This document shows, piece by piece, positions 1 to 64,000 of a DNA stretch of 64,000 bases. Numbering within the stretch: position 1 is the first letter of the stretch; the number at the start of each line of letters is the position of its first letter. A program made the position numbers and the translations under genes. The stretch is taken from the NCBI RefSeq assembly GCF_008801575.1, contig NZ_VZPL01000022.1:1-64000 (forward strand). The letters run 5' to 3'. This DNA is from Xanthomonas cissicola (GTDB lineage: Bacteria; Pseudomonadota; Gammaproteobacteria; Xanthomonadales; Xanthomonadaceae). Under the pieces are notes generated by a model. It was not told the DNA's origin and searched no databases. It was given only the letters and a program-made list of their open reading frames with translations.

Positions 1-214
1 AACGGTTCATGCGTGTGTAGACCGTATGCCAGTTGCCAAAGCGCTTGGGTAGGCCGCGCCATTTGCAGCCATGCTCGGCAACGTAAAGGATGGCGTTGAC
101 CACTTGCAGGTTGGTCATGCTGACATTGCCGCGCTGCGCCGGCAGGCAGTGTTCGATCAGAGAAAATTGTGCTGGCGTGATCTCCATGCCCAATAGTTTA
201 ATCGCTCGGGCCAT
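1..214 (-). CDS. IS5-like transposase, N-terminal part (cut by window edge)
   Basis: Reading leftward from an ATG at 214, the frame stays open to the window edge and gives about 71 residues starting MARAIKLLGMEITPAQF. The stretch around VVNAILYVAEHGCKWRGLP is typical of the N-terminal DUF4096-type domain of IS5-family transposases common in Xanthomonas. The DDE catalytic core would lie beyond the left edge, so neither completeness nor activity can be judged. The identification is from remembered family resemblance; the exact IS name is not assigned. Confidence 0.8.
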   Translation of the reverse strand, partial: MARAIKLLGMEITPAQFSLIEHCLPAQRGNVSMTNLQVVNAILYVAEHGCKWRGLPKRFGNWHTVYTRMNR

Positions 215-230
215 TAGTGTTAACAGGCCC
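1..230 (-). mobile_element. IS5-like insertion sequence, one end
   Basis: The transposase start lies only about 16 bases from where IS-like sequence stops. The stretch CATTAGTGTTAACAGGCCC at 212-230 is the likely terminal inverted repeat. It abuts CTAG at 230-233, the kind of target site IS5-group elements use and duplicate. The other end is outside the window, so the boundary and the target duplication are inferred. Confidence 0.6.
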
Positions 231-332
231 TAGCGGCGATGTCTGTTTCTGAAAGGCTGTGGCGCAGCATCTTCATGCCATCCCGACAACGCCACCTTCA
301 CGCTTGCGGCATTCTTGCCCTGGAGATTCCCG

Positions 333-677
333 ATGATCCGTATCCTCGCCCCACTCGCTGCCGCTGCGTTGTTGTCGGCCTGTGCCTCCAACCAGGTCGC
401 GCAGATACAGCCCATCGACGGCGCCATCTCCGGCCAGTGCCATAGCGACAAGGTGCGTGGTGCGGTAGGTCTGGCGGCAGCCGCGCAGACAATCGAACGT
501 GCGCGCGTGGATAGCGACAGCCAGACGGTCATCGTCCGTCGCGGCGAGCGCGCAACCGGTGGCACCACCGCCAGCGGCCTGGCCGATCCGGCCCAGGGCG
601 CCAGCGAAAGCGGCGGCGATCAGCTCACCATCGAAACCGGCCCGAACAACAGCATCACGGCGATCTATTGCGGTTGA
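333..677 (+). CDS. I78-like peptidase inhibitor lipoprotein
   Basis: A 114-residue protein with a lipoprotein signal peptide: hydrophobic segment 4-16 and a lipobox ending LLSACAS. The mature part resembles the peptidase inhibitor I78 family, with a C-terminal strand pattern ending ITAIYCG after a D.LTIETG segment, as in the family's drLNvetD..g.I..v.CG end. A Cys early in the mature region (QCHSD) could pair with the C-terminal Cys. The start at 333 is chosen because TGGAG at 321-325 is correctly spaced. I78 proteins inhibit serine proteases in the periplasm or outside the cell. The match is weaker than for the gene at 2217. Confidence 0.65.
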   Translation: MIRILAPLAAAALLSACASNQVAQIQPIDGAISGQCHSDKVRGAVGLAAAAQTIERARVDSDSQTVIVRRGERATGGTTASGLADPAQGASESGGDQLTIETGPNNSITAIYCG

Positions 678-883
678 TTGTTGCGACTCGGGATTCGGGA
701 AAGCATTGCGGATTTCCGGCTCACGGGTCTGCCGTTGCATTGACTGACAACGATATCGAGCGATCGCCGGCGGGCGTGGACCGCCGGCAGCGCGGCGTGC
801 GCAGTACATCGCACCGAGCAGCGGCAGCGCTCATCTGCTGGCAAGCGCAGTGGTCGTTGACGGCAATTCTACGGATTCCGCTT

Positions 884-2070
884 CTATGCGGACTTCCGCT
901 TCGACGCCGGCTTTGCCTGTGCCTTGAGCTTGCTACGCGAAGCGCTCAAGAACCTCAGCGTGGCCGCTTCCCACTGGCGCTCGCCACGCACACCGGTGGC
1001 CATGGCCTGCAGCTGGCCCGCACGCCAGCCTTCGAAGACGCATGGGTCGATGTAGGCCTTGCGACACACCGAGGGCGTGTTGCCCAAGGCATCGGCTACC
1101 TCACGGATGACATCGTTCTGCACCTGCGTCAACGCGCGTTCGCTGCTACGCTCGGGCAATGGCAGGCGTGCCAGCCGCTGCAATGCAGCCAAGGTGCCGC
1201 CCCAGGTGCGGAAATCCTTGGCGGTGAAGTCTTGGCCCATCGCCTCGCGTAGATAGTCGTTGACCTCACCCGAATCCACCGGCTGCAACTGGCCATCGTC
1301 GTCGCGGTACTGGAACAGCGATTGCCCCGGCAGCTGCTGGCATTGCCGGATCAGTTTGACCAGCTGCTTGTCGTCCACTTCGATATCGTGGTCCTGGCCG
1401 CTCTTGCCGCGGAACTTCAGCCGCGCGCGTCCGCCTTTCAGAATTCCATGTGCCGGTTGCGCAGTGTGGTCAGTCCGTACGAGCGATTGCTGCGCGCGTA
1501 TTCGGCATTGCCGACGCGCACCAGGGTGTCGGCCAGCAACGCCACCACGATCGCCAGCACCTTTTCGCGTGGAAATCCCGGCAGCAGCAGATCGCGACGC
1601 AACCGCCGCCGCAGTTTGGGCAGCGCGGTACCGAAGGCGATCACGCGTTCGAACTTGCCTTCGCCACGCACCTGCGCCCAGTCGGCGTGATAGCGGTATT
1701 GCTTGCGCCGCCGCGCATCGCGCCCGGTGGCCTGCAGATGGCCATTGGGCTTGGCGCAGATCCACACTTCGGTATAGGCCGGCGGAATCGCCAGCGAACG
1801 GATGCGCTGCAAGGTCTCGGCATCGGCAATGCGTTGCCCGTCGGCATCGCGGTAACTGAAGCTCTTGCCGGCCTTGCGGCGGCTGATGCCGGGCTGTTGA
1901 TCGTTGACATAGGTCAGCCCGGCCGCACGCGCGGTCGCCTTGGCCTGCGCCACCGCTGCCGCGCTTGCCACGGCGGCTGTGGCGACAGCCGCGCCGGTGG
2001 CGACCGCCGCGAGCTTGCCGGCAGTACTGGCGGCCACTGTGGCATTGCGAAGAACACGTTTTGCTTTCAT
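884..2070 (-). pseudogene. DNA topoisomerase IB (poxvirus type), frameshifted
   Basis: The N-terminal two thirds read in one frame down to a TGA at 1438-1440, ending YGLTTLRNRHMEF. The remainder continues in another frame with KGGRARLKFRGKSG. Together they give one type IB topoisomerase: the N-terminal DNA-binding domain, then the catalytic RNRSYGLTTLR arginine, the FRGKSG lysine, KDFRTWGGT arginine and the nucleophilic Tyr in CRKAYIDP. Such enzymes relax supercoils through a 3'-phosphotyrosine link. The break falls between the first two catalytic residues, so neither half can be active alone. It fits a two-base insertion or one-base loss near 1438-1446. An Ala/Val-rich stretch of about 40 residues precedes the domain; the start at 2070 is uncertain. 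Confidence 0.85.
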
Positions 2071-2216
2071 TGCGCACAGGTCGAAGGACTGGCCGCGATT
2101 GTTGGGTGCAGCAAGACTAGGCTGCGTCAACGCAGCGACAACGCCGTGTGCGCAAGCCATGCCCGTCGCGTGACTTTGTGCTTATGCTTGCGCGTCCCCC
2201 TTTGCTGGAGTCATCG

Positions 2217-2597
2217 ATGCGCGCTGTCCTGCCTATTGCCCGCCTGGCTTGCACCCTGGTTGTGCTGACTGCATTGACTGCCTGCAACAAACCGCAACCC
2301 GATGAGCAGGAAGCCGTCACCGCCAAGGCCCAGCACGCGGCCGAACAAGCCTCTGCGCCCGCACCGGATGCAGCGCCGGAAGCGCCGCCGATCGGCAGCT
2401 GCGATGCCACCCAGGTGCAATCGCTGGTGGGCCAGCCGTTGACCGATGCGGTGGGCGAACAGGCACGCAGCGACGCCGGCGCCAAGTCGGTGCGTGTACT
2501 CAAGCCCGGCCAGATGACCACCATGGAATTCAATGGCGAACGGCTCAATCTGGAAGTGGACGCCAAGAACGTGATCAGCTCGGTGCGCTGCGGCTGA
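2217..2597 (+). CDS. I78 family peptidase inhibitor, lipoprotein
   Basis: A 126-residue protein with a lipoprotein signal (LTALTACNK, lipid-modified Cys about residue 22), an Ala/Pro/Glu-rich linker and an I78 domain of about 65 residues. The domain shows the family signature: GSCDATQVQSLVGQ, A..A...SG.K.VRVLKPGQMTTMEFNGERLNLEVD, then a terminal I..VRCG. The two Cys should form a disulphide. I78 inhibitors act on serine proteases such as subtilisins. GGAG at 2207-2210 fixes the ATG at 2217. A paralogue-like gene lies at 333-677. Confidence 0.85.
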   Translation: MRAVLPIARLACTLVVLTALTACNKPQPDEQEAVTAKAQHAAEQASAPAPDAAPEAPPIGSCDATQVQSLVGQPLTDAVGEQARSDAGAKSVRVLKPGQMTTMEFNGERLNLEVDAKNVISSVRCG

Positions 2598-2604
2598 GAC
2601 GGCG

Positions 2605-2632
2605 TTGGCGCCTGTCGCAAGACCGGCGCCAA
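2605..2632 (+). terminator. Hairpin after the I78 gene
   Basis: An 8-bp perfect stem (TTGGCGCC / GGCGCCAA) with a 12-base loop lies 8 bases after the stop of the I78 gene. The following sequence is only weakly T-rich (CCTTCT), so it may be a weak intrinsic terminator or an mRNA-stabilising hairpin. Confidence 0.45.
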
Positions 2633-2799
2633 GCCTTCTGGCACAAGGGATTGCAGTGTTTCTCGTTGCAGCTGTAACGGTGTATTGCGGCACCGCATCA
2701 ACTGTGGTCTAGTCGATCATCCGGTGACCTCTTCGAACGCTCCACGGATCGAGCGCTGCAACGTCGTCGCCGCTCTCCTAAGATCGCAAAGAGGCAGAC

Positions 2800-7272
<4,473 letters not shown>

Positions 7273-7278
7273 GTCTTG

Positions 7279-8885
<1,607 letters not shown>

Positions 8886-8905
8886 CCGTCGTGGGTGCAC
8901 AAGAT

Positions 8906-9322
8906 ATGAGATTGCAGGTACCAGATCAGGCCGTAGCGCTCATTTCCGCTCTGACTTCCTTGCAATCGTCGCCAGACTCGATCTGGCTAATCGGATCTCG
9001 CGCTAACGATCGTGCAACTCACCAATCGGATACGGATCTGATTGTATTCGGCTCAGAAGCATTTATTCGCGCTGCAATAGCGCAAATAGCACAGCCGCAG
9101 GATGTGGATTGTTTGGTCGTATTCAACGGCGATGACTATCGAGACCCCTGGCAAGAAAAAAGCGGATCACTTAGCAAACTCGAGTGGCGACAGATTGATG
9201 CCGACTCGGCACGGTACATCGGCACCAAGTGGATGCCGGACGGCGAGTCCTCGCGAGAGTTTGGTGCTCTTATGGGAGACCTCGTTGATCGTGAAGAACT
9301 CGCCATTAGGCTTTGGCCGTAA
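8906..9322 (+). CDS. Nucleotidyltransferase-domain protein
   Basis: A protein of 138 residues with the polymerase-beta-like nucleotidyltransferase motif IGSRANDRATHQSDTDLIVFG near its N-terminus: the GSR..n.....SDtDL signature, whose two Asp bind metal. After a middle segment (DVDCLVVFNGDDY) there is a C-terminal part with no known signature. Such small domains occur in MNT-type toxin-antitoxin pairs and antibiotic adenylyltransferases, but no HEPN partner gene is next to it. The DNA is visibly less GC-rich than its neighbours, which suggests transfer. A GTG at 8891 is an alternative start. Confidence 0.7.
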   Translation: MRLQVPDQAVALISALTSLQSSPDSIWLIGSRANDRATHQSDTDLIVFGSEAFIRAAIAQIAQPQDVDCLVVFNGDDYRDPWQEKSGSLSKLEWRQIDADSARYIGTKWMPDGESSREFGALMGDLVDREELAIRLWP

Positions 9323-9357
9323 GCGCATCAAGCTGCGCTGGTAACAAACTGCCGCGC

Positions 9358-9394
9358 GCCACCGCCTGCGTCTAACAACAACGCAAGCGGTGGC
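9358..9394. terminator. Hairpin between convergent genes
   Basis: An interrupted stem, GCCACCGC with an inner GCGT/ACGC pairing back to GCGGTGGC, lies between the stops of two convergent genes. Only short T and A runs flank it. It is a candidate bidirectional terminator. Confidence 0.5.
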
Positions 9395-9420
9395 ATTTCA
9401 TACATTTGATGCAATCTTGA

Positions 9421-10479
9421 TCAAGCCGCCTTATCCAAGGTCGCCATATCGATCACGAAGCGGTACTTCACGTCGCTCTTGAGCATGCGCTCGTAGGCCT
9501 CGTTGATCTGGTCGGCGCGGATCGTTTCGATGTCCGAGACAATGTTGTGCTTGGCGCAGAAATCCAGCATTTCCTGGGTCTGGCGGATGCCGCCGATCAG
9601 CGAGCCGGCCAGCGTGCGGCGCTTCATCACCAGGTTGAACACCGCCGGCGACGGGTGCGACTGCTCGGGCACGCCGACCAGCACCATGGCGCCATCGCGC
9701 TTGAGCGCGTTGAGGAACGGGTCCAGGTTGTGCGGCGCGGCCACGGTGTTGAGGATGAAATCCAGGGTGTTGTACTGCGCGGCCATCTGCGCTTCGTCCT
9801 TGGAAATCACCACTTCGCTGGCGCCCAGGCGCAGCGCATCGGCGCGCTTGCTTTCGGAGGTAGTGAACAGCACCACGGTAGCGCCCATCGCCTTGGCGAT
9901 CTTCACCGCCATATGGCCCAGGCCGCCCAGGCCGACCACGCCCACCTTCTGGCCCGGACCTACCTTCCAGTGCGCCAGCGGCGAATAGGTGGTGATGCCG
10001 GCGCACAGCAGCGGCGCCACCGCGGCCAGGTTGTCGCTGTGGGTGATGCGCAGCACGTACTTCTGGTCGACCACGATATGGTCGGAATAGCCGCCGTAGG
10101 TGTTCTCGCCGCCGCCGAACATCGGCCCGTTGTAGGTGCCGGTGAAGCCGGCTTCGCAATACTGTTCTTCGCCTTCCTGGCAGGAGGCGCAACTGCGGCA
10201 GCTGTCGACCATGCAGCCAACACCGGCCAGGTCGCCGACCTTGAAGCCGGTGACCGCATTGCCCACCGCCGTGACGCGGCCGACGATCTCGTGGCCGGGC
10301 ACCGAGGGGTACAGCGTGTTGTGCCATTCGTTGCGTGCGGTATGCAGGTCCGAGTGACACACGCCGCAGTAGGCGATGTCGATCTGCACGTCGTTGGGGC
10401 CGGGCGCACGGCGTTCGAACACGAATGGGGCAAGTGGTTGATCGGCGGCCTGGGCAGCGTAGGCGTGGGCTGTGCTCAT
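9421..10479 (-). CDS. NAD(P)-dependent zinc alcohol dehydrogenase (YahK/CAD-like)
   Basis: A medium-chain dehydrogenase of 352 residues. It has the catalytic zinc site (YCGVCHSDLH and the GHEIVGRV motif), the structural zinc loop (four Cys in DSCRSCASCQEGEEQYC) and the Rossmann signature VGLGGLGHMAVK. The family (cinnamyl alcohol dehydrogenase/YahK) reduces aldehydes with NADPH in the cytoplasm. The start MSTAHAYAAQ at 10479 is supported by GGAG seven bases upstream; longer reading has no such site. It is transcribed alone. The substrate cannot be deduced. Confidence 0.93.
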   Translation of the reverse strand: MSTAHAYAAQAADQPLAPFVFERRAPGPNDVQIDIAYCGVCHSDLHTARNEWHNTLYPSVPGHEIVGRVTAVGNAVTGFKVGDLAGVGCMVDSCRSCASCQEGEEQYCEAGFTGTYNGPMFGGGENTYGGYSDHIVVDQKYVLRITHSDNLAAVAPLLCAGITTYSPLAHWKVGPGQKVGVVGLGGLGHMAVKIAKAMGATVVLFTTSESKRADALRLGASEVVISKDEAQMAAQYNTLDFILNTVAAPHNLDPFLNALKRDGAMVLVGVPEQSHPSPAVFNLVMKRRTLAGSLIGGIRQTQEMLDFCAKHNIVSDIETIRADQINEAYERMLKSDVKYRFVIDMATLDKAA

Positions 10480-10786
10480 GGGAAAACTCCGGGGTGTTGC
10501 GTCGTCGGCAAGCTGCGCCAACAACGGAAAAGAAGGATCGCTAGCTTAAAACGCGCAGATGTCGCACTCCTGCGACAGTGCGTCTTACCTGGTCTCTTGC
10601 GAACGCGAGCGCAGCGGCATTATGCGCCTTGCGCGTGTTCGCAGGCGGTCAAATCCAGACCTTGCGCGTGAATGGCGCGCTAACGTGCGAGCTCATAGGC
10701 TCACGCAGCAGCAGATGGCGCTGCACCATCTGCGCTGGCCGTGCCCTCCCCCGCGGCTGCCCACGTCGATGCCGAAGGAGACTTCC

Positions 10787-11860
10787 ATGTTCCGCACTCC
10801 CCCGCACTTTCCCCGCTTGCGCATCGCCGCGCTCGCGTTGACCTTGCTCGCCGCCGGTCCGTTGGTCCAGGCCAAGGAGCCGCCCGGCCCCAGGAGGGAA
10901 ACCGCCGGCCTGAAGTATGTTGGCGTCAATCTGTCCGGTGCCGAGTTCAACTCGCGCAAGAAACCCGGCACCTTGTTCAAGGACTACACCTATCCTGCCG
11001 CCTCGGACTTCAGCTATTTCGCCGGCAAGGGCATGAATACGATCCGATTGCCGTTCCTGTGGGAACGCGTGCAGCCCGAGCTCAATGGCCCGCTGGACCA
11101 GGCCCAATTGGGGCTGATCAAGAAGTCGCTCGAGGCAGCCAAGGCCAACAAGCAATACCTGATCCTGGATCTGCACAACTACGTCACGTACAGCGGCAAG
11201 CGCATCGGCACCAGCGACGTGCCGGCCGGCGCGTTGGCCGATCTGTGGCGCCGGCTGGCGCTGGAGTTCAAGGACGACAAGGCGGTGATCTTCGGGCTGA
11301 TGAACGAGCCCAATGGCATTTCCGCGCCCGACTGGGCCAATGCCGCGCAGGGGACGATCACTGCGATCCGCAAGACCGGCGCGAAGAATCTGATTCTGGT
11401 GCCGGGCACCGCCTACACCGGCGCACACAGCTGGCGTAGCACCAGCTACGGCGTCTCCAACGCAAAGGCGCTGGAAATCCTCAAGGACCCGGGTAACAAC
11501 CTTGCCTTCGAAGCGCATCAATACCTGGATAAGGACTACAGCGGCACCAAGCCGGTATGCACCAGCGATTCGGTAGGCCAAGAAAAGCTGCAGGGCTTCA
11601 CCTCGTGGCTGCGCGAGAACAAGCAGAAGGGCTTCCTGGGCGAATTCGCCACGGCCAACAATCCGGTCTGCGACAAGGCGCTGGAAGGCATGCTGACCTA
11701 CATGGAAAAGAACAGCGACGTGTGGCTGGGCTGGACCTGGTGGGCGGCGGGCGCGTGGTGGAAGCCGGACTATCCCTTCACCGTGCAACCGGGCAAGGAC
11801 GGCAGCGACAAGCCGCAGATGGCGATCCTGAGCAAATACGCACGCCGCGCCGGCAAGTAA
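10787..11860 (+). CDS. GH5 endoglucanase, first of three
   Basis: A secreted 357-residue protein: signal peptide of about 29 residues (cleavage near LVQA-KE), then a single GH5 catalytic domain. The acid/base Glu is in FGLMNEPN and the nucleophile Glu in FLGEFATANN; other GH5 marks are GMNTIRLPFLWER, LDLHNY and the aromatic WLGWTWWAAGAWW. The family hydrolyses beta-1,4-glucans such as cellulose by a retaining mechanism. There is no carbohydrate-binding module. AAGGAG at 10775-10780 fixes the start. It is the most diverged of the three tandem copies. In other xanthomonads these cellulase genes lie at the same distance from gyrB. Confidence 0.93.
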   Translation: MFRTPPHFPRLRIAALALTLLAAGPLVQAKEPPGPRRETAGLKYVGVNLSGAEFNSRKKPGTLFKDYTYPAASDFSYFAGKGMNTIRLPFLWERVQPELNGPLDQAQLGLIKKSLEAAKANKQYLILDLHNYVTYSGKRIGTSDVPAGALADLWRRLALEFKDDKAVIFGLMNEPNGISAPDWANAAQGTITAIRKTGAKNLILVPGTAYTGAHSWRSTSYGVSNAKALEILKDPGNNLAFEAHQYLDKDYSGTKPVCTSDSVGQEKLQGFTSWLRENKQKGFLGEFATANNPVCDKALEGMLTYMEKNSDVWLGWTWWAAGAWWKPDYPFTVQPGKDGSDKPQMAILSKYARRAGK

Positions 11861-11876
11861 GCAGCGGCGCAGGCAG

Positions 11877-11912
11877 AAGGTGGTCGCAACCAGTGTTGCG
11901 GCCACCTTTTTT
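11877..11912 (+). terminator. Intrinsic terminator after the first GH5 gene
   Basis: A 14-bp stem (AAGGTGGTCGCAAC pairing with GTTGCGGCCACCTT, one G-T position) and a CAGT loop are followed by a run of six T. It lies 17 bases after the stop. Confidence 0.9.
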
Positions 11913-12639
11913 ATGTCCATTGCGGTGCACCGCGTTGGAGGACAGGCTGCTTCGGAGAAGAGCAGACCGCCGCTAGCTCGCCGTGGGCGGCGCAGAAGGC
12001 AGAAGCAATCCCGCGCCAGCTCAAACGTTTCCGATTGCCGATGTGCGCTCTTCGATGGCGTGCGACAGCCCGGCATCGAGCGCTTGCCATGTCTTCCCTG
12101 CACTTGTGCAAGCTGCGGTGCACAGCGGCCGTCTCGACGACGCGCTGACGTAACGCGCTCGCACCAGTGCGTGGGCGACGCGCAAGCGATCTCATCCGTT
12201 ATCGCGCCACCGCGATTGCGCGCGCCACCTGCGCTCTGTCTGCCGCTGTGGCTGGCACTGCCCGACGACAGCATTGCCAATCAGGCAGCCCATCGCGATG
12301 AACAGAGAAGCGCTGCAGTGCAGAGGCATTGCACGCAACGCAGCTGCATTCGCCTGCGATGCGCAGCACGCCATCGCGCAGGTCATGGTGCGTGCCACCG
12401 GTTTGAAGCGTGCGCAAACGGTGCGGTGCGCTCGGGCCATGCGAGCGCGCTCTAACACAAGAACTGCGTGTCACTGCACAGCTTGGCCGATTGATCCCTC
12501 TCAACCGTAGTTTGTGCGGGCGTATACGCCTAGTCTGGTGATGGACGCGTTGCTGTCGTACATCGAACGAGCTCATACCCGTCTCGGCACGTCGTCCTTG
12601 CACACGTCTCTCGCACGCAGAAGTCCCAGGAGTTCCCCC
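11913..12639. other. Intergenic region, no gene seen
   Basis: About 730 bases between the first and second GH5 genes. No reading frame here has a credible ribosome-binding site or family resemblance. The sequence is rich in GCGC tetramers. It presumably holds the promoter of the second GH5 gene, but I could not assign -35/-10 boxes or a Clp or HrpX site. Confidence 0.5.
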
Positions 12640-13692
12640 ATGAAATCCCTCACCACGCGTACGCGCCGGCTGCGTTGCCGCGCGCTGTCTTTCCTATTGC
12701 TGGCCGCCATGCCCCTCGCGCAGGCGCAAAGCGCCACCGGCCTGAAGTATGCAGGCGTCAATCTTTCCGGCGCCGAGATCAAATCCTCGCAAAAGCCCGG
12801 CGTGCTCAACATCGACTACCGTTATCCGGCGGCCGATGAATACGCCTACTTCGCCGGCAAGCACATGAACACCGTGCGCCTGCCGATCCTGTGGGAACGT
12901 CTGCAGCCAAGGGCGGGGGGCGAGCTGGACCCGGCCCAGCTGGCGTTGATCCGGCAGGCGGTCGCCAACGCCAAGGCGGCCAAAATGTACGTGATCGTGG
13001 ATGTGCACAACTACGCCAAGTATTACGGCCACACCATCGGCAGCACGAAAGTGCCGATCAGCACCTTCAACGATCTATGGCGACGGCTGGCGATCGCCTT
13101 CAAGAGCGACAACGCCGTGATCTTCGGGCTGATGAATGAGCCTTACGACATCGATCCGCAAGCGTGGGCGACGGCCGCGCAGGCGTCCATCGACACCATT
13201 CGTAAAACCGGCGCCACCAATCTGATTCTGGTACCCGGTGCGTTGTGGACAGGCGCGCATAGCTGGTACTCCACGGTGGCCGGGCAATCCAATGCAGTGG
13301 CGATGGCATCCATTCGCGACCCGCTCAATCGTTATGCCATCGAAGCGCATCAATATTTGGATGCCGATTCCAGCGGCACCAGCGGCGGTTGCGTCAGCGC
13401 CACGGTCGGGGTCGAACGGCTGCGCAGCTTCACCGAGTGGCTGCGTCTGAACAAGAAACGCGGGTTTCTCGCCGAATTCGGCACCGGCAATACGGTCACC
13501 TGCAATCTCGCGCTCAACGGCATGTTGGGCTACATGGAATCCAACAGCGATGTGTGGATGGGCTGGTCCTGGTGGGCGGCAGGCGCATGGTGGAGTGGGG
13601 CGTATCCGTTCAACGTGCAACCGGATGCGCAAGGGCGCGACAAGCCGCAGATGTCGATATTGAGCCCACGTGCGCGCCGGATTACCGATTAA
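12640..13692 (+). CDS. GH5 endoglucanase, second of three
   Basis: A secreted protein of 350 residues. The N-terminus is Arg-rich, then a hydrophobic stretch ending PLAQAQS (signal peptide), then one GH5 domain. The catalytic Glu residues are in FGLMNEPYD and FLAEFGTGN. It shares long blocks with its neighbours, such as KYAGVNLSGAE, LWRRLAIAFKSDNAVIF and LVPGALWTGAHSWYST, and is closest to the third copy. It lacks a cellulose-binding domain. AGGAG at 12628-12632 fixes the ATG. It is likely exported by Sec and, as other Xanthomonas cell-wall enzymes are, possibly by the type II system. Confidence 0.93.
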   Translation: MKSLTTRTRRLRCRALSFLLLAAMPLAQAQSATGLKYAGVNLSGAEIKSSQKPGVLNIDYRYPAADEYAYFAGKHMNTVRLPILWERLQPRAGGELDPAQLALIRQAVANAKAAKMYVIVDVHNYAKYYGHTIGSTKVPISTFNDLWRRLAIAFKSDNAVIFGLMNEPYDIDPQAWATAAQASIDTIRKTGATNLILVPGALWTGAHSWYSTVAGQSNAVAMASIRDPLNRYAIEAHQYLDADSSGTSGGCVSATVGVERLRSFTEWLRLNKKRGFLAEFGTGNTVTCNLALNGMLGYMESNSDVWMGWSWWAAGAWWSGAYPFNVQPDAQGRDKPQMSILSPRARRITD

Positions 13693-14328
13693 GCACGACC
13701 AACACGCCTAGCGAGCAGTCGTCAGGTGGACGTGGATGGCGCAGAAACCACAACGTCCACGTGGTCCATGCTACGCGCCTGCCGCGCCAGCCTGATGGCT
13801 GCACGCCGGTGTTTCAGCTGTTGTTCCGCAACGACCGCGCTAGTCAAGGCGAGTGCGGGCGCGGCCAAGCAATCGTCACCACATCACTCTTCTATCCGGT
13901 CGTGAGCGCGCGCTTTCTACTGGGCTGAGCATTCCGCTATTGGGCCGCCTTTTCCTCGTACTTTCAGGGGAAAGATCGATGCAGCCTATGCACGCTCCCT
14001 GGGTGGCGCTCTAAATGCGGCATAGCGTCATAGACATGACGTCATGCCACTGACGGCAGACGCTTCCATACGACGCAAAATCGACAGCGCGGACACACGC
14101 ACGCCGCAGTTGCGCGAACACTTCGCGATATCGCGCGCTTTTTTGCGGCCTATCAATCTCGAAAATGCGCCTTGCAGAGTGTGACTGCGATGCAGTTCGC
14201 ATATTGGCGTTCCATTGGCCACACCCGGCAATTGGGCACGGCTGATGCATTGATTCAGACCGATGCAGCGCATCGCGCGCAACGCGCATGCACTTCGCTG
14301 CATCTCCCCCCGTCTGAGGAGTTGTGTC
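13693..14328. other. Intergenic region, no gene seen
   Basis: About 636 bases between the second and third GH5 genes. It has an inverted repeat (GTGGACGT near 13727 and ACGTCCAC near 13752) that could act in termination of the upstream gene, and otherwise nothing recognisable as coding. An imperfect plant-inducible-promoter-like box at 14122-14146 was considered and not accepted. Confidence 0.45.
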
Positions 14329-15462
14329 ATGTCTGCTGTCTGTTTTTCGTTGCGCGCGCTACTGCGCTCCACGCTGCTTTTCATCGTGTTTGGCAGCCTG
14401 CCGTTGGCCCACGCGCAGACGCGCGCGCTCACCTATGCCGGCGTCAATCTGTCCGGTGCCGAATTCGCATCTTCCAAAAAGCCCGGAGTCCTCAACAAGG
14501 ACTATATGTACGCGGCGGCCAGCGATTACACCTATTTCGCCGGTGTCGGCATGAATACCATCCGCCTGCCGATCCTGTGGGAACGGCTGCAGCCCACCGC
14601 GAGCGGCGAACTGGATCCGGCCCAACTCGCGTTGCTGCAACAGGCCGTGGCACGCGCCAAGGCAGCCGGCATGTATCTGGTCATCGATATCCATAACTAC
14701 GCCAAGTATTACGGCTACAAGATTGGCAGCCCGGAAGTACCGGTGGCCACGTTTACCGATCTATGGCGTCGTCTCGCACTGGCGTTCAACAGCGACAACG
14801 CGGTGATGTTCGGGCTGATGAATGAGCCCAACAATATTTCGGCCAGCGAATGGGCCGGCGCAGCGCAGGCCGCCATCGATGCCATCCGCAGGACCGGTGC
14901 CAATAACCTGATTCTGGTGCCCGGCGCATTGTGGACCGGTGCGCATAGTTGGTATTCCACCACGACCGATGGCTACTCCAACGCCACCGCGCTGACGTCC
15001 ATCTACGACCCGCTCGATCGCTACGCCTTCGAAGTGCATCAGTATCAGGATGCCGATTCCAGCGGCACCAGCAGCACCTGTGTCAGCAGCACCATTGGCG
15101 CCGAGCGCCTGCGCAACTTCACGCAGTGGCTGCGCACCAACCGCAAGCGCGGCTTTCTGGCCGAATTCGGCACCGCCAACAATGCGGTGTGCAACCAGGC
15201 GCTGCAAGGCATGTTGGCGTACATGGAAACCAATGCAGATGTGTGGCTGGGTTGGACCTGGTGGGCGGCCGGTTCGTGGTGGAACCTCAGCTACGCATAC
15301 AGCGTGCACCCCAACAAGGACGGCACCGACAAGCCGCAGATGGCGATCCTGTCGCCGCAGGCCGCACTCGCCACGCGTGCACCGGTCGCTGCTGCCGCGG
15401 CGCGCACTTCCGCTGCATCGACCTCCGCAACAAGCACATCCGTTGCACGCACGGCACGCTGA
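14329..15462 (+). CDS. GH5 endoglucanase, third of three, with low-complexity tail
   Basis: A secreted 377-residue protein with a signal peptide (cleavage near LAHAQT) and a GH5 domain whose catalytic Glu residues lie in FGLMNEPNN and FLAEFGTANN. Unlike the other two copies it carries about 27 extra C-terminal residues rich in Ala, Ser, Thr and Arg (for example AAARTSAASTSATSTS). This looks like a linker without the binding module it would normally join, so it may be a remnant. GAGGA at 14316-14320 supports the start. The conserved array implies duplication followed by divergence. Confidence 0.93.
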   Translation: MSAVCFSLRALLRSTLLFIVFGSLPLAHAQTRALTYAGVNLSGAEFASSKKPGVLNKDYMYAAASDYTYFAGVGMNTIRLPILWERLQPTASGELDPAQLALLQQAVARAKAAGMYLVIDIHNYAKYYGYKIGSPEVPVATFTDLWRRLALAFNSDNAVMFGLMNEPNNISASEWAGAAQAAIDAIRRTGANNLILVPGALWTGAHSWYSTTTDGYSNATALTSIYDPLDRYAFEVHQYQDADSSGTSSTCVSSTIGAERLRNFTQWLRTNRKRGFLAEFGTANNAVCNQALQGMLAYMETNADVWLGWTWWAAGSWWNLSYAYSVHPNKDGTDKPQMAILSPQAALATRAPVAAAAARTSAASTSATSTSVARTAR

Positions 15463-15467
15463 TGCCA

Positions 15468-15494
15468 GACAAGCCGCCGTAAGGCGGCTTTGTC
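15468..15494 (+). terminator. Terminator after the third GH5 gene
   Basis: GACAAGCCGCC, a GTAA loop and GGCGGCTTTGTC form a strong hairpin immediately after the stop. The 3' arm contains TTT, with few T beyond it. Confidence 0.7.
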
Positions 15495-15754
15495 TTACGC
15501 ACGCAGCGCGCGGGCAAACGGCGTTGGCACGATGGGATGCACACGCCGATTACTGCGATTCCATCGTGGATAGCCATGTTGCTGCGTGCTCGGCCGCAAC
15601 AGCCGTTTCGATGTAAACAACGCGTGTAGCGCAGGTGAACTGGCACCTGCGCATTTCAGCTTACTGAACTTTCGTCGCGGCCGCTTGCGGCCTTTCACCT
15701 GATGGCGATAAGCCGCCCTCCAGCATGAGCGCACTTCACTGCAGGAGCATTCCC

Positions 15755-16198
15755 ATGACACAGCGATTGATGAAGACCGCACTGATCGGCGTCCTAGCCT
15801 TGGTGTCGCAGGGCGCGTTGGCACAAGCGGCCGACAAGCCGGCCAAGGCGCTCACCTCCGGTGAGGTCACCAGCATGCTCACCGCAAAGGGCTACACCAA
15901 GGTGCACGACCTCAAGTTCGAGCACGGCGTCTGGACCGCGGATGCGCGTAGCGGCGACGGCAAGGATGTGGACGTGCACATCGACCCGGTGACCGGCCGC
16001 GTCTATGGCGACCAGACCACCTCCAAGCTCAGCGAAGCCGACGTGCGCGCATCGCTGTCCACCGGCGGCTATGCCGATGTGCACGACCTCAAGTTCAACG
16101 ATGGCCTGTGGAAGGCCGATGCCAAGCGCAACGGGCAGAAGGTCGAACTGCACGTGGATCCGGAAGACGGCCACGTGGTGAGCGTGGAGAACGATTGA
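15755..16198 (+). CDS. Secreted PepSY-domain protein, two repeats
   Basis: A 147-residue protein with a signal peptide (ALIGVLALVSQGALAQA) and two tandem PepSY-like repeats of about 55 residues. Each has the pattern GYT/A.VHDLKF..G.W.ADA...G..V..HVDP..G.V, at roughly residues 32-90 and 91-147. PepSY domains are often linked to inhibition of secreted proteases or to envelope signalling; the target here is unknown. GCAGGAG at 15741-15747 fixes the start. It appears monocistronic and ends before a strong terminator. Confidence 0.85.
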   Translation: MTQRLMKTALIGVLALVSQGALAQAADKPAKALTSGEVTSMLTAKGYTKVHDLKFEHGVWTADARSGDGKDVDVHIDPVTGRVYGDQTTSKLSEADVRASLSTGGYADVHDLKFNDGLWKADAKRNGQKVELHVDPEDGHVVSVEND

Positions 16199-16517
16199 GT
16201 TGGCGCACGTCACGTTGGCCTGCCAGGCGGGTAGGGCAGATCGAGCATCGCAGAGGACGCACGCAGCGTAGCCACGCTGCCGCGCCTTGGGCCGACATGT
16301 AGCGTCAGTGCAGCAAGCCACTGATCGCGCAAGATCGCATCTCAGCGATGTTGCATGGCGATGGGCTAGATGCCTGACATGACACAGCAACGCAAAAGGC
16401 CTCCGATGGGAGGCCTTTTGCGTAACAGAAGATTCTCACCGATGGTGGCGCGAACCGGAGTGCTGGTGTGCTGGTGCGTTGCTGCTACACCGTGTGGCAG
16501 CAGTGGATCGGCAAGCC
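16199..16517. other. Convergent intergenic region
   Basis: About 319 bases between the PepSY gene and the M28 peptidase gene, which converge. The only recognisable element is the palindromic terminator at 16391-16422. No coding potential was seen. Confidence 0.5.
16391..16422. terminator. Bidirectional intrinsic terminator
   Basis: A perfect 14-bp stem (CGCAAAAGGCCTCC / GGAGGCCTTTTGCG) with a GATG loop. The stem carries A4 on one arm and T4 on the other, so it can terminate transcription from both converging genes. Confidence 0.85.
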
Positions 16518-18275
16518 TCAGCGTGGGGGCTTGGCCATGTTCGTCTGCGTAGCCGTACTGGTGGCGTCGGCCGGCTGCGCGCTCGCCGCACTTGTGCCAG
16601 GCCTGCCGGCCATCATGCGATCGCGCGCGGCCTTGAACGGGTTGCCGGGGTACCAGTTGGGCCAACGTTCGCCAGCAGCGACCTCCTTGCCCACGCCATA
16701 GACCACCTGCAGATCTTCGATGGTGCCATCGAGCTTCCAGGTGGCGGCGTCGTATTCGTCGCCAGGCGCGTGATAACGATGGCGTCCGTAGTCCTCGGCG
16801 ACGGCACGCCCGGCGGCAGTGCCGCCCTCGCGCAGGTCTTCGCCGCCATCGGCATACAACGCCGGCACGCCGGCCTTGGCGAAGTTGAAGTGATCCGAAC
16901 GGAAATACGAGCCGCTTTGCGGGGTGGCTTCCGCGTGCAGGGTGCGCCCCTGCATCGCGGCGATCGGCTTGAGGATGTCCTCCAGCTCCGAGCTGCCCAT
17001 CCCCACCACGGTGACATCGCGGGCGCGCCCGGCCACCGACATCGCATCCAGATTGATCACCGCCGCGATCTTGTCCAGCGGGAAACTCGGGTTGGCCACG
17101 TAGTATTTGGAACCCAGCAGGCCGGATTCTTCCAGCGTCACCGCCAGGAACACCACCGAGCGCGTCGGCTTGGGGTCTTGATGGGCGAATGCGTCGGCGA
17201 TTTCCAGGATGCCGGCCACGCCGGTGGCGTTGTCCACCGCGCCGTTGTAGATGTTGTCGCCGCGTTCACCCGGATGCTTGCCCAGGTGGTCCCAATGCGC
17301 CATGTACAGCACCGCCTCGTCGGCGTGGCTGGTGCCCGGCAGCACGCCGACCACATTGCGCGAGGTCTTCGCCGCGATCGTACTCTTGAGGTCGACCGAC
17401 CAGCTGGCCTTCAAGGGCACCGGCTTGAAGCCGCGCTTGCTGGCGTCCTTGTAGGCCTGCGTCAGGTCCAGTCCGGCATTGGCGAACAATTGCCTGGCGG
17501 TCTCGGCGCTGATCCAGCCCTGCACCGGCAGGCGCGGGTCGGGGTCGTCCTTGGCCGGCAAGTCGTATTGCGGGCCGGACCAAGAATTTTTCACCACGTC
17601 CCAGCCATAGCTGGCACCGGGCGTGTCGTGCACGATCAACGCCGCAGCCGCGCCCTTGCGTGCGGCTTCTTCGAACTTGTAGGTCCAGCGCCCGTAGTAG
17701 GTCATGCGCTTGCCGTCGAACAACTTGGCATCGTCGGTGTGGAAGCCCGGGTCGTTGACGAACATCACCACCGTCTTGCCCTTCCATTCCTGGCCGGCGT
17801 AGTCGTTCCACTGCTGCTCGGGCGCATCCACGCCGTAACCGACGAACACCAGCTCGCTGTTGTCCAGCTTGACCTCGGCTTGGCCGGTGCGGGTGCCGAC
17901 CACGATGTCGGTGCCGAAGGCGAGGGTGCGGGTCTGCTCGCCGCTGCGCAGGCTGGGGGCGGTGGATGCATCGGCGGTGGTTTCCACCATCGGCACCTCC
18001 TGGAACCAGCTGTCGCCATTGCCGGGCTGCAGCCCGATGCGCTGCATCTGGTCGCGAATGTAGGTCACGGTCTTTTCTTCGCCGGGCGTCCCCGGGCCGC
18101 GGCCTTCGAAGTCGTCCGACGCCAGTGTCTTGACCAGTTCGGCGAAGTCGCCAGTGGTCATGTCCGGGGAGAAGGTGTGGCGGCTGACCGGCGCGCTGGG
18201 CGCATCGGCGGGTTCGCGTTTGCAGCCGGCCAGGGCCAGCGTCGCGGCCAGGCACAACAGGATCTTGCGGGGCAT
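16518..18275 (-). CDS. M28 family zinc metallopeptidase, lipoprotein
   Basis: A 585-residue protein with a lipoprotein signal (LAATLALAGCKRE, Cys near 18), a PA-type insert domain around residues 130-260 and an M28 aminopeptidase-like catalytic domain. Zinc ligands and catalytic residues can be placed in AHWDHLG (His, Asp base), GAVDNATG (bridging Asp), LEESGLLG (Glu), NLDAMS (Asp) and RYHAPGDEYD (His). M28 enzymes are cell-envelope or secreted di-zinc exopeptidases. A low-complexity Ala/Thr/Ser tail of about 30 residues ends the protein. It is likely anchored in the outer membrane, facing the periplasm. Confidence 0.93.
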   Translation of the reverse strand: MPRKILLCLAATLALAGCKREPADAPSAPVSRHTFSPDMTTGDFAELVKTLASDDFEGRGPGTPGEEKTVTYIRDQMQRIGLQPGNGDSWFQEVPMVETTADASTAPSLRSGEQTRTLAFGTDIVVGTRTGQAEVKLDNSELVFVGYGVDAPEQQWNDYAGQEWKGKTVVMFVNDPGFHTDDAKLFDGKRMTYYGRWTYKFEEAARKGAAAALIVHDTPGASYGWDVVKNSWSGPQYDLPAKDDPDPRLPVQGWISAETARQLFANAGLDLTQAYKDASKRGFKPVPLKASWSVDLKSTIAAKTSRNVVGVLPGTSHADEAVLYMAHWDHLGKHPGERGDNIYNGAVDNATGVAGILEIADAFAHQDPKPTRSVVFLAVTLEESGLLGSKYYVANPSFPLDKIAAVINLDAMSVAGRARDVTVVGMGSSELEDILKPIAAMQGRTLHAEATPQSGSYFRSDHFNFAKAGVPALYADGGEDLREGGTAAGRAVAEDYGRHRYHAPGDEYDAATWKLDGTIEDLQVVYGVGKEVAAGERWPNWYPGNPFKAARDRMMAGRPGTSAASAQPADATSTATQTNMAKPPR

Positions 18276-18436
18276 CGGAACTCCTCGTGCGGCGGAATCC
18301 CGATCTTAGAGCCTGCGCCGCATGGCGAGGTGAGCGCGTCGCTGCGTGCGCTGCAGTCGCATGGCGGGCCGGGCAGGGCGCCTGGAGCAGGTGCCCTGGA
18401 TCCGGCGCACGCACCGGCAGGTGCGTGTTGCGTCGG

Positions 18437-19093
18437 TCAGTCCTTCGGCGCGACGTCGCTGTCGAAGCTGCGCGCGGTGGCGCCGCTCACCGCGCCGATC
18501 TTGGCGCTGCGGTGCACGTACAGGTTGACCTCGCGCTCGAAGTGCAACGGCCCATCGACCACTGCATCCGGGCCGATCACCACACGCGGCTTGCGCGAGG
18601 GCTGGAACGAAAAACCGAAGCTCGGCTTGCTCACTTCGATGCCGCCGCGCACATGCGAACCTACCCCGACAGTGATGTCGCCATTGACCGTCTCGATGCC
18701 CTTGCCGAGCTCGGTTCCCACCAGCCCGATGCTGCCGTTGACCGTTTCCACGCCGCCACTGATCTGGCTGCCGCGCTCGGCGAGGATGCTGCCATTGACC
18801 GTTTCCAGCCCGCCGGACACCGTCACTTTCTGGCCCAGCGTGATCGAGCCGTTGACCGTTTCCACGCCACCGGTACGCGCGTTGTCGCCGATGCGGATGC
18901 CGCCGTTGACGGTTTCCACGTTCTTGGTTTGGGCACCGGCACCGATCTCGATGGAGCCGTTGACCGTTTCCAGGGCGCCATAGGTCTTGCCGGCATCTGC
19001 GCTGATCTTGCCGTTGACCTTGCTGACGTCCTCGTCGGCCCAGGCGCTCGTGCAGACCAGGGACAGTGCCAGGAGAAGAATTTGGGGCTTCAT
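18437..19093 (-). CDS. Secreted repeat protein built from ETVNGSI repeats
   Basis: A 218-residue protein with a signal peptide (cleavage near TSAWA-DE). The body has six repeats of 18-19 residues, each beginning ETVNG(S/G/D)I and ending in a Gly-rich turn, plus a degenerate first copy (KVNGKI). Such spacing fits a parallel beta-solenoid, like the polymer-forming or DUF4097-type cytoskeletal folds. A non-repeat end of about 60 residues follows. No catalytic motif is visible. The function is unknown; a structural or adhesive envelope role is an inference only. It stands alone between convergently and divergently read neighbours. Confidence 0.85.
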   Translation of the reverse strand: MKPQILLLALSLVCTSAWADEDVSKVNGKISADAGKTYGALETVNGSIEIGAGAQTKNVETVNGGIRIGDNARTGGVETVNGSITLGQKVTVSGGLETVNGSILAERGSQISGGVETVNGSIGLVGTELGKGIETVNGDITVGVGSHVRGGIEVSKPSFGFSFQPSRKPRVVIGPDAVVDGPLHFEREVNLYVHRSAKIGAVSGATARSFDSDVAPKD

Positions 19094-19253
19094 GCTGAAC
19101 CTCGCGCGGCGGCGGTTGTCTGGGGCGTGGCGGCGATCACATCATGCTTGGCTACAATCGCGCACCTGCCTGAAGTCACTGGATCTTTCGTTGCCCCCTT
19201 CGCCCGCACCGCTGCCGCGCCTGCCGCTCGCTCCTGCCACCGGCCGTGGACGG

Positions 19254-20489
19254 ATGTGGCTGGCGGTGGGCGTGCTGGCCTGCACCTTGCTGGGCAGCAT
19301 GGGCGCAAGCGCGCAGAGCCAGCGCGAGACCGAGCGCAAACTGCAGCAGCTGCGCGATGAGCTCAAGACCATCAGCGCCGATCGACGCGAACTAGAAGGC
19401 AAGCGCGGCACCGCCGCGCAACAGTTGCGCCAGGCCGACGAGAAAGTGGCCAAGACCGCACGTGCATTGAGCGAGACCGAAGCGGCGATGCGCGCGCAGG
19501 AACAGCATCTGTCCACCCTGCAGCAGGAACGCGCGCAATTGCAGCGCGGCCTGCAGAACCAGCGCGCGCAGCTGGCGGCGTTATTGCGCGCCGCCGATCA
19601 GGTGGGCCGCAATGCACCGCTGAAGGTGCTGCTGTCGCAGGACACGGTGGGCGATGCCACGCGCATGCTGGCCGATCACCGCTATGTGCAAAACGCACGC
19701 GCGCAGCGCATCCACGCCTTGACCACGCAACTGGATGCCCTGGCGACAGTGGAACAGGACATCGCCACCCGGCGCCAGACGCTGGATGCCGCGCGTGCGC
19801 AGCAAAAGGCGCAGGCGGCCACGTTGCAGAAGGATCGCTCGCAACAGGCGGCCACCGTCGCGCAGCTGGACGATCGCTACAAACAGCGCGCCGAGCGCGA
19901 AAAGGCAATCGGCCAGGACGCCAAGGCGCTGGAACAACTGCTCGCCAATCTGCGCGCGGCCGCCGCCAAGGCCGAAGCCGAACGGCGCGCTGCCGCCAGA
20001 CGCGCCGCCGCCGAAGCCGCCGCACAGGCCAAGCGCAGCAAAACCGAGCGTTCCGATCGCCCCGGCAAGACGCCACCCAAGGTAGTCGCCAACGCACCGG
20101 CCCCCAAGGTCGGTGGGCTCAGCTGGCCGGTGGCGGGCAATCTGCTGGCGCGCTTCAATGCCACCTTGCCCGATGGCCACACCAGCAAGGGCGTGCTGAT
20201 CGGCGCGCCTAAGGGCACCACCGTGACTGCAGTGGCCGATGGCACGGTGGTGTTTTCCGACTGGATGACCGGCTACGGCATGATCCTGATCGTGGACCAC
20301 GGCAACGGCTACATGAGCCTGTACGCGCATAACGACACCTTGCTGCGCGATGCCGGCGCATCGATCAAACGTGGCGACGCGGTGGCCAAGGTCGGCAGTT
20401 CGGGCGGGCAGGGCGTGCCGGCGCTGTACTTCGAATTGCGTCGTAACGGGCAGCCGGTGGATCCATCGAGCTGGCTGCAACGCCGCTGA
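19254..20489 (+). CDS. envC: Murein hydrolase activator EnvC family protein
   Basis: This 411-residue protein has a signal peptide (cleavage near GASAQS), a long coiled coil (about residues 25-250, Gln/Arg/Ala-rich) and a C-terminal LytM/M23 domain (about 290-411). EnvC activates the AmiA/AmiB amidases that split septal peptidoglycan, and its LytM domain is degenerate. Here too the HxH zinc site is incomplete: SLYAHND is present, but the first His/Asp motif reads LARFNATLPDGHTSKG. The start is uncertain: 19254 is the last ATG before the signal peptide, and a TTG further upstream is possible. ctpA follows after about 105 bases, a common pairing. Confidence 0.9.
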   Translation: MWLAVGVLACTLLGSMGASAQSQRETERKLQQLRDELKTISADRRELEGKRGTAAQQLRQADEKVAKTARALSETEAAMRAQEQHLSTLQQERAQLQRGLQNQRAQLAALLRAADQVGRNAPLKVLLSQDTVGDATRMLADHRYVQNARAQRIHALTTQLDALATVEQDIATRRQTLDAARAQQKAQAATLQKDRSQQAATVAQLDDRYKQRAEREKAIGQDAKALEQLLANLRAAAAKAEAERRAAARRAAAEAAAQAKRSKTERSDRPGKTPPKVVANAPAPKVGGLSWPVAGNLLARFNATLPDGHTSKGVLIGAPKGTTVTAVADGTVVFSDWMTGYGMILIVDHGNGYMSLYAHNDTLLRDAGASIKRGDAVAKVGSSGGQGVPALYFELRRNGQPVDPSSWLQRR

Positions 20490-20593
20490 GCGCCGCGCAC
20501 CGCCCGCGATTCAACGCGGATTTACCGCTGCTTCGCGCATAATCCGGTCAGCTCCGCGCTGCGGGGCGCCTTATCTCTTTGTCGGAGTGCTTC

Positions 20594-22120
20594 ATGCGCG
20601 TAGCCGTCCTGTCCGTTGCCCTGTCGCTGGCCCTGTTCGCGTCGCCTGGTTGGGCGCAGAAGGCCGGCCCCGCCGCCGCCCAGGCCAGCGCGGACGATCC
20701 GGAAGCCAATGAAGCCGCTGTTTCCAAGGTGCCACTGGATGAGATCCGCCGTTTCGTGGCGGTCTACAACGCGGTCAAGCAGGCCTACGTCGACCCGGTC
20801 GAAGACAAGAAGCTGATGCACGCCGCCGTGCGTGGCCTGCTCTCGGACCTGGACCCGCACAGCACCTATTTCGACAAGGAAGATGCCGAAGCCTTCGACG
20901 AACAGGCCACCGGCGCCTACGACGGCATCGGCGTGGAATTGCTGCAGCAGCAGGACAACACCCTCAAGGTGATCGCGCCGATCGACGACACCCCGGCCGC
21001 GCGCGCCGGCATCCGCGCCGGCGATGTGATCGTGGCCATCGACGGCAAGCCGATCGATGCCAGCAAGGCCATGGAGCCGCTGCGTGGCGAATCCGGCAGC
21101 AAGGTCGTGTTGACCATCATGCGCGACAAGACGCCCAAGCCGTTCGATGTGACCCTGCAGCGCGAAACCATCCGCGTGGCCAGCGTGCGCAGCAAGCTGC
21201 TGGAGCCGGGCTTTGGCTACATCCGCATCAGCACCTTCCAGGCCGACACCGGCGCCGACTTCCAGAAGAACCTCAAGCAGCTGCAGGCCGGCGGCAAGTT
21301 GCGCGGCCTGGTGCTGGATCTGCGCAGCAACCCCGGCGGTCTGCTGACCTCGGCGGTGCAGGTGGCCGACGATCTGCTGGACAAGGGCAATATCGTCAGC
21401 ACGCGCGGGCGCATCTCCATCAGCGATGCCAAGTTCGACGCCACTCCGGGCGATCTGCTCAATGGCGCACCGGTGGTGGTGCTGGTGGACGCCGGCTCGG
21501 CCAGTGCCTCGGAGGTGCTGGCCGGCGCGCTGCGCGACAACAAGCGCGCACGCATCATCGGCAGCCGCACCTTCGGCAAGGGCTCGGTGCAGACCGTGCT
21601 GCCGCTGGACAACGGCGACTCGGTCAAGCTCACCACCGCGCGCTATTACACGCCCAGCGGCAAGTCGATCCAGGCCAGCGGCATCGTGCCGGACGTGCTG
21701 CTCACCCCCGAACCGCAGCCGGGCGATGCCGATGTGCCGACCAGCCTGACCGACTACAGCGAAGCCACCTTGCCGGGCCACCTGCGCGGCGACGACGAAG
21801 GCGAGGAGGGCTACAGCGCCGGCGACGTGCTGCCGGGCGACGGCCCGATCACCGAAGCCTTGGCCGAACTCAAGCAACCCGGCGCCGCCGCCAAGGCGCA
21901 GGCTGCACGCAAAGCCAAGGCGCAGGCCGCGCAGAAGGCGAAGGCCGCCAATAAGACCGGTGCCGAGCCCAAGCCCGCCGCAGCGCGCCCGGCGACCACG
22001 GACAAGCCCAGGTCGGCCGAACCGGCAGGCAAAGCCAAGCCGGCCACTACACCCCCAGCGCCAGCCGAACCGGTGCAGCCGACGACGCCGACGGACAAGC
22101 CTGCCGAGCCGGTCAACTAA
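20594..22120 (+). CDS. ctpA: C-terminal processing protease, S41 family
   Basis: A 508-residue periplasmic protease with a signal peptide (SPGWA-QK), a PDZ domain (about residues 85-170) and an S41 tail-specific protease domain. The catalytic Ser lies in AGSASASEVLAG and the Lys in RTFGKGSVQT, the classical Ser-Lys dyad. The last 120 residues are a Lys/Ala/Pro-rich low-complexity tail, longer than in E. coli or Pseudomonas CtpA. CtpA-type enzymes cleave envelope proteins, including peptidoglycan hydrolases, which suits its place after envC. CGGAG at 20583-20587 supports the start. Confidence 0.93.
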   Translation: MRVAVLSVALSLALFASPGWAQKAGPAAAQASADDPEANEAAVSKVPLDEIRRFVAVYNAVKQAYVDPVEDKKLMHAAVRGLLSDLDPHSTYFDKEDAEAFDEQATGAYDGIGVELLQQQDNTLKVIAPIDDTPAARAGIRAGDVIVAIDGKPIDASKAMEPLRGESGSKVVLTIMRDKTPKPFDVTLQRETIRVASVRSKLLEPGFGYIRISTFQADTGADFQKNLKQLQAGGKLRGLVLDLRSNPGGLLTSAVQVADDLLDKGNIVSTRGRISISDAKFDATPGDLLNGAPVVVLVDAGSASASEVLAGALRDNKRARIIGSRTFGKGSVQTVLPLDNGDSVKLTTARYYTPSGKSIQASGIVPDVLLTPEPQPGDADVPTSLTDYSEATLPGHLRGDDEGEEGYSAGDVLPGDGPITEALAELKQPGAAAKAQAARKAKAQAAQKAKAANKTGAEPKPAAARPATTDKPRSAEPAGKAKPATTPPAPAEPVQPTTPTDKPAEPVN

Positions 22121-22285
22121 GCGTGGGCAACAGACCTGCGCGCGGCGTCGTGACGTAGGTCCGGTCGGCACACAGGAATCGGTGGAGGAGTGGTACATGC
22201 CACACCGAACATCGGGCCCCGCTGACCTGGCAGCAGCGCGCGCGGCTTGCTGGCTGCTTCAAGACCGCGCTGACCCAGCGGGGAA

Positions 22286-23278
22286 TCACACCCGCTGCGT
22301 TGTTGCCAACACCTCGGGATTGACCAGGTTGCGCGGTGTGCCCGCCGCGAACGCCAGCACATTGTCGAACGCCGCATCGAAATACAGCGCGTAGCTGTCG
22401 CGCTCCACGTATCCCAGATGCGGTGTCGCCAGCACGCGCGCATGCCGCAGCAGCGGATCGCGCGGGTCCAGCACCGGCTCGTGCTCGAACACATCCAGCG
22501 CGGCCTGCGCCGGCCGGCCCGCGTCCAACGCAGCGAGCAAGGCGCCAGGCGCAATCAACTCGGCGCGGCTGGTGTTGACCAGCAACGCGTCGGCGCGCAT
22601 GCGCGCCAGATCCTGGGCGGTGACGTCATGCCGTGTCTGCGCAGTCAGACGCCGATGCAGCGACAGCACGTCGCTGCGTTCGAACAGGTCCTCGCGACTG
22701 CCCGCAACCGCGAACCCATCGCGCGCTGCCTGCGCACAGGACGCCTCGCCGCCCCACACCACCACCTGCATGCCGAAGGCGCGCCCGAAGCCGGCCACGC
22801 GTTGGCCGATTCGCCCGTAACTCCAAATCCCCAACGTGCGCCCATGCAGCACGCGGCCCAAGCCGGGATCGCCAAGCGCCTGCCAGCGTCCCTGTTGCAA
22901 TGCATGCTGGTAGTCGGTCAGCCGACGGCTGGCCGACAGGATCAGCGCCCAGGTCAGCTCGGCCGGCGCCACCGGCGAGCCGACGCCTTCGGCCACCGCC
23001 ACACCCAACGCGGTGCACGCCGCCACATCCACATGCGCACCCACGCGCCCGGTCTGGCTGATCAGTTTCAGCCGTGGCAGCCGTTGCCGCAGCGCCGCAT
23101 CCACCCGCGTGCGTTCGCGGATCAACACCAACGCGTCGGCGTCGGCCAGGCATGCGGCGCGCGCATCGAGCTCCGCATCCAACGCGCCCAGCACCTGCAT
23201 CTGGTGGCCCTGCAGTTGCTGCAGGCAGGGCAGCCGAGCGACGGCGCCCTGGTAGTCGTCGGGCACCACAATGCGCAT
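22286..23278 (-). CDS. D-isomer-specific 2-hydroxyacid dehydrogenase family protein
   Basis: A 330-residue cytosolic NAD-dependent oxidoreductase. The NAD-binding loop is degenerate but recognisable (LGIWSYGRIGQRVAGFGRAFGM, in place of GxGxxG). Catalytic positions can be placed: Arg in LVNTSRAELI, Glu in DVFEHEPV and His in ATPHLGYVE. The substrate specificity cannot be read from the sequence. Its ATG overlaps the TGA of the upstream DUF1820 gene (TGATG at 23276-23280), so translation is probably coupled. Confidence 0.9.
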   Translation of the reverse strand: MRIVVPDDYQGAVARLPCLQQLQGHQMQVLGALDAELDARAACLADADALVLIRERTRVDAALRQRLPRLKLISQTGRVGAHVDVAACTALGVAVAEGVGSPVAPAELTWALILSASRRLTDYQHALQQGRWQALGDPGLGRVLHGRTLGIWSYGRIGQRVAGFGRAFGMQVVVWGGEASCAQAARDGFAVAGSREDLFERSDVLSLHRRLTAQTRHDVTAQDLARMRADALLVNTSRAELIAPGALLAALDAGRPAQAALDVFEHEPVLDPRDPLLRHARVLATPHLGYVERDSYALYFDAAFDNVLAFAAGTPRNLVNPEVLATTQRV

Positions 23279-23598
23279 CAGCGTGGCTTGATCGGCGAGG
23301 GGAACGGGGTGACCACCTTGTCGCCGGTGGTGGCATCGCGAATCACCGACTGGCCCTTTTTCTCGACTTCTTCGATCCGCACGATGCTCTGCATCGGCAG
23401 GTGCAAGGTCCTGGTATTGCCGAATTCCTCGCGCAGGCGTTCTTCGGTGGGGTCCACCACCAGCCCGTCGTGCACGTCGAACACCAGCTCGCCGATCTGG
23501 TTGAAGCCCCATAGATGGCTGCCGGTGACCTCACGCGCGTAGAGCTCGTACACCTTGCCATGATTGAGGAAGGTGACTTTGTACAGAGACTTGGACAT
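23278..23598 (-). CDS. DUF1820 family protein
   Basis: A 106-residue protein starting MSKSLYKVTFLNHGKVYELY, with the conserved DUF1820 blocks LWGF..IGELVFD, VVDPTEERLREEF and LHLPMQSIVRIEEVEKKG. The family is widespread in gammaproteobacteria and uncharacterised. There is no signal peptide or membrane segment. It is the first gene of a two-gene unit with the 2-hydroxyacid dehydrogenase, overlapping it by one base. The start at 23598 is chosen because the family begins there. Confidence 0.93.
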   Translation of the reverse strand: MSKSLYKVTFLNHGKVYELYAREVTGSHLWGFNQIGELVFDVHDGLVVDPTEERLREEFGNTRTLHLPMQSIVRIEEVEKKGQSVIRDATTGDKVVTPFPSPIKPR

Positions 23599-23706
23599 GC
23601 CCACGATTATAGGCGCGCGCCTGGACAGCGACATGCGCGGCATCGTGCCGGTACCTGGGCCACGCCCAGGTTGCGGCCTGCGGGTACAGCCGGTGCGCTG
23701 CGCGCC

Positions 23707-24399
23707 TCAGAAGCCGTGGCGCTTGCGCAGCCGCCGCGCGATCGCCGCGCGCACATACAGGCCGTACACGATGCCGAACACGAAACCGGCGATATGCGCC
23801 GACCACGCCACCATGCCGAACGCCGGGCCGATGTAGGCGAACACCACCTGCAGCAGTGCCCAGGCGCCGATCAACAGCGGCGCCGGCACCCGGATGAATT
23901 CCAGAAACACGCCCAGCGGCAGGACAACGCCCAGCTTGGCGCCCGGAAACAGCGCCAGGTACGTGCCGATCAACGCCGACACCGCACCCGAGGCGCCGAT
24001 GATCACCCGGTCCGGCGTGCCGATGGCAAAGATCGCCGCCAGGTTGGAGGCCGCGCCGCCAACCAGAAACAGCAGCAACAACCGCCACGGGCCCAGGATA
24101 CGTTCGGCCGGCAGCCCGAAGATCAGCAGGAACACCAGGTTGCCGAGCAGATGCGACCAGTCGGCGTGCAGGAACAGGGCCGTGAACAGGCGCAGCACGC
24201 TGCCGTCGCGCAAGGTGGCCCACCAGTCGCCCAGATTGGAGACGCCGCTGGACAGGGCGCCCCAGTCCAGCCACAACGTATTGCGCGCCTCGCCCGGCCG
24301 GCTGATCGACCACAAATACGCCAACCACACCGTGGCGAACAGCAACGGCACCGCCCAGCGCGGGGTGGGTTTCTTGCGGGAAGGAAGAGAGACGAACAT
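23707..24399 (-). CDS. Rhomboid family intramembrane serine protease
   Basis: A 230-residue membrane protein with about six transmembrane helices. The catalytic Ser137 lies in GASGAVSALIG and the partner His202 in SAHIAGFVFG. The HADWSHLLGN segment (His83, Asn87) supplies the oxyanion-site residues. Rhomboids cleave transmembrane segments within the membrane; the substrate is unknown. It is monocistronic and divergent from the fadL-like gene. A second rhomboid is encoded at 58195-58983. Confidence 0.93.
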   Translation of the reverse strand: MFVSLPSRKKPTPRWAVPLLFATVWLAYLWSISRPGEARNTLWLDWGALSSGVSNLGDWWATLRDGSVLRLFTALFLHADWSHLLGNLVFLLIFGLPAERILGPWRLLLLFLVGGAASNLAAIFAIGTPDRVIIGASGAVSALIGTYLALFPGAKLGVVLPLGVFLEFIRVPAPLLIGAWALLQVVFAYIGPAFGMVAWSAHIAGFVFGIVYGLYVRAAIARRLRKRHGF

Positions 24400-24475
24400 C
24401 GGACGGGGACAATAGCCGGTCCACGCTGCTGAACCCAGCCCTAACCTGACGGCGCGTTCAGCACAGGCCTTGTTA

Positions 24476-24503
24476 TTGTTCGGTTAATCGTCATGGGTAT
24501 ACT
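24476..24503 (+). promoter_or_regulatory. Sigma-70-like promoter of the fadL-like gene
   Basis: TTGTTC at 24476-24481 and TATACT at 24498-24503 are separated by 16 bases. The predicted transcript start near 24510 gives a leader of about 110 bases. This leader contains a run of nine G at 24523-24531. Confidence 0.65.
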
Positions 24504-24617
24504 GCGTACGGCGTCGTATGTCGGGGGGGGGTCTCCGGCGCGCTCCGGGCACTGGATTGGTGCTGGACGCGGGCGCTGAACCGACCATTGCAGTCCTTAT
24601 CCGGAGAGCTACAACTT

Positions 24618-25958
24618 ATGTCTACCGCTTCCACTCTCAGCCGCGCCACCCTCTTGGCCGTCGGTATCGCTGGCGTGCTGGCCGTTGGTCAGGCGCACGG
24701 CGCCGCGTTCCAGCTGAAGGAAAACAGCGCCAAGGGCCTTGGCCGCGCATTCGCAGGTTCGGGCAGCGCCCCGGATGATGCCTCCATCATCGCCACCAAC
24801 CCGGCCGGCATGCGCCAGCTGGACGGCCGCCTGTTCCAGGCCGACGTCAGCGCCATCAGCTTTTCGGCCAAGTTCCAGCCCGACACCGCGGCCTACGCCA
24901 ACGGCGCGCCGGTGTCCGGCGGCAACGGCGGCGACGCCGGCATGATCGCGCCGGTCCCGGCGATGTACTTCCACGTGCCGTTCGGCGAGAACGACAACAT
25001 GCACCTGGGCACCTCGCTGACCGTGCCGTTCGGCTTCAAGACCGAATACGACCGCGACTGGGTCGGCCGCTACCACGGCACCAAGACCGAGCTGCAGGCG
25101 ATCGACTTCAACGTCGCGTTCTCCTATGACGTGAACCCGTACGTGTCCTTCGGTGCCTCGTTGTTCGCCGAGCGTCTGGATATCGACCTGGCCAACGCGG
25201 TGGATTTCGGCAGCGTGCTGGCTGCGCGCCGCGTGCCGGGCTTCGCGCCGGGCAGCGCCGATGGCTACTCGCGCATCAAGGGCGACAGCACCGAAGTGGG
25301 CTTCACCCTGGGCGGCTTGTTCAGCATCGATGAGAACACCCACATCGGCTTCAGCTACCGCTCGCAGGTGGAACACAAGATCACCGACGGCACCGCCGAC
25401 TTCACCGTGCCGGGCAGTGCTGCCGCCGTGCTGAGCGTGGCCGCACCGGGTACCTTCGTCGATACCAAGGGCCGCGCCACCGTCAAGCTGCCGGCCAGCG
25501 CCACCGCCAGCTTCACGCATAACGTGAACGAGCAGTGGTCGATCATGGCCGACGTCACCCGCACCGCCTGGAGCAAGTTCGACCAGGTGACCGTGGACTT
25601 CGCTTCCAACCAGCCCGACAGCGTGCTGGACTTCTCCTACCGCGACACCACCTTCGCCTCGATCGGTGCCGACTACCGCCTGAGCGATACGGTGACCCTG
25701 CGCGGCGGCCTGGCGTACGACCAAACCCCGACGACGGCCGAACACCGCGACGTGCGCGTGCCGGACGCGAGCCGCAAGTGGGTTTCGCTGGGTATGAGCT
25801 GGCGTCCGTCGGCGCAGACCGAGTACAACTTCGGCTACACCCACCTGTTCACCAGCGACCCGACCAGCGACACCCGCAGCGCCACCGGCGACCGTCTTGC
25901 CGGCAGCTACGACGTGAAGGGCGACGTGCTGGCCGCGTCGATCAACTACAAGTTCTGA
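24618..25958 (+). CDS. Outer membrane transport protein, FadL/OMPP1/TodX family
   Basis: A 446-residue protein with a signal peptide (GVLAVGQAHGAAF). After cleavage comes the FadL hatch segment QLKENSAKGLGRAFAGSGSAPDDASIIATNPAGMRQL in family form, then a 14-strand beta-barrel with alternating hydrophobic residues and a terminal aromatic (INYKF). The family imports long-chain fatty acids or other hydrophobic compounds across the outer membrane. GGAGA at 24603-24607 precedes the ATG. A strong terminator follows, so it is monocistronic. Confidence 0.95.
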   Translation: MSTASTLSRATLLAVGIAGVLAVGQAHGAAFQLKENSAKGLGRAFAGSGSAPDDASIIATNPAGMRQLDGRLFQADVSAISFSAKFQPDTAAYANGAPVSGGNGGDAGMIAPVPAMYFHVPFGENDNMHLGTSLTVPFGFKTEYDRDWVGRYHGTKTELQAIDFNVAFSYDVNPYVSFGASLFAERLDIDLANAVDFGSVLAARRVPGFAPGSADGYSRIKGDSTEVGFTLGGLFSIDENTHIGFSYRSQVEHKITDGTADFTVPGSAAAVLSVAAPGTFVDTKGRATVKLPASATASFTHNVNEQWSIMADVTRTAWSKFDQVTVDFASNQPDSVLDFSYRDTTFASIGADYRLSDTVTLRGGLAYDQTPTTAEHRDVRVPDASRKWVSLGMSWRPSAQTEYNFGYTHLFTSDPTSDTRSATGDRLAGSYDVKGDVLAASINYKF

Positions 25959-25983
25959 TCGCCGCAGCACGCGTTGAGTGGCC

Positions 25984-26009
25984 AAAAACCCCGCTTCGGC
26001 GGGGTTTTT
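25984..26009 (+). terminator. Intrinsic terminator after the fadL-like gene
   Basis: AAAAACCCCGC, a TTCG loop and GCGGGGTTTTTC form a very stable hairpin with a T run. It lies about 25 bases after the stop. Confidence 0.92.
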
Positions 26010-26227
26010 CTTTGTTGCCTTGCACGCTCCACACACGACACGGGCAGCCATCACACGCAACAAGCGAAGCAGGCAGGACGCATCGCCTCAGCGCAGCGCT
26101 TCACCCCCCTGCGCGGTGTCGCCACCTAGCCGCGTACTGGGATGCCAACAACGTCGCGTACCGATCCAGCCTGCGCAATGCATGGCGAACGCTGCAACCG
26201 GCGCGACAGATTGCTATGGTCAGGCGC

Positions 26228-26929
26228 ATGAGCCAACCCGACTTCATCCAGATCACCGATAACGCCATCGCGCACGGAGATTGCGTGGCCATCGTGCAGC
26301 GCATGCGCCAGAGCCAGCAGCTGCATCCCGGCCGCATCGGTGGCGGCGTCTTTCCCGACCTCAAACACAGCCGCGACCTGCGCATCAGTGGGATGGCCGA
26401 ATGGGCCGAAGTGGAAAACCGCCTGCAACAGGTGGTGTTCGAGGGCGTGCTCACCTACCTGCGGCAGTATCCGCAGGCGTTGATTTCACCGCTGATGCTG
26501 CAGGTCACCACTGCCGATGGCAGACCGCATCGCCTGGTGGCCGAGGACATCGTGCAGATGAGCGACCAGGCACTGGGCGATCTGGCACGCACCTGCCTGC
26601 GCCCGGGCGCGATCAATCTGCAGTGGTACACCGCCGACCAGGGCGGCTACCCGTACTGGCATTGCGAGCTGTATCCGCGCGATGCCAATGCCGACACGCT
26701 GCATCGGCATCTGCTGTGGACGCTGTATCTCAACGACGACTTCGCGCAAGGCGAAACCGAATTCCTGTTCCAGCAACGCAAGGCGCGCCCACGCACCGGC
26801 AGTCTGCTGATCGCCCCCACCGCCTTCACCCATACCCACCGCGGCAACCGCCCGGTCGGCGGCGACAAGTTCATCGCCACCAGCTGGATCCTGTTTCAAT
26901 CGGCGCAGGCGCTTTACGGCGGGGAATAG
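26228..26929 (+). CDS. 2OG-Fe(II) oxygenase family protein
   Basis: A cytosolic protein of 233 residues. The C-terminal half has the double-stranded beta-helix of prolyl-4-hydroxylase-like dioxygenases: a metal-binding His-x-acidic pair in YWHCELYP, a distal His in TAFTHTHRGNRP and the 2-oxoglutarate-binding Lys in GGDKFIATSWI. The N-terminal part has no recognised signature. The substrate is unknown. ATG 26228 is preferred over 26216 because AGG lies just upstream, but the choice is weak. A GGGAATCGGG-type repeat begins right at its stop codon. Confidence 0.8.
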   Translation: MSQPDFIQITDNAIAHGDCVAIVQRMRQSQQLHPGRIGGGVFPDLKHSRDLRISGMAEWAEVENRLQQVVFEGVLTYLRQYPQALISPLMLQVTTADGRPHRLVAEDIVQMSDQALGDLARTCLRPGAINLQWYTADQGGYPYWHCELYPRDANADTLHRHLLWTLYLNDDFAQGETEFLFQQRKARPRTGSLLIAPTAFTHTHRGNRPVGGDKFIATSWILFQSAQALYGGE

Positions 26930-27010
26930 GGAATCGGGAATGGGGAATCGCAACGGCGGCGCTTTCTGTTGCTGCTGCTGTTGCTTTACCGATTCCCGAT
27001 TCTCCATTCC
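26924..27010. repeat. GGGAATCGGG-type interspersed repeat, inverted pair
   Basis: Copies of GGGAATCGGGAATGGGGAATCG lie at the left, and the complementary CGATTCCCGATTCTCCATTCCC at the right, around a GCTGCTGCTGTTGC spacer. The pair can fold into a large stem. The same motif occurs at 56733-56770, 59345-59367 and 63709-63775. Confidence 0.75.
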
Positions 27011-27109
27011 CCCAGTTGCGACTGCGCACCGCATCGCAACGCTTGTGCTCGCTCCTCGGACCAGTACACGTCGCTTGCACCGCGCATCATTAGTAATAAT
27101 ACTAACAGC

Positions 27110-28237
27110 ATGCAGAAGAACTCTTTCCCCAGCGCGAGTGCGGCAGCGGAGCGGGATGTCCACAGCTCGCGCACGGTCATCAAGGGGCGCGGCACCACCG
27201 CCTACGTGCCCGGTCGCTTCTCGGTCACCACCGCCGTCGAGATAGACGATGGCTGGGGCGCGCTCGATGCCGATGGCGAGACCGCCATGCGCCCCAAGAC
27301 CGTGGTGGCCGAGGAAATCGCACGCAGCATCATCAGCCGCAACAACTCGCCCGACATCGGGTTCTCGCAGTCGGTGAACCCGTACCGGGGATGTGAGCAC
27401 GGCTGCGTGTACTGCTTTGCCAGACCCTCGCACGCGTATCTGGATCTATCGCCGGGGCTGGATTTCGAAACGCGGATCTTCGCCAAGCCGAATGCGGCCG
27501 CGCTGCTGCGCGCGGAGATCGCACGCCCGTCCTACCAGTGCTCGCCGATCGCGTTGGGGATCAATACCGACGCCTACCAGCCCGCCGAGCGGCGCCTGCG
27601 CATCTCCCGGCAATGCCTGGAAGTGCTTGCGGAGGCCCGTCACCCGGTCAGCTTCGTGACCAAGGCGGCGTTGATCGAACGCGACATCGATGTGCTGGCC
27701 GAGATGGCGCAGCACAACCTGGTGTCGGTGTATTTCTCGGTCACCACGCTCGACAATCGGCTTGCGGCGAAGATGGAGCCGCGCGCCGCCGCGTCGCATG
27801 CGCGACTGCGCGCCATGCAGGCGCTACACGCTGCCGGCGTACCGGTAGGCGTGCTGGTCGCTCCGGTCATCCCGATGATCAACGACAAGGAACTGGAGCG
27901 CATTCTGGACGCGGCCGCAGCCCACGGCGCACGTTCGGCCGGCTACGTGTTGCTGCGCCTGCCGCACGAACTCACCCAGTTATGGCGCGAGTGGCTCGAG
28001 TTGCACTATCCGGATCGTGCCAAGCATGTCATGAGCCTGGTCCAGCAGATGCGCGGGGGCAAGGACTACGACAGCCGCTTCGGCAAGCGCATGGTCGGCG
28101 AGGGCCCGTTTGCAGAACTGATCGCGCAGCGTTTTTCCATCGCGTATCGGCGCCTTGGATTCGGGCGATTGCCCAGACTCGATACCACGCACTTCCGTCC
28201 ACCCAGACCGGACACGCCGCAGCTTAATCTTTTCTAA
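27110..28237 (+). CDS. PA0069-type radical SAM protein
   Basis: A 375-residue protein with the radical SAM cluster motif in PYRGCEHGCVYCFARP (CxxxCxxC, residues about 97-104) and a TIM-barrel-type core. Sections such as TVVAEEIARSIISRNNSPDIGFSQSVNPYRGCEHG match the PA0069 family of deazapurine- or SplB-like radical SAM proteins in Pseudomonas and Xanthomonas. The reaction is not established. The start follows an AT-rich stretch (27090-27105) that may be part of the promoter. Confidence 0.9.
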   Translation: MQKNSFPSASAAAERDVHSSRTVIKGRGTTAYVPGRFSVTTAVEIDDGWGALDADGETAMRPKTVVAEEIARSIISRNNSPDIGFSQSVNPYRGCEHGCVYCFARPSHAYLDLSPGLDFETRIFAKPNAAALLRAEIARPSYQCSPIALGINTDAYQPAERRLRISRQCLEVLAEARHPVSFVTKAALIERDIDVLAEMAQHNLVSVYFSVTTLDNRLAAKMEPRAAASHARLRAMQALHAAGVPVGVLVAPVIPMINDKELERILDAAAAHGARSAGYVLLRLPHELTQLWREWLELHYPDRAKHVMSLVQQMRGGKDYDSRFGKRMVGEGPFAELIAQRFSIAYRRLGFGRLPRLDTTHFRPPRPDTPQLNLF

Positions 28238-28447
28238 TTTTTCTATGCGGTTTGCGATGCTAGTTCGACTCCGGCTAAGAATCGCAGTGTCTCATGTCGT
28301 TATGCGGAGATAGGCGGGTATTCCGAGGTCGCGGGTTCAATGACACCTCGCCACGTTGAAACCCTGGATCCGAAATAGCAGTGCACATCCAATCGTTAGG
28401 CTACGTGTATTTGCAATGTTGGGCCGATCAACCAGGATTGCTTACTG

Positions 28448-29038
28448 TCAATCGCCGCCGGAATGAGGAAGGACAACGGAGATAGGTCGCTTGCCATCCG
28501 CAGCCTGGAAAGCACCGGGCCAAAAGGCGATGATGCCAGCAGCACAGCTGCCTCTTTCGCAGTTAACTGTGATGTCGCCGGAGTTTTCCGGATGAACTGC
28601 TGCCACTGCGATCACGACCGCCAGGCTTCCAGCCAAATACCAATAGAGGCTCACCGATCGTTTCCTAGCGAGCAGCACTGACAAAGAAAAGAGAACGGCA
28701 AAGAAGCCTGCTCCCAGAAGCGCTTTAAGCCAGGTGCCCAAAAAATTGTGGGTGTGCACCAAGCCAGAGAAGGCATAGGTGGCGAGGACTGAAAACGTCA
28801 GCCAAGCAGCAACAGCCATGATGAAGGCCGCCCCTGCGGTCTTATGTCCACGCCACACCAAATCTGCTTGCAGCACAAAAAACGCTAAAAGCAGAATGGG
28901 AGCTACTGCATAGCACAGCAGTCCGATCTGACGTTGAGTCGCCACAAAGAGCACCGAGCAAGCCAACGTGCCCGCAAGCAGAACTGTTTCACGAAAGCGC
29001 AGGCCTAACCTGCGCCCCCTGATGCGGAAGGTCCTCAT
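28448..29038 (-). CDS. Membrane protein of unknown function (accessory operon, gene 2)
   Basis: Not recognised. It has 196 residues with five probable transmembrane helices (about residues 17-34, 38-58, 66-90, 100-122 and 128-147) and a tail with two Cys (NCERGSC) that could form a disulphide. Its ATG shares a base with the TAA of the upstream secreted-protein gene (TAATG at 29036-29040), so the two are coupled. The base composition is clearly less GC-rich than the surrounding genes, suggesting acquisition. A role in export or immunity for its partner is possible but unsupported. Confidence 0.7.
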   Translation of the reverse strand: MRTFRIRGRRLGLRFRETVLLAGTLACSVLFVATQRQIGLLCYAVAPILLLAFFVLQADLVWRGHKTAGAAFIMAVAAWLTFSVLATYAFSGLVHTHNFLGTWLKALLGAGFFAVLFSLSVLLARKRSVSLYWYLAGSLAVVIAVAAVHPENSGDITVNCERGSCAAGIIAFWPGAFQAADGKRPISVVLPHSGGD

Positions 29039-29913
29039 TACTTGACTTGGACCACATCGCCGACAAGGACAGTGCCACTACCTACCGTCACTGTGCCTCC
29101 AGAGATGGTGGCTGCACCACTTGACGTGAGCCAGTCTATGCCGCGCTGGTAGTCGGGCCGAGATGCTGCGCCCGGGCTTTCGTAGGAACTGTAATCGACA
29201 TTGATCGGCTCACTGCTGGACGTCCCAATGAGATTGCCCGCCGAATCGTAGGCTTCAACGTAAACAATGGCGCGCTTTGCGGAATCATAGGCGAAAATCG
29301 CTCTGCTCTTGTCGTTGAAAGTGGTATCAATACGGATGCTGTAGTCCTCCGAACTCCTCCATTTATAGGCGTTGGAGAGAACCTGTTGGATGAAGAAGAT
29401 GAAATTTTCGCCTGTATTGGGCACTTGCCAGTCGTTTTTTTCAAGCCACTGGATGACTTGTTGACGGGTCGCACCTTCCCGGCGTACGTCGAAGGCGCTA
29501 GCAAAGGCAGACGACTCGTCGGACGCCACCTCAACCATTCTGCTGACCGAGCTCGGTGCAACAGTTCCATTCGCCAAGTCGATCTTTACGTTGAGCGTGC
29601 CGATATTTCCATAGCTCCGATACACCAACGAGTAGATCGCGAATTGGTCGGCATCCGCTTGAGACACGGGCTGCTCTTGAATCCCGGGTGGTGCCACCGA
29701 GACGGGGCCGTTTACAGTATTGACTGTGTAGAGGTATGGAACGCCTGTAGTGCGATCACCGATGTAGACTTGGCCAAGACCGGAGGTCAGCTGAGTTGCT
29801 AGTACTCCTCGCTGAGTCTGCGTGCACGAATCGCAGAAGTGAATGTCATTTGCAGTGGCTTTTCCGACAAATCCTAAGAGCACCAAGCTGCTGAACATTG
29901 CGATCATCTTCAT
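29038..29913 (-). CDS. Secreted protein of unknown function (accessory operon, gene 1)
   Basis: Not recognised. It has 291 residues starting MKMIAMFSSLVLLGFVGKATA (signal peptide). The mature protein begins NDIHFCDSCTQTQ, with a CxxC pair. The rest is rich in Ser, Tyr, Asp and Val, looks like a beta-rich extracellular protein, and ends in TISGGTVTVGSGTVLVGDVVQVK, a short repeat of T/V/G-rich strands. No enzyme motif is visible. Composition is less GC-rich than the flanks. It is translationally coupled to the membrane gene downstream. An upstream start at 29976 is possible but less likely because the signal peptide begins here. Confidence 0.7.
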   Translation of the reverse strand: MKMIAMFSSLVLLGFVGKATANDIHFCDSCTQTQRGVLATQLTSGLGQVYIGDRTTGVPYLYTVNTVNGPVSVAPPGIQEQPVSQADADQFAIYSLVYRSYGNIGTLNVKIDLANGTVAPSSVSRMVEVASDESSAFASAFDVRREGATRQQVIQWLEKNDWQVPNTGENFIFFIQQVLSNAYKWRSSEDYSIRIDTTFNDKSRAIFAYDSAKRAIVYVEAYDSAGNLIGTSSSEPINVDYSSYESPGAASRPDYQRGIDWLTSSGAATISGGTVTVGSGTVLVGDVVQVK

Positions 29914-30139
29914 CGTCAAAAGCTCCGTTTCGATCCCCTGCTGCACGAGTGTCACTGCCTTCATGGCTACCGTCAAACCTCAATCCAGGCGTCATTTGCG
30001 AAGGTCGAGCTTGATCACATTAGATTGTTGTGATGTCCGAGCACCCTGCGAACAATCACGCGCGATCATCGGAGCTCGAGCAGCACTGCGGCAGTCCAGG
30101 CGCCCGTCAGACCGCTGCAGCGGCTCTTAGAATCCGCGC

Positions 30140-31600
30140 ATGCTCGCACTTGCACAGGGCGCGTGGGAGTGGCTGGCCACCATTCCCCACCTCGAAGCGC
30201 TCCTCCTCGCCGCCTATGTGCTGTACCTGCTATGGATCGCCGGCTGGATCGTGCTGCAGAAGCGCGAACCGGTGGCCACGCTGAGCTGGGTGTTGTCGCT
30301 GGCGGCGCTGCCGTACCTGGGGCTGCTGATCTACTACTGGCTCGGGCCGCAAAAGGTCAAACGGCAGCGGCTGCGGCGCGGGCGCTCGCGCTCGGGCATG
30401 GAGAGCTACAGCAGCGTCTGCCCGCCGGATGCCGATTGCACCGAGCTGGCCAAGATCGCCCAGTCCACCACCGGGCTGGCGCCCAGCAGCGCCACCGAAG
30501 TGCACTGGCTGGTGGATGGCGCTGCCACGTACGCCGCCATCATCGAAGCGATCCGGGGCGCACGCGACCATATCCATCTGGAGTACTACATCTTCCAGCC
30601 CGACCACAGCGGCACCGCGATCTGCGCTGCGCTGATGGAACGTGCCCGTGCCGGGGTCAAGGTGCGGCTGCTGATGGATGCGATCGGCTCATCGGCAATG
30701 ACCCGACGCGCCTTGCGCACGCTGCGCGAGGCCGGGGTGGAAACCGCCTGGTTCCACCCCTCGCAGTTGCTCAAGCCATTCAAGCGGCCGTGGTTGAACC
30801 TGCGCACCCACCGCAAGGTGATCGTCATCGATGGCCGCATCGGTTTCACCGGTGGCATCAACGTCACCGACGACGAGAACGAGCAGGTGCGCAAGCAGGC
30901 GTATCGCGATCTGCACGTGCGCCTGCAAGGCCATGTAGTGCGCAGTCTGCAGCTGGTGTTCCTGGAGGATTGGCTCTATGCCACCAGCCAGGGCCGCGCA
31001 GCTTTCCACGGCCAGCAGCTATGGCCCGACGATATGCCCACCCGCGCGCAAGGCACGGTCGATGCGCAGGTGCTGGTGTCGGGTCCGGATTCGTCGTGGG
31101 AAGCGATCCACCGCCTGATGGTCGCCGCCATCCATGAAGCCAAGCACCGCGTGTGGCTGGTGACTCCATATTTCGTGCCCGGCGAAGCGGCGCGTATGGC
31201 GCTGACCTCGGCCGCGCTCGGCGGGCTGGACGTGCGCCTGTTGGTGCCGCGGGTCAGCGATTCGCGCCTGGTCACCTACGCGGCACGCTCATATTTCGAC
31301 GAGCTGCTGGAAGCCGGTGTCCGCATCTACGAGTACGGGCCGCGCATGCTGCACACCAAGGCGCTGCTGGCCGACGACGATGTCTGCATCGTCGGCAGCG
31401 CCAATTTCGACAGCCGCAGCTTCCGGCTGAATTTCGAGCTGTCGATGCTGTTCCGCGACCAGGCCGTGGCGGCAGAGATGGCCGGGCTGATCGGCACCGA
31501 TCTGCAACAGGCGCAGGAAGTGCAATTCGCGCGACACCGGCCGTTATGGCGCTCGCGCCTGCCCGAAGCGTTTGCCCGGCTGCTGTCGCCGCTGCTCTGA
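30140..31600 (+). CDS. cls: Cardiolipin synthase
   Basis: This 486-residue enzyme of the phospholipase D superfamily condenses two phosphatidylglycerol molecules to cardiolipin at the inner membrane. It has two N-terminal transmembrane helices (about residues 19-40 and 50-68), then two HKD motifs: HRKVIVIDGRIGFTGG near residue 223 and HTKALLADDDVCIVGSANFD near residue 403. Length and layout match ClsA-type proteins. The gene is followed after 74 bases by a small membrane-protein gene and then pdxJ. Confidence 0.95.
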   Translation: MLALAQGAWEWLATIPHLEALLLAAYVLYLLWIAGWIVLQKREPVATLSWVLSLAALPYLGLLIYYWLGPQKVKRQRLRRGRSRSGMESYSSVCPPDADCTELAKIAQSTTGLAPSSATEVHWLVDGAATYAAIIEAIRGARDHIHLEYYIFQPDHSGTAICAALMERARAGVKVRLLMDAIGSSAMTRRALRTLREAGVETAWFHPSQLLKPFKRPWLNLRTHRKVIVIDGRIGFTGGINVTDDENEQVRKQAYRDLHVRLQGHVVRSLQLVFLEDWLYATSQGRAAFHGQQLWPDDMPTRAQGTVDAQVLVSGPDSSWEAIHRLMVAAIHEAKHRVWLVTPYFVPGEAARMALTSAALGGLDVRLLVPRVSDSRLVTYAARSYFDELLEAGVRIYEYGPRMLHTKALLADDDVCIVGSANFDSRSFRLNFELSMLFRDQAVAAEMAGLIGTDLQQAQEVQFARHRPLWRSRLPEAFARLLSPLL

Positions 31601-31674
31601 CCAACGGTGCGGTGCCCACGTGGAACCGCGCCGGGCGCGGCGCTACACTGCCGCCACTCAACGGGGAGCTCGTC

Positions 31675-31944
31675 ATGCACTGGCTGTTTCTGCTTATGGC
31701 ACTGGGTGCGCTGGTGCTGGCCTTCAGTACGCCGCACGTGTGGTTGCTGGTGGCCTCGCTGCTGGTGGCGTTGCTGCTGCTGCTGTTGTGGACGCGCGGT
31801 TGGTTCGCCTCGCGCATGGGCGACACCCAACGCGATACCAGCAGCATGATCGACCCGGCCGAGCTGCGCCGCCTGCGCGAGCTGGCAGAAGCACGCAAGT
31901 CGGCTGCCCTGGCCGCCGCACGCGACAGCGAGCCGCAGGCCTGA
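31675..31944 (+). CDS. Small membrane protein, unknown function
   Basis: An 89-residue protein: two adjacent hydrophobic helices (about residues 2-19 and 22-41, very Leu-rich), then a cytoplasmic tail with a Glu/Arg/Ala-rich helix ([23 protein letters not shown]). GGGGAG at 31663-31668 is correctly spaced before the ATG. It ends 7 bases before pdxJ, so the two are probably co-transcribed. No domain is recognised. Confidence 0.8.
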
Positions 31945-31951
31945 TCGCCGC

Positions 31952-32719
31952 ATGACCACCCAGCTCAGCGTCAACGTCAACAAGATCGCAGTCCTGCGCA
32001 ACTCGCGCGGCGGCGCCGACCCGGACGTGGTGCAGGCCGCACGCGCCTGTATTGCCGCCGGCGCGCACGGCATCACCGTGCATCCGCGACCGGACCAGCG
32101 GCATATCCGCGCCGACGATGTGCTGGCGCTGAGCGCGCTGACACGCGAGCACGGAGTCGAATTCAATATCGAAGGCAACCCGTTTGCGCCGCCGCGCGGC
32201 GATTATCCGGGTCTGCTGGAGTTATGTCGTGCCACGCGCCCCGAGCAGGTCACCCTGGTACCGGATGGCGATGGACAACTGACGTCCGATCACGGTTTCG
32301 ATTTTGCGCAGGACACCGTCCAACTCGCCGAGCTGATCACAGCGTTCAAGCGGCTGGGCAGCCGTGTCAGCCTGTTCGTCGATGCAGGTAACCCGGACAT
32401 CGCCCGCGCGGCCACGCTCGGTGCGGACCGTATCGAGCTGTACACCGGCCCGTATGCCCACGCGCATGCCAGCGGCCAGGCCGATACCGCCTTGGCGCTG
32501 TTCGCCAACGCCGCGCAGCGTGCCAGTGCCGCAGGCCTGGGCATTAATGCCGGGCACGATTTGTCGCAAGCCAACCTGGGCGATTTTCTCGCCGCTGTGC
32601 CGGGTGTGCTGGAAGTCTCCATCGGCCACGCCTTGATCAGCGAAGCCCTGTATCAGGGGTTGGATGCAAGCGTGCGCGCGTACGTCGACATTCTGCGTAG
32701 CGGCCACGTTAGCGCTTAA
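31952..32719 (+). CDS. pdxJ: Pyridoxine 5'-phosphate synthase
   Basis: A 255-residue TIM-barrel enzyme that joins 1-deoxy-D-xylulose 5-phosphate with 3-amino-2-oxopropyl phosphate in vitamin B6 synthesis. Family blocks are plain: [16 protein letters not shown] (with catalytic His replaced by the family N/K pattern), [29 protein letters not shown] and the C-terminal [11 protein letters not shown] and [11 protein letters not shown]. It follows the small membrane-protein gene by 7 bases. Neighbourhood with the tonB cluster is usual in Xanthomonas. Confidence 0.97.
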
Positions 32720-32907
32720 GTTCATGCGGTAACGTCGGCATCGATGATCGATGCCTGGGTTGGCGACAACTACGTTCGCGTAAGTGGATGCTGCGGTGGC
32801 GTTGATCGACAGTCTTTCACAGCAATGGCCGCTTTGTTGCTTCGTACCGCACTCACGCTCGTTGGATCGCAGGCATGTCTGCAGGCACGATCACCCACCT
32901 AACACAT

Positions 32908-32936
32908 AAAAAAACGCCACCGTTTCCGGTGGCGTT
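32908..32936 (-). terminator. Intrinsic terminator of the tonB-exb operon
   Basis: Read leftward, AACGCCACCG, a GAAA loop and CGGTGGCGTT are followed by seven T. It lies about 45 bases after the exbD2 stop and also fits as a stop for read-through from pdxJ in the other direction, though with a weaker tail. Confidence 0.9.
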
Positions 32937-32979
32937 GCAGTCGCGTCATGACTGTTGTGTTGCGGTCTTGCAGATACGT

Positions 32980-33393
32980 TTACTGCTGCATGAAGCCGAT
33001 TTTCTTCATCTGCGAGTTCTTCGCAGCGGCCAGCACCTTGGCCATCACCTCGTACTCCGCATCCGGATTTGCATCGATGCGCAGTTCCGGCTGATTGGTC
33101 GGATCGGCCTGCACCACTTCTTCCATCTTCTGTTGCAACACATCGACCGGAGTCGGGCTGTTGTTCCAGAACACCTGGTTGCTGGCGTCGATACGCAACT
33201 CGATCGGCGGCGGCGGTTCGGTCGTCTGCGGTGGCGGGTTGAGCACCCGCTGCGGCAGATCCACGGCGATCGGGTAGGTCATGATCGGCGCGGTGACGAT
33301 GAAGATGATCAGCAGCACCAGCATCACGTCCACCAGGGGCGTGACGTTGATGTCGGCCATCGGCCCACGGCTTCCACCAGTACTAAATGCCAT
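32980..33393 (-). CDS. exbD2: ExbD-type biopolymer transporter, second copy
   Basis: A 137-residue protein with one N-terminal transmembrane helix ([18 protein letters not shown]) preceded by [11 protein letters not shown], where the Asp in the helix is the proton-pathway residue of ExbD/TolR. A Pro-rich segment ([15 protein letters not shown]) follows, then the periplasmic domain. ExbD works with ExbB to power TonB. In X. campestris the second ExbD is reported as dispensable for iron uptake but needed for eliciting a hypersensitive response. It is the last gene of tonB-exbB-exbD1-exbD2, 2 bases after exbD1. Confidence 0.95.
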
Positions 33394-33395
33394 GG

Positions 33396-33818
33396 CTACT
33401 GCCCCTTCACTTTGGTTGCAACGAAACCGACGTCCAGCATGCCCTGACCCTGCGCGATCTTGGTGATCTCGTTGATCGTACGCATCTTGGTCGTGCGGTC
33501 GCCACGCAGGTTGAGCGGCGGCTGCGGGGTCTGCTGTGCGGCGGTGGACAGGCGCGACTCCAGGGCTTCCTTGGAAATCGGCTCGTCGTTCCAGTACAGC
33601 GACCCATCTTCCTTGACGGCCAGAGTGATCGGCGCGGCACGTTTCTCCGCATCTTCCTTCTGGATCAAGTTGGCCTCTGGCAGCTCCACCTTGACCTTAT
33701 GGGACATCAGCGGTGCCGTAATGATGAAGATGATCAGCAGCACCAACATCACGTCCACGAGGGGCGTCACGTTGATGTCGGCCATCGGGCCACCGCTGTT
33801 TCCACTACTGAAGGCCAT
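33396..33818 (-). CDS. exbD1: ExbD biopolymer transporter
   Basis: A 140-residue protein with [25 protein letters not shown] as its membrane segment, including the conserved Asp, then a periplasmic domain with an E/K-rich linker in place of the Pro-rich stretch of exbD2. The first 40 residues are nearly identical to exbD2, showing tandem duplication. With ExbB it forms the proton-driven motor for TonB. It lies 46 bases after exbB. Confidence 0.95.
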
Positions 33819-33864
33819 AACGGGCTCCGTCTAAATCGTTGCGAAGGCGTTCTTGACGACCGGA

Positions 33865-34626
33865 TTAGCGAACGCGCGAACCGGTGGCGAAGAAGTCGTG
33901 CAGGTCGTGGGCGAAGGTGTCGAACTTGGCGATCACCGAGCTGTTGACCTTGGAGAAGAAGTTGAACGCAAACACGGCCGGGATCGCGACGAACAGGCCG
34001 ATCGCGGTCATGATCAGCGCTTCACCCACCGGGCCGGCAACGGCGTCGATGGAGGCCGAACCGGTTGCACCGATCTTGATCAGCGCGCCGTAGATGCCCC
34101 ACACGGTGCCGAGCAGACCGACGAACGGCGCGGTCGCACCGACGGTGGCCAGCAAGGTCATGCCCGACTGCAGCTTGGTGCTTTCGCGGGTCACGGCCTG
34201 ACGCAGGGCGCGGTCGACGAACTCCGAACGGCTCAGGCTCTCGCCCAGGCCACCGGTGCTGCCTTCGGCGCGCTGGTGGTGCGCAGCAGCCTGGGCTGCG
34301 TCCAGTGCGATCTTGGAGAACGGCTCGGAAGCCGGCTGTTCTTCCATGGCGCGGATGGCGTCCTGTGCATTCGGGGCATCCCAGAACGCGGTGGTGACGC
34401 GGTCAGCCGCGCTCTTCAGGCGGGTGGCACGGAAGATGTTGATGACAGTCCAGTACCAGGAGGCAGCGGACATGGCGATCAGGGTGATCAACACGACCCA
34501 GGACACGGCGAAGTCGCCGGGGCTGGAGGTCATTTCGGTGATCAAGTGTTCGAAGCCCATCTGCGACAGAGCGGCCGACGGATTGGAGCCCCCTGCAGCG
34601 GCGGCGATAAAGAATTCCTGCAGCAT
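33865..34626 (-). CDS. exbB: ExbB / MotA-TolQ family proton channel protein
   Basis: A 253-residue inner-membrane protein with three transmembrane helices: about 38-58, then after a cytoplasmic loop of about 90 residues the pair at 155-180 and 195-218. The MotA/TolQ/ExbB signature is visible in LLATVGATAPFVGLLGTVWGIYGA and GEALIMTAIGLFVAIPAVFAFN. It forms the pentameric stator around ExbD. The gene follows tonB by 85 bases with a hairpin in the gap. Confidence 0.96.
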   Translation of the reverse strand: MLQEFFIAAAAGGSNPSAALSQMGFEHLITEMTSSPGDFAVSWVVLITLIAMSAASWYWTVINIFRATRLKSAADRVTTAFWDAPNAQDAIRAMEEQPASEPFSKIALDAAQAAAHHQRAEGSTGGLGESLSRSEFVDRALRQAVTRESTKLQSGMTLLATVGATAPFVGLLGTVWGIYGALIKIGATGSASIDAVAGPVGEALIMTAIGLFVAIPAVFAFNFFSKVNSSVIAKFDTFAHDLHDFFATGSRVR

Positions 34627-34678
34627 GACGCTTACCTTTGTTGTGTGTGGTGATGAAGGGTGGAGCGAAAGGAAGACA

Positions 34679-34711
34679 GGATCCTGGGCCGACCGTGGCC
34701 GGCCCGTGGGA
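34679..34711 (-). terminator. Hairpin between tonB and exbB
   Basis: GATCC and GGGCC arms at 34679-34690 pair with GGCCC and GGATC at 34701-34713, around a short loop. No T run follows in the leftward direction. It may be an attenuator or a stability element that sets tonB and exbB levels differently. Confidence 0.4.
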
Positions 34712-35380
34712 TCAGTTCAGAGCAAAGTTGACCGGGACGCGGACACGTCCGGCAGCTTTCTGCCCGTTGACAGTGGAGGCGTTGAACTTCCACTTGCGTG
34801 CTGCGTCCATCGCGGCACGGTCAAGGTCGCGGTTGCGGCTGGACTTTTCGACCGACACGTTGGTCACGTTGCCGCTGGCATCCACATCCACGATCAGGAT
34901 GACCTCACCTTGGACACCGGCACGGAATGCAGCCGGCGGGTACTTCGGCGGGTTCATGTTCTTGGACGAGATATCGACGCTGGCGCCAATGTCGCTCGGC
35001 GGAGCCGGAGGGCTCGGCGGGCTCGGCGGCGTGACGATATCGCTCGGACGCGGTTCGGGAACGTCGACCACCGGAGCTTCCGGCGGCGGCGGAACCGGTG
35101 ACGGCTTCGGCGGCGACAGATTCTTGACCGGCGGCGGCGGCTTGTCTTCCGGCGGCGGCGGCGGCGGCGGCGGCGGGGGAGGCGGTGCATCCACCAAGGT
35201 GACCATGGTGGTGCGCTCCTTCTCTGCCGGAGCCTTCGGCGCCACTGCAGGGATCAGCAACATCATCAGTGCAGTGAGGTGCAAAGCAATTACAAAAGCA
35301 ATGCCGATAATGCGGGCCCAGCTCAGACCCTGGTTCCCGGCATCGTAGTCATGCCTGTGGATAACGAGTTGTTCCGTCAT
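34712..35380 (-). CDS. tonB: Energy transducer TonB
   Basis: A 222-residue protein: short cytoplasmic N-terminus, transmembrane helix about 24-45 (IIGIAFVIALHLTALMMLLIP, with the His needed for ExbB/D coupling), a long Pro-rich periplasmic linker (about 70-130, with a run of 12 Pro) and a C-terminal TonB domain (about 140-222) with the YPPAAFRAGVQGEV motif. It energises outer-membrane TonB-dependent receptors such as the one at 54428. The Pro run is coded by nine consecutive CCG triplets near 35151-35177. First gene of the exb operon. Confidence 0.96.
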   Translation of the reverse strand: MTEQLVIHRHDYDAGNQGLSWARIIGIAFVIALHLTALMMLLIPAVAPKAPAEKERTTMVTLVDAPPPPPPPPPPPPEDKPPPPVKNLSPPKPSPVPPPPEAPVVDVPEPRPSDIVTPPSPPSPPAPPSDIGASVDISSKNMNPPKYPPAAFRAGVQGEVILIVDVDASGNVTNVSVEKSSRNRDLDRAAMDAARKWKFNASTVNGQKAAGRVRVPVNFALN

Positions 35381-35533
35381 GCGCCAATGGCTCTTTCAGT
35401 GGGGGCCCGGATCACTGTGATGATCCCCAGGTTTTCGGACGGCTTTGACACCGCAGGAACTCCCAAGCTTATACCAATCCCGAGGCCTGTAACTACTAAA
35501 AACACAGGGATTTCGGGGGTTTATTTTCTTTTT

Positions 35534-36727
35534 TTACTTCAGGTTGATGATCTTCTTGGCGTCTTCGGGTTTTTTAACACCCTTGGCGATCGCCTGCTGT
35601 GCGGCCTGCTTGGCCTCCGGGATGCGACCTTCCGAATGCAGCACCTTGGCCAGATTCAAGTAGGTCTCGCCATCCTTGGAAAGCGGTGCGGCCTTCTGCC
35701 AGTTTTCGATCGCCTTCGGTACATCGTCGCTGTAGTAATACGACTGGGCCAGGGCAAGGTATGTCTGATAATCAGGCTTGAGGATGCCTTTTTGCATACC
35801 CTCATTGATGACGGCGATGACGTCCTTTTCTTTGTTCTCGGTGTTGGCGTAGATGGAATACAACTGCTTGTATTCCTTTTCTTCGGTCAACTGACCGGAG
35901 GCACGCAGCTTGTCCATCACGCCTGCGGCCTTGTCCATCTGGTCGGCCTGCATGTACATGTTGGCCAGGTTGAGCTGGGCCTTTTTGTCGTTGGGCGTCT
36001 TGGCGGCCAGCGCCTCGGCGGCCGCAACGGCTTCGCCGGTCTGGCCAGCTTCGGCGTAGGACGCCATCAGCAGCTGGTTCCAGCTGTCCTTGGGCTCGGG
36101 CGAGGCAGCGATGGCCTGCTTCAACACCGGGATGGCTTCCTTGTAGCGCTCGGTCTGGTACAGCGCCTGGCCCTTGAGGATCAGATCTTCCGGACGCTGC
36201 GACTTGCTCTCCTCCAGATACTTGTCCAGCGTGGCCAGACCCTCGGCCTGCTGGTCGTCCTGCATCTGCAACTGCGCCAGCATCAGCATCGATTGGAAAT
36301 GGCCGTTGTTGTCCAGCGCGTTCAGGCCGATGGCCTGCTGCAGGTACTTCTTGGCACCGGCGGTGTCGTCCAGGTTGTAGGCAGCCTGCGCGGCTAGCTG
36401 GGCCGCCAGCGCCTTGTCGGCGTCGTTCGCCGCGCTGTTGGCCAGGATCTCATCGGCCTGGGTGCGCACGCCTTGGTAGTCCTCGCCCTTGTTGAAGGTT
36501 TCGATCAGCTTCTGCAGCTTGCTGCTCAACTTCGAGGACGGCTTGATCGTCGGTGCCTGGCGGGTCGACTGCGGGTACAGCTCCTCGGCCTTGCCGCTCT
36601 TGGATTTACGGCTGGCCCGTTCGGAGGAACGGTCCGACTGCGCGACCGCATCGGTGACGACAGCCCCACCCAGCGACGCGGCGATGAACAGGGACAACAG
36701 GGCTTGCTTGCGGTTGAGCAGTTTCAT
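35534..36727 (-). CDS. Periplasmic TPR-repeat protein next to tonB
   Basis: A 397-residue protein with a signal peptide (cleavage near VTDAVAQ-SD), a basic Ser/Lys-rich segment and then at least six TPR-like helix pairs (about residues 75-390), for example ALYQTERYKEAIPVLKQAIAASPE and LAKVLHSEGRIPEAKQAAQQAI. It lies upstream of tonB in the same direction, about 150 bases away. A TPR protein is also linked to a TonB system in Vibrio, so a role as accessory to TonB is an inference. It may share a transcript with tonB, since no terminator separates them. Confidence 0.85.
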   Translation of the reverse strand: MKLLNRKQALLSLFIAASLGGAVVTDAVAQSDRSSERASRKSKSGKAEELYPQSTRQAPTIKPSSKLSSKLQKLIETFNKGEDYQGVRTQADEILANSAANDADKALAAQLAAQAAYNLDDTAGAKKYLQQAIGLNALDNNGHFQSMLMLAQLQMQDDQQAEGLATLDKYLEESKSQRPEDLILKGQALYQTERYKEAIPVLKQAIAASPEPKDSWNQLLMASYAEAGQTGEAVAAAEALAAKTPNDKKAQLNLANMYMQADQMDKAAGVMDKLRASGQLTEEKEYKQLYSIYANTENKEKDVIAVINEGMQKGILKPDYQTYLALAQSYYYSDDVPKAIENWQKAAPLSKDGETYLNLAKVLHSEGRIPEAKQAAQQAIAKGVKKPEDAKKIINLK

Positions 36728-37004
36728 GTTTCACCTCGGACGATCCGCCGTCGGGCGGTACGAAAAGCGGAATGGGCGCTGTACGAAAAATCTGAGCCGG
36801 CAAACTTAGCAGAAAGTCTCAGTTCCCGAAAACGGTTTCCATGTTGTGTTGCGGCAATCAGAAGCGGGGAACAGCTGTCTTAGCGTCGCTAACGGGCCGT
36901 GACCGGTGTGGTTGCGTCTGCGACCCCAGGGTAGGCAGGCATGCGTTGTACGGAATAGGTGTTCGTACGGGTTGACGGCAGCCGCGCGGATGTCGTCAGC
37001 GGCT

Positions 37005-37811
37005 CTAGCCACAACGCGGTGCGCGTCCGCTCTGCTTGGCCTGCTGGTACACCGGCTCGAGCTGGGCAACATCGGCCTGCAGTTCGCGGATGCGGTTGGC
37101 AGGATCGGGGTGGGTCGACAGCCACTGCGGTTGGCGATTGCCGCTGGCGGCCATCATGTTCTGCCATAGCGTCACCGCCTGCGCCGGATCGAATCCGGCC
37201 TGGGCCATCAGACGTTGGCCGACCACATCGGCTTCGCTTTCCTGGGTACGCGAGCCCGGCAGCAGGAATACTGTCTGGGCGGTTATACCGCCGACCTGAT
37301 TGACTGCGCTGGCCGCCCCGTCGCCATAGGCGGCACCGGCGAGCGCGCCGATGATGCCCAGGCCCGTCTGCGCGCCGAGCTGACGGGTAATGCGCTCTTC
37401 GTGATGGCGCGAAATGACATGGCCGATTTCATGCCCGAGCACGGCGGCGAGCTGATCCTGCGTCTTGGCGACGGTAAAGATGCCGGTGTTGACACCGACC
37501 TTGCCGCCAGGCAGGGCGAAGGCATTGGCTTCGTTATCCACGAACAGCGCGGTTTCCCACTTGGTTTCGCGCCATTGCGGCGGCAGTTGCGCCACCAGTG
37601 CGTTGACCACGCATTGCACGTAGGCGTTCTGCTTGCCGTCGGTACTGACTTTTTCCTTGGCCTTGGTCTGCGCGAAGGATTGCGCGCCCAACTGGTCCAA
37701 CTGCTGTTGCGATACGCCGCCCACCACCTGTCGGCGGCCGGTTGGCGAAGTTGTGGTGGCACACGCCGTCAGTGCAAGCACGGCAACAACGATCAACAGC
37801 CTAGCTTTCAT
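37005..37811 (-). CDS. M48 family metallopeptidase, lipoprotein
   Basis: A 268-residue protein with a lipoprotein signal (VAVLALTACATT, Cys17) and an M48 domain. The zinc site is HEIGH in AAVLGHEIGHVISRHHEER, and the third ligand Glu is in RTQESEADVVGQRLMAQAGFDP. This is the BepA/LoiP type of periplasmic protease, which handles outer-membrane protein quality control. The C-terminal segment WLSTHPDPANRIRELQA is typical. It is monocistronic. Confidence 0.94.
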   Translation of the reverse strand: MKARLLIVVAVLALTACATTTSPTGRRQVVGGVSQQQLDQLGAQSFAQTKAKEKVSTDGKQNAYVQCVVNALVAQLPPQWRETKWETALFVDNEANAFALPGGKVGVNTGIFTVAKTQDQLAAVLGHEIGHVISRHHEERITRQLGAQTGLGIIGALAGAAYGDGAASAVNQVGGITAQTVFLLPGSRTQESEADVVGQRLMAQAGFDPAQAVTLWQNMMAASGNRQPQWLSTHPDPANRIRELQADVAQLEPVYQQAKQSGRAPRCG

Positions 37812-37994
37812 TCGATCCCCCTAGAACCATGGAGGCATTTTGGCAGGCTCGTCTTAACTTTTCGTCAAACGGTTCCGCGCGGCCGATAACGCGTGCCGGG
37901 CCGGAGCGATCGGCTGTCCACGTGTGCGGATCCATTTGATGCCCAAGCGCCGCGCTGCTGCGGCTGGGTTCTCGCAAGCGACCGCTTTTGGGGC

Positions 37995-38831
37995 TCAGCC
38001 AAGCCCGAAAAAATACAGCGCTGCCAGGGCTGTGGCATTGTTGATGCCGTGCGCGGCAATCGGGGCCCACAACGTGCCGGTACGCCAGTACAGCCATGCG
38101 AACGCCGCGCCCATGCTGCCGTACACCAGCCACAGCTGCGCGATCGCGGCCGGGCCGTTACCACTGATGCCGGGTACTTCGTGCACCAGCGCGAAAATCG
38201 CTCCGCTAAGCACAATGCCCAGCCATGGGCGGGCGGCAGCGAGCAGACGCCCGAACAGCACGCGACGGAACAGCAGTTCCTCGTAAGCCGGCGCGATGAT
38301 CACCGCAAACAGCGTCAGTGCCAGCGGCCATTGCTGGAGCGCTTCTTTCATCAACGGCAGGTTGGTGGGCACCGGCTTGATGCCCAACGCCGAAGCCGCC
38401 ACGCTGACCAGATTGCTCAGCAGGAACACGGCGGCGGCGATCAGCGCGGTCCAGCCCCAGGTGGAGGCGCGGCGCGCGGCAGCCCGTGAAGCGGTTTGTT
38501 CGGCAGGGGTGGCGCGGCGACGCCAGTAGTACAACAGCAGCGCCGGCGTGGCCGTGCTGACCAGCGCGGTGAGCAGCTGCACCATGACACCGGGTTGGCC
38601 AATGGCGGCCATGACCTCGGTGGGCGAGGGGGTCAGCCCCTGCGCCTTGGCCGCCTGTACCTGGCCGAAGCCACGCACCGCGCCCCACAATGCAAAGCCG
38701 GCCACGCTGAGGGTCAACAGCAGGCCGCCAGCGATAAGCACGTCGACCCAGAAACCCACGAGCACGGGCAGCAGCGGCGGCTTGCCGGCAACCGTGCGTG
38801 GTGCCAGGGGCGGTGGAAGATCGGTGCGCAT
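37995..38831 (-). CDS. CPBP family intramembrane metalloprotease
   Basis: A 278-residue protein with about eight hydrophobic helices. The CPBP (ABI) motifs are complete: EExxxR in APAYEELLFRRVLFGR, FxxxH in GAIFALVHEV and HxxxN in IAAHGINNATAL. The family includes Rce1-type CaaX proteases and bacteriocin self-immunity proteins; the substrate here is unknown. It follows gyrB by about 70 bases in the same direction, with a long hairpin between them. Confidence 0.92.
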   Translation of the reverse strand: MRTDLPPPLAPRTVAGKPPLLPVLVGFWVDVLIAGGLLLTLSVAGFALWGAVRGFGQVQAAKAQGLTPSPTEVMAAIGQPGVMVQLLTALVSTATPALLLYYWRRRATPAEQTASRAAARRASTWGWTALIAAAVFLLSNLVSVAASALGIKPVPTNLPLMKEALQQWPLALTLFAVIIAPAYEELLFRRVLFGRLLAAARPWLGIVLSGAIFALVHEVPGISGNGPAAIAQLWLVYGSMGAAFAWLYWRTGTLWAPIAAHGINNATALAALYFFGLG

Positions 38832-38850
38832 CGTCGTCCTGCGAGCACCG

Positions 38851-38890
38851 CACCGGCCGGCACGCCGCGGTTGCGACGTGTCGGCCGGTG
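38851..38890 (-). terminator. Hairpin after gyrB
   Basis: A 13-bp stem with one mismatch (CACCGGCCGGCAC at 38851-38863 with GTGTCGGCCGGTG at 38878-38890) lies just after the gyrB stop. There is no T run, so termination may be partial. Confidence 0.4.
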
Positions 38891-38898
38891 CTGGTGAC

Positions 38899-41424
<2,526 letters not shown>

Positions 41425-41457
41425 TTATACCAGTCGGCCCGTACCGGCCGTCGCGGC

Positions 41458-42564
41458 TCAGTTGACCGTTGCCTGTCGCGCAATCTGGCCGTGTTCCACG
41501 TGGAACTGCTGCAATAGTGCAGCTGCGTCTGCAAGGCCCGGTGGGGTCTCGGTTGCGGTGATGAGCACCTGCGCCGGCGCGGAAGCGAGCCGCTGCAGCA
41601 CGCGCCCCTGATGATGCCGGTCCAGCTCCGAGCCCAGATCGTCCAGCGCGATGACCGGCCATTCGCCGCGTTCGAAGGCGAAGTCCTCGGCCTGTGCGAG
41701 CAGACAGGCAAGGGCCGTGAGCTTGGCCTGTCCCCGGGAAAGCGCGTCCTTGCCCGGGAGTGCGTGGAAGCTGGGCATCCAATCTGCGCGGTGCGGGCCT
41801 TGCGAGGTATAGCCGTTCTGGCGATCGCGCTCACGCGCAAGCAGGAGGGCGTCTGCCAACGAGACCTCGTGGCGCTTCCAGCCTGGGGCGAACGTCAGCG
41901 CAGACAGTCCCAGCGCCGGCGCGATGGCATCTGCCACTGAAACCAGCCGGTCCTGCAGGCGTTCCAGGTAGCGCATGCGCCGGGACGTCAGGGTTTCGCC
42001 GGATTCGGCGAGTTCGTTGTCCCATGCGTCCAGCATGCGTGGCTGCGCGCCCTGTTTCAGCAACGCATTGCGTTGTTTGAGGGCTCGCGCGTAGCGGCGC
42101 CACAGGGTTAGAAAAGCGGGTTCCACGTGGAACAGGCCCCAATCCAGAAAACGGCGGCGGGGTTCACCACCGCCACTGATCAATACGTGGCTGCCGGGCT
42201 CGAACGTCACCACTGCCAGCGCAGCGCAAAGAGAGCCAAGCTGCGCCACGTCTTCCCCGTCCAGGCGCCCTGTCCATTCCTGTCCGCTATGACGCAGGCC
42301 AGCCCGACGCGTCCGCTCGACCGCAGCGCCGCCGCCTTCTTTCCACTCCACGAAGACTTCGAGGTCGTTGGCACCTTGTTGGATCAGGCCGTCGCGGACG
42401 CGCCCGCGGAAGCTGCGGCCGTAAGCCATCAGGTGTAGCGCTTCGAGCACGCTGGTCTTGCCCGCGCCGTTGTCGCCGGTCAGCAGATTCAAGGCACTGG
42501 AGAGATGAAGCTCGACGGTTTGAAACCGGCGAAGCCGATGAATGGACAACCGCACTACATGCAT
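41458..42564 (-). CDS. recF: DNA replication and repair protein RecF
   Basis: A 368-residue SMC-like ABC ATPase that helps load RecA at gaps. Walker A is LLTGDNGAGKTSVLEALH (about 30-47), the signature motif LSRGQAKLTALA and Walker B VIALDDLGSELD. The start MHVVRLSIHRLRRFQ at 42564 follows the family. Unusually, two parS-like palindromes are coded inside the gene, both as Phe-His-Val-Glu (in GLFHVEPAF and QQFHVEHGQ). The gene is separated from dnaN by more than 1 kb and probably has its own promoter. Confidence 0.98.
   Translation of the reverse strand: MHVVRLSIHRLRRFQTVELHLSSALNLLTGDNGAGKTSVLEALHLMAYGRSFRGRVRDGLIQQGANDLEVFVEWKEGGGAAVERTRRAGLRHSGQEWTGRLDGEDVAQLGSLCAALAVVTFEPGSHVLISGGGEPRRRFLDWGLFHVEPAFLTLWRRYARALKQRNALLKQGAQPRMLDAWDNELAESGETLTSRRMRYLERLQDRLVSVADAIAPALGLSALTFAPGWKRHEVSLADALLLARERDRQNGYTSQGPHRADWMPSFHALPGKDALSRGQAKLTALACLLAQAEDFAFERGEWPVIALDDLGSELDRHHQGRVLQRLASAPAQVLITATETPPGLADAAALLQQFHVEHGQIARQATVN
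41492..41507. promoter_or_regulatory. parS: parS-like site 1 (inside recF, 3' end)
   Basis: TGTTCCACGTGGAACT: a 14-base perfect palindrome, GTTCCACGTGGAAC, identical in its core to Pseudomonas-type parS sites bound by ParB. It lies in codons for FHVE near the RecF C-terminus. Confidence 0.85.
42119..42134. promoter_or_regulatory. parS: parS-like site 2 (inside recF)
   Basis: GGTTCCACGTGGAACA: the same 14-base palindrome GTTCCACGTGGAAC, in recF codons for FHVE of GLFHVEPAF. ParB binds such sites and the ParABS system then moves the origin region to the cell pole. Confidence 0.85.
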
Positions 42565-42663
42565 CGATCGGTGTGCTCTGGGCTGTAATCCGGCATGCCG
42601 GTCGGTTCGAAGGATACGGGATCGGCATGAAACCGTGCAGACATGGCCGCCAGGAATGACCGG

Positions 42664-42886
42664 ACAGGCAGGGGATAACATGTGGATAAAAACAGGGCCT
42701 GTGCAGGTGTTTTCGCTTATCCACAGCTTGTGCGTGAGAAAACAGGGCGGTAAACACAGGGTTTCGTCCCATAAATTTCCTTTACAAACAATCACTTAAC
42801 ATGTTTTTGCGCAAAATCTGGCCCTACCATCACCACAAAGCTCTTAAGTTATTTATAGATTTAAAAGCCAATTGCGATGTGTATAA
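42664..42886 (-). other. Origin-like module in the dnaN-recF gap (inverted copy)
   Basis: Perfect DnaA boxes lie at 42681-42689 (TGTGGATAA) and 42717-42725 (TTATCCACA), a one-mismatch box at 42878-42886 (TGTGTATAA) and AT-rich stretches at 42766-42815 and 42836-42870. A 22-base core at 42820-42841 matches the reverse complement of 44764-44785 at 21 positions. The two perfect boxes lie 95 and 131 bases from the core, as in the other module. This looks like an origin element; function is inferred. Confidence 0.75.
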
Positions 42887-43565
42887 CTCAAAAACACCAG
42901 GGAACCGAACACGTGGACCGTGGCTAGCCGACATGCAAGACAGCAACCCGGTTGACCGAGTTTGAATCCTGAACCAATTCAGTTTCAACCTGGGTAACGC
43001 TTTACGAACTCAACTTGCTAGTTGGAGTCGATGTATTTCTCCGCTCGCTTTTGCTGCGTCTGGAACCAAGCAAGATCTAGGATCAAAGACCGGGCGAATG
43101 AACCCGATCGGCTCCGGCCAGGTCGAGACTGCCGGGGGTGACTGATTCGCAAGTTGCCAACCCCGTCCGAGCTTTTGCAACACTGCAGACGCGTGACGCA
43201 GCGATGCGCGCCTGTGGCACAAGTTCCACGATGGCCCCACGCACGCGGGAGCCGCGGTGAATCATGTCCTGACGTTGGCTAGCATGAAGCTCGGTCGCCG
43301 GCCGTCACCGGAGAACTTTGGCACTCGACGTGGACCGGTCTCGCCGCTGATGCCGGTGTCTAGCGAACACACAAAACCCGAGTGGCAAGGGGCCGGGGCG
43401 CGTTTGGTCGATCAAACGGACGCACAGCCGCGATGACTGCGCCAAGGGCTTTATCGCTGCAAGTCGTGCGCGATTGCAGTCGCTCAGCCTATCGGCGTGT
43501 GTGGTCTCCACAGGCGACCTGGCCGCGACAGCTCCCTGCACATAGCAAGCTACGAAACAGCGCAA
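42887..43565. other. Long non-coding stretch between dnaN and recF
   Basis: About 680 bases with no credible gene on either strand: short frames only, no ribosome-binding sites, no family resemblance. The first part is less GC-rich (for example TTTGAATCCTGAACC near 42962). Nothing else was recognised. Its position between an origin-like module and a parS site suggests an architectural rather than coding role. Confidence 0.55.
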
Positions 43566-43592
43566 ACAAAAAGCCCGGCATCCGCCGGGCTT
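43566..43592 (-). terminator. Intrinsic terminator after dnaN
   Basis: Read leftward, AAGCCCGGC, a GGAT loop and GCCGGGCTT are followed by TTTTGTTTG. It lies about 25 bases after the dnaN stop, just beyond the parS-like site. It should separate dnaN from recF transcription. Confidence 0.88.
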
Positions 43593-43595
43593 CCG

Positions 43596-43611
43596 TGTTC
43601 CACGTGGAACG
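43596..43611. promoter_or_regulatory. parS: parS-like site 3 (between dnaN and its terminator)
   Basis: TGTTCCACGTGGAACG: the palindrome GTTCCACGTGGAAC again, six bases beyond the dnaN stop codon. It is the only one of the three outside a coding sequence. Confidence 0.87.
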
Positions 43612-43616
43612 AGATA

Positions 43617-44717
43617 TCAGAGACGCAACGGCATCACCACATGACGCGACTTCTCGCTGCTGGCCTCACGCACCAATGCAGACGAATTGGCATCACGCAG
43701 CTGGATCACCACGTGCTCATCGCGCAATGCCGACAGCGCGTCGAGCAAATAGTTGACGTTGAAGCCAATGGCCAGATCGTCGACCTTGGTATCGGCCTCG
43801 ATCTCTTCCTGCGCCTCTTCCTGCTCGGGGTTATGCGCGCTGATCTTCAGCTGACCCGGCGACACTTCCACACGGACACCGCGGTACTTCTCGTTGGACA
43901 GGATGGCCGCACGCTGTAGCGACGCGCGCAGCGCTTCACGATCCACCTTGACCTCGCGATCGGCGCCGATCGGAATCACTGCCTCGTAGTCCGGGAACCG
44001 CCCGTCGATCAGCTTCGAGGTAAAGGTCACATCACCGCGCTTGACGCGGATATGGCTGCGGCCCACTTCCAGCTCGACCTCGCGATCGGCACCTTCCAGC
44101 AAGCGCTGCAGCTCGGTCACGCCCTTGCGCGGCACGATGATCTGGCGCTTGGCGCCACCGGCTTTCTCCAGCTCCATCTCACATAGCGCCAGGCGATGAC
44201 CGTCGGTGGCCACGCAGCGCAGCAAGCCGTCGCGCAGGTCGAACAACAGGCCATTGAGGTAATAGCGCACGTCCTGCTGGGCCATGGCGAACGCGGTGCG
44301 CTCGATCAGCTCCTTGAGACCGGCTTCGGGCACCACGACGCGTTCGGTCGCTTCGACTTCGTCCACAGACGGAAAATCGTTGGAAGGCAACGTCGCCAGG
44401 GTGAAGCGGCTCCGCCCGGCTTGCACAGTGACCTTGTCGCCGGTCTGCGAAATGGTGACGCGGCTGCCGTCGGGCAGGGCTCGCAGGATGTCGAACAGCT
44501 TACGCGCCGGAATCGTGGTTTCGCCGTCCTGCGCGTCCTCCACCAGCGTGCGCGAGATCATTTCCACTTCCAGGTCGGTGCCGGTCAACGAGACCTGTCC
44601 ATCCTTGACCTGTACCAGCAAGTTGGCCAGGACGGGCAGGGTTTGACGGCGTTCGACCACATTGACCACTTGTGCCAATGGTTTGAGGAAGGCTTCGCGC
44701 TGCAGTGTAAAACGCAT
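43617..44717 (-). CDS. dnaN: DNA polymerase III beta subunit (sliding clamp)
   Basis: A 366-residue protein of normal length, made of three clamp domains. It starts MRFTLQREAFLKPLAQVVNVVERRQTLPVLANLLV and ends RHVVMPLRL, as the family does. It encircles DNA and tethers polymerase III and other partners. The gene lies between dnaA (276 bases away) and recF (1.05 kb away), all leftward, and is bordered on both sides by inverted origin-like modules. Confidence 0.99.
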   Translation of the reverse strand: MRFTLQREAFLKPLAQVVNVVERRQTLPVLANLLVQVKDGQVSLTGTDLEVEMISRTLVEDAQDGETTIPARKLFDILRALPDGSRVTISQTGDKVTVQAGRSRFTLATLPSNDFPSVDEVEATERVVVPEAGLKELIERTAFAMAQQDVRYYLNGLLFDLRDGLLRCVATDGHRLALCEMELEKAGGAKRQIIVPRKGVTELQRLLEGADREVELEVGRSHIRVKRGDVTFTSKLIDGRFPDYEAVIPIGADREVKVDREALRASLQRAAILSNEKYRGVRVEVSPGQLKISAHNPEQEEAQEEIEADTKVDDLAIGFNVNYLLDALSALRDEHVVIQLRDANSSALVREASSEKSRHVVMPLRL

Positions 44718-44729
44718 GTGGTTCCGTGC

Positions 44730-44930
44730 CCCTATGCTTTAAAAGATATGGAATAAATCAAAAGCTTGGTGGTGATGGTAGGGCCGTTTTCAGCGGATAA
44801 CCACCATAACTGTTTGTTTCCAAAGACATTTCAGCACCTGAAACGCGTTGGACTAGTGCGCCTGAGCTGGTCGGAAAACCTGTGGATAGTTTTCGAGCCC
44901 GACTGCGGCGCAACGTTATCCACAGATTCT
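44730..44930 (+). other. oriC: Origin-like module in the dnaA-dnaN gap
   Basis: AT-rich stretch at 44738-44764, the 22-base core at 44764-44785, a near-consensus DnaA box TGTGGATAG at 44881-44889 and a perfect one, TTATCCACA, at 44916-44924, plus a weak box at 44792-44800. The dnaA-dnaN gap has been reported to support autonomous replication in X. campestris. The same layout, inverted, is found at 42664-42886. Confidence 0.8.
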
Positions 44931-44993
44931 CCCGCATTTGACCCCAACGTTTCCACGCTTTTTTCCAGCCTGGCGCCGATGGCAGCCGATGGC

Positions 44994-46322
44994 TTACTCG
45001 CTGAGCTTGCGAATCAGCTTTTCCCAGTCCTCGCGGAGCTTGCCGTCGGCCTCCATCAACGTGCGGATCTGACGGCACGCATGCAGCACGGTGGTGTGGT
45101 CGCGGCCAGCGAAGGCATCGCCGATCTCCGGCAGGCTGTGCTCGGTGAGTTCCTTGGCCAGCGCCATCGCCACCTGGCGCGGGCGCGCCAGCGAGCGGGT
45201 GCGCCGCTTGGACAGCAGATCCTTCATTTGCAAGCCGTAGTAATCGGCCACAGTCTTCTGGATATTGGGAATGCCGATCGCCTGTTGCTGGGCGCGCAGC
45301 AGGTCGCGCAGCGTCTCCTGGGCAAATTCCACCGTGATCGAGCGCCCGGTGAAGTTGGCACGCGCCACCAGCGTGTTGAGCGCGCCTTCAAGGTCGCGCA
45401 CGTTGGAGCGCATCTTCTTGGCGATCAGGAATGCCACGTCGTCGGGAATTTCGGCGCCGCGCTCGCGCGCCTTGGCCAGCACGATGGCCGCGCGGGTCTC
45501 GAAGTCCGGCGGGTCGATCGCCACCGACAGGCCCCAGGCCAGGCGCGACTTCAGCCGCGGCTCCAGGCCTTCGACCTCGCGCGGGTAGCGGTCGCAGGTC
45601 AGGATGATCTGCTGGCGGCCATCGAACAGCGCGTTGAAGGTGTGGAAGAACTCTTCCTGGGTGCGGTCCTTGCCGGCGAAGAACTGGATGTCGTCGATCA
45701 GCAGCGCATCGATCTGCTGGAACTGGCGCTTGAACTGGTCCATCGCCTTGTCCTGCAGCGCCCGGATCATCGCGCTGAAGAACTGCTCCGAACGCAGATA
45801 CATCACCTTGGCGGCCGGATTGGCCTGACGCAGCGCATTGCCGGCCGCGAACATCAGGTGGGTCTTGCCCAGACCGGTGCTGCCGTACAGCAGCAACGGG
45901 TTGTGTGCACGGTCGCCGGGCTTCTGTGCAGCCTGGATCGCGGCCGCCAGGCCCAACTGGTTGCTGCGGCCTTCCACGAAGTTGGCGAAGGTGTAATGCG
46001 AATCCAGGTTGCCGGCGAACGGCACGATCGGTGCAGCCTGCGGCGCGCTCGGCACGGCCACGGGTGCAGGGGCCGGCTCGGGCGCGCGTGGACGCGAACC
46101 GACCGCCAGCGCGACGTCGCCATTGCCGGCGAAATACGCCAGCAATTCGCGAATGCGCGGCAGGTAACGTTCGCGCACCTGGTCGACGATGAAGGCGTTC
46201 GGGGCGTACAGCACGATGCTGTCGCCGCGATCTTCGGCTTGCAGGGGTTTCAACCAGGTGTGGACATCTTCGGGCGGGAATTCGGCTTCGAGACGTTCCA
46301 GACAGCGGGGCCAAGCATCCAT
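44994..46322 (-). CDS. dnaA: Chromosomal replication initiator DnaA
   Basis: This 442-residue AAA+ ATPase binds DnaA boxes and opens oriC. Domain I is at about 1-80 ([25 protein letters not shown]) and a Pro/Ala-rich domain II at about 80-105. Domain III has Walker A in [13 protein letters not shown] and Walker B in [13 protein letters not shown]. Domain IV carries the DNA-binding signature in [18 protein letters not shown] at 46322 is chosen; a TTG directly before it is the alternative. It is divergent from rpmH. Confidence 0.99.
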
Positions 46323-46435
46323 CAAAGTATGATCATCTGTTGCTGGCTGCGGCGCGCAGAAAAGCGCCGTGCTCGCAGCCCGGTAGTGAAAAGAGGATGG
46401 ACCAGCCTAGCACCGAGGGCAGGGTTTTCCCAGAG

Positions 46436-46444
46436 TTATTCACA
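46436..46444 (+). promoter_or_regulatory. DnaA box in the dnaA-rpmH gap
   Basis: TTATTCACA matches the TTATNCACA consensus. It lies about 115 bases upstream of dnaA and about 55 bases from the rpmH -35 box. It may serve in autoregulation of dnaA or as part of the origin. Confidence 0.7.
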
Positions 46445-46496
46445 GGGCAATCCACAGGCCAATGGTGTCCTTATCGGCGGTAAAGCGAGCAGGGTG

Positions 46497-46524
46497 TTGA
46501 CCGCCGCCGCGCAAGGCCTATAGA
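46497..46524 (+). promoter_or_regulatory. Sigma-70 promoter of rpmH
   Basis: TTGACC (46497-46502), a 16-base spacer and TATAGA (46519-46524) form a strong promoter. It would start the rpmH transcript near 46531, about 34 bases before the ATG. Confidence 0.8.
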
Positions 46525-46564
46525 ATTGCCGGTTCTATTCGTCTCCATTCATGCAGAGGGCCCC

Positions 46565-46705
46565 ATGGCCACCAAGCGTACTTTCCAACCCAGCAATCTC
46601 AAGCGAGCACGCGACCATGGTTTCCGCGCACGTATGGCAACCGCCGACGGCCGCAAGATCCTGGCTCGCCGCCGCGCCAAGGGCCGCAAGCGCCTGAGCG
46701 CTTGA
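46565..46705 (+). CDS. rpmH: 50S ribosomal protein L34
   Basis: A 46-residue, very basic protein: [20 protein letters not shown] at the start and [15 protein letters not shown] at the end, the full L34 signature. It is too short for most gene finders' length filters. It begins the rpmH-rnpA-yidC series away from the origin, and rnpA follows by 38 bases. Confidence 0.99.
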
Positions 46706-46743
46706 TTGCCGCGCCGCTCCCTGCGGCCGAGGCAGTCCCTACC

Positions 46744-47181
46744 GTGAACGCATCGAACCCGTGCAGGCGATTTCCTCGCTCTGCGCGGGTTCGTACGCGT
46801 GCGCAATATACGATCGTATTCGATACTGCACGTCGCACCTCGGACCCACTCCTGAGCCTGCACTGGCGCACCGGCGACACGCCGCCGCGCCTGGGCATGG
46901 CGGTGTCGCGCAAGGTCGACACGAGGGCGGTCGGGCGCAACCGCATCAAGCGCGTGTTGCGTGACGCCATGCGGCATCTACTCCCTGAGCTGGCCGGTGG
47001 CGATTACGTCATCGTGGCGCGCTCGGCAGCTGCAAAAGCGACCAATCCACAGATTCGCGACGCTTTCCTGCGTCTGCTGCGCCGTGCTGGCGCATTGCCC
47101 CTGCCTGCTGCGGCCGGCACAATGCCGCCCGCCAGGACGGTGCACCCATCCTCCCTTTCCCCGACAGAGCCGGAACTGTAG
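46744..47181 (+). CDS. rnpA: Ribonuclease P protein component
   Basis: A 145-residue basic protein that binds RNase P RNA to mature tRNA 5' ends. The RnpA signature [16 protein letters not shown] lies near residue 60, preceded by [13 protein letters not shown] at 46744 is chosen as start because the family begins at [17 protein letters not shown]. The C-terminal 25 residues are Pro/Ser-rich. yidC follows after 25 bases; no yidD gene lies between, unlike in many bacteria. Confidence 0.96.
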
Positions 47182-47206
47182 TTCCGACTGAGCGAGTTGC
47201 TGCCCG

Positions 47207-48931
47207 ATGAACCAGACCCGTGTTTTCCTGATTTTTGCCTGGCTGATGGTCGCGGCGCTGCTGTGGATGGAGTGGGGCAAGGACAAGGCCGCTGCCAATG
47301 CGCCTGTGGTCGCTGCAACGCAGTCGGTTCCGGCGGCCCGTGATCTGGATGCGGCCACGCCGAGTGCGGCCAATGTGCCCGCTGCTCAGGCCATTCCGCA
47401 GGCCGGCGCGCCAGGTGCAGTGCCGGCGACCAGCACCACCGCCGCGACACCGGCTGCTGCCGGCGCCGCACCAGTGGTGACCCTGACCTCGGACGTGCTG
47501 CGCCTGAAGCTGGATGGCCGCAGCGTGCTCGATGCCGAGCTGCTGCAATTCCCGCAGACCAAGGACGGCACCGCGCCGGTCAGTCTGCTGACCGAAGATC
47601 CGGCGCACCCGTATAACGCCACCAGCGGCTGGGCCAGCGAGCATTCGCCGGTGCCGGGCGTGGGCGGCTTCCGCGCCGAGCAGCCGGGCACGACGTTCGA
47701 CATGGCCAAGGGCCAGAACACGCTGGTGGTGCCATTCGTCTGGAATGGCCCCGACGGCGTCTCGATCCGTCGCACCTTTACCCTGGAGCGCGGCCGCTAT
47801 GCCATCTCGATCAAGGACGAGGTGATCAACAAGAGTGGCGCGCCGTGGAACGGCTACGTCTTCCGCAAGCTGAGCCGGGTGCCGACCATCCTCAGCCGTG
47901 GCATGACCAATCCGGATTCCTTCAGCTTCAATGGCGCGACCTGGTACAGCCCGCAGGAAGGCTATGAGCGCCGTGCGTTCAAGGACTACATGGACGACGG
48001 TGGCCTGAATCGCCAGATCACCGGCGGCTGGGTGGCGCTGCTGCAGCACCACTTCTTCACCGCGTGGATTCCGCAGAAGGACCAGGCCTCGCTGTATGTG
48101 CTGGCTCAGGACGGCCCGCGCGACGTGGCCGAGCTGCGTGGCCCGGCCTTCACCGTGGCGCCTGGCCAGACCGCCAGCACCGAAGCGCGCCTGTGGGTGG
48201 GCCCGAAGCTGGTCAGCCTGATCGCCAAGGAAGACGTCAAGGGTCTGGACCGCGTTGTCGATTACAGCCGCTTCTCGATCATGGCCATCATCGGCCAGGG
48301 TCTGTTCTGGGTGTTGAGCCACCTGCACAGCTTCCTGCACAACTGGGGCTGGGCCATCATCGGCCTGGTGGTGCTGCTGCGTCTGGCGCTGTATCCGCTG
48401 TCGGCCGCGCAGTACAAGTCCGGCGCCAAGATGCGACGCTTCCAGCCGCGCCTGGCGCAGCTCAAGGAGCGCTACGGCGACGATCGCGTCAAGTACCAGC
48501 AGGCGACGATGGAGCTGTTCAAGAAGGAAAAGATCAACCCGATGGGCGGCTGCCTGCCGCTACTGATCCAGATGCCGATCTTCTTCGCGCTGTACTGGGT
48601 GCTGGTGGAGTCGGTGGAACTGCGCCAGGCGCCGTGGCTGGGCTGGATCCAGGATCTGACTGCGCGCGACCCGTACTTCATCCTGCCGTTGCTCAATATC
48701 TCGATCATGTGGGCGACGCAGAAGCTGACCCCGACCCCGGGCATGGACCCGATGCAGGCCAAGATGATGCAGTTCATGCCGCTGGTGTTCGGCGTCATGA
48801 TGGCCTTTATGCCGGCCGGCCTGGTGCTGTACTGGGTGGTCAATGGCGGCCTGGGCCTGTTGATCCAATGGTGGATGATCCGCCAGCACGGCGAGAAGCC
48901 GAGCAAGATCATCCAGGCCAACGCCAAGTAA
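47207..48931 (+). CDS. yidC: Membrane protein insertase YidC
   Basis: A 574-residue protein inserting inner-membrane proteins with or without Sec. N-terminal helix ([18 protein letters not shown]), an Ala-rich linker, the large periplasmic beta-supersandwich (about 85-340) and the conserved five-helix core (about 350-560) with [22 protein letters not shown], the Arg-bearing hydrophilic groove, and the Cys-less [18 protein letters not shown] segment. It is third in the rpmH operon and closed by a terminator. Confidence 0.98.
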
Positions 48932-48937
48932 GTTCAA

Positions 48938-48964
48938 GAAGGCCCGCCGCAAGGCGGGCTTTCT
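48938..48964 (+). terminator. Intrinsic terminator after yidC
   Basis: AAGGCCCGCC, a GCAA loop and GGCGGGCTTTCT lie directly after the yidC stop codon. Confidence 0.85.
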
Positions 48965-49016
48965 GCATGTCAGCGCGCATTTATTGCCTGTTGTCTCTTT
49001 CGCCAAGGACGCCGTC

Positions 49017-50452
49017 GTGACCACATCGCCGTTGCATCGCCTGTTGCTGTGCGCAAGTTGCATGGGAGTGCTGGCGCTGGCCGGCTGCGGCAGGCATGAC
49101 GCGAGCGATGCTGCCGCCGCTGCCAAGCCCGCTGCTGCAACGAGCGCTGGCACGCAGGCGGGCACGGCCGGGGACGCCACGCCCGCCTTGATCGCGCAAC
49201 TGCGCCAACAACTGGACCGGCACCGCCGCATCATCGTGCTGCTGGCCGATGAGGGCAAACAAAGGCCACGCGATCGCGCCACCTCCAGCAGCGTGGGCCA
49301 GCAGTTGTTCCATGAAAACCTGGAGCAGCGCGAGCGCATTGCCGCATCCTTCGACACCGTGCTGATCTCCCAGGACGCGCGCCGGTTCGCGACGATTGCC
49401 GCGGTGCTGGACGAGGCGGAATCTGCGCCGGATCTGTTCGATGCCGACCGCCTGGCATTTGCCGAGGTGCTGCGCGATCTACATGCGCGCATCGGCCGCG
49501 ATTCTGCATTGCCGGCGGTGAAACTGCATCAGCGCATCGGCGAGGATCTGGAGGCGCTGGACGAGATCGAGCGTAGCTACAACAAGGAGCTGACGCAGAT
49601 CTTCAGCCGTTTCGACCGCAGCCGCGCCATCGTGCCCAAGCGCGAGAAATGGGACGACTATGTGGCGCATCTGCGCACGCTGTACACGCGCGAGAACATC
49701 CTGCGCGACCATGGCGTGGTAGAGCCGTACCCGTTCGCCGCGCGCGACAGCGACAGCGAAGTGTTCGGCCGCGACCTGCCGCCCAAGACGGTGGTGCTCA
49801 CCTTCGACGATGGCCCGCACAGGGCCTACACCGAAGAGATCGTGGCAATTCTCAAGCGCTACGATGTGCCAGGCGTGTTCTTCGAAGTGGGGCGCAATCT
49901 CGGCAGTTTGGATGCCCAGGGCAAAGCGAAACTTGCGCCGCTGTCAAAAATCAGCCACACGCTGATGGAAGAAGGCTACGTCGTGGGAACCACAGCCTGA
50001 CGCACGCACAGTTGTCCAAAACCACCGGCGATGCACTACGCAGCCAGGTACTGGATGCCGACGCCTTGCTGCGTGCGGTGGACGACAAACGTGCGCCGCT
50101 GTTCCGGTTTCCGTATGGCGCACGTAATGCGGAAGGCTTGCAGCTGCTCGGCGAGGCCGGCCTGAAATCGATCATGTGGAACATCGACTCGTTGGACTGG
50201 GCCGACCCGGTGCCGGAATCCATCGTGCAACGCGTGCTCGATCAAGTGAACAAGGAGCAGCGCGGCATCGTGCTGTTCCATGACATCCACGACCGCGCAG
50301 TGAAAGCGCTGCCGCAGATTCTGGATCGTCTCATCGCCGACGGTTACCAGTTCGCCGGCTGGAATGGCCGCGAGTTTTCGGTGGCGCACGCGCCCAGCGC
50401 GTTAGCCGATGCCACGGTGACACCGGCTATGCGAAATCGTGGGCGATCGTGA
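49017..50452 (+). pseudogene. Polysaccharide deacetylase (NodB) lipoprotein, frameshifted; N-terminal part of a fusion
   Basis: A GTG at 49017 with AAGGAC upstream opens a lipoprotein (LHRLLLCASCMGVLALAGCG) with a helical region of about 200 residues and then a NodB domain (KTVVLTFDDGPHRAYTEEI, the TFDDGP metal motif). The frame stops at 50000 right after GYVVG. In another frame it resumes with NHSLTHAQL, the zinc His motif that should follow at once, then FRFPYGARNAEG and GIVLFHDIHDRA. A single-base loss near 49988 explains this. The second frame ends at 50452, where the caspase frame takes over. Such enzymes remove acetyl groups from extracellular polysaccharides. Confidence 0.82.
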
Positions 50453-51717
50453 TCGGTATCGACGACTACGCGCACTGGCCCAGGCTCGAATATGCCGCCA
50501 ACGATGCGCAGGCGATTGCCAGTACCCTGACCGGGCCGTTGGGATTTCCATCCTCGCAAGTGATCGTGCTCAAGAACGGGCAGGCCACGCGCAACAACAT
50601 TCTGGCCGCATTCCACGACCGCCTCGGCGAAGGCCGTGCACAAACCAACGACCGCGTGTTCGTGTTCTTTGCCGGGCATGGCGCCACACGACGGCTGGCT
50701 TCCGGTCGCGATCTTGGCTACATCATTCCGGTCGACTCGGACCCGCAGCATCTGGCCAGCGATGCGATCGCAATGAGCGATTTGCAGAACATCGCCGAAA
50801 GCCTGCAGGCCAAGCACGTCTTGTTCATGATGGATGCGTGTTACAGCGGGCTGGGGTTGACGCGTGGCGGGCCGACGTCCGGCGCGTATCTGCGCGAGAA
50901 CGCGCGGCGTATCGCGCGCCAGATGCTCACCGCCGGCGGCGCCGATCAACAGGTGGCCGATAGCGGGCCCAATGGGCATTCTGTGTTCACCTGGGTGCTG
51001 TTGCAGGCATTGGCCGGCAAGGGCGACCTCAATGGCGACGGCTTGATCACCGGGACCGAACTGGCCGCGTACGTGGCGCCTGCGGTGTCGGCAGTCTCGG
51101 CGCAGACGCCGGCATTCGGCAGCCTGCCCGGTTCGCAAGGCGGCGAATTCGTGTTCCAGGTTCCCAGCGGCGATGAGTTCCTCACTGCAGAGACCGCGCA
51201 GCTGTCGGCCGATGCGATTGCGCTCAACGGACGCGTGGACGCAGCGCGCCCTGCGTCGGCCTCAGCCGGTGCGACAGTGGCTGCGGCGCCGGTGACGGTG
51301 AAGACGCTGCAAGGTGGACAAGCTACGCTGGTGTTACCCGCCGCAGTGAAGAGCAGCGATCGCCAACGCGCACAACTGGCCAACGAACGCGGCCTGCAGT
51401 TGTACAAGGAAAAGCGCTATGTCGATGCGGCCGAGCAATTTGCCGAAGCACTGAAGCTACGCCCGGATTTCGCGCTGGCGGCCAACAACCTGGGCTTTGT
51501 GTATTACCGTCAGGGGCGCTTTGCCGAATCGGCGCGTTGGCTGGAAAATACCTTGAAGATCGATCCCTCGCGCGCAGTGGCCTATCTCAATCTCGGCGAT
51601 GCATATGCAAAGGCAGGCGATCGCGACAAGGCGCGCAAGGCCTATTCCACGTACCTGGAATTGCAGCCGCAAGGCAGTGGTGCGGAGCAGGCGCGTACGC
51701 AGCTGCAATCGTTGTGA
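50449..51717 (+). CDS. Caspase-fold (peptidase C14) protein with TPR repeats; C-terminal part of a broken fusion
   Basis: In its own frame from a GTG at 50449 this gives 422 residues: a caspase-like domain with the His of VFVFFAGHGATRR and Cys of VLFMMDACYSGLG, an Ala-rich linker, then three TPR units (about 310-415). The first core strand of the fold (YAKSWAIVIGID) is coded upstream in the same frame, overlapping the end of the NodB frame, so the GTG start would truncate the fold. This and the continuous homology suggest one former gene for NodB-caspase-TPR. Whether this half is still expressed alone is uncertain; it lacks a signal peptide. Confidence 0.75.
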   Translation: MIGIDDYAHWPRLEYAANDAQAIASTLTGPLGFPSSQVIVLKNGQATRNNILAAFHDRLGEGRAQTNDRVFVFFAGHGATRRLASGRDLGYIIPVDSDPQHLASDAIAMSDLQNIAESLQAKHVLFMMDACYSGLGLTRGGPTSGAYLRENARRIARQMLTAGGADQQVADSGPNGHSVFTWVLLQALAGKGDLNGDGLITGTELAAYVAPAVSAVSAQTPAFGSLPGSQGGEFVFQVPSGDEFLTAETAQLSADAIALNGRVDAARPASASAGATVAAAPVTVKTLQGGQATLVLPAAVKSSDRQRAQLANERGLQLYKEKRYVDAAEQFAEALKLRPDFALAANNLGFVYYRQGRFAESARWLENTLKIDPSRAVAYLNLGDAYAKAGDRDKARKAYSTYLELQPQGSGAEQARTQLQSL

Positions 51718-51874
51718 CTGAAGTAGCGACACGACATGGCGTGCAGATGCCAGACAGCGCGATTGTCGCAACGGTAGGCGACTCAAAAGTGCCCGCAAAC
51801 ATGTGGCTCGGCACTGCTGGCCGCGCCGTTTAAAATCCACGTGTCCTTGTTCAATCCACCATAGAGCAGTGTCC

Positions 51875-53215
51875 ATGTCGTCTTCCACCTCGACCATCGT
51901 TGCCATCGCCAGTGCTGCCGGAATCGGCGGCGTGGGCATCGTGCGCTTGTCCGGGCCGCAGTCGGTGCAGATCGCAGCGCACCTTGGAATTGCGCGGATG
52001 CAGCCGCGGCATGCGCACTACGCGCGTTTTCGCGATGGGAACGGCGCCGTCATCGACGATGGCATTGCGCTGTGGTTCAACGCGCCGCACAGCTTCACCG
52101 GCGAAGATGTCGTCGAGCTGCAAGGTCATGGCAGCCCGGTGCTGTTGCGGCAACTGGTTGCCCGCTGCATCGAACTGGGTGCACGTCAGGCACGCGCCGG
52201 CGAATTCAGCGAACGTGCGTTTCTCAACGGCAAGCTCGATCTTGCGCAGGCCGAGGCCATTGCCGACTTGATCGCGGCCGGCGACCTGCGGGCGGCACGC
52301 GCCGCGCGGCGCGCACTGGACGGCGTGTTTTCGCAACGGGTCGATGCACTGGCCGAGACCCTGACGCGCCTGCGTATCCATGTCGAGGCAGCCATCGACT
52401 TTGCCGATGAGCCGCTCGACACCTTGGGCGGCAATCAAGTACGCGATGGTCTGGGTCAGGCGCGCAACGTGCTCGCACAGCTGCTGCGCGATGCCGAACG
52501 CGGGCGTAAGTTGCGCGACGGCCTGCATGCGGTGTTGATCGGTCCGCCCAATGCCGGCAAGAGTTCCCTGCTCAATGCGCTGGCCGGAAGCGACCGCGCA
52601 ATCGTCACCGATGTTGCCGGCACCACCCGCGACACCTTGCACGAAGCCATCCAGCTGGACGGTTTCGAGTTGACCTTGGTCGATACCGCCGGCCTGCGCG
52701 ATGGCGGCGATGCGATCGAACGCGAAGGCATGCGCCGCGCACGCGCCGAACTGGAGCGCGCCGACCTGGCGCTGGTGGTGCTGGATGCACGCGACCCGCA
52801 GGCCGCCCGCGATGCCATCGGCGATGCCATCGACACGGTGCCGCGTCAGCTGTGGATCCACAACAAATGCGATCTGCTCAGCAATGCCGCATCGCTCGAT
52901 GCCAACGCGATCGCTGTCTCTGCCGTGACCGGACAAGGACTGGAGCAATTGCACATCCGCCTGCGCGCGCTTGCGCTCGGCGATGGCGTGGACAGCGTCG
53001 ACGGCGAGTTCTCTGCTCGCACGCGGCATGTTCAGGCGCTGCGTCGCGCCGAACAGCACGCCGATGCTGCCGATCTGGAGCTCGGTTTCGAACAACTGGA
53101 ACTGGCTGCCGAAGAACTGCGTCTGGCACATGAAGCGCTCGGCGAGATCACCGGAAAGCTCAGCGCCGACGACCTGCTCGGCAAGATCTTCTCGAGTTTT
53201 TGCATCGGCAAGTGA
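51875..53215 (+). CDS. mnmE: tRNA modification GTPase MnmE
   Basis: A 446-residue GTPase that, with MnmG, modifies the wobble uridine of certain tRNAs. N-terminal tetrahydrofolate-binding domain (about 1-118), helical domain, and an inserted G domain with [14 protein letters not shown] (G1), [10 protein letters not shown] (G2), DTAGLRDG (G3) and NKCD (G4). It ends FCIGK, the catalytic Cys motif of the family. The start MSSSTST at 51875 follows family length. mnmG is not next to it in this window. Confidence 0.98.
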
Positions 53216-53377
53216 TGCGGTGGTGCCCAGCGCGATGAGGCGCGCGGAAACCGTTGGAATCAGCCGCACCCAAACGCATCTGCCGCCGCACATCAGCTGC
53301 GTGGACGGCGATGCGGGCGCAAACTGTCGCACCTCGTCCGAGCACCGCAGGCGCACCGCCCGTGCGCTTGCCGTGGA

Positions 53378-54235
53378 CTACATCACCCCAGGCAATGCGG
53401 TCTTGAGTGCTTCGTTTTCCGCGTTGCACGCAGCCACCGATGACGCGGCCGGCTGCTTGGCCTGCGCCTGTTCGATCTCGCGGCGTGCGGCGGTCAGGTC
53501 CTTTTCGAACGCAGGATTGGCGTGCAGGGCGGCAACGGTGGCGGCGCCCACCACGCGGCCCTGGATGACATCGCTCTGCCAGTGCACGTTGCAGGCCAGG
53601 CGGCTGTCGCCGAAGGCGCGGCCGCGCGCGAGCAGGGCGTCGCGGTGGGCGGGGGCGATTTCGGACAGGATCAGGCCCCAGGTCCAGCCGATGGCGGTGT
53701 GGCCGGAGGGGTAGGAGCCGTTCTTGCGCAGGGCCGCGTCATCGGCCGGAGTGCACATCGGTTGCGCGTTGCGCATGAAAGGACGCGGGCGTTGGTAGCG
53801 TGCCTTGGCGGCGCTGGTGGCGGTGCTGGCATCGCGCATGCTGCGTTCGAGCAGACCGATCAGATGCGGGGTGCTGGCCTGGTCGATCTGTATGCCGAGC
53901 GCGCAGCTGAAGTGCGTGGCCGCAGCCGGAAAGCTCAGGACCGCGTCCTGCGCGGCCAGCTCCCAGCGCGGTGTCCCGCGCAGGGCGAGCATGGCCTTGG
54001 CGACCGCCTCGTCGTTGGCGAGCGCAGCGCTACCATCCTGCGGTGGCGGTGGCACCAGCTGCACGCTGTCGGGCAGTTGTTGTTTCTCTAGATACCCATG
54101 CGCGTCGGTGGCGAGCACCGAATCTTTCGAGGCTTCCTTGTCTCGTGCACTTGCGATGCCGCTGCCGATCAACAGTGCGGCGATGGCAACGCTGACCAGC
54201 GTCCGATGAGAGTGGCAAGCAATGCGCTGTGACAT
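53378..54235 (-). CDS. Class A acid phosphatase (PAP2 family)
   Basis: A 285-residue secreted protein with a signal peptide (LVSVAIAALLIGSGIASA). The three PAP2 motifs are present: KARYQRPRPF, GSYPSGHTAIGWTWG and SRLACNVHWQSDV, with catalytic His in the last two. Class A nonspecific acid phosphatases (PhoN/PhoC type) release phosphate from organic esters in the periplasm. GAGG seven bases before 54233-54235 supports the start. It is divergent from a TonB-dependent receptor gene; the shared upstream region has PhoB-box-like repeats. Confidence 0.93.
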   Translation of the reverse strand: MSQRIACHSHRTLVSVAIAALLIGSGIASARDKEASKDSVLATDAHGYLEKQQLPDSVQLVPPPPQDGSAALANDEAVAKAMLALRGTPRWELAAQDAVLSFPAAATHFSCALGIQIDQASTPHLIGLLERSMRDASTATSAAKARYQRPRPFMRNAQPMCTPADDAALRKNGSYPSGHTAIGWTWGLILSEIAPAHRDALLARGRAFGDSRLACNVHWQSDVIQGRVVGAATVAALHANPAFEKDLTAARREIEQAQAKQPAASSVAACNAENEALKTALPGVM

Positions 54236-54269
54236 AGCAACCTCAGACAACACAAATGGAAGAGCTCGC

Positions 54270-54391
54270 AGATTACGACGGCTCGATGACAGCTGCATGC
54301 CAACGCGATGCAGCAACGGCGAGGGATGCGAAACGGTTGTCGTTGCACTGTCATGTTTCGGTCGCATCGACGCAAGACAGCTGTCGCACGC
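54270..54391. promoter_or_regulatory. PhoB-box-like repeats between acid phosphatase and receptor genes
   Basis: On the minus strand CTGTCAT (54286-54292) is followed 11 bases later by CCGTCGT. On the plus strand CTGTCAT (54348-54354) is followed 11 bases later by CGGTCGC, and again at 33 bases by CTGTCGC. The Pho box is an 11-base repeat of CTGTCAT-like units. First units are perfect, second units have two mismatches each, so both divergent genes may be phosphate-regulated. Confidence 0.5.
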
Positions 54392-54427
54392 TTGCCGACA
54401 TCTCTTGACTCGTCACCAACGCCGCTC

Positions 54428-56728
54428 ATGCCCAAGACCCATCAGTTAAGCGCCGCCGTTCTCGCCGCGCTCGTGCTCGCGCCTGCCGCTTACGCCGCCG
54501 ACCTTGAAGTGTCTGCCGATACCGGTGCGACCGTGCAGCAACTCGATGCGGTGTCGGTGATCGGCCAGGGCGAAACGCGCCAGGTGCAGCGCATCACCCA
54601 GCAGGACATTGCGGTGTTGCCGCCGGGCACCAGCATCCAGAAGCTGCTCAACCGCATGCCGGGCGTGAACGTGCAATCCAACGATGCGTTCGGGGCCAAC
54701 GAAGAATCGCAGACGATCAGCCTGCGCGGCTTCAACGGCACGCGCTTGGGCTATACGCTCGACGGCCTGCCGCTGGGCGACAACGCCTATGGCAATTACA
54801 ATGGTCTCAACATCAGCCGCGCGTTGATCGCGGAAAACTTCGGCGGCGTGGAGCTGGCCTCCGGCATCGGTGCGTTGGGCACCGCGTCGACCAGCAACCT
54901 GGGCGGCACCATCCAGTATTACTCGGCCGATCCGTCCAGCGTGTTCGGCGGGCAGGTGTCGCAGACGGTGGGCTCCGATGCCAACCGCCGCACCTTCCTG
55001 CGCGTGGATACCGGCGATTACAACGGGTTTTCGGCGTATGTGTCCGGCATCAATGCCAAAGCCGACATGTGGACGCGCCCGGAATCGCCAACCACCACGC
55101 GGCAGTTCAATGCCAAGGGCGTGTACCAGTTCGAAGGCGGCAAGCTGACCGCATTCGCCGATACCTCGCGTACCTCGCAGGCCGACTATGCGTACCTGTC
55201 CAAGAGCGGCATGGCGCGTGGCCTGGGCTGGGACTGGAATCTGTACGCGCCGGACTGGAACCGCGCATTGGCCGCAGCGTATTGCGCACCGGCCACGCGC
55301 AATGCCGCGCGTTGCGGTTTCAGCGGCGGTGTCGACAACATCGACGATGCGTATTACCAGAGCCGTGCCTTGCGCGACGACGACTTGTTCTATGTGGCCG
55401 GCGATTTCCAGCCCAACGATGCGATCAGCCTGCACACGCAGGTCTATCACCATGAAAACAAGGGCCAGGGCCACTGGTGGTCGCCGGGCCAGGCGTCCAA
55501 TCCGGGCACGCCGGAGGCATTGCCGATCTCGATCCGCAGCACCAATTACTGGATCAAGCGCACCGGCGGCATCGCCTCGCTCGGGTGGCAGTTGGGCCCG
55601 CATCATCTGGAAGCCGGCCTGTGGTACGAGCGCAATCACCACGACGTGGAGCGCAACTTCTACTGGATTACCGGCCCGGTCAGCGACGACAAGTTCCTGC
55701 AGAATCCCAACCGTCGCCTGTTCTCGCAGAACTACGTCATCACTACCCGCCAGTTCTATGTGCAGGGCAACTTCAAGTTCCTGGATCAGCGCCTGAGCCT
55801 GGACCTGGGCATCAAGAGCCCGAGCACCGAAATGACCGCGCGCGAGACGCCGGGCGTGGCGGTGGAAGCGCCGGTGGCCACCGGCTCGCTCAAGGCCAGC
55901 GAATCGGTATTGCCGCAGATCGGCTTGGGCTATCGCCTGGCCGACGGCCAGGAAGTGTTCGCCTCGTACGCCGAAAACATTGCAGCGTTCCAGGGTGGCG
56001 GCGCGGGCGGTCCGTTACTGGTGACCCAAGCCTCGTTCGATGCCAGCGTCGGCGCATTGGAGCCGGAGAAATCGCGCACGCTGGAAGCGGGCTATCGCGT
56101 CGTGCGCGACCGCTTCGAAGCCTCGCTGGTCGGCTATGACGTGACCTTCGACAACCGCCTGCTTTCGCTCAACCCGTGCGCCAGCATCCAGCAGGGCACC
56201 ACGCCGGCCTGCACCACGCGCTTTTTCAACGTCGGCTCGGTGAGCAGCCGCGGCGGCGAACTGACCGTGATCTGGAAGCCGACCAGCTACCTGCAGTGGT
56301 ACAACTCCGCTTCGATCAATCGTTCGACCTACGACGACAACTACGTGCAGAACGGCGTGGTGATTCCCACCGCCGGCAAGTACACCGTCGACACGCCCAA
56401 GCGCATGTTCGCCAGCGAGCTGGCCTTCAATAGCGGGCCGTGGAATCTCAACCTGCGCGGGAAGTACACCGGCCAGCGCTACTACACCTACACCAACGAT
56501 CAGGGCTTTGGTGGCTACACCTCATTCGATGCGGGCGGTGGGTATGACTTCGGCCAGGTTGGCGTGCTGCAGGGGCTCAAGCTCTCGCTCAACGTCACCA
56601 ACCTCACCGACAAGCGTTACGCCTCCAACCTCACCGCGTTCGCCAACACCGACCCGAACGGGCGTCAGCTGGCCTTCCATGCCAGTGCGCCGCGGCAGGT
56701 GTTTTTGACGCTGGATGCGAAGTTCTGA
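54428..56728 (+). CDS. TonB-dependent outer membrane receptor
   Basis: A 766-residue protein with a signal peptide (LAALVLAPAAYAAD), a TonB box region (LDAVSVIGQG), a plug domain (about 45-165: LLNRMPGVNVQSNDAFG, ISLRGFNGTRLGYTLDGLPLGDN, GGVELASGIGALG, SNLGGTIQYY) and a 22-strand barrel ending in LTLDAKF with terminal Phe. It imports a substrate across the outer membrane with TonB energy. Its neighbours, an acid phosphatase and a glycerophosphodiesterase, suggest a phosphorylated or phosphate-liberated ligand; this is inference. Confidence 0.95.
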   Translation: MPKTHQLSAAVLAALVLAPAAYAADLEVSADTGATVQQLDAVSVIGQGETRQVQRITQQDIAVLPPGTSIQKLLNRMPGVNVQSNDAFGANEESQTISLRGFNGTRLGYTLDGLPLGDNAYGNYNGLNISRALIAENFGGVELASGIGALGTASTSNLGGTIQYYSADPSSVFGGQVSQTVGSDANRRTFLRVDTGDYNGFSAYVSGINAKADMWTRPESPTTTRQFNAKGVYQFEGGKLTAFADTSRTSQADYAYLSKSGMARGLGWDWNLYAPDWNRALAAAYCAPATRNAARCGFSGGVDNIDDAYYQSRALRDDDLFYVAGDFQPNDAISLHTQVYHHENKGQGHWWSPGQASNPGTPEALPISIRSTNYWIKRTGGIASLGWQLGPHHLEAGLWYERNHHDVERNFYWITGPVSDDKFLQNPNRRLFSQNYVITTRQFYVQGNFKFLDQRLSLDLGIKSPSTEMTARETPGVAVEAPVATGSLKASESVLPQIGLGYRLADGQEVFASYAENIAAFQGGGAGGPLLVTQASFDASVGALEPEKSRTLEAGYRVVRDRFEASLVGYDVTFDNRLLSLNPCASIQQGTTPACTTRFFNVGSVSSRGGELTVIWKPTSYLQWYNSASINRSTYDDNYVQNGVVIPTAGKYTVDTPKRMFASELAFNSGPWNLNLRGKYTGQRYYTYTNDQGFGGYTSFDAGGGYDFGQVGVLQGLKLSLNVTNLTDKRYASNLTAFANTDPNGRQLAFHASAPRQVFLTLDAKF

Positions 56729-56732
56729 GGAC

Positions 56733-56790
56733 GGGAATCGGAAATCGGGAATCGGGATTGGGGAATCGTAAGAGCCGGTCTTGCGATTGC
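56733..56790. repeat. GGGAATCGGG-type interspersed repeat
   Basis: GGGAATCGGAAATCGGGAATCGGGATTGGGGAATCG-like direct copies of a roughly 8-9 base unit directly after the receptor gene, split here by position: units begin at 56733, 56741, 56749 and 56758. It belongs to the same dispersed family as 26924-27010, 59345-59367 and 63709-63775. Confidence 0.7.
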
Positions 56791-56982
56791 TTACCCATTT
56801 CCGGTTTCGATCGACGCAGACAGTTTCAGGCTGGCTAACAAGACCTCGCGAGTGATTTTCCGGCGGGTGCGGACGATGCAGCGGAAGCGGGATGTACAGT
56901 CGTACCTCCGCCGCCTATCGACCAGACTTGCCTGGCGGTCATGCGTCGATTCGGTAACTGTTTTTCGTTGGAGAGATGCATG

Positions 56983-58074
56983 ATGCAGTTCGGTCGTACC
57001 TGGTTGGTGGGAGCCATGATGGTTGGCATGAGCGGCCCGGCGGTTGCCGAAGCGCCGCTGGCGAAGACAGTGCAGATCTTTGCGCACCGTGGTGCCAGTG
57101 CGCTGCGTCCGGAACACACCCTGGCCTCCTATGCCAAAGCCATTGTCGATGGTGCCGATTTTGTCGAGCCGGATCTGGTGTCCACCAAGGATGGCGTGCT
57201 GATCGCGCGGCACGAGAATGAGATCGGCGGCACCACCGATGTGGCCAGTCATCCGGAGTTCGCTGCGCGCAAAACGCGCAAGACCATCGATGGTCAGGCG
57301 ATGGAAGGCTGGTTTACCGAAGATTTCAGCCTGGCCGAGTTGAAGACGCTACGCGCGCGCGAGCGGCTGCCGCAGCTGCGCGGCACGCGCTGGGACGGGC
57401 ACTTCCAGATCGTGACCTTCGACGAGATCATCGATTTCGTCGCCGCAGAATCGGCAGCGACCGGGCGCCCCATCGGGCTGATTCCGGAGATCAAGCACCC
57501 CAGTTATTTCAAGGCGCTAGGCCTGCCGATGGAAGACAAGGTGCTGGCCACCTTGCAGGCGCATGCCTATACGCTGACTGCGCCGGTGATCATCCAGTCG
57601 TTCGAGACCGGTAACCTGCGTTATCTGCGCAGCAGGATTGGCCGCACCAGCAACATCCGTCTGCTGCAGTTGCTCGGGGGCGCGCAGATCGCGCTGCCCG
57701 ATGCCGGCACGGACGGTGCGCCGAAGACCTACGGGCAGATGATCACGCCCGACGGCCTGAAGCAGGTCGCACGCTATGCCGATGCGATCGGCCCCGACAT
57801 CCGCAGCATCATCCCACTGGATGCGCAGCAACGCCTGGGTACTCCCACCAGTCTGGTGCGCGATGCGCATGCGGCCGGGTTGCAGGTGCAGCCATACACC
57901 TTCCGTCCGGAGAATTATTTTCTCGCCGCCAACAATCGCAGCAGCGGCGCGGTAACCGAGCGCAACGACGCCGGTGCGTTGGTCGAGTTGCAGGCGTATC
58001 TGGATGCCGGGATCGATGCGTTCTTCGCCGACGACCCGGGCCTGGCGCGGCGTGCATTGAGCGGGCATCCCTGA
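56983..58074 (+). CDS. glpQ: Glycerophosphodiester phosphodiesterase
   Basis: A 363-residue secreted enzyme with a signal peptide (MMVGMSGPAVAEA). The GDPD catalytic set is visible: FAHRGASALRPEHTLASY (His, Arg), EPDLVSTKDGVLIARHE (metal Glu, Asp, catalytic His), then PEIKHPSYF. It hydrolyses glycerophosphodiesters to glycerol-3-phosphate and alcohols, in the periplasm. Length is that of GlpQ. The ATG at 56983 has GGAGAG six bases upstream; 56980 is an adjacent alternative. It sits downstream of the receptor gene. Confidence 0.93.
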   Translation: MQFGRTWLVGAMMVGMSGPAVAEAPLAKTVQIFAHRGASALRPEHTLASYAKAIVDGADFVEPDLVSTKDGVLIARHENEIGGTTDVASHPEFAARKTRKTIDGQAMEGWFTEDFSLAELKTLRARERLPQLRGTRWDGHFQIVTFDEIIDFVAAESAATGRPIGLIPEIKHPSYFKALGLPMEDKVLATLQAHAYTLTAPVIIQSFETGNLRYLRSRIGRTSNIRLLQLLGGAQIALPDAGTDGAPKTYGQMITPDGLKQVARYADAIGPDIRSIIPLDAQQRLGTPTSLVRDAHAAGLQVQPYTFRPENYFLAANNRSSGAVTERNDAGALVELQAYLDAGIDAFFADDPGLARRALSGHP

Positions 58075-58081
58075 GCAGCGT

Positions 58082-58155
58082 CGCGTAGGAGCGCGCGCGA
58101 GCGCGACGGGGCTGTATCGGTAAAGCCCATCGCGCGCAGGCACGCGCCTACGCGG
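58082..58155. repeat. GTAGGAGCG-type palindromic repeat
   Basis: CGCGTAGGAGCGCGCGCGAG at the left and CGCGCAGGCACGCGCCTACG at the right form an imperfect inverted repeat between two convergent genes. It is of the REP/GTAGGAGCG type found in many gammaproteobacteria, including xanthomonads. It may act as terminator for both genes. Confidence 0.7.
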
Positions 58156-58194
58156 GGCAGGGCATTGATCGGTTCTGCGGTCGCCTGGAACGTC

Positions 58195-58983
58195 TCAGCT
58201 ACCGGGCGGGCGTTCGCGCGGTGGGAAATGCAGCACCACGCTCTGCGAGCCATCGTCCTGGCGCTGCCACAGCACGGGCACCTGACGCGGCGGTGGCGGT
58301 TCCAGCATCGCGTGCTCGGGGTTGCTCACGTCCCAGGCAGCGTCTTCGTCCTCGTCTTCCCAGCTGTAGCGCGGCTTTGCCTGTTGCGGGTCGCGCAGGC
58401 GCAGCAGCAGGGCGGCGATCAACCCGGCCACCGCACCGCCCAGATGCGATTGCCAGGACACGCCGGCTTCGTGCGGCAGGATGGTCAACAGCATGCCGCC
58501 GTAGAACAGGAAGGCGATCATGCTGGTGGCGATCGCGGGGCGGTCGCGGCGCAGCAGGCCCAGCACGAACACCAGGAACATCAGCCCGTGGGTCACGCCG
58601 CTGGCGCCCAGATGCCGGCTGCCGGGCTCGCCCAGCAGCCATGCGCCCAGGCCCGAGCCCAGCCACAGCAGCGGCAGCGCCATGACGGTGGCACGCGGAT
58701 ACACGCTCCCGGCCAGCGTGCCCAGGATCAGCAGCGCGGCGGCGTTGGCGCCCAGGTGGGCCAGCGAACCATGCAGCAGCGGGGCGGTGAGGATGCCGCG
58801 CAGGCCGTCGGCCTGCAGCGGCGCCACCGCCCAGGCGCGCCAGTCGAACATGCCCTGGGCGGTGAACACCGCCACCAGCAGCAGCACGGCGGCAAGGCTC
58901 ACATTGAAGGCACGCAAGACCCGGGAACGATCCAGGCGAGCTTGGGTGGTGGTGTCGGCGGCGGCAACAGGATGCGGTGTCAT
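58195..58983 (-). CDS. Rhomboid family intramembrane serine protease, second
   Basis: A 262-residue protein with about six hydrophobic helices. Catalytic Ser lies in LGASGVTHGLMF and His in WQSHLGGAVAGL. The HGSLAHLGANA segment supplies the His and Asn of the loop. A cytoplasmic tail of about 70 residues follows (acidic WEDEDEDAAWDVSN, then Pro-rich). The sequence differs from the rhomboid at 23707-24399. The ATG at 58983 has no good ribosome-binding site. The gene has its own promoter region. Confidence 0.9.
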   Translation of the reverse strand: MTPHPVAAADTTTQARLDRSRVLRAFNVSLAAVLLLVAVFTAQGMFDWRAWAVAPLQADGLRGILTAPLLHGSLAHLGANAAALLILGTLAGSVYPRATVMALPLLWLGSGLGAWLLGEPGSRHLGASGVTHGLMFLVFVLGLLRRDRPAIATSMIAFLFYGGMLLTILPHEAGVSWQSHLGGAVAGLIAALLLRLRDPQQAKPRYSWEDEDEDAAWDVSNPEHAMLEPPPPRQVPVLWQRQDDGSQSVVLHFPPRERPPGS

Positions 58984-59344
58984 GCCTTCACGGATGGCGT
59001 CGCGCGGGTTTTTTACAAGCCTCTCAAACTCGGGATAAGCAGGCCCGGCGGCGGGATAATCCAATCCCGCCGCCGAATCCTGGCGTCGTCTGCCGCGCAT
59101 GACGCAAGTGATGAGGCGCGGCACCGCACGTGCCGCGCCATCCGCCATCTGCAAAGTCCACTTGCGGCCGGTCTGCAGCTTGGCTGCAGGGTCCTTGCCC
59201 GCCACCATCGCGGGACACGCTGCAAGTACGTCCTTGTAAGCTCTGGCGCGGCATCCATGCCGCTCAAGGTCCCGCGACGGTGGGCGGGCAAGGGCCTGTC
59301 GAGATGGTCGGTGCGCATGGTCGCCAGCAGTGCAGGCTGCGCCA

Positions 59345-59367
59345 CGATTCCCAATTCCCAATTCCCG
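59345..59367. repeat. Short GGGAATTGGGAAT-type repeat
   Basis: ATTCCCAATTCCCAATTCCC is the complement of the GGGAAT-type repeat family. It lies just past the stop of the terC gene, between it and the upstream end of the rhomboid gene's region. Confidence 0.6.
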
Positions 59368-59372
59368 GCCCG

Positions 59373-60329
59373 TCAGTGCCCGGCAGGCTTGGGCGGGCGC
59401 AGCAGGCTCAGCATGATGGTGGCGACCAGGATCGCCACCACCACGCCCAGCGACACCAGCACCGGGATCTTGTACAGATCGATGATCATCATCTTGGTGC
59501 CGATGAACACCAGGATCACCGCCAGGCCATACGGCAGCAGGTGGAAGCGGTCGGCCATGCCGGCCAGCAGGAAGAACATCGCGCGCAGGCCCAGCACCGC
59601 GAACACATTGGAGGTGAGCACGATGAACGGGTCGGTGGTGATGGCGAAGATCGCCGGGATGCTGTCCACCGCGAAGATCACATCGATCACCGCGATCAAG
59701 ATCAGCACCACGAACAGCGGCGTGAACCAGCGCTTGCCGTCCTTGATCACGCTGAGCAGGTTGCCGTGGTACTGCGGGCTCAGGCGCAGGTGCCCGCGCA
59801 TCCAGCGCAGCACCGGGTTGGCTTCCAGATCCGGCTCCTTGCCGGCGGAGAACCACATCTTGATGCCGGTCAGCAACAGGAACGCGCCGAACACGTAGAG
59901 CAGCCAATGGAACTTGGCCAGCAACATCGAGCCGGCGAAGATCATGATCGCGCGCAGCACGATGGCACCCAGCACACCGATGATCAGCACGCGCTGGCGC
60001 TGTTCTTCGGGCACGCCGAAATACGTCATCACCATCAGGAAGACGAAGATGTTGTCGACCGCCAGGGATTTCTCGACCAGGTAGCCGGTGAGGAACTGCA
60101 GCCCGATCTGGTCGGCCTGGGCGTCGCCGACGCCGCCTTGCAGGTACCACCACAGCCCGGCATTGAAGGCAAGCGCCAGCAGCACCCAACCGATGCTCCA
60201 CCAGGTGGCTTCCTTGAAGGTGACCTTGTGGGCGCCGCCGTGGCGCATCAGCACCAGATCGATCAGCAGCGCGGCGATCACCACCACCGCGAAGCCACCC
60301 CATAACCAGACGTTGCCAATGGTTTGCAT
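59373..60329 (-). CDS. TerC family integral membrane protein (likely Mn2+ exporter)
   Basis: A 318-residue protein with about seven transmembrane helices. TerC marks are the two acidic motifs in membrane helices: LAVDNIFVFLMVM near residue 90 and FAVDSIPAIFAITTDPFIV near residue 215. The family includes E. coli Alx, which acts in manganese homeostasis. The start MQTIGNVWLWGG is at 60329. A yybP-ykoY (Mn2+) riboswitch lies upstream, supporting a Mn2+ role. It is monocistronic. Confidence 0.94.
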   Translation of the reverse strand: MQTIGNVWLWGGFAVVVIAALLIDLVLMRHGGAHKVTFKEATWWSIGWVLLALAFNAGLWWYLQGGVGDAQADQIGLQFLTGYLVEKSLAVDNIFVFLMVMTYFGVPEEQRQRVLIIGVLGAIVLRAIMIFAGSMLLAKFHWLLYVFGAFLLLTGIKMWFSAGKEPDLEANPVLRWMRGHLRLSPQYHGNLLSVIKDGKRWFTPLFVVLILIAVIDVIFAVDSIPAIFAITTDPFIVLTSNVFAVLGLRAMFFLLAGMADRFHLLPYGLAVILVFIGTKMMIIDLYKIPVLVSLGVVVAILVATIMLSLLRPPKPAGH

Positions 60330-60399
60330 AAGAATCCCGAAAAAGTGAAAGCGGCCTGGACAGCCGGCGGGCTGAGGCCTTGTGACACGGAAATCGTGG

Positions 60400-60546
60400 A
60401 TTCCGGGTGACGGACCTTCGCCTGCGCGGCGAAGGTCTCGCTCGCAACCGGCCGGGCCGGTTGCCGTTGCACCGGAGCGCTGCACATGGCGGGCTCGTCA
60501 TGACGGCGACAACGCTGGGAGCTACTCCCCTTCTGCGCCCGATTCT
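60400..60546 (-). ncRNA. yybP-ykoY (Mn2+) riboswitch upstream of terC
   Basis: Read leftward from 60546, the RNA begins AAGGGGAGTAGCTCCC, the conserved 5' stretch of the yybP-ykoY class. It then has a GC-rich arm (GGCAACCGGCCCGGCCGGTT) and the second conserved piece GCGAGCGAGACCTTCGCC with its hairpin partner GGCGAAGGTCCGTC. The class binds Mn2+ and turns on exporter genes. The leader continues about 70 bases to the terC start. Boundaries are approximate. Confidence 0.9.
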
Positions 60547-60592
60547 GCGTGCCCGGCGCTGGCACGTCAATCCAGCCGGATACAATGGGCCG

Positions 60593-61759
60593 ATGAATAT
60601 TCCAGTCCCCGTCGTCCGTCTCAAGAATGCCTGGCGCTCCAGCCACCCGTGGATCTTCCAGAAGCTGGTGGAAAAGCCCGCCGCCAAGCCCAAGCCCGGC
60701 AGCATCGTCGATGTGGTCGGCGTGGATGGTGAGTGGATCGGCCGCGGCTTCTACAACGGCCATTCGCGCATTGCCGTGCGCATCCTGGAAACCGACCGTT
60801 CGGTGCCGGTGGATGCGGGCTGGTTCTGGCGCAAGATCGCCGCAGCGGTGAGCCTGCGCCGCGACTGGCTCAAGCTCGACGGCGTGTCCGACGCCTGGCG
60901 TGTGGTGCATAGCGAAGGCGATGGCCTGTCCGGCCTGGTGGTGGACCGCTACGGCAACCTGGTAGTGGTGGAGTTCTTCGCCGCCGGCATGTTCCGCCAC
61001 CGCGAATGGATCTACGAGGCGCTGCGCGAACAGTTCCCCGGCTGCCGCTTCCACAGCTTTGCCGACGAACATGTGCAGAAGCAGGAAAGCTTCGATTTCC
61101 ACAGCAACACCACCACCGAAGCGGCGGTGATCACCGAGCACGGCATCAAGTTCCGCGCCGACCCGGCCGGTGCGCACAAGACCGGTTTCTTCGCCGACCA
61201 GCGCGACAACCGTCAGTGGCTGAGCGAGCAGGTCGAAGGCAAGAGCGTGCTGGACCTGTGCTGCAACACCGGCGGCTTTGCGGTGTATGCCGCCGCGCGC
61301 GGTGCGGCCGAAGTGCTGGGCGTGGACATCGACGAAGACGTGATTGCCATTGCCAAGGGCAACGCCAAGCTCAATAACGTGCGGCCGAAGTTCGTGCAGG
61401 CCGACATCTTTCCGTGGCTGCGCGATGCGGCCAACCGCGGCGAGCAGTTCGATGTGGTGATCCTAGACCCGGCCAAGATGACCCGCGACCGCGAGCAGGT
61501 GATTCCGGCGCTGAAGAAGTATCTGGACATGAACAAGCTGGCCCTGGGCGTGGTCAAGCCCGGCGGCCTGTTCGCCACGTTCTCGTGTACCGGCTTGGTG
61601 GCCGAGCAGGAGTTCCTGGACATGCTGCGGCGCGCCTCGTATTTCTCCGGGCGCACCATCCAGATTTTGAAAGTGGCCGGTGCCGGTCCGGACCACCCGT
61701 TCATGGCGCACGTGCAGGAATCGCGTTATTTGAAAGCCGTTTTCTGCCGCGTGGTGTAA
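60593..61759 (+). CDS. rlmI: Class I SAM-dependent rRNA methyltransferase, RlmI-like
   Basis: A 388-residue cytosolic enzyme. An N-terminal PUA domain (about 1-75: VRLKNAWRSSHPWIFQKLV), a linking region, and a Rossmann methyltransferase domain (about 180-388) with SVLDLCCNTGGFAVYAA (SAM motif I), EVLGVDIDEDVI, VVILDPAKM and FSCTGLV with the catalytic Cys. This matches RlmI, which methylates C1962 of 23S rRNA. It is divergent from the riboswitch-terC unit. Confidence 0.92.
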   Translation: MNIPVPVVRLKNAWRSSHPWIFQKLVEKPAAKPKPGSIVDVVGVDGEWIGRGFYNGHSRIAVRILETDRSVPVDAGWFWRKIAAAVSLRRDWLKLDGVSDAWRVVHSEGDGLSGLVVDRYGNLVVVEFFAAGMFRHREWIYEALREQFPGCRFHSFADEHVQKQESFDFHSNTTTEAAVITEHGIKFRADPAGAHKTGFFADQRDNRQWLSEQVEGKSVLDLCCNTGGFAVYAAARGAAEVLGVDIDEDVIAIAKGNAKLNNVRPKFVQADIFPWLRDAANRGEQFDVVILDPAKMTRDREQVIPALKKYLDMNKLALGVVKPGGLFATFSCTGLVAEQEFLDMLRRASYFSGRTIQILKVAGAGPDHPFMAHVQESRYLKAVFCRVV

Positions 61760-61877
61760 GCGCGCTCGGTGGCGGAGGACGCGGTCTGCGGCATTGCAGG
61801 CAGCGTCTTTCGCGGCGCGATGCCATCGCCGGCAAGCAGTAGGTCAACGCAGACATGCAACCAGGAGCCGGCAGCCG

Positions 61878-62198
61878 ATGACGTCCAGCGACGAAGACGA
61901 ACGCAAGGCCTTGCGCCGCTTGCTGCGGCAGATCGAGCGGCCCAATGCCAGCCTGCTGGCCAGCAATTGGCCGGTGTTCGGGGTATGGCTGCTGTTTTCC
62001 GGGGCTTTCATGTACCTGTTCCAGACTGGCGACGGCTCCCCGCTGCACCCGTTGCTGCTGGCACTGGGCTCGACCTGTCTGGGCGTGTTCGGTGCGTGGA
62101 TCGTGTTTCGCTCGGTGTGGGCACGGCAGTGGCCGCATGTGCGCGAACACATCGATGTGGACAGCGTGCGCGCGCGGCTGGCAGAACTGGACGACTGA
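61878..62198 (+). CDS. Small membrane protein, unknown function
   Basis: A 106-residue protein with a charged N-terminus (SSDEDERKALRRLLRQIER), two transmembrane helices (about 33-51 and 58-77) and a short C-terminal cytoplasmic tail (VREHIDVDSVRARLAELDD). CCAGGAG at 61861-61867 precedes the ATG. No domain is recognised. It follows the rlmI-like gene by about 120 bases. Confidence 0.75.
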   Translation: MTSSDEDERKALRRLLRQIERPNASLLASNWPVFGVWLLFSGAFMYLFQTGDGSPLHPLLLALGSTCLGVFGAWIVFRSVWARQWPHVREHIDVDSVRARLAELDD

Positions 62199-62485
62199 GC
62201 GATGCGCGCGCGTGGCGGTCTCCGCGCGCTGGGCTGCCAGGCGGACCAAATCGATGCGTGATGACCAGCGGCTGGTCGCGCCGTGGTTGCCGGCATGGCG
62301 GGCGTAGCTCGACAGCATCGCGCGGGCTCACGCCATCGGAATCGCCGCAGAACTGCGCTTGCAGCGCGCGTATCGCCCGCCACGCCGTGCGGATCGACCG
62401 CAGCGCTGCAGCATCCTAGATGTGGCCGTAGTGCGCGTGCGGCCAGCCGCTATGATCGGCTCACCCCCACTGCCTGTGAGATCGC

Positions 62486-63742
62486 ATGCACCTGCGTTCG
62501 CTTTCGCTGTCTGTCGCGTTGTTGCTGGCCGCTGCGCTGCCTGCACAAGCGCTGGAGTTTTCCAAGGCCGAACTGGCGCGCGCCACCGCCCTGCAGAAAC
62601 GCCTGGTCACGCTGGATTCGCATCTGGACACGCCGGCCAATCTGGAGCGCGCCGACTTCGACGTATTGCAGGCGCATAGGGGTAACCGCTTGTCGCAGGT
62701 GGATTACCCGCGCATGGTCGAAGGCGCGCTGGATGGCGGGTTCTGGGCGGTCTACACGGGACAGGGCGATCGCAGTGCGGCCGCGCACCTGGACGATCGC
62801 GATGCCGGTCTGCAGCGCTTGCTGAGGATCCACACATTGGTGGCCGCGCAATCGCAGCGTTTTGCACTGGCCACCACGCCGGCCGATGCCGCGCGCATCA
62901 AGGCCGCCGGCAAGCGCGTGGTGTACATCAGCATGGAAAACGCCAGCCCGCTGGTGGCCGATCCTACGTTGCTGCGTTTTTATTACGCGCAGGGGCTGCG
63001 CTTGATGAGCACCGTGCACTTTCTCAACAACGAGTTCGCCGACTCGGCCACCGACCCCAAGGGCGCGCAGTGGAACGGCCTGAGCCCGGCCGGCAAACAG
63101 CTGGTGCAACAGGCGCAGGCGTTGGGCATCGTGATCGATCAATCGCACGCCTCCGATGCGGTGTTCGACCAGTTGATTGCGCTGTCGCCGGTGCCGATCG
63201 TGCTTTCGCACAGCGGTGCGCGTGCGGTCTACAACCACCCGCGCAACATCGACGATGCACGCCTGAAGGTGCTGGCCGCGCATGGTGGAGTGATCCAGGT
63301 CAATTCCTACGGCGGCTACCTGGTGGACAGCGGCGCCAGCCCCGAGCGCAAGGCCGCCGAGAAGGCGCTCACCGACCAGTACGGCGGCTGGGAGCACGTC
63401 AAGATCGCCGACGGCACCAAGCTCAGCGCCGCGCTGAAGGACCTGGATGCGCGCTACCCGATCAAGCGCGCCGCCGAAGAAGACTTCTTCGCGCATCTTG
63501 AGCACATCCTGGCAGTGGTCGGGCCCGAGCACGTGGGCATCGGCATGGATTGGGACGGCGGCGGCGGGGTGGTGGGTCTGGAAGATGTCTCCGGCCTGCC
63601 GCGCATCACCGCGTGGCTGTTGCGCAAGGGCTACACCGAGCAGCAGATCGCCGGTATCTGGGGCGGCAACCTCTTGCGCGTGATGGACCAGGCGCAGGCG
63701 TACGCGGCGGGGAATGGGGAATCGGGAGTGGGGAATCGGTAG
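62486..63742 (+). CDS. M19 family membrane dipeptidase
   Basis: A 418-residue secreted zinc dipeptidase with a signal peptide (ALLLAAALPAQALEF). M19 motifs: LDSHLDTP near 44 (HxD), ISMENA (bridging Glu), VHFLNN, LSHSGARAVYNHPRNIDD (His and Arg) and IGMDWDGGGG (Asp). The last dozen residues (AAGNGESGVGNR) are coded by a GGGAATCGGG-type interspersed repeat that supplies the stop codon, so the native C-terminus has been replaced. The family cleaves dipeptides, including D-amino acid ones. Confidence 0.92.
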   Translation: MHLRSLSLSVALLLAAALPAQALEFSKAELARATALQKRLVTLDSHLDTPANLERADFDVLQAHRGNRLSQVDYPRMVEGALDGGFWAVYTGQGDRSAAAHLDDRDAGLQRLLRIHTLVAAQSQRFALATTPADAARIKAAGKRVVYISMENASPLVADPTLLRFYYAQGLRLMSTVHFLNNEFADSATDPKGAQWNGLSPAGKQLVQQAQALGIVIDQSHASDAVFDQLIALSPVPIVLSHSGARAVYNHPRNIDDARLKVLAAHGGVIQVNSYGGYLVDSGASPERKAAEKALTDQYGGWEHVKIADGTKLSAALKDLDARYPIKRAAEEDFFAHLEHILAVVGPEHVGIGMDWDGGGGVVGLEDVSGLPRITAWLLRKGYTEQQIAGIWGGNLLRVMDQAQAYAAGNGESGVGNR

Positions 63743-63775
63743 AGCGCGGGATTTGGGACTCGGGATTCGCAAAGC
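63709..63775. repeat. GGGAATCGGG-type repeat overlapping the end of the M19 gene
   Basis: GGGGAATGGGGAATCGGGAG, TGGGGAATCGGTAG and GGACTCGGGATTCGC follow each other. The repeat begins about 30 bases inside the M19 coding region. Confidence 0.7.
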
Positions 63776-64000
63776 CGAGGCGGTCTGTCGTGCGGGGCTG
63801 GTTCTGCATGGGCCTGGCGGCGGGGCGCCGGCTTGGTTGTGGGTGCAGGGCTGGGGTAAGGCGCGTCGCCGCGACTGGCTTCTTCGCCGGATTGGATGAT
63901 TAGGGCGCACGCGGAGCGCGCCGGCGCTAGTTGTCAGCCAAGTGGTCGACCGGTCGCCGTCGCTGCACCGGGGCGGCCGGCCCTGCACCAACCGCATGGT
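63776..64000. other. Right end of window, nothing recognised
   Basis: About 225 bases, GC-rich, without a credible gene start, RNA motif or mobile-element end. Confidence 0.4.

What the first reader, a model, noticed from the sequence alone, without database searches (positions are those of the whole stretch)
42664..44930. dnaN is flanked by two inverted copies of an origin-like module
Seen: 42820-42841 and 44764-44785 are inverted copies of a 22-base core with 21 matches. Each has an AT-rich stretch on its dnaN-facing side (42836-42870; 44738-44764) that itself aligns. Each has two DnaA boxes in the same relative orientation, at 95-96 and 131 bases from the core (42725 and 42689; 44881 and 44916). 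Such equal spacing is unlikely by chance. Known: the dnaA-dnaN gap is the reported replicating region in X. campestris. Inference: the 1.05-kb dnaN-recF gap holds a second, inverted, possibly functional origin module, or a DnaA-titrating site arising by duplication.
Basis: partly seen in the sequence, partly recalled or inferred. Interest (0 to 1): 0.9.

Follow-up and report, generated by a model that had tools for sequence, protein, structure and literature searches.

The report
Second inverted origin module flanking dnaN
In Xanthomonas and Stenotrophomonas bacteria the stretch of DNA where chromosome copying is thought to start exists twice, as old, preserved mirror-image copies on either side of the dnaN gene, which suggests a split or twin replication origin; whether the second copy works has not been tested.

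Summary
The dnaN-recF gap holds an inverted copy of about 200 bp of the dnaA-dnaN gap (the reported oriC): two DnaA boxes at matching distances, a triplet-periodic core (CTA CCA TCA CCA CC) and an adjoining AT-rich stretch. The two AT-rich stretches are the two weakest 30-bp duplexes of the 64-kb window. A profile of the dnaA-dnaN gap finds the inverted copy in 74 of 199 loci: 24 of 24 Xanthomonas sensu stricto, 44 of 44 Stenotrophomonas, 4 of 4 of a sister genus and one each of two genera. It is missing in 18 of 18 loci of the X. albilineans genus and in the other relatives searched. In trees all second copies but one form a single clade, pointing to one old duplication. Core and boxes stand out as conserved in a gap that is otherwise saturated on its dnaN side, so chance and decay are unlikely. 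Best reading: a bipartite origin with an unwinding-type element in both halves and dnaN as spacer; described bipartite origins have one such element and usually dnaA as spacer. DnaA binding, unwinding and initiation at the second module are inferred. A DnaA-titrating or regulatory role is the main rival.

The parts
42660..42856 (+). second (dnaN-recF gap) origin-like module, whole aligned stretch; inverted relative to the oriC module
   Evidence: nhmmer with dnaA-dnaN gap profile, E 2.7e-26, opposite orientation
42820..42841 (+). 22-base core of the second module (GGCC then CTA CCA TCA CCA CAA AGC)
   Evidence: mean pairwise identity 0.95 over core positions 0-29 in 21 unique Xanthomonas copies
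42681..42689 (-). DnaA box TTATCCACA of the second module (-143 from core)
   Evidence: at most 1 mismatch in 14 of 21 unique Xanthomonas copies and 27 of 28 Stenotrophomonas copies
42717..42725 (+). DnaA box TTATCCACA of the second module (-107 from core)
   Evidence: at most 1 mismatch in 21 of 21 unique Xanthomonas copies and 25 of 28 Stenotrophomonas copies
42837..42866 (+). AT-rich stretch beside the second core; weakest 30-bp duplex of the 64-kb window (candidate DNA unwinding element)
   Evidence: z 4.86
42878..42886 (-). third DnaA box TTATACACA, on the far side of the AT-rich stretch
   Evidence: a box with at most 1 mismatch at this place (320-323 bp before recF) in 23 of 23 Xanthomonas loci listed
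44764..44785 (-). 22-base core of the dnaA-dnaN (oriC) module
   Evidence: related triplet tracts at this place in many other genera of the family
44733..44762 (-). AT-rich stretch beside the oriC core; second weakest 30-bp duplex of the window
   Evidence: z 4.45
44792..44800 (-). weak DnaA box TTATCCGCT, 10 bp from the core (-19)
   Evidence: offset -19 has the lowest mean mismatch in 3 of 5 sets and the second lowest in the other two
44881..44889 (-). DnaA box CTATCCACA of the oriC module (-108)
44916..44924 (+). DnaA box TTATCCACA of the oriC module (-143)
43617..44717 (-). dnaN, the gene between the two modules
   Evidence: ORF 366 aa, 100% identical to the X. phaseoli DnaN
44994..46325 (-). 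dnaA
   Evidence: ORF; tblastn placement in relatives
41458..42564 (-). recF
   Evidence: ORF trimmed to the MHVVRLS start, 368 aa

Best explanation
The origin region of these bacteria carries two inverted paralogous copies of one DnaA-assembly and unwinding module, one on each side of dnaN. Shown by sequence: both copies have DnaA boxes at about -143 and -108, a triplet-periodic core with a weak-box position at -19, and a low-stability AT-rich stretch on the dnaN side; the second copy is old and its core and boxes are kept. Inferred: DnaA binds the boxes of both copies, spreads over the weak boxes onto one strand of the triplet core, and opens the AT-rich stretch, so that each module points towards dnaN. 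The two DnaA complexes probably interact across the looped-out dnaN gene, as bipartite origins do across dnaA. The dnaA-dnaN module would be the main start site; the dnaN-recF module would be a second assembly and opening site that raises, times or backs up initiation.
For: Inverted homology of 171-284 nt in 53 of 165 searched gaps (recounted; E 6e-18 to 3e-43), then in 0 of 13 further clade-1 loci, in G175 and in 20 of 20 further Stenotrophomonas loci taken without regard to the core (E 1.7e-15 to 3.8e-43). DnaA boxes with at most 1 mismatch: oriC copy both boxes in 21 of 21 unique Xanthomonas and 20 of 21 unique Stenotrophomonas; Xanthomonas second copy 14 of 21 for both and 21 of 21 for -107; Stenotrophomonas second copy -143 in 27 of 28 and -108 in 25 of 28. 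Core of the second copy: mean pairwise identity 0.95 in Xanthomonas, against 0.02-0.38 from +90 to +449 of the same gap; 0.87 in the Stenotrophomonas set, against 0.10-0.23 from +60 to +299. The two AT-rich stretches rank first and second for weak duplex in 64 kb and lie within the weakest 1.1% of 30-bp windows in 22 of 22 Xanthomonas and 22 of 22 Stenotrophomonas loci, the unnamed ones of the latter core-selected. Trees: 46 of 47 second copies in one clade, 100/99; 50 of 51, 100/98, with the less selected set. In gaps over 150 bp without the module, 2 of 27 hold any DnaA box with at most 1 mismatch, against 53 of 53 with it. The weak box at -19 lies 10 bp from the core; a box-to-trio spacer peak of 10-13 bp is given in PMC8287927 (section 14 part 1 read). 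gammaBOriS lists the triplet motif as relevant for Xanthomonadales oriC (PMC7174414, passages).
Against: No binding, opening or replication data exist here. Yen et al. 2002 (recalled, not held) report that the dnaA-dnaN gap alone replicates autonomously, so the second copy is not needed on a plasmid. The strict DnaA-trio rule (middle A, at least three trios) is met only by the first triplet of the core. In Xanthomonas the proximal weak box of the second copy has 3-6 mismatches (mean 4.38 against 5.13 in shuffled sequence). 7 of 21 Xanthomonas second copies lack the -143 box at its place, 6 of 21 having one about 11 bp away. In 3 of 20 added Stenotrophomonas loci (L211, L218, L220) the second core has 5-7 mismatches while the module is still there, and in that genus the -143 box is the more constant part: this favours DnaA binding over opening. 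The module is absent from the X. albilineans genus and L026, so it can be lost or was not gained. Fourfold-site GC skew does not show where forks start.
Confidence: 0.5

Rival explanations
1. The second module is a DnaA-titrating or DnaA-regulating site (like datA, DARS or the Bacillus DnaA-box clusters, recalled), derived from oriC by duplication; it binds DnaA and delays or tunes initiation but does not open DNA.
For: Box positions are kept; the -143 box is exact in 27 of 28 Stenotrophomonas second copies while the core has drifted in 3 of the 20 added loci. Many Stenotrophomonas second modules carry extra boxes at about -167 and -190. It lies next to oriC, so it doubles early after initiation. 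The proximal weak box is poor in Xanthomonas.
Against: In Xanthomonas the core is better conserved than the box half of the module (0.95 against 0.61-0.72 for -150 to -1), and in both genera the core and the weak duplex are kept in most copies, which plain titration would not need.
Confidence: 0.3
2. The module is mainly a transcription control element for recF (or for antisense or dnaN transcripts), using DnaA as regulator.
For: Its core lies 257-260 bp upstream of recF in 23 of 23 Xanthomonas loci, and DnaA can act as a transcription factor (start of abstract of PMC8203912 in a listing).
Against: The module is inverted relative to recF, whereas the first copy faces dnaN. The distance to recF ranges from 247 to 691 bp in the Stenotrophomonas loci. 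Copying a whole oriC layout is not needed for a promoter.
Confidence: 0.1
3. The module is a decaying relic of a duplication with no present function.
For: Absent in some relatives; core drifted in a few Stenotrophomonas; outer parts of the module diverge.
Against: Core identity 0.95 and 0.87 beside saturated gap sequence, retention in 24 of 24 Xanthomonas and 44 of 44 Stenotrophomonas loci, conserved boxes.
Confidence: 0.03
4. The modules were duplicated independently in each genus, or homogenised by gene conversion, rather than once. (This concerns history, not function.)
For: The AU test does not reject a clade joining both Xanthomonas copies (p 0.070) and barely rejects one for Stenotrophomonas (p 0.047). 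L050_NF falls outside the clade of second copies.
Against: Best trees join all other second copies with support 100/99, 100/98 and 100/98; within a genome the two copies are only 55-70% identical.
Confidence: 0.12

Closest known systems
Bipartite oriC of Bacillus subtilis (incAB/incC) and Helicobacter pylori (oriC1/oriC2)
   Same: Two DnaA-box-bearing sub-regions near each other, separated by one replication gene (PMC4285127 and PMC8235120, passages).
   Different: There the spacer is dnaA and one sub-region carries the unwinding element. Here the spacer is dnaN, and both sub-regions are inverted paralogues of each other, each with a core and an AT-rich stretch.
Basal unwinding system (BUS: DnaA boxes, spacer, DnaA-trios, AT-rich DUE)
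   Same: Weak box, about 10-bp spacer, a triplet-periodic tract beginning with CTA (3'-GAT-5' on the other strand), then AT-rich DNA (PMC8287927).
   Different: After the first triplet the middle base on the trio strand is G rather than A, and the box beside it is weak. The rule of three NAN triplets fails.
Xanthomonas campestris minimal oriC (Yen et al. 2002; recalled, cited in a passage of PMC8453159)
   Same: The dnaA-dnaN gap with its DnaA boxes is the first module here.
   Different: As far as I recall, no inverted copy in the dnaN-recF gap is described; the paper itself could not be read.
Putative double origins in DoriC (Gao 2015, PMC4403523, part 1 of 2 read)
   Same: Idea of two origin-like regions on one bacterial chromosome.
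   Different: The examples tabled there are Acidaminococcus, Dehalobacter, Ralstonia and Ochrobactrum; none is described as inverted paralogues around dnaN.

Membership tests
Bipartite bacterial oriC | two sub-regions, each with DnaA boxes, split by a spacer gene | tested here: met
   boxes in both gaps around dnaN
Bipartite bacterial oriC | DUE in one of the two sub-regions | tested here: not met
   both sub-regions have the core and a weak-duplex AT stretch; the definition is from PMC4285127. Opening itself was not tested. Hence a variant, not a plain member
Bipartite bacterial oriC | spacer gene usually dnaA | tested here: not met
   spacer is dnaN
Bipartite bacterial oriC | DnaA bridges the two sub-regions and loops the spacer | not testable with these tools
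   needs electron microscopy or binding assays
Basal unwinding system (BUS) | DnaA box within about 16 bp of the trios | tested here: inconclusive
   weak box at -19: 2 mismatches in most Xanthomonas oriC copies, 2-3 in Stenotrophomonas second copies, but 3-6 in Xanthomonas second copies
Basal unwinding system (BUS) | at least three trios with middle A (3'-NAN-5') | tested here: not met
   core reads CTA CCA TCA CCA CCA; only the first triplet fits, judged from the sequences
Basal unwinding system (BUS) | DnaA-dependent strand separation | not testable with these tools
   bench assay
DnaA titration site (datA-like) | several DnaA boxes outside the start site that lower initiation | tested here: inconclusive
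   boxes are present; the effect on initiation is not testable here

The most novel reading that the evidence does not exclude
Both modules are working start sites: a natural chromosome with two DnaA-dependent origins roughly 1.3-2.6 kb apart, opening towards each other across dnaN, kept since before Xanthomonas and Stenotrophomonas split and missing in the X. albilineans genus.
Probability: 0.2. Interest if true: 0.9.

Novelty: new variant of a known kind. Interest (0 to 1): 0.7.

Why it matters
Why some bacterial origins are split is called unknown in a 2015 review (PMC4285127, passages), and a 2015 opinion paper states that there is no evidence for two functional origins used on one bacterial chromosome (PMC4403523, part 1). 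Here nature offers a clean comparison: close relatives with one module or two. The second module is short, well bounded and outside coding sequence, so it can be deleted, footprinted and swapped in a harmless relative. It also exposes a triplet-periodic but non-canonical core in many genera of the family, which tests how far the DnaA-trio rule reaches into gammaproteobacteria.

Tried and rejected
Chance match of the 22-mer: rejected by genome-wide count, profile E-values and conservation. Dispersed repeat or mobile element: two copies only in the genome at up to 2 mismatches. Structured RNA: no Rfam match at gathering threshold in 41300-47300. Locating the fork switch from fourfold-site GC skew: uninformative; dnaA, dnaN and recF group means lie between -0.08 and 0.11 and gyrB is -0.13 to -0.18 in every group, one module or two; local window skew did not help either. 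Reading trios on the other strand (five NAN triplets): set aside because no box was seen on the dnaN-facing side of the core; by eye, not tested by script. Xylella: no locus could be recognised by base composition. The distal-box scan was cut short by a 60-base slice and is not used; one search gives that box instead.

I therefore looked at the two genomes of that genus that had not shown the core pair (G221, G233) and 18 others chosen for spread from the 60 with a DnaN match. All 20 carry the module, but core identity falls from 0.93 to 0.87 and three cores have drifted. Two rows identical in the cut segment (L209, L219) were dropped. I lowered the best explanation from 0.55 to 0.50 and the novel case from 0.22 to 0.20, and raised titration from 0.25 to 0.30, for this reason.
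Full report
WHAT WAS CHECKED. The cores at 42820-42841 and 44764-44785 are inverted copies with 21 of 22 matches, and two DnaA boxes sit 95/96 and 131 bases from each. The repeat finder extends the pair to 74 nt at 74% complementarity. In the window's whole genome the core has two exact matches, these two, and one other hit with 3 mismatches.

GENE CONTEXT. dnaA (44994-46325), dnaN (43617-44717), recF (41458-42564) and gyrB (38899-41343) all lie on the minus strand. The dnaA-dnaN gap is 276 bp and the dnaN-recF gap 1052 bp. The former corresponds to the reported oriC of Xanthomonas (Yen et al. 2002, recalled; PMC8453159 places three DnaA boxes of oriC between dnaA and dnaN, passage).

RELATIVES. 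The unnamed loci cover 49 of the 54 genus codes seen. Some loci are the same genome twice: 162 distinct dnaN regions among all, 47 among the 53 hits. A profile built from the dnaA-dnaN gaps was searched against dnaN-recF gaps of at least about 60 bp: 135 and 30. Sixteen loci were not searched, 15 because the gap is under 60 bp and one (L132) because recF was not found on the stretch held. Inverted matches of 171-284 nt, E 6e-18 to 3e-43, were found in 53 of 165.

ADDED LOCI. In all, 74 of 199 searched loci have the module: Xanthomonas sensu stricto 24 of 24 (which includes all 18 same-genus genomes), Stenotrophomonas 44 of 44 (including all 16 of its genus code), sister genus g44 4 of 4, and one locus each of g43 (L046) and g53 (L050). 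It was found in none of 18 loci of g7; that code very likely holds X. albilineans, since L199 and the named L084 lie on contigs of the same length, 158863 bases. It was found in none of the 107 other loci searched, which include Pseudoxanthomonas, Lysobacter, Luteimonas and outgroups. In the plain core search, 17 of 18 same-genus genomes had matches on both strands; G092 did not, but has both modules with more mismatches (L023), and for G175 one of its matches is probably chance.

SAME ARCHITECTURE. Counted from the first base of the core, both modules carry a minus box at about -143 and a plus box at -108/-107. With at most one mismatch: both boxes in 21 of 21 unique Xanthomonas and 20 of 21 unique Stenotrophomonas oriC copies; in Xanthomonas second copies 14 of 21 for both, 21 of 21 for -107. 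Windows shifted by 7 to 23 bp score 0 except 6 of 21 (Xanthomonas second copies, shift -11, minus box) and 2 of 21 (Stenotrophomonas second copies, shift +11, plus box). In 28 Stenotrophomonas second copies not chosen by the core (10 named plus 18 added), the -143 box passes in 27 (all exact) and the -108 box in 25. A weak-box position at -19 has the lowest or second lowest mean mismatch in all five sets; -42 is among the two lowest in four sets and fourth in the mixed-genera set. The mean at -19 runs from 2.0 mismatches (Xanthomonas oriC) to 4.5 (Xanthomonas second copies), so it is a plausible box in the first and hardly one in the last. The core then reads CTA CCA TCA CCA CC, followed by an AT-rich tract. 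In the 64-kb window the weakest 30-bp stretches by nearest-neighbour energy are 42837-42866 (z 4.86) and 44733-44762 (z 4.45), the AT-rich tracts of the second and the first module. In dnaN-recF gaps over 150 bp lacking the module, 2 of 27 contain any DnaA box with at most one mismatch; with the module, 53 of 53 contain one to five.

SELECTION. Within Xanthomonas (21 unique second copies) positions 0-29 have mean pairwise identity 0.95 and 30-59 have 0.84; the box half, -150 to -1, has 0.61-0.72; from +90 to +449 towards dnaN values run from 0.02 to 0.38. On the recF side the gap is less diverged (0.49-0.86 between -270 and -151), partly because recF begins there. dnaN coding sequence beside the first copy runs at 0.84-0.97 from +90 on in both genera. 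The mostly core-selected Stenotrophomonas set gave 0.93 for 0-29; the less selected set of 28 gives 0.87, with 0.55-0.66 for -150 to -1, 0.53 for 30-59 and 0.10-0.23 from +60 to +299. Gaps count as differences, so flank values are partly due to length changes. Three added loci keep the module but have drifted cores, 5-7 mismatches (L211, L218, L220). The second copy is thus held by selection in its core and boxes, more strictly at the core in Xanthomonas and at the -143 box in Stenotrophomonas.

HISTORY. In a tree of 178 unique module sequences 46 of 47 second copies form one clade (100/99; the bootstrap had not settled); L050_NF falls elsewhere on a long branch. In a tree of 110 rows with the added Stenotrophomonas, 50 of 51 do (100/98), L050_NF again apart. 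In a reduced set of 59 rows, from which L046_NF and L050_NF had been left out, all 24 second copies are one clade (100/98); forcing both Xanthomonas copies together costs 24.8 log units (AU p 0.070), both Stenotrophomonas copies 31.8 (p 0.047), so separate duplications are disfavoured but not excluded. A DnaN+RecF protein tree of 50 chosen loci puts all 17 module-bearing rows in one clade of 22 (100/98), the other five being the X. albilineans genus (4) and L026. One gain with losses there, or a second gain in L050, explains this.

MECHANISM. Shown: inverted paralogous modules, conserved boxes, core and weak duplex. Inferred: DnaA binding, spreading onto the single-stranded core, opening, and contact between the modules over dnaN. 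The weak box followed by about 10 bp and a tract starting with CTA resembles the basal unwinding system, whose box-to-trio spacer peaks at 10-13 bp and whose trio next to the box is most often 3'-GAT-5' (PMC8287927, section 14 part 1). The rest of the tract fails the middle-adenine rule, and G at that position lowers activity in B. subtilis (PMC10721633, passages), so membership in the BUS family is not claimed. gammaBOriS lists GTGGTGGTGGTRRTGGT for Xanthomonadales oriC and annotates it as a DnaA box (PMC7174414, passages); since it does not resemble TTATCCACA and true boxes lie elsewhere in the alignment, I doubt that label.

COMPARISON. Split origins are described as having DnaA boxes in both sub-regions and the DUE in one, with dnaA usually as spacer (PMC4285127, passages); in H. 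pylori and B. subtilis DnaA bridges the sub-regions and loops out dnaA (PMC8235120, passages). The present case has dnaN as spacer and a core plus AT-rich tract in both halves. Searches for earlier notice showed no paper describing it, judged from listings (in one search, 10 of 116 papers) and the passages read; the library lacks most subscription journals, including Yen et al. 2002.

AGAINST. Nothing here shows function. The proximal weak box of the Xanthomonas second copy is nearly lost, some Stenotrophomonas second cores have drifted while the module stays, the module is missing in a sister genus, and the first gap alone is said to replicate a plasmid (recalled). GC skew could not locate the start. 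Titration or regulation therefore remains a serious rival.

Noticed in passing
43597-43610; 42120-42133; 41493-41506: Three exact copies of the palindrome GTTCCACGTGGAAC (checked), parS-like by recall: just after dnaN and twice inside recF. With at most 1 mismatch it lies within 25 bp after the dnaN stop in 75 of 80 dnaN-recF gaps listed.
   Followed up: partly
44736-44765 and 42840-42868: GCTTT...AAAGC-like arms bracket the AT-rich tract of both modules and could form a hairpin once single-stranded; pairing was not tested.
   Followed up: no
42758-42765 and the equivalent place in many other modules: A short motif AGGGTTTC about 66 bp before the core is conserved in many second modules and in Stenotrophomonas first modules; a possible site for another origin protein.
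   Followed up: no
42900-43560: The part of the dnaN-recF gap between the second module and dnaN is saturated and varies in length among Xanthomonas (whole gap 719-1749 bp), while the distance from core to recF stays at 257-260 bp.
   Followed up: partly
L042-L045, L084, L188-L200: Genomes of the X. albilineans genus lack the second module and any DnaA box of at most 1 mismatch in the dnaN-recF gap, a natural comparison for physiology.
   Followed up: yes
L211, L218, L220: Stenotrophomonas loci whose second module keeps its overall match but has a drifted core; a natural test of what the core does.
   Followed up: partly
G030:C422:4120-4140: A genus code (g30) with an exact core match but no DnaN found; the place was not looked at.
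   Followed up: no
46436-46444: A DnaA-box-like TTATTCACA lies upstream of dnaA, possibly an autoregulatory site.
   Followed up: no
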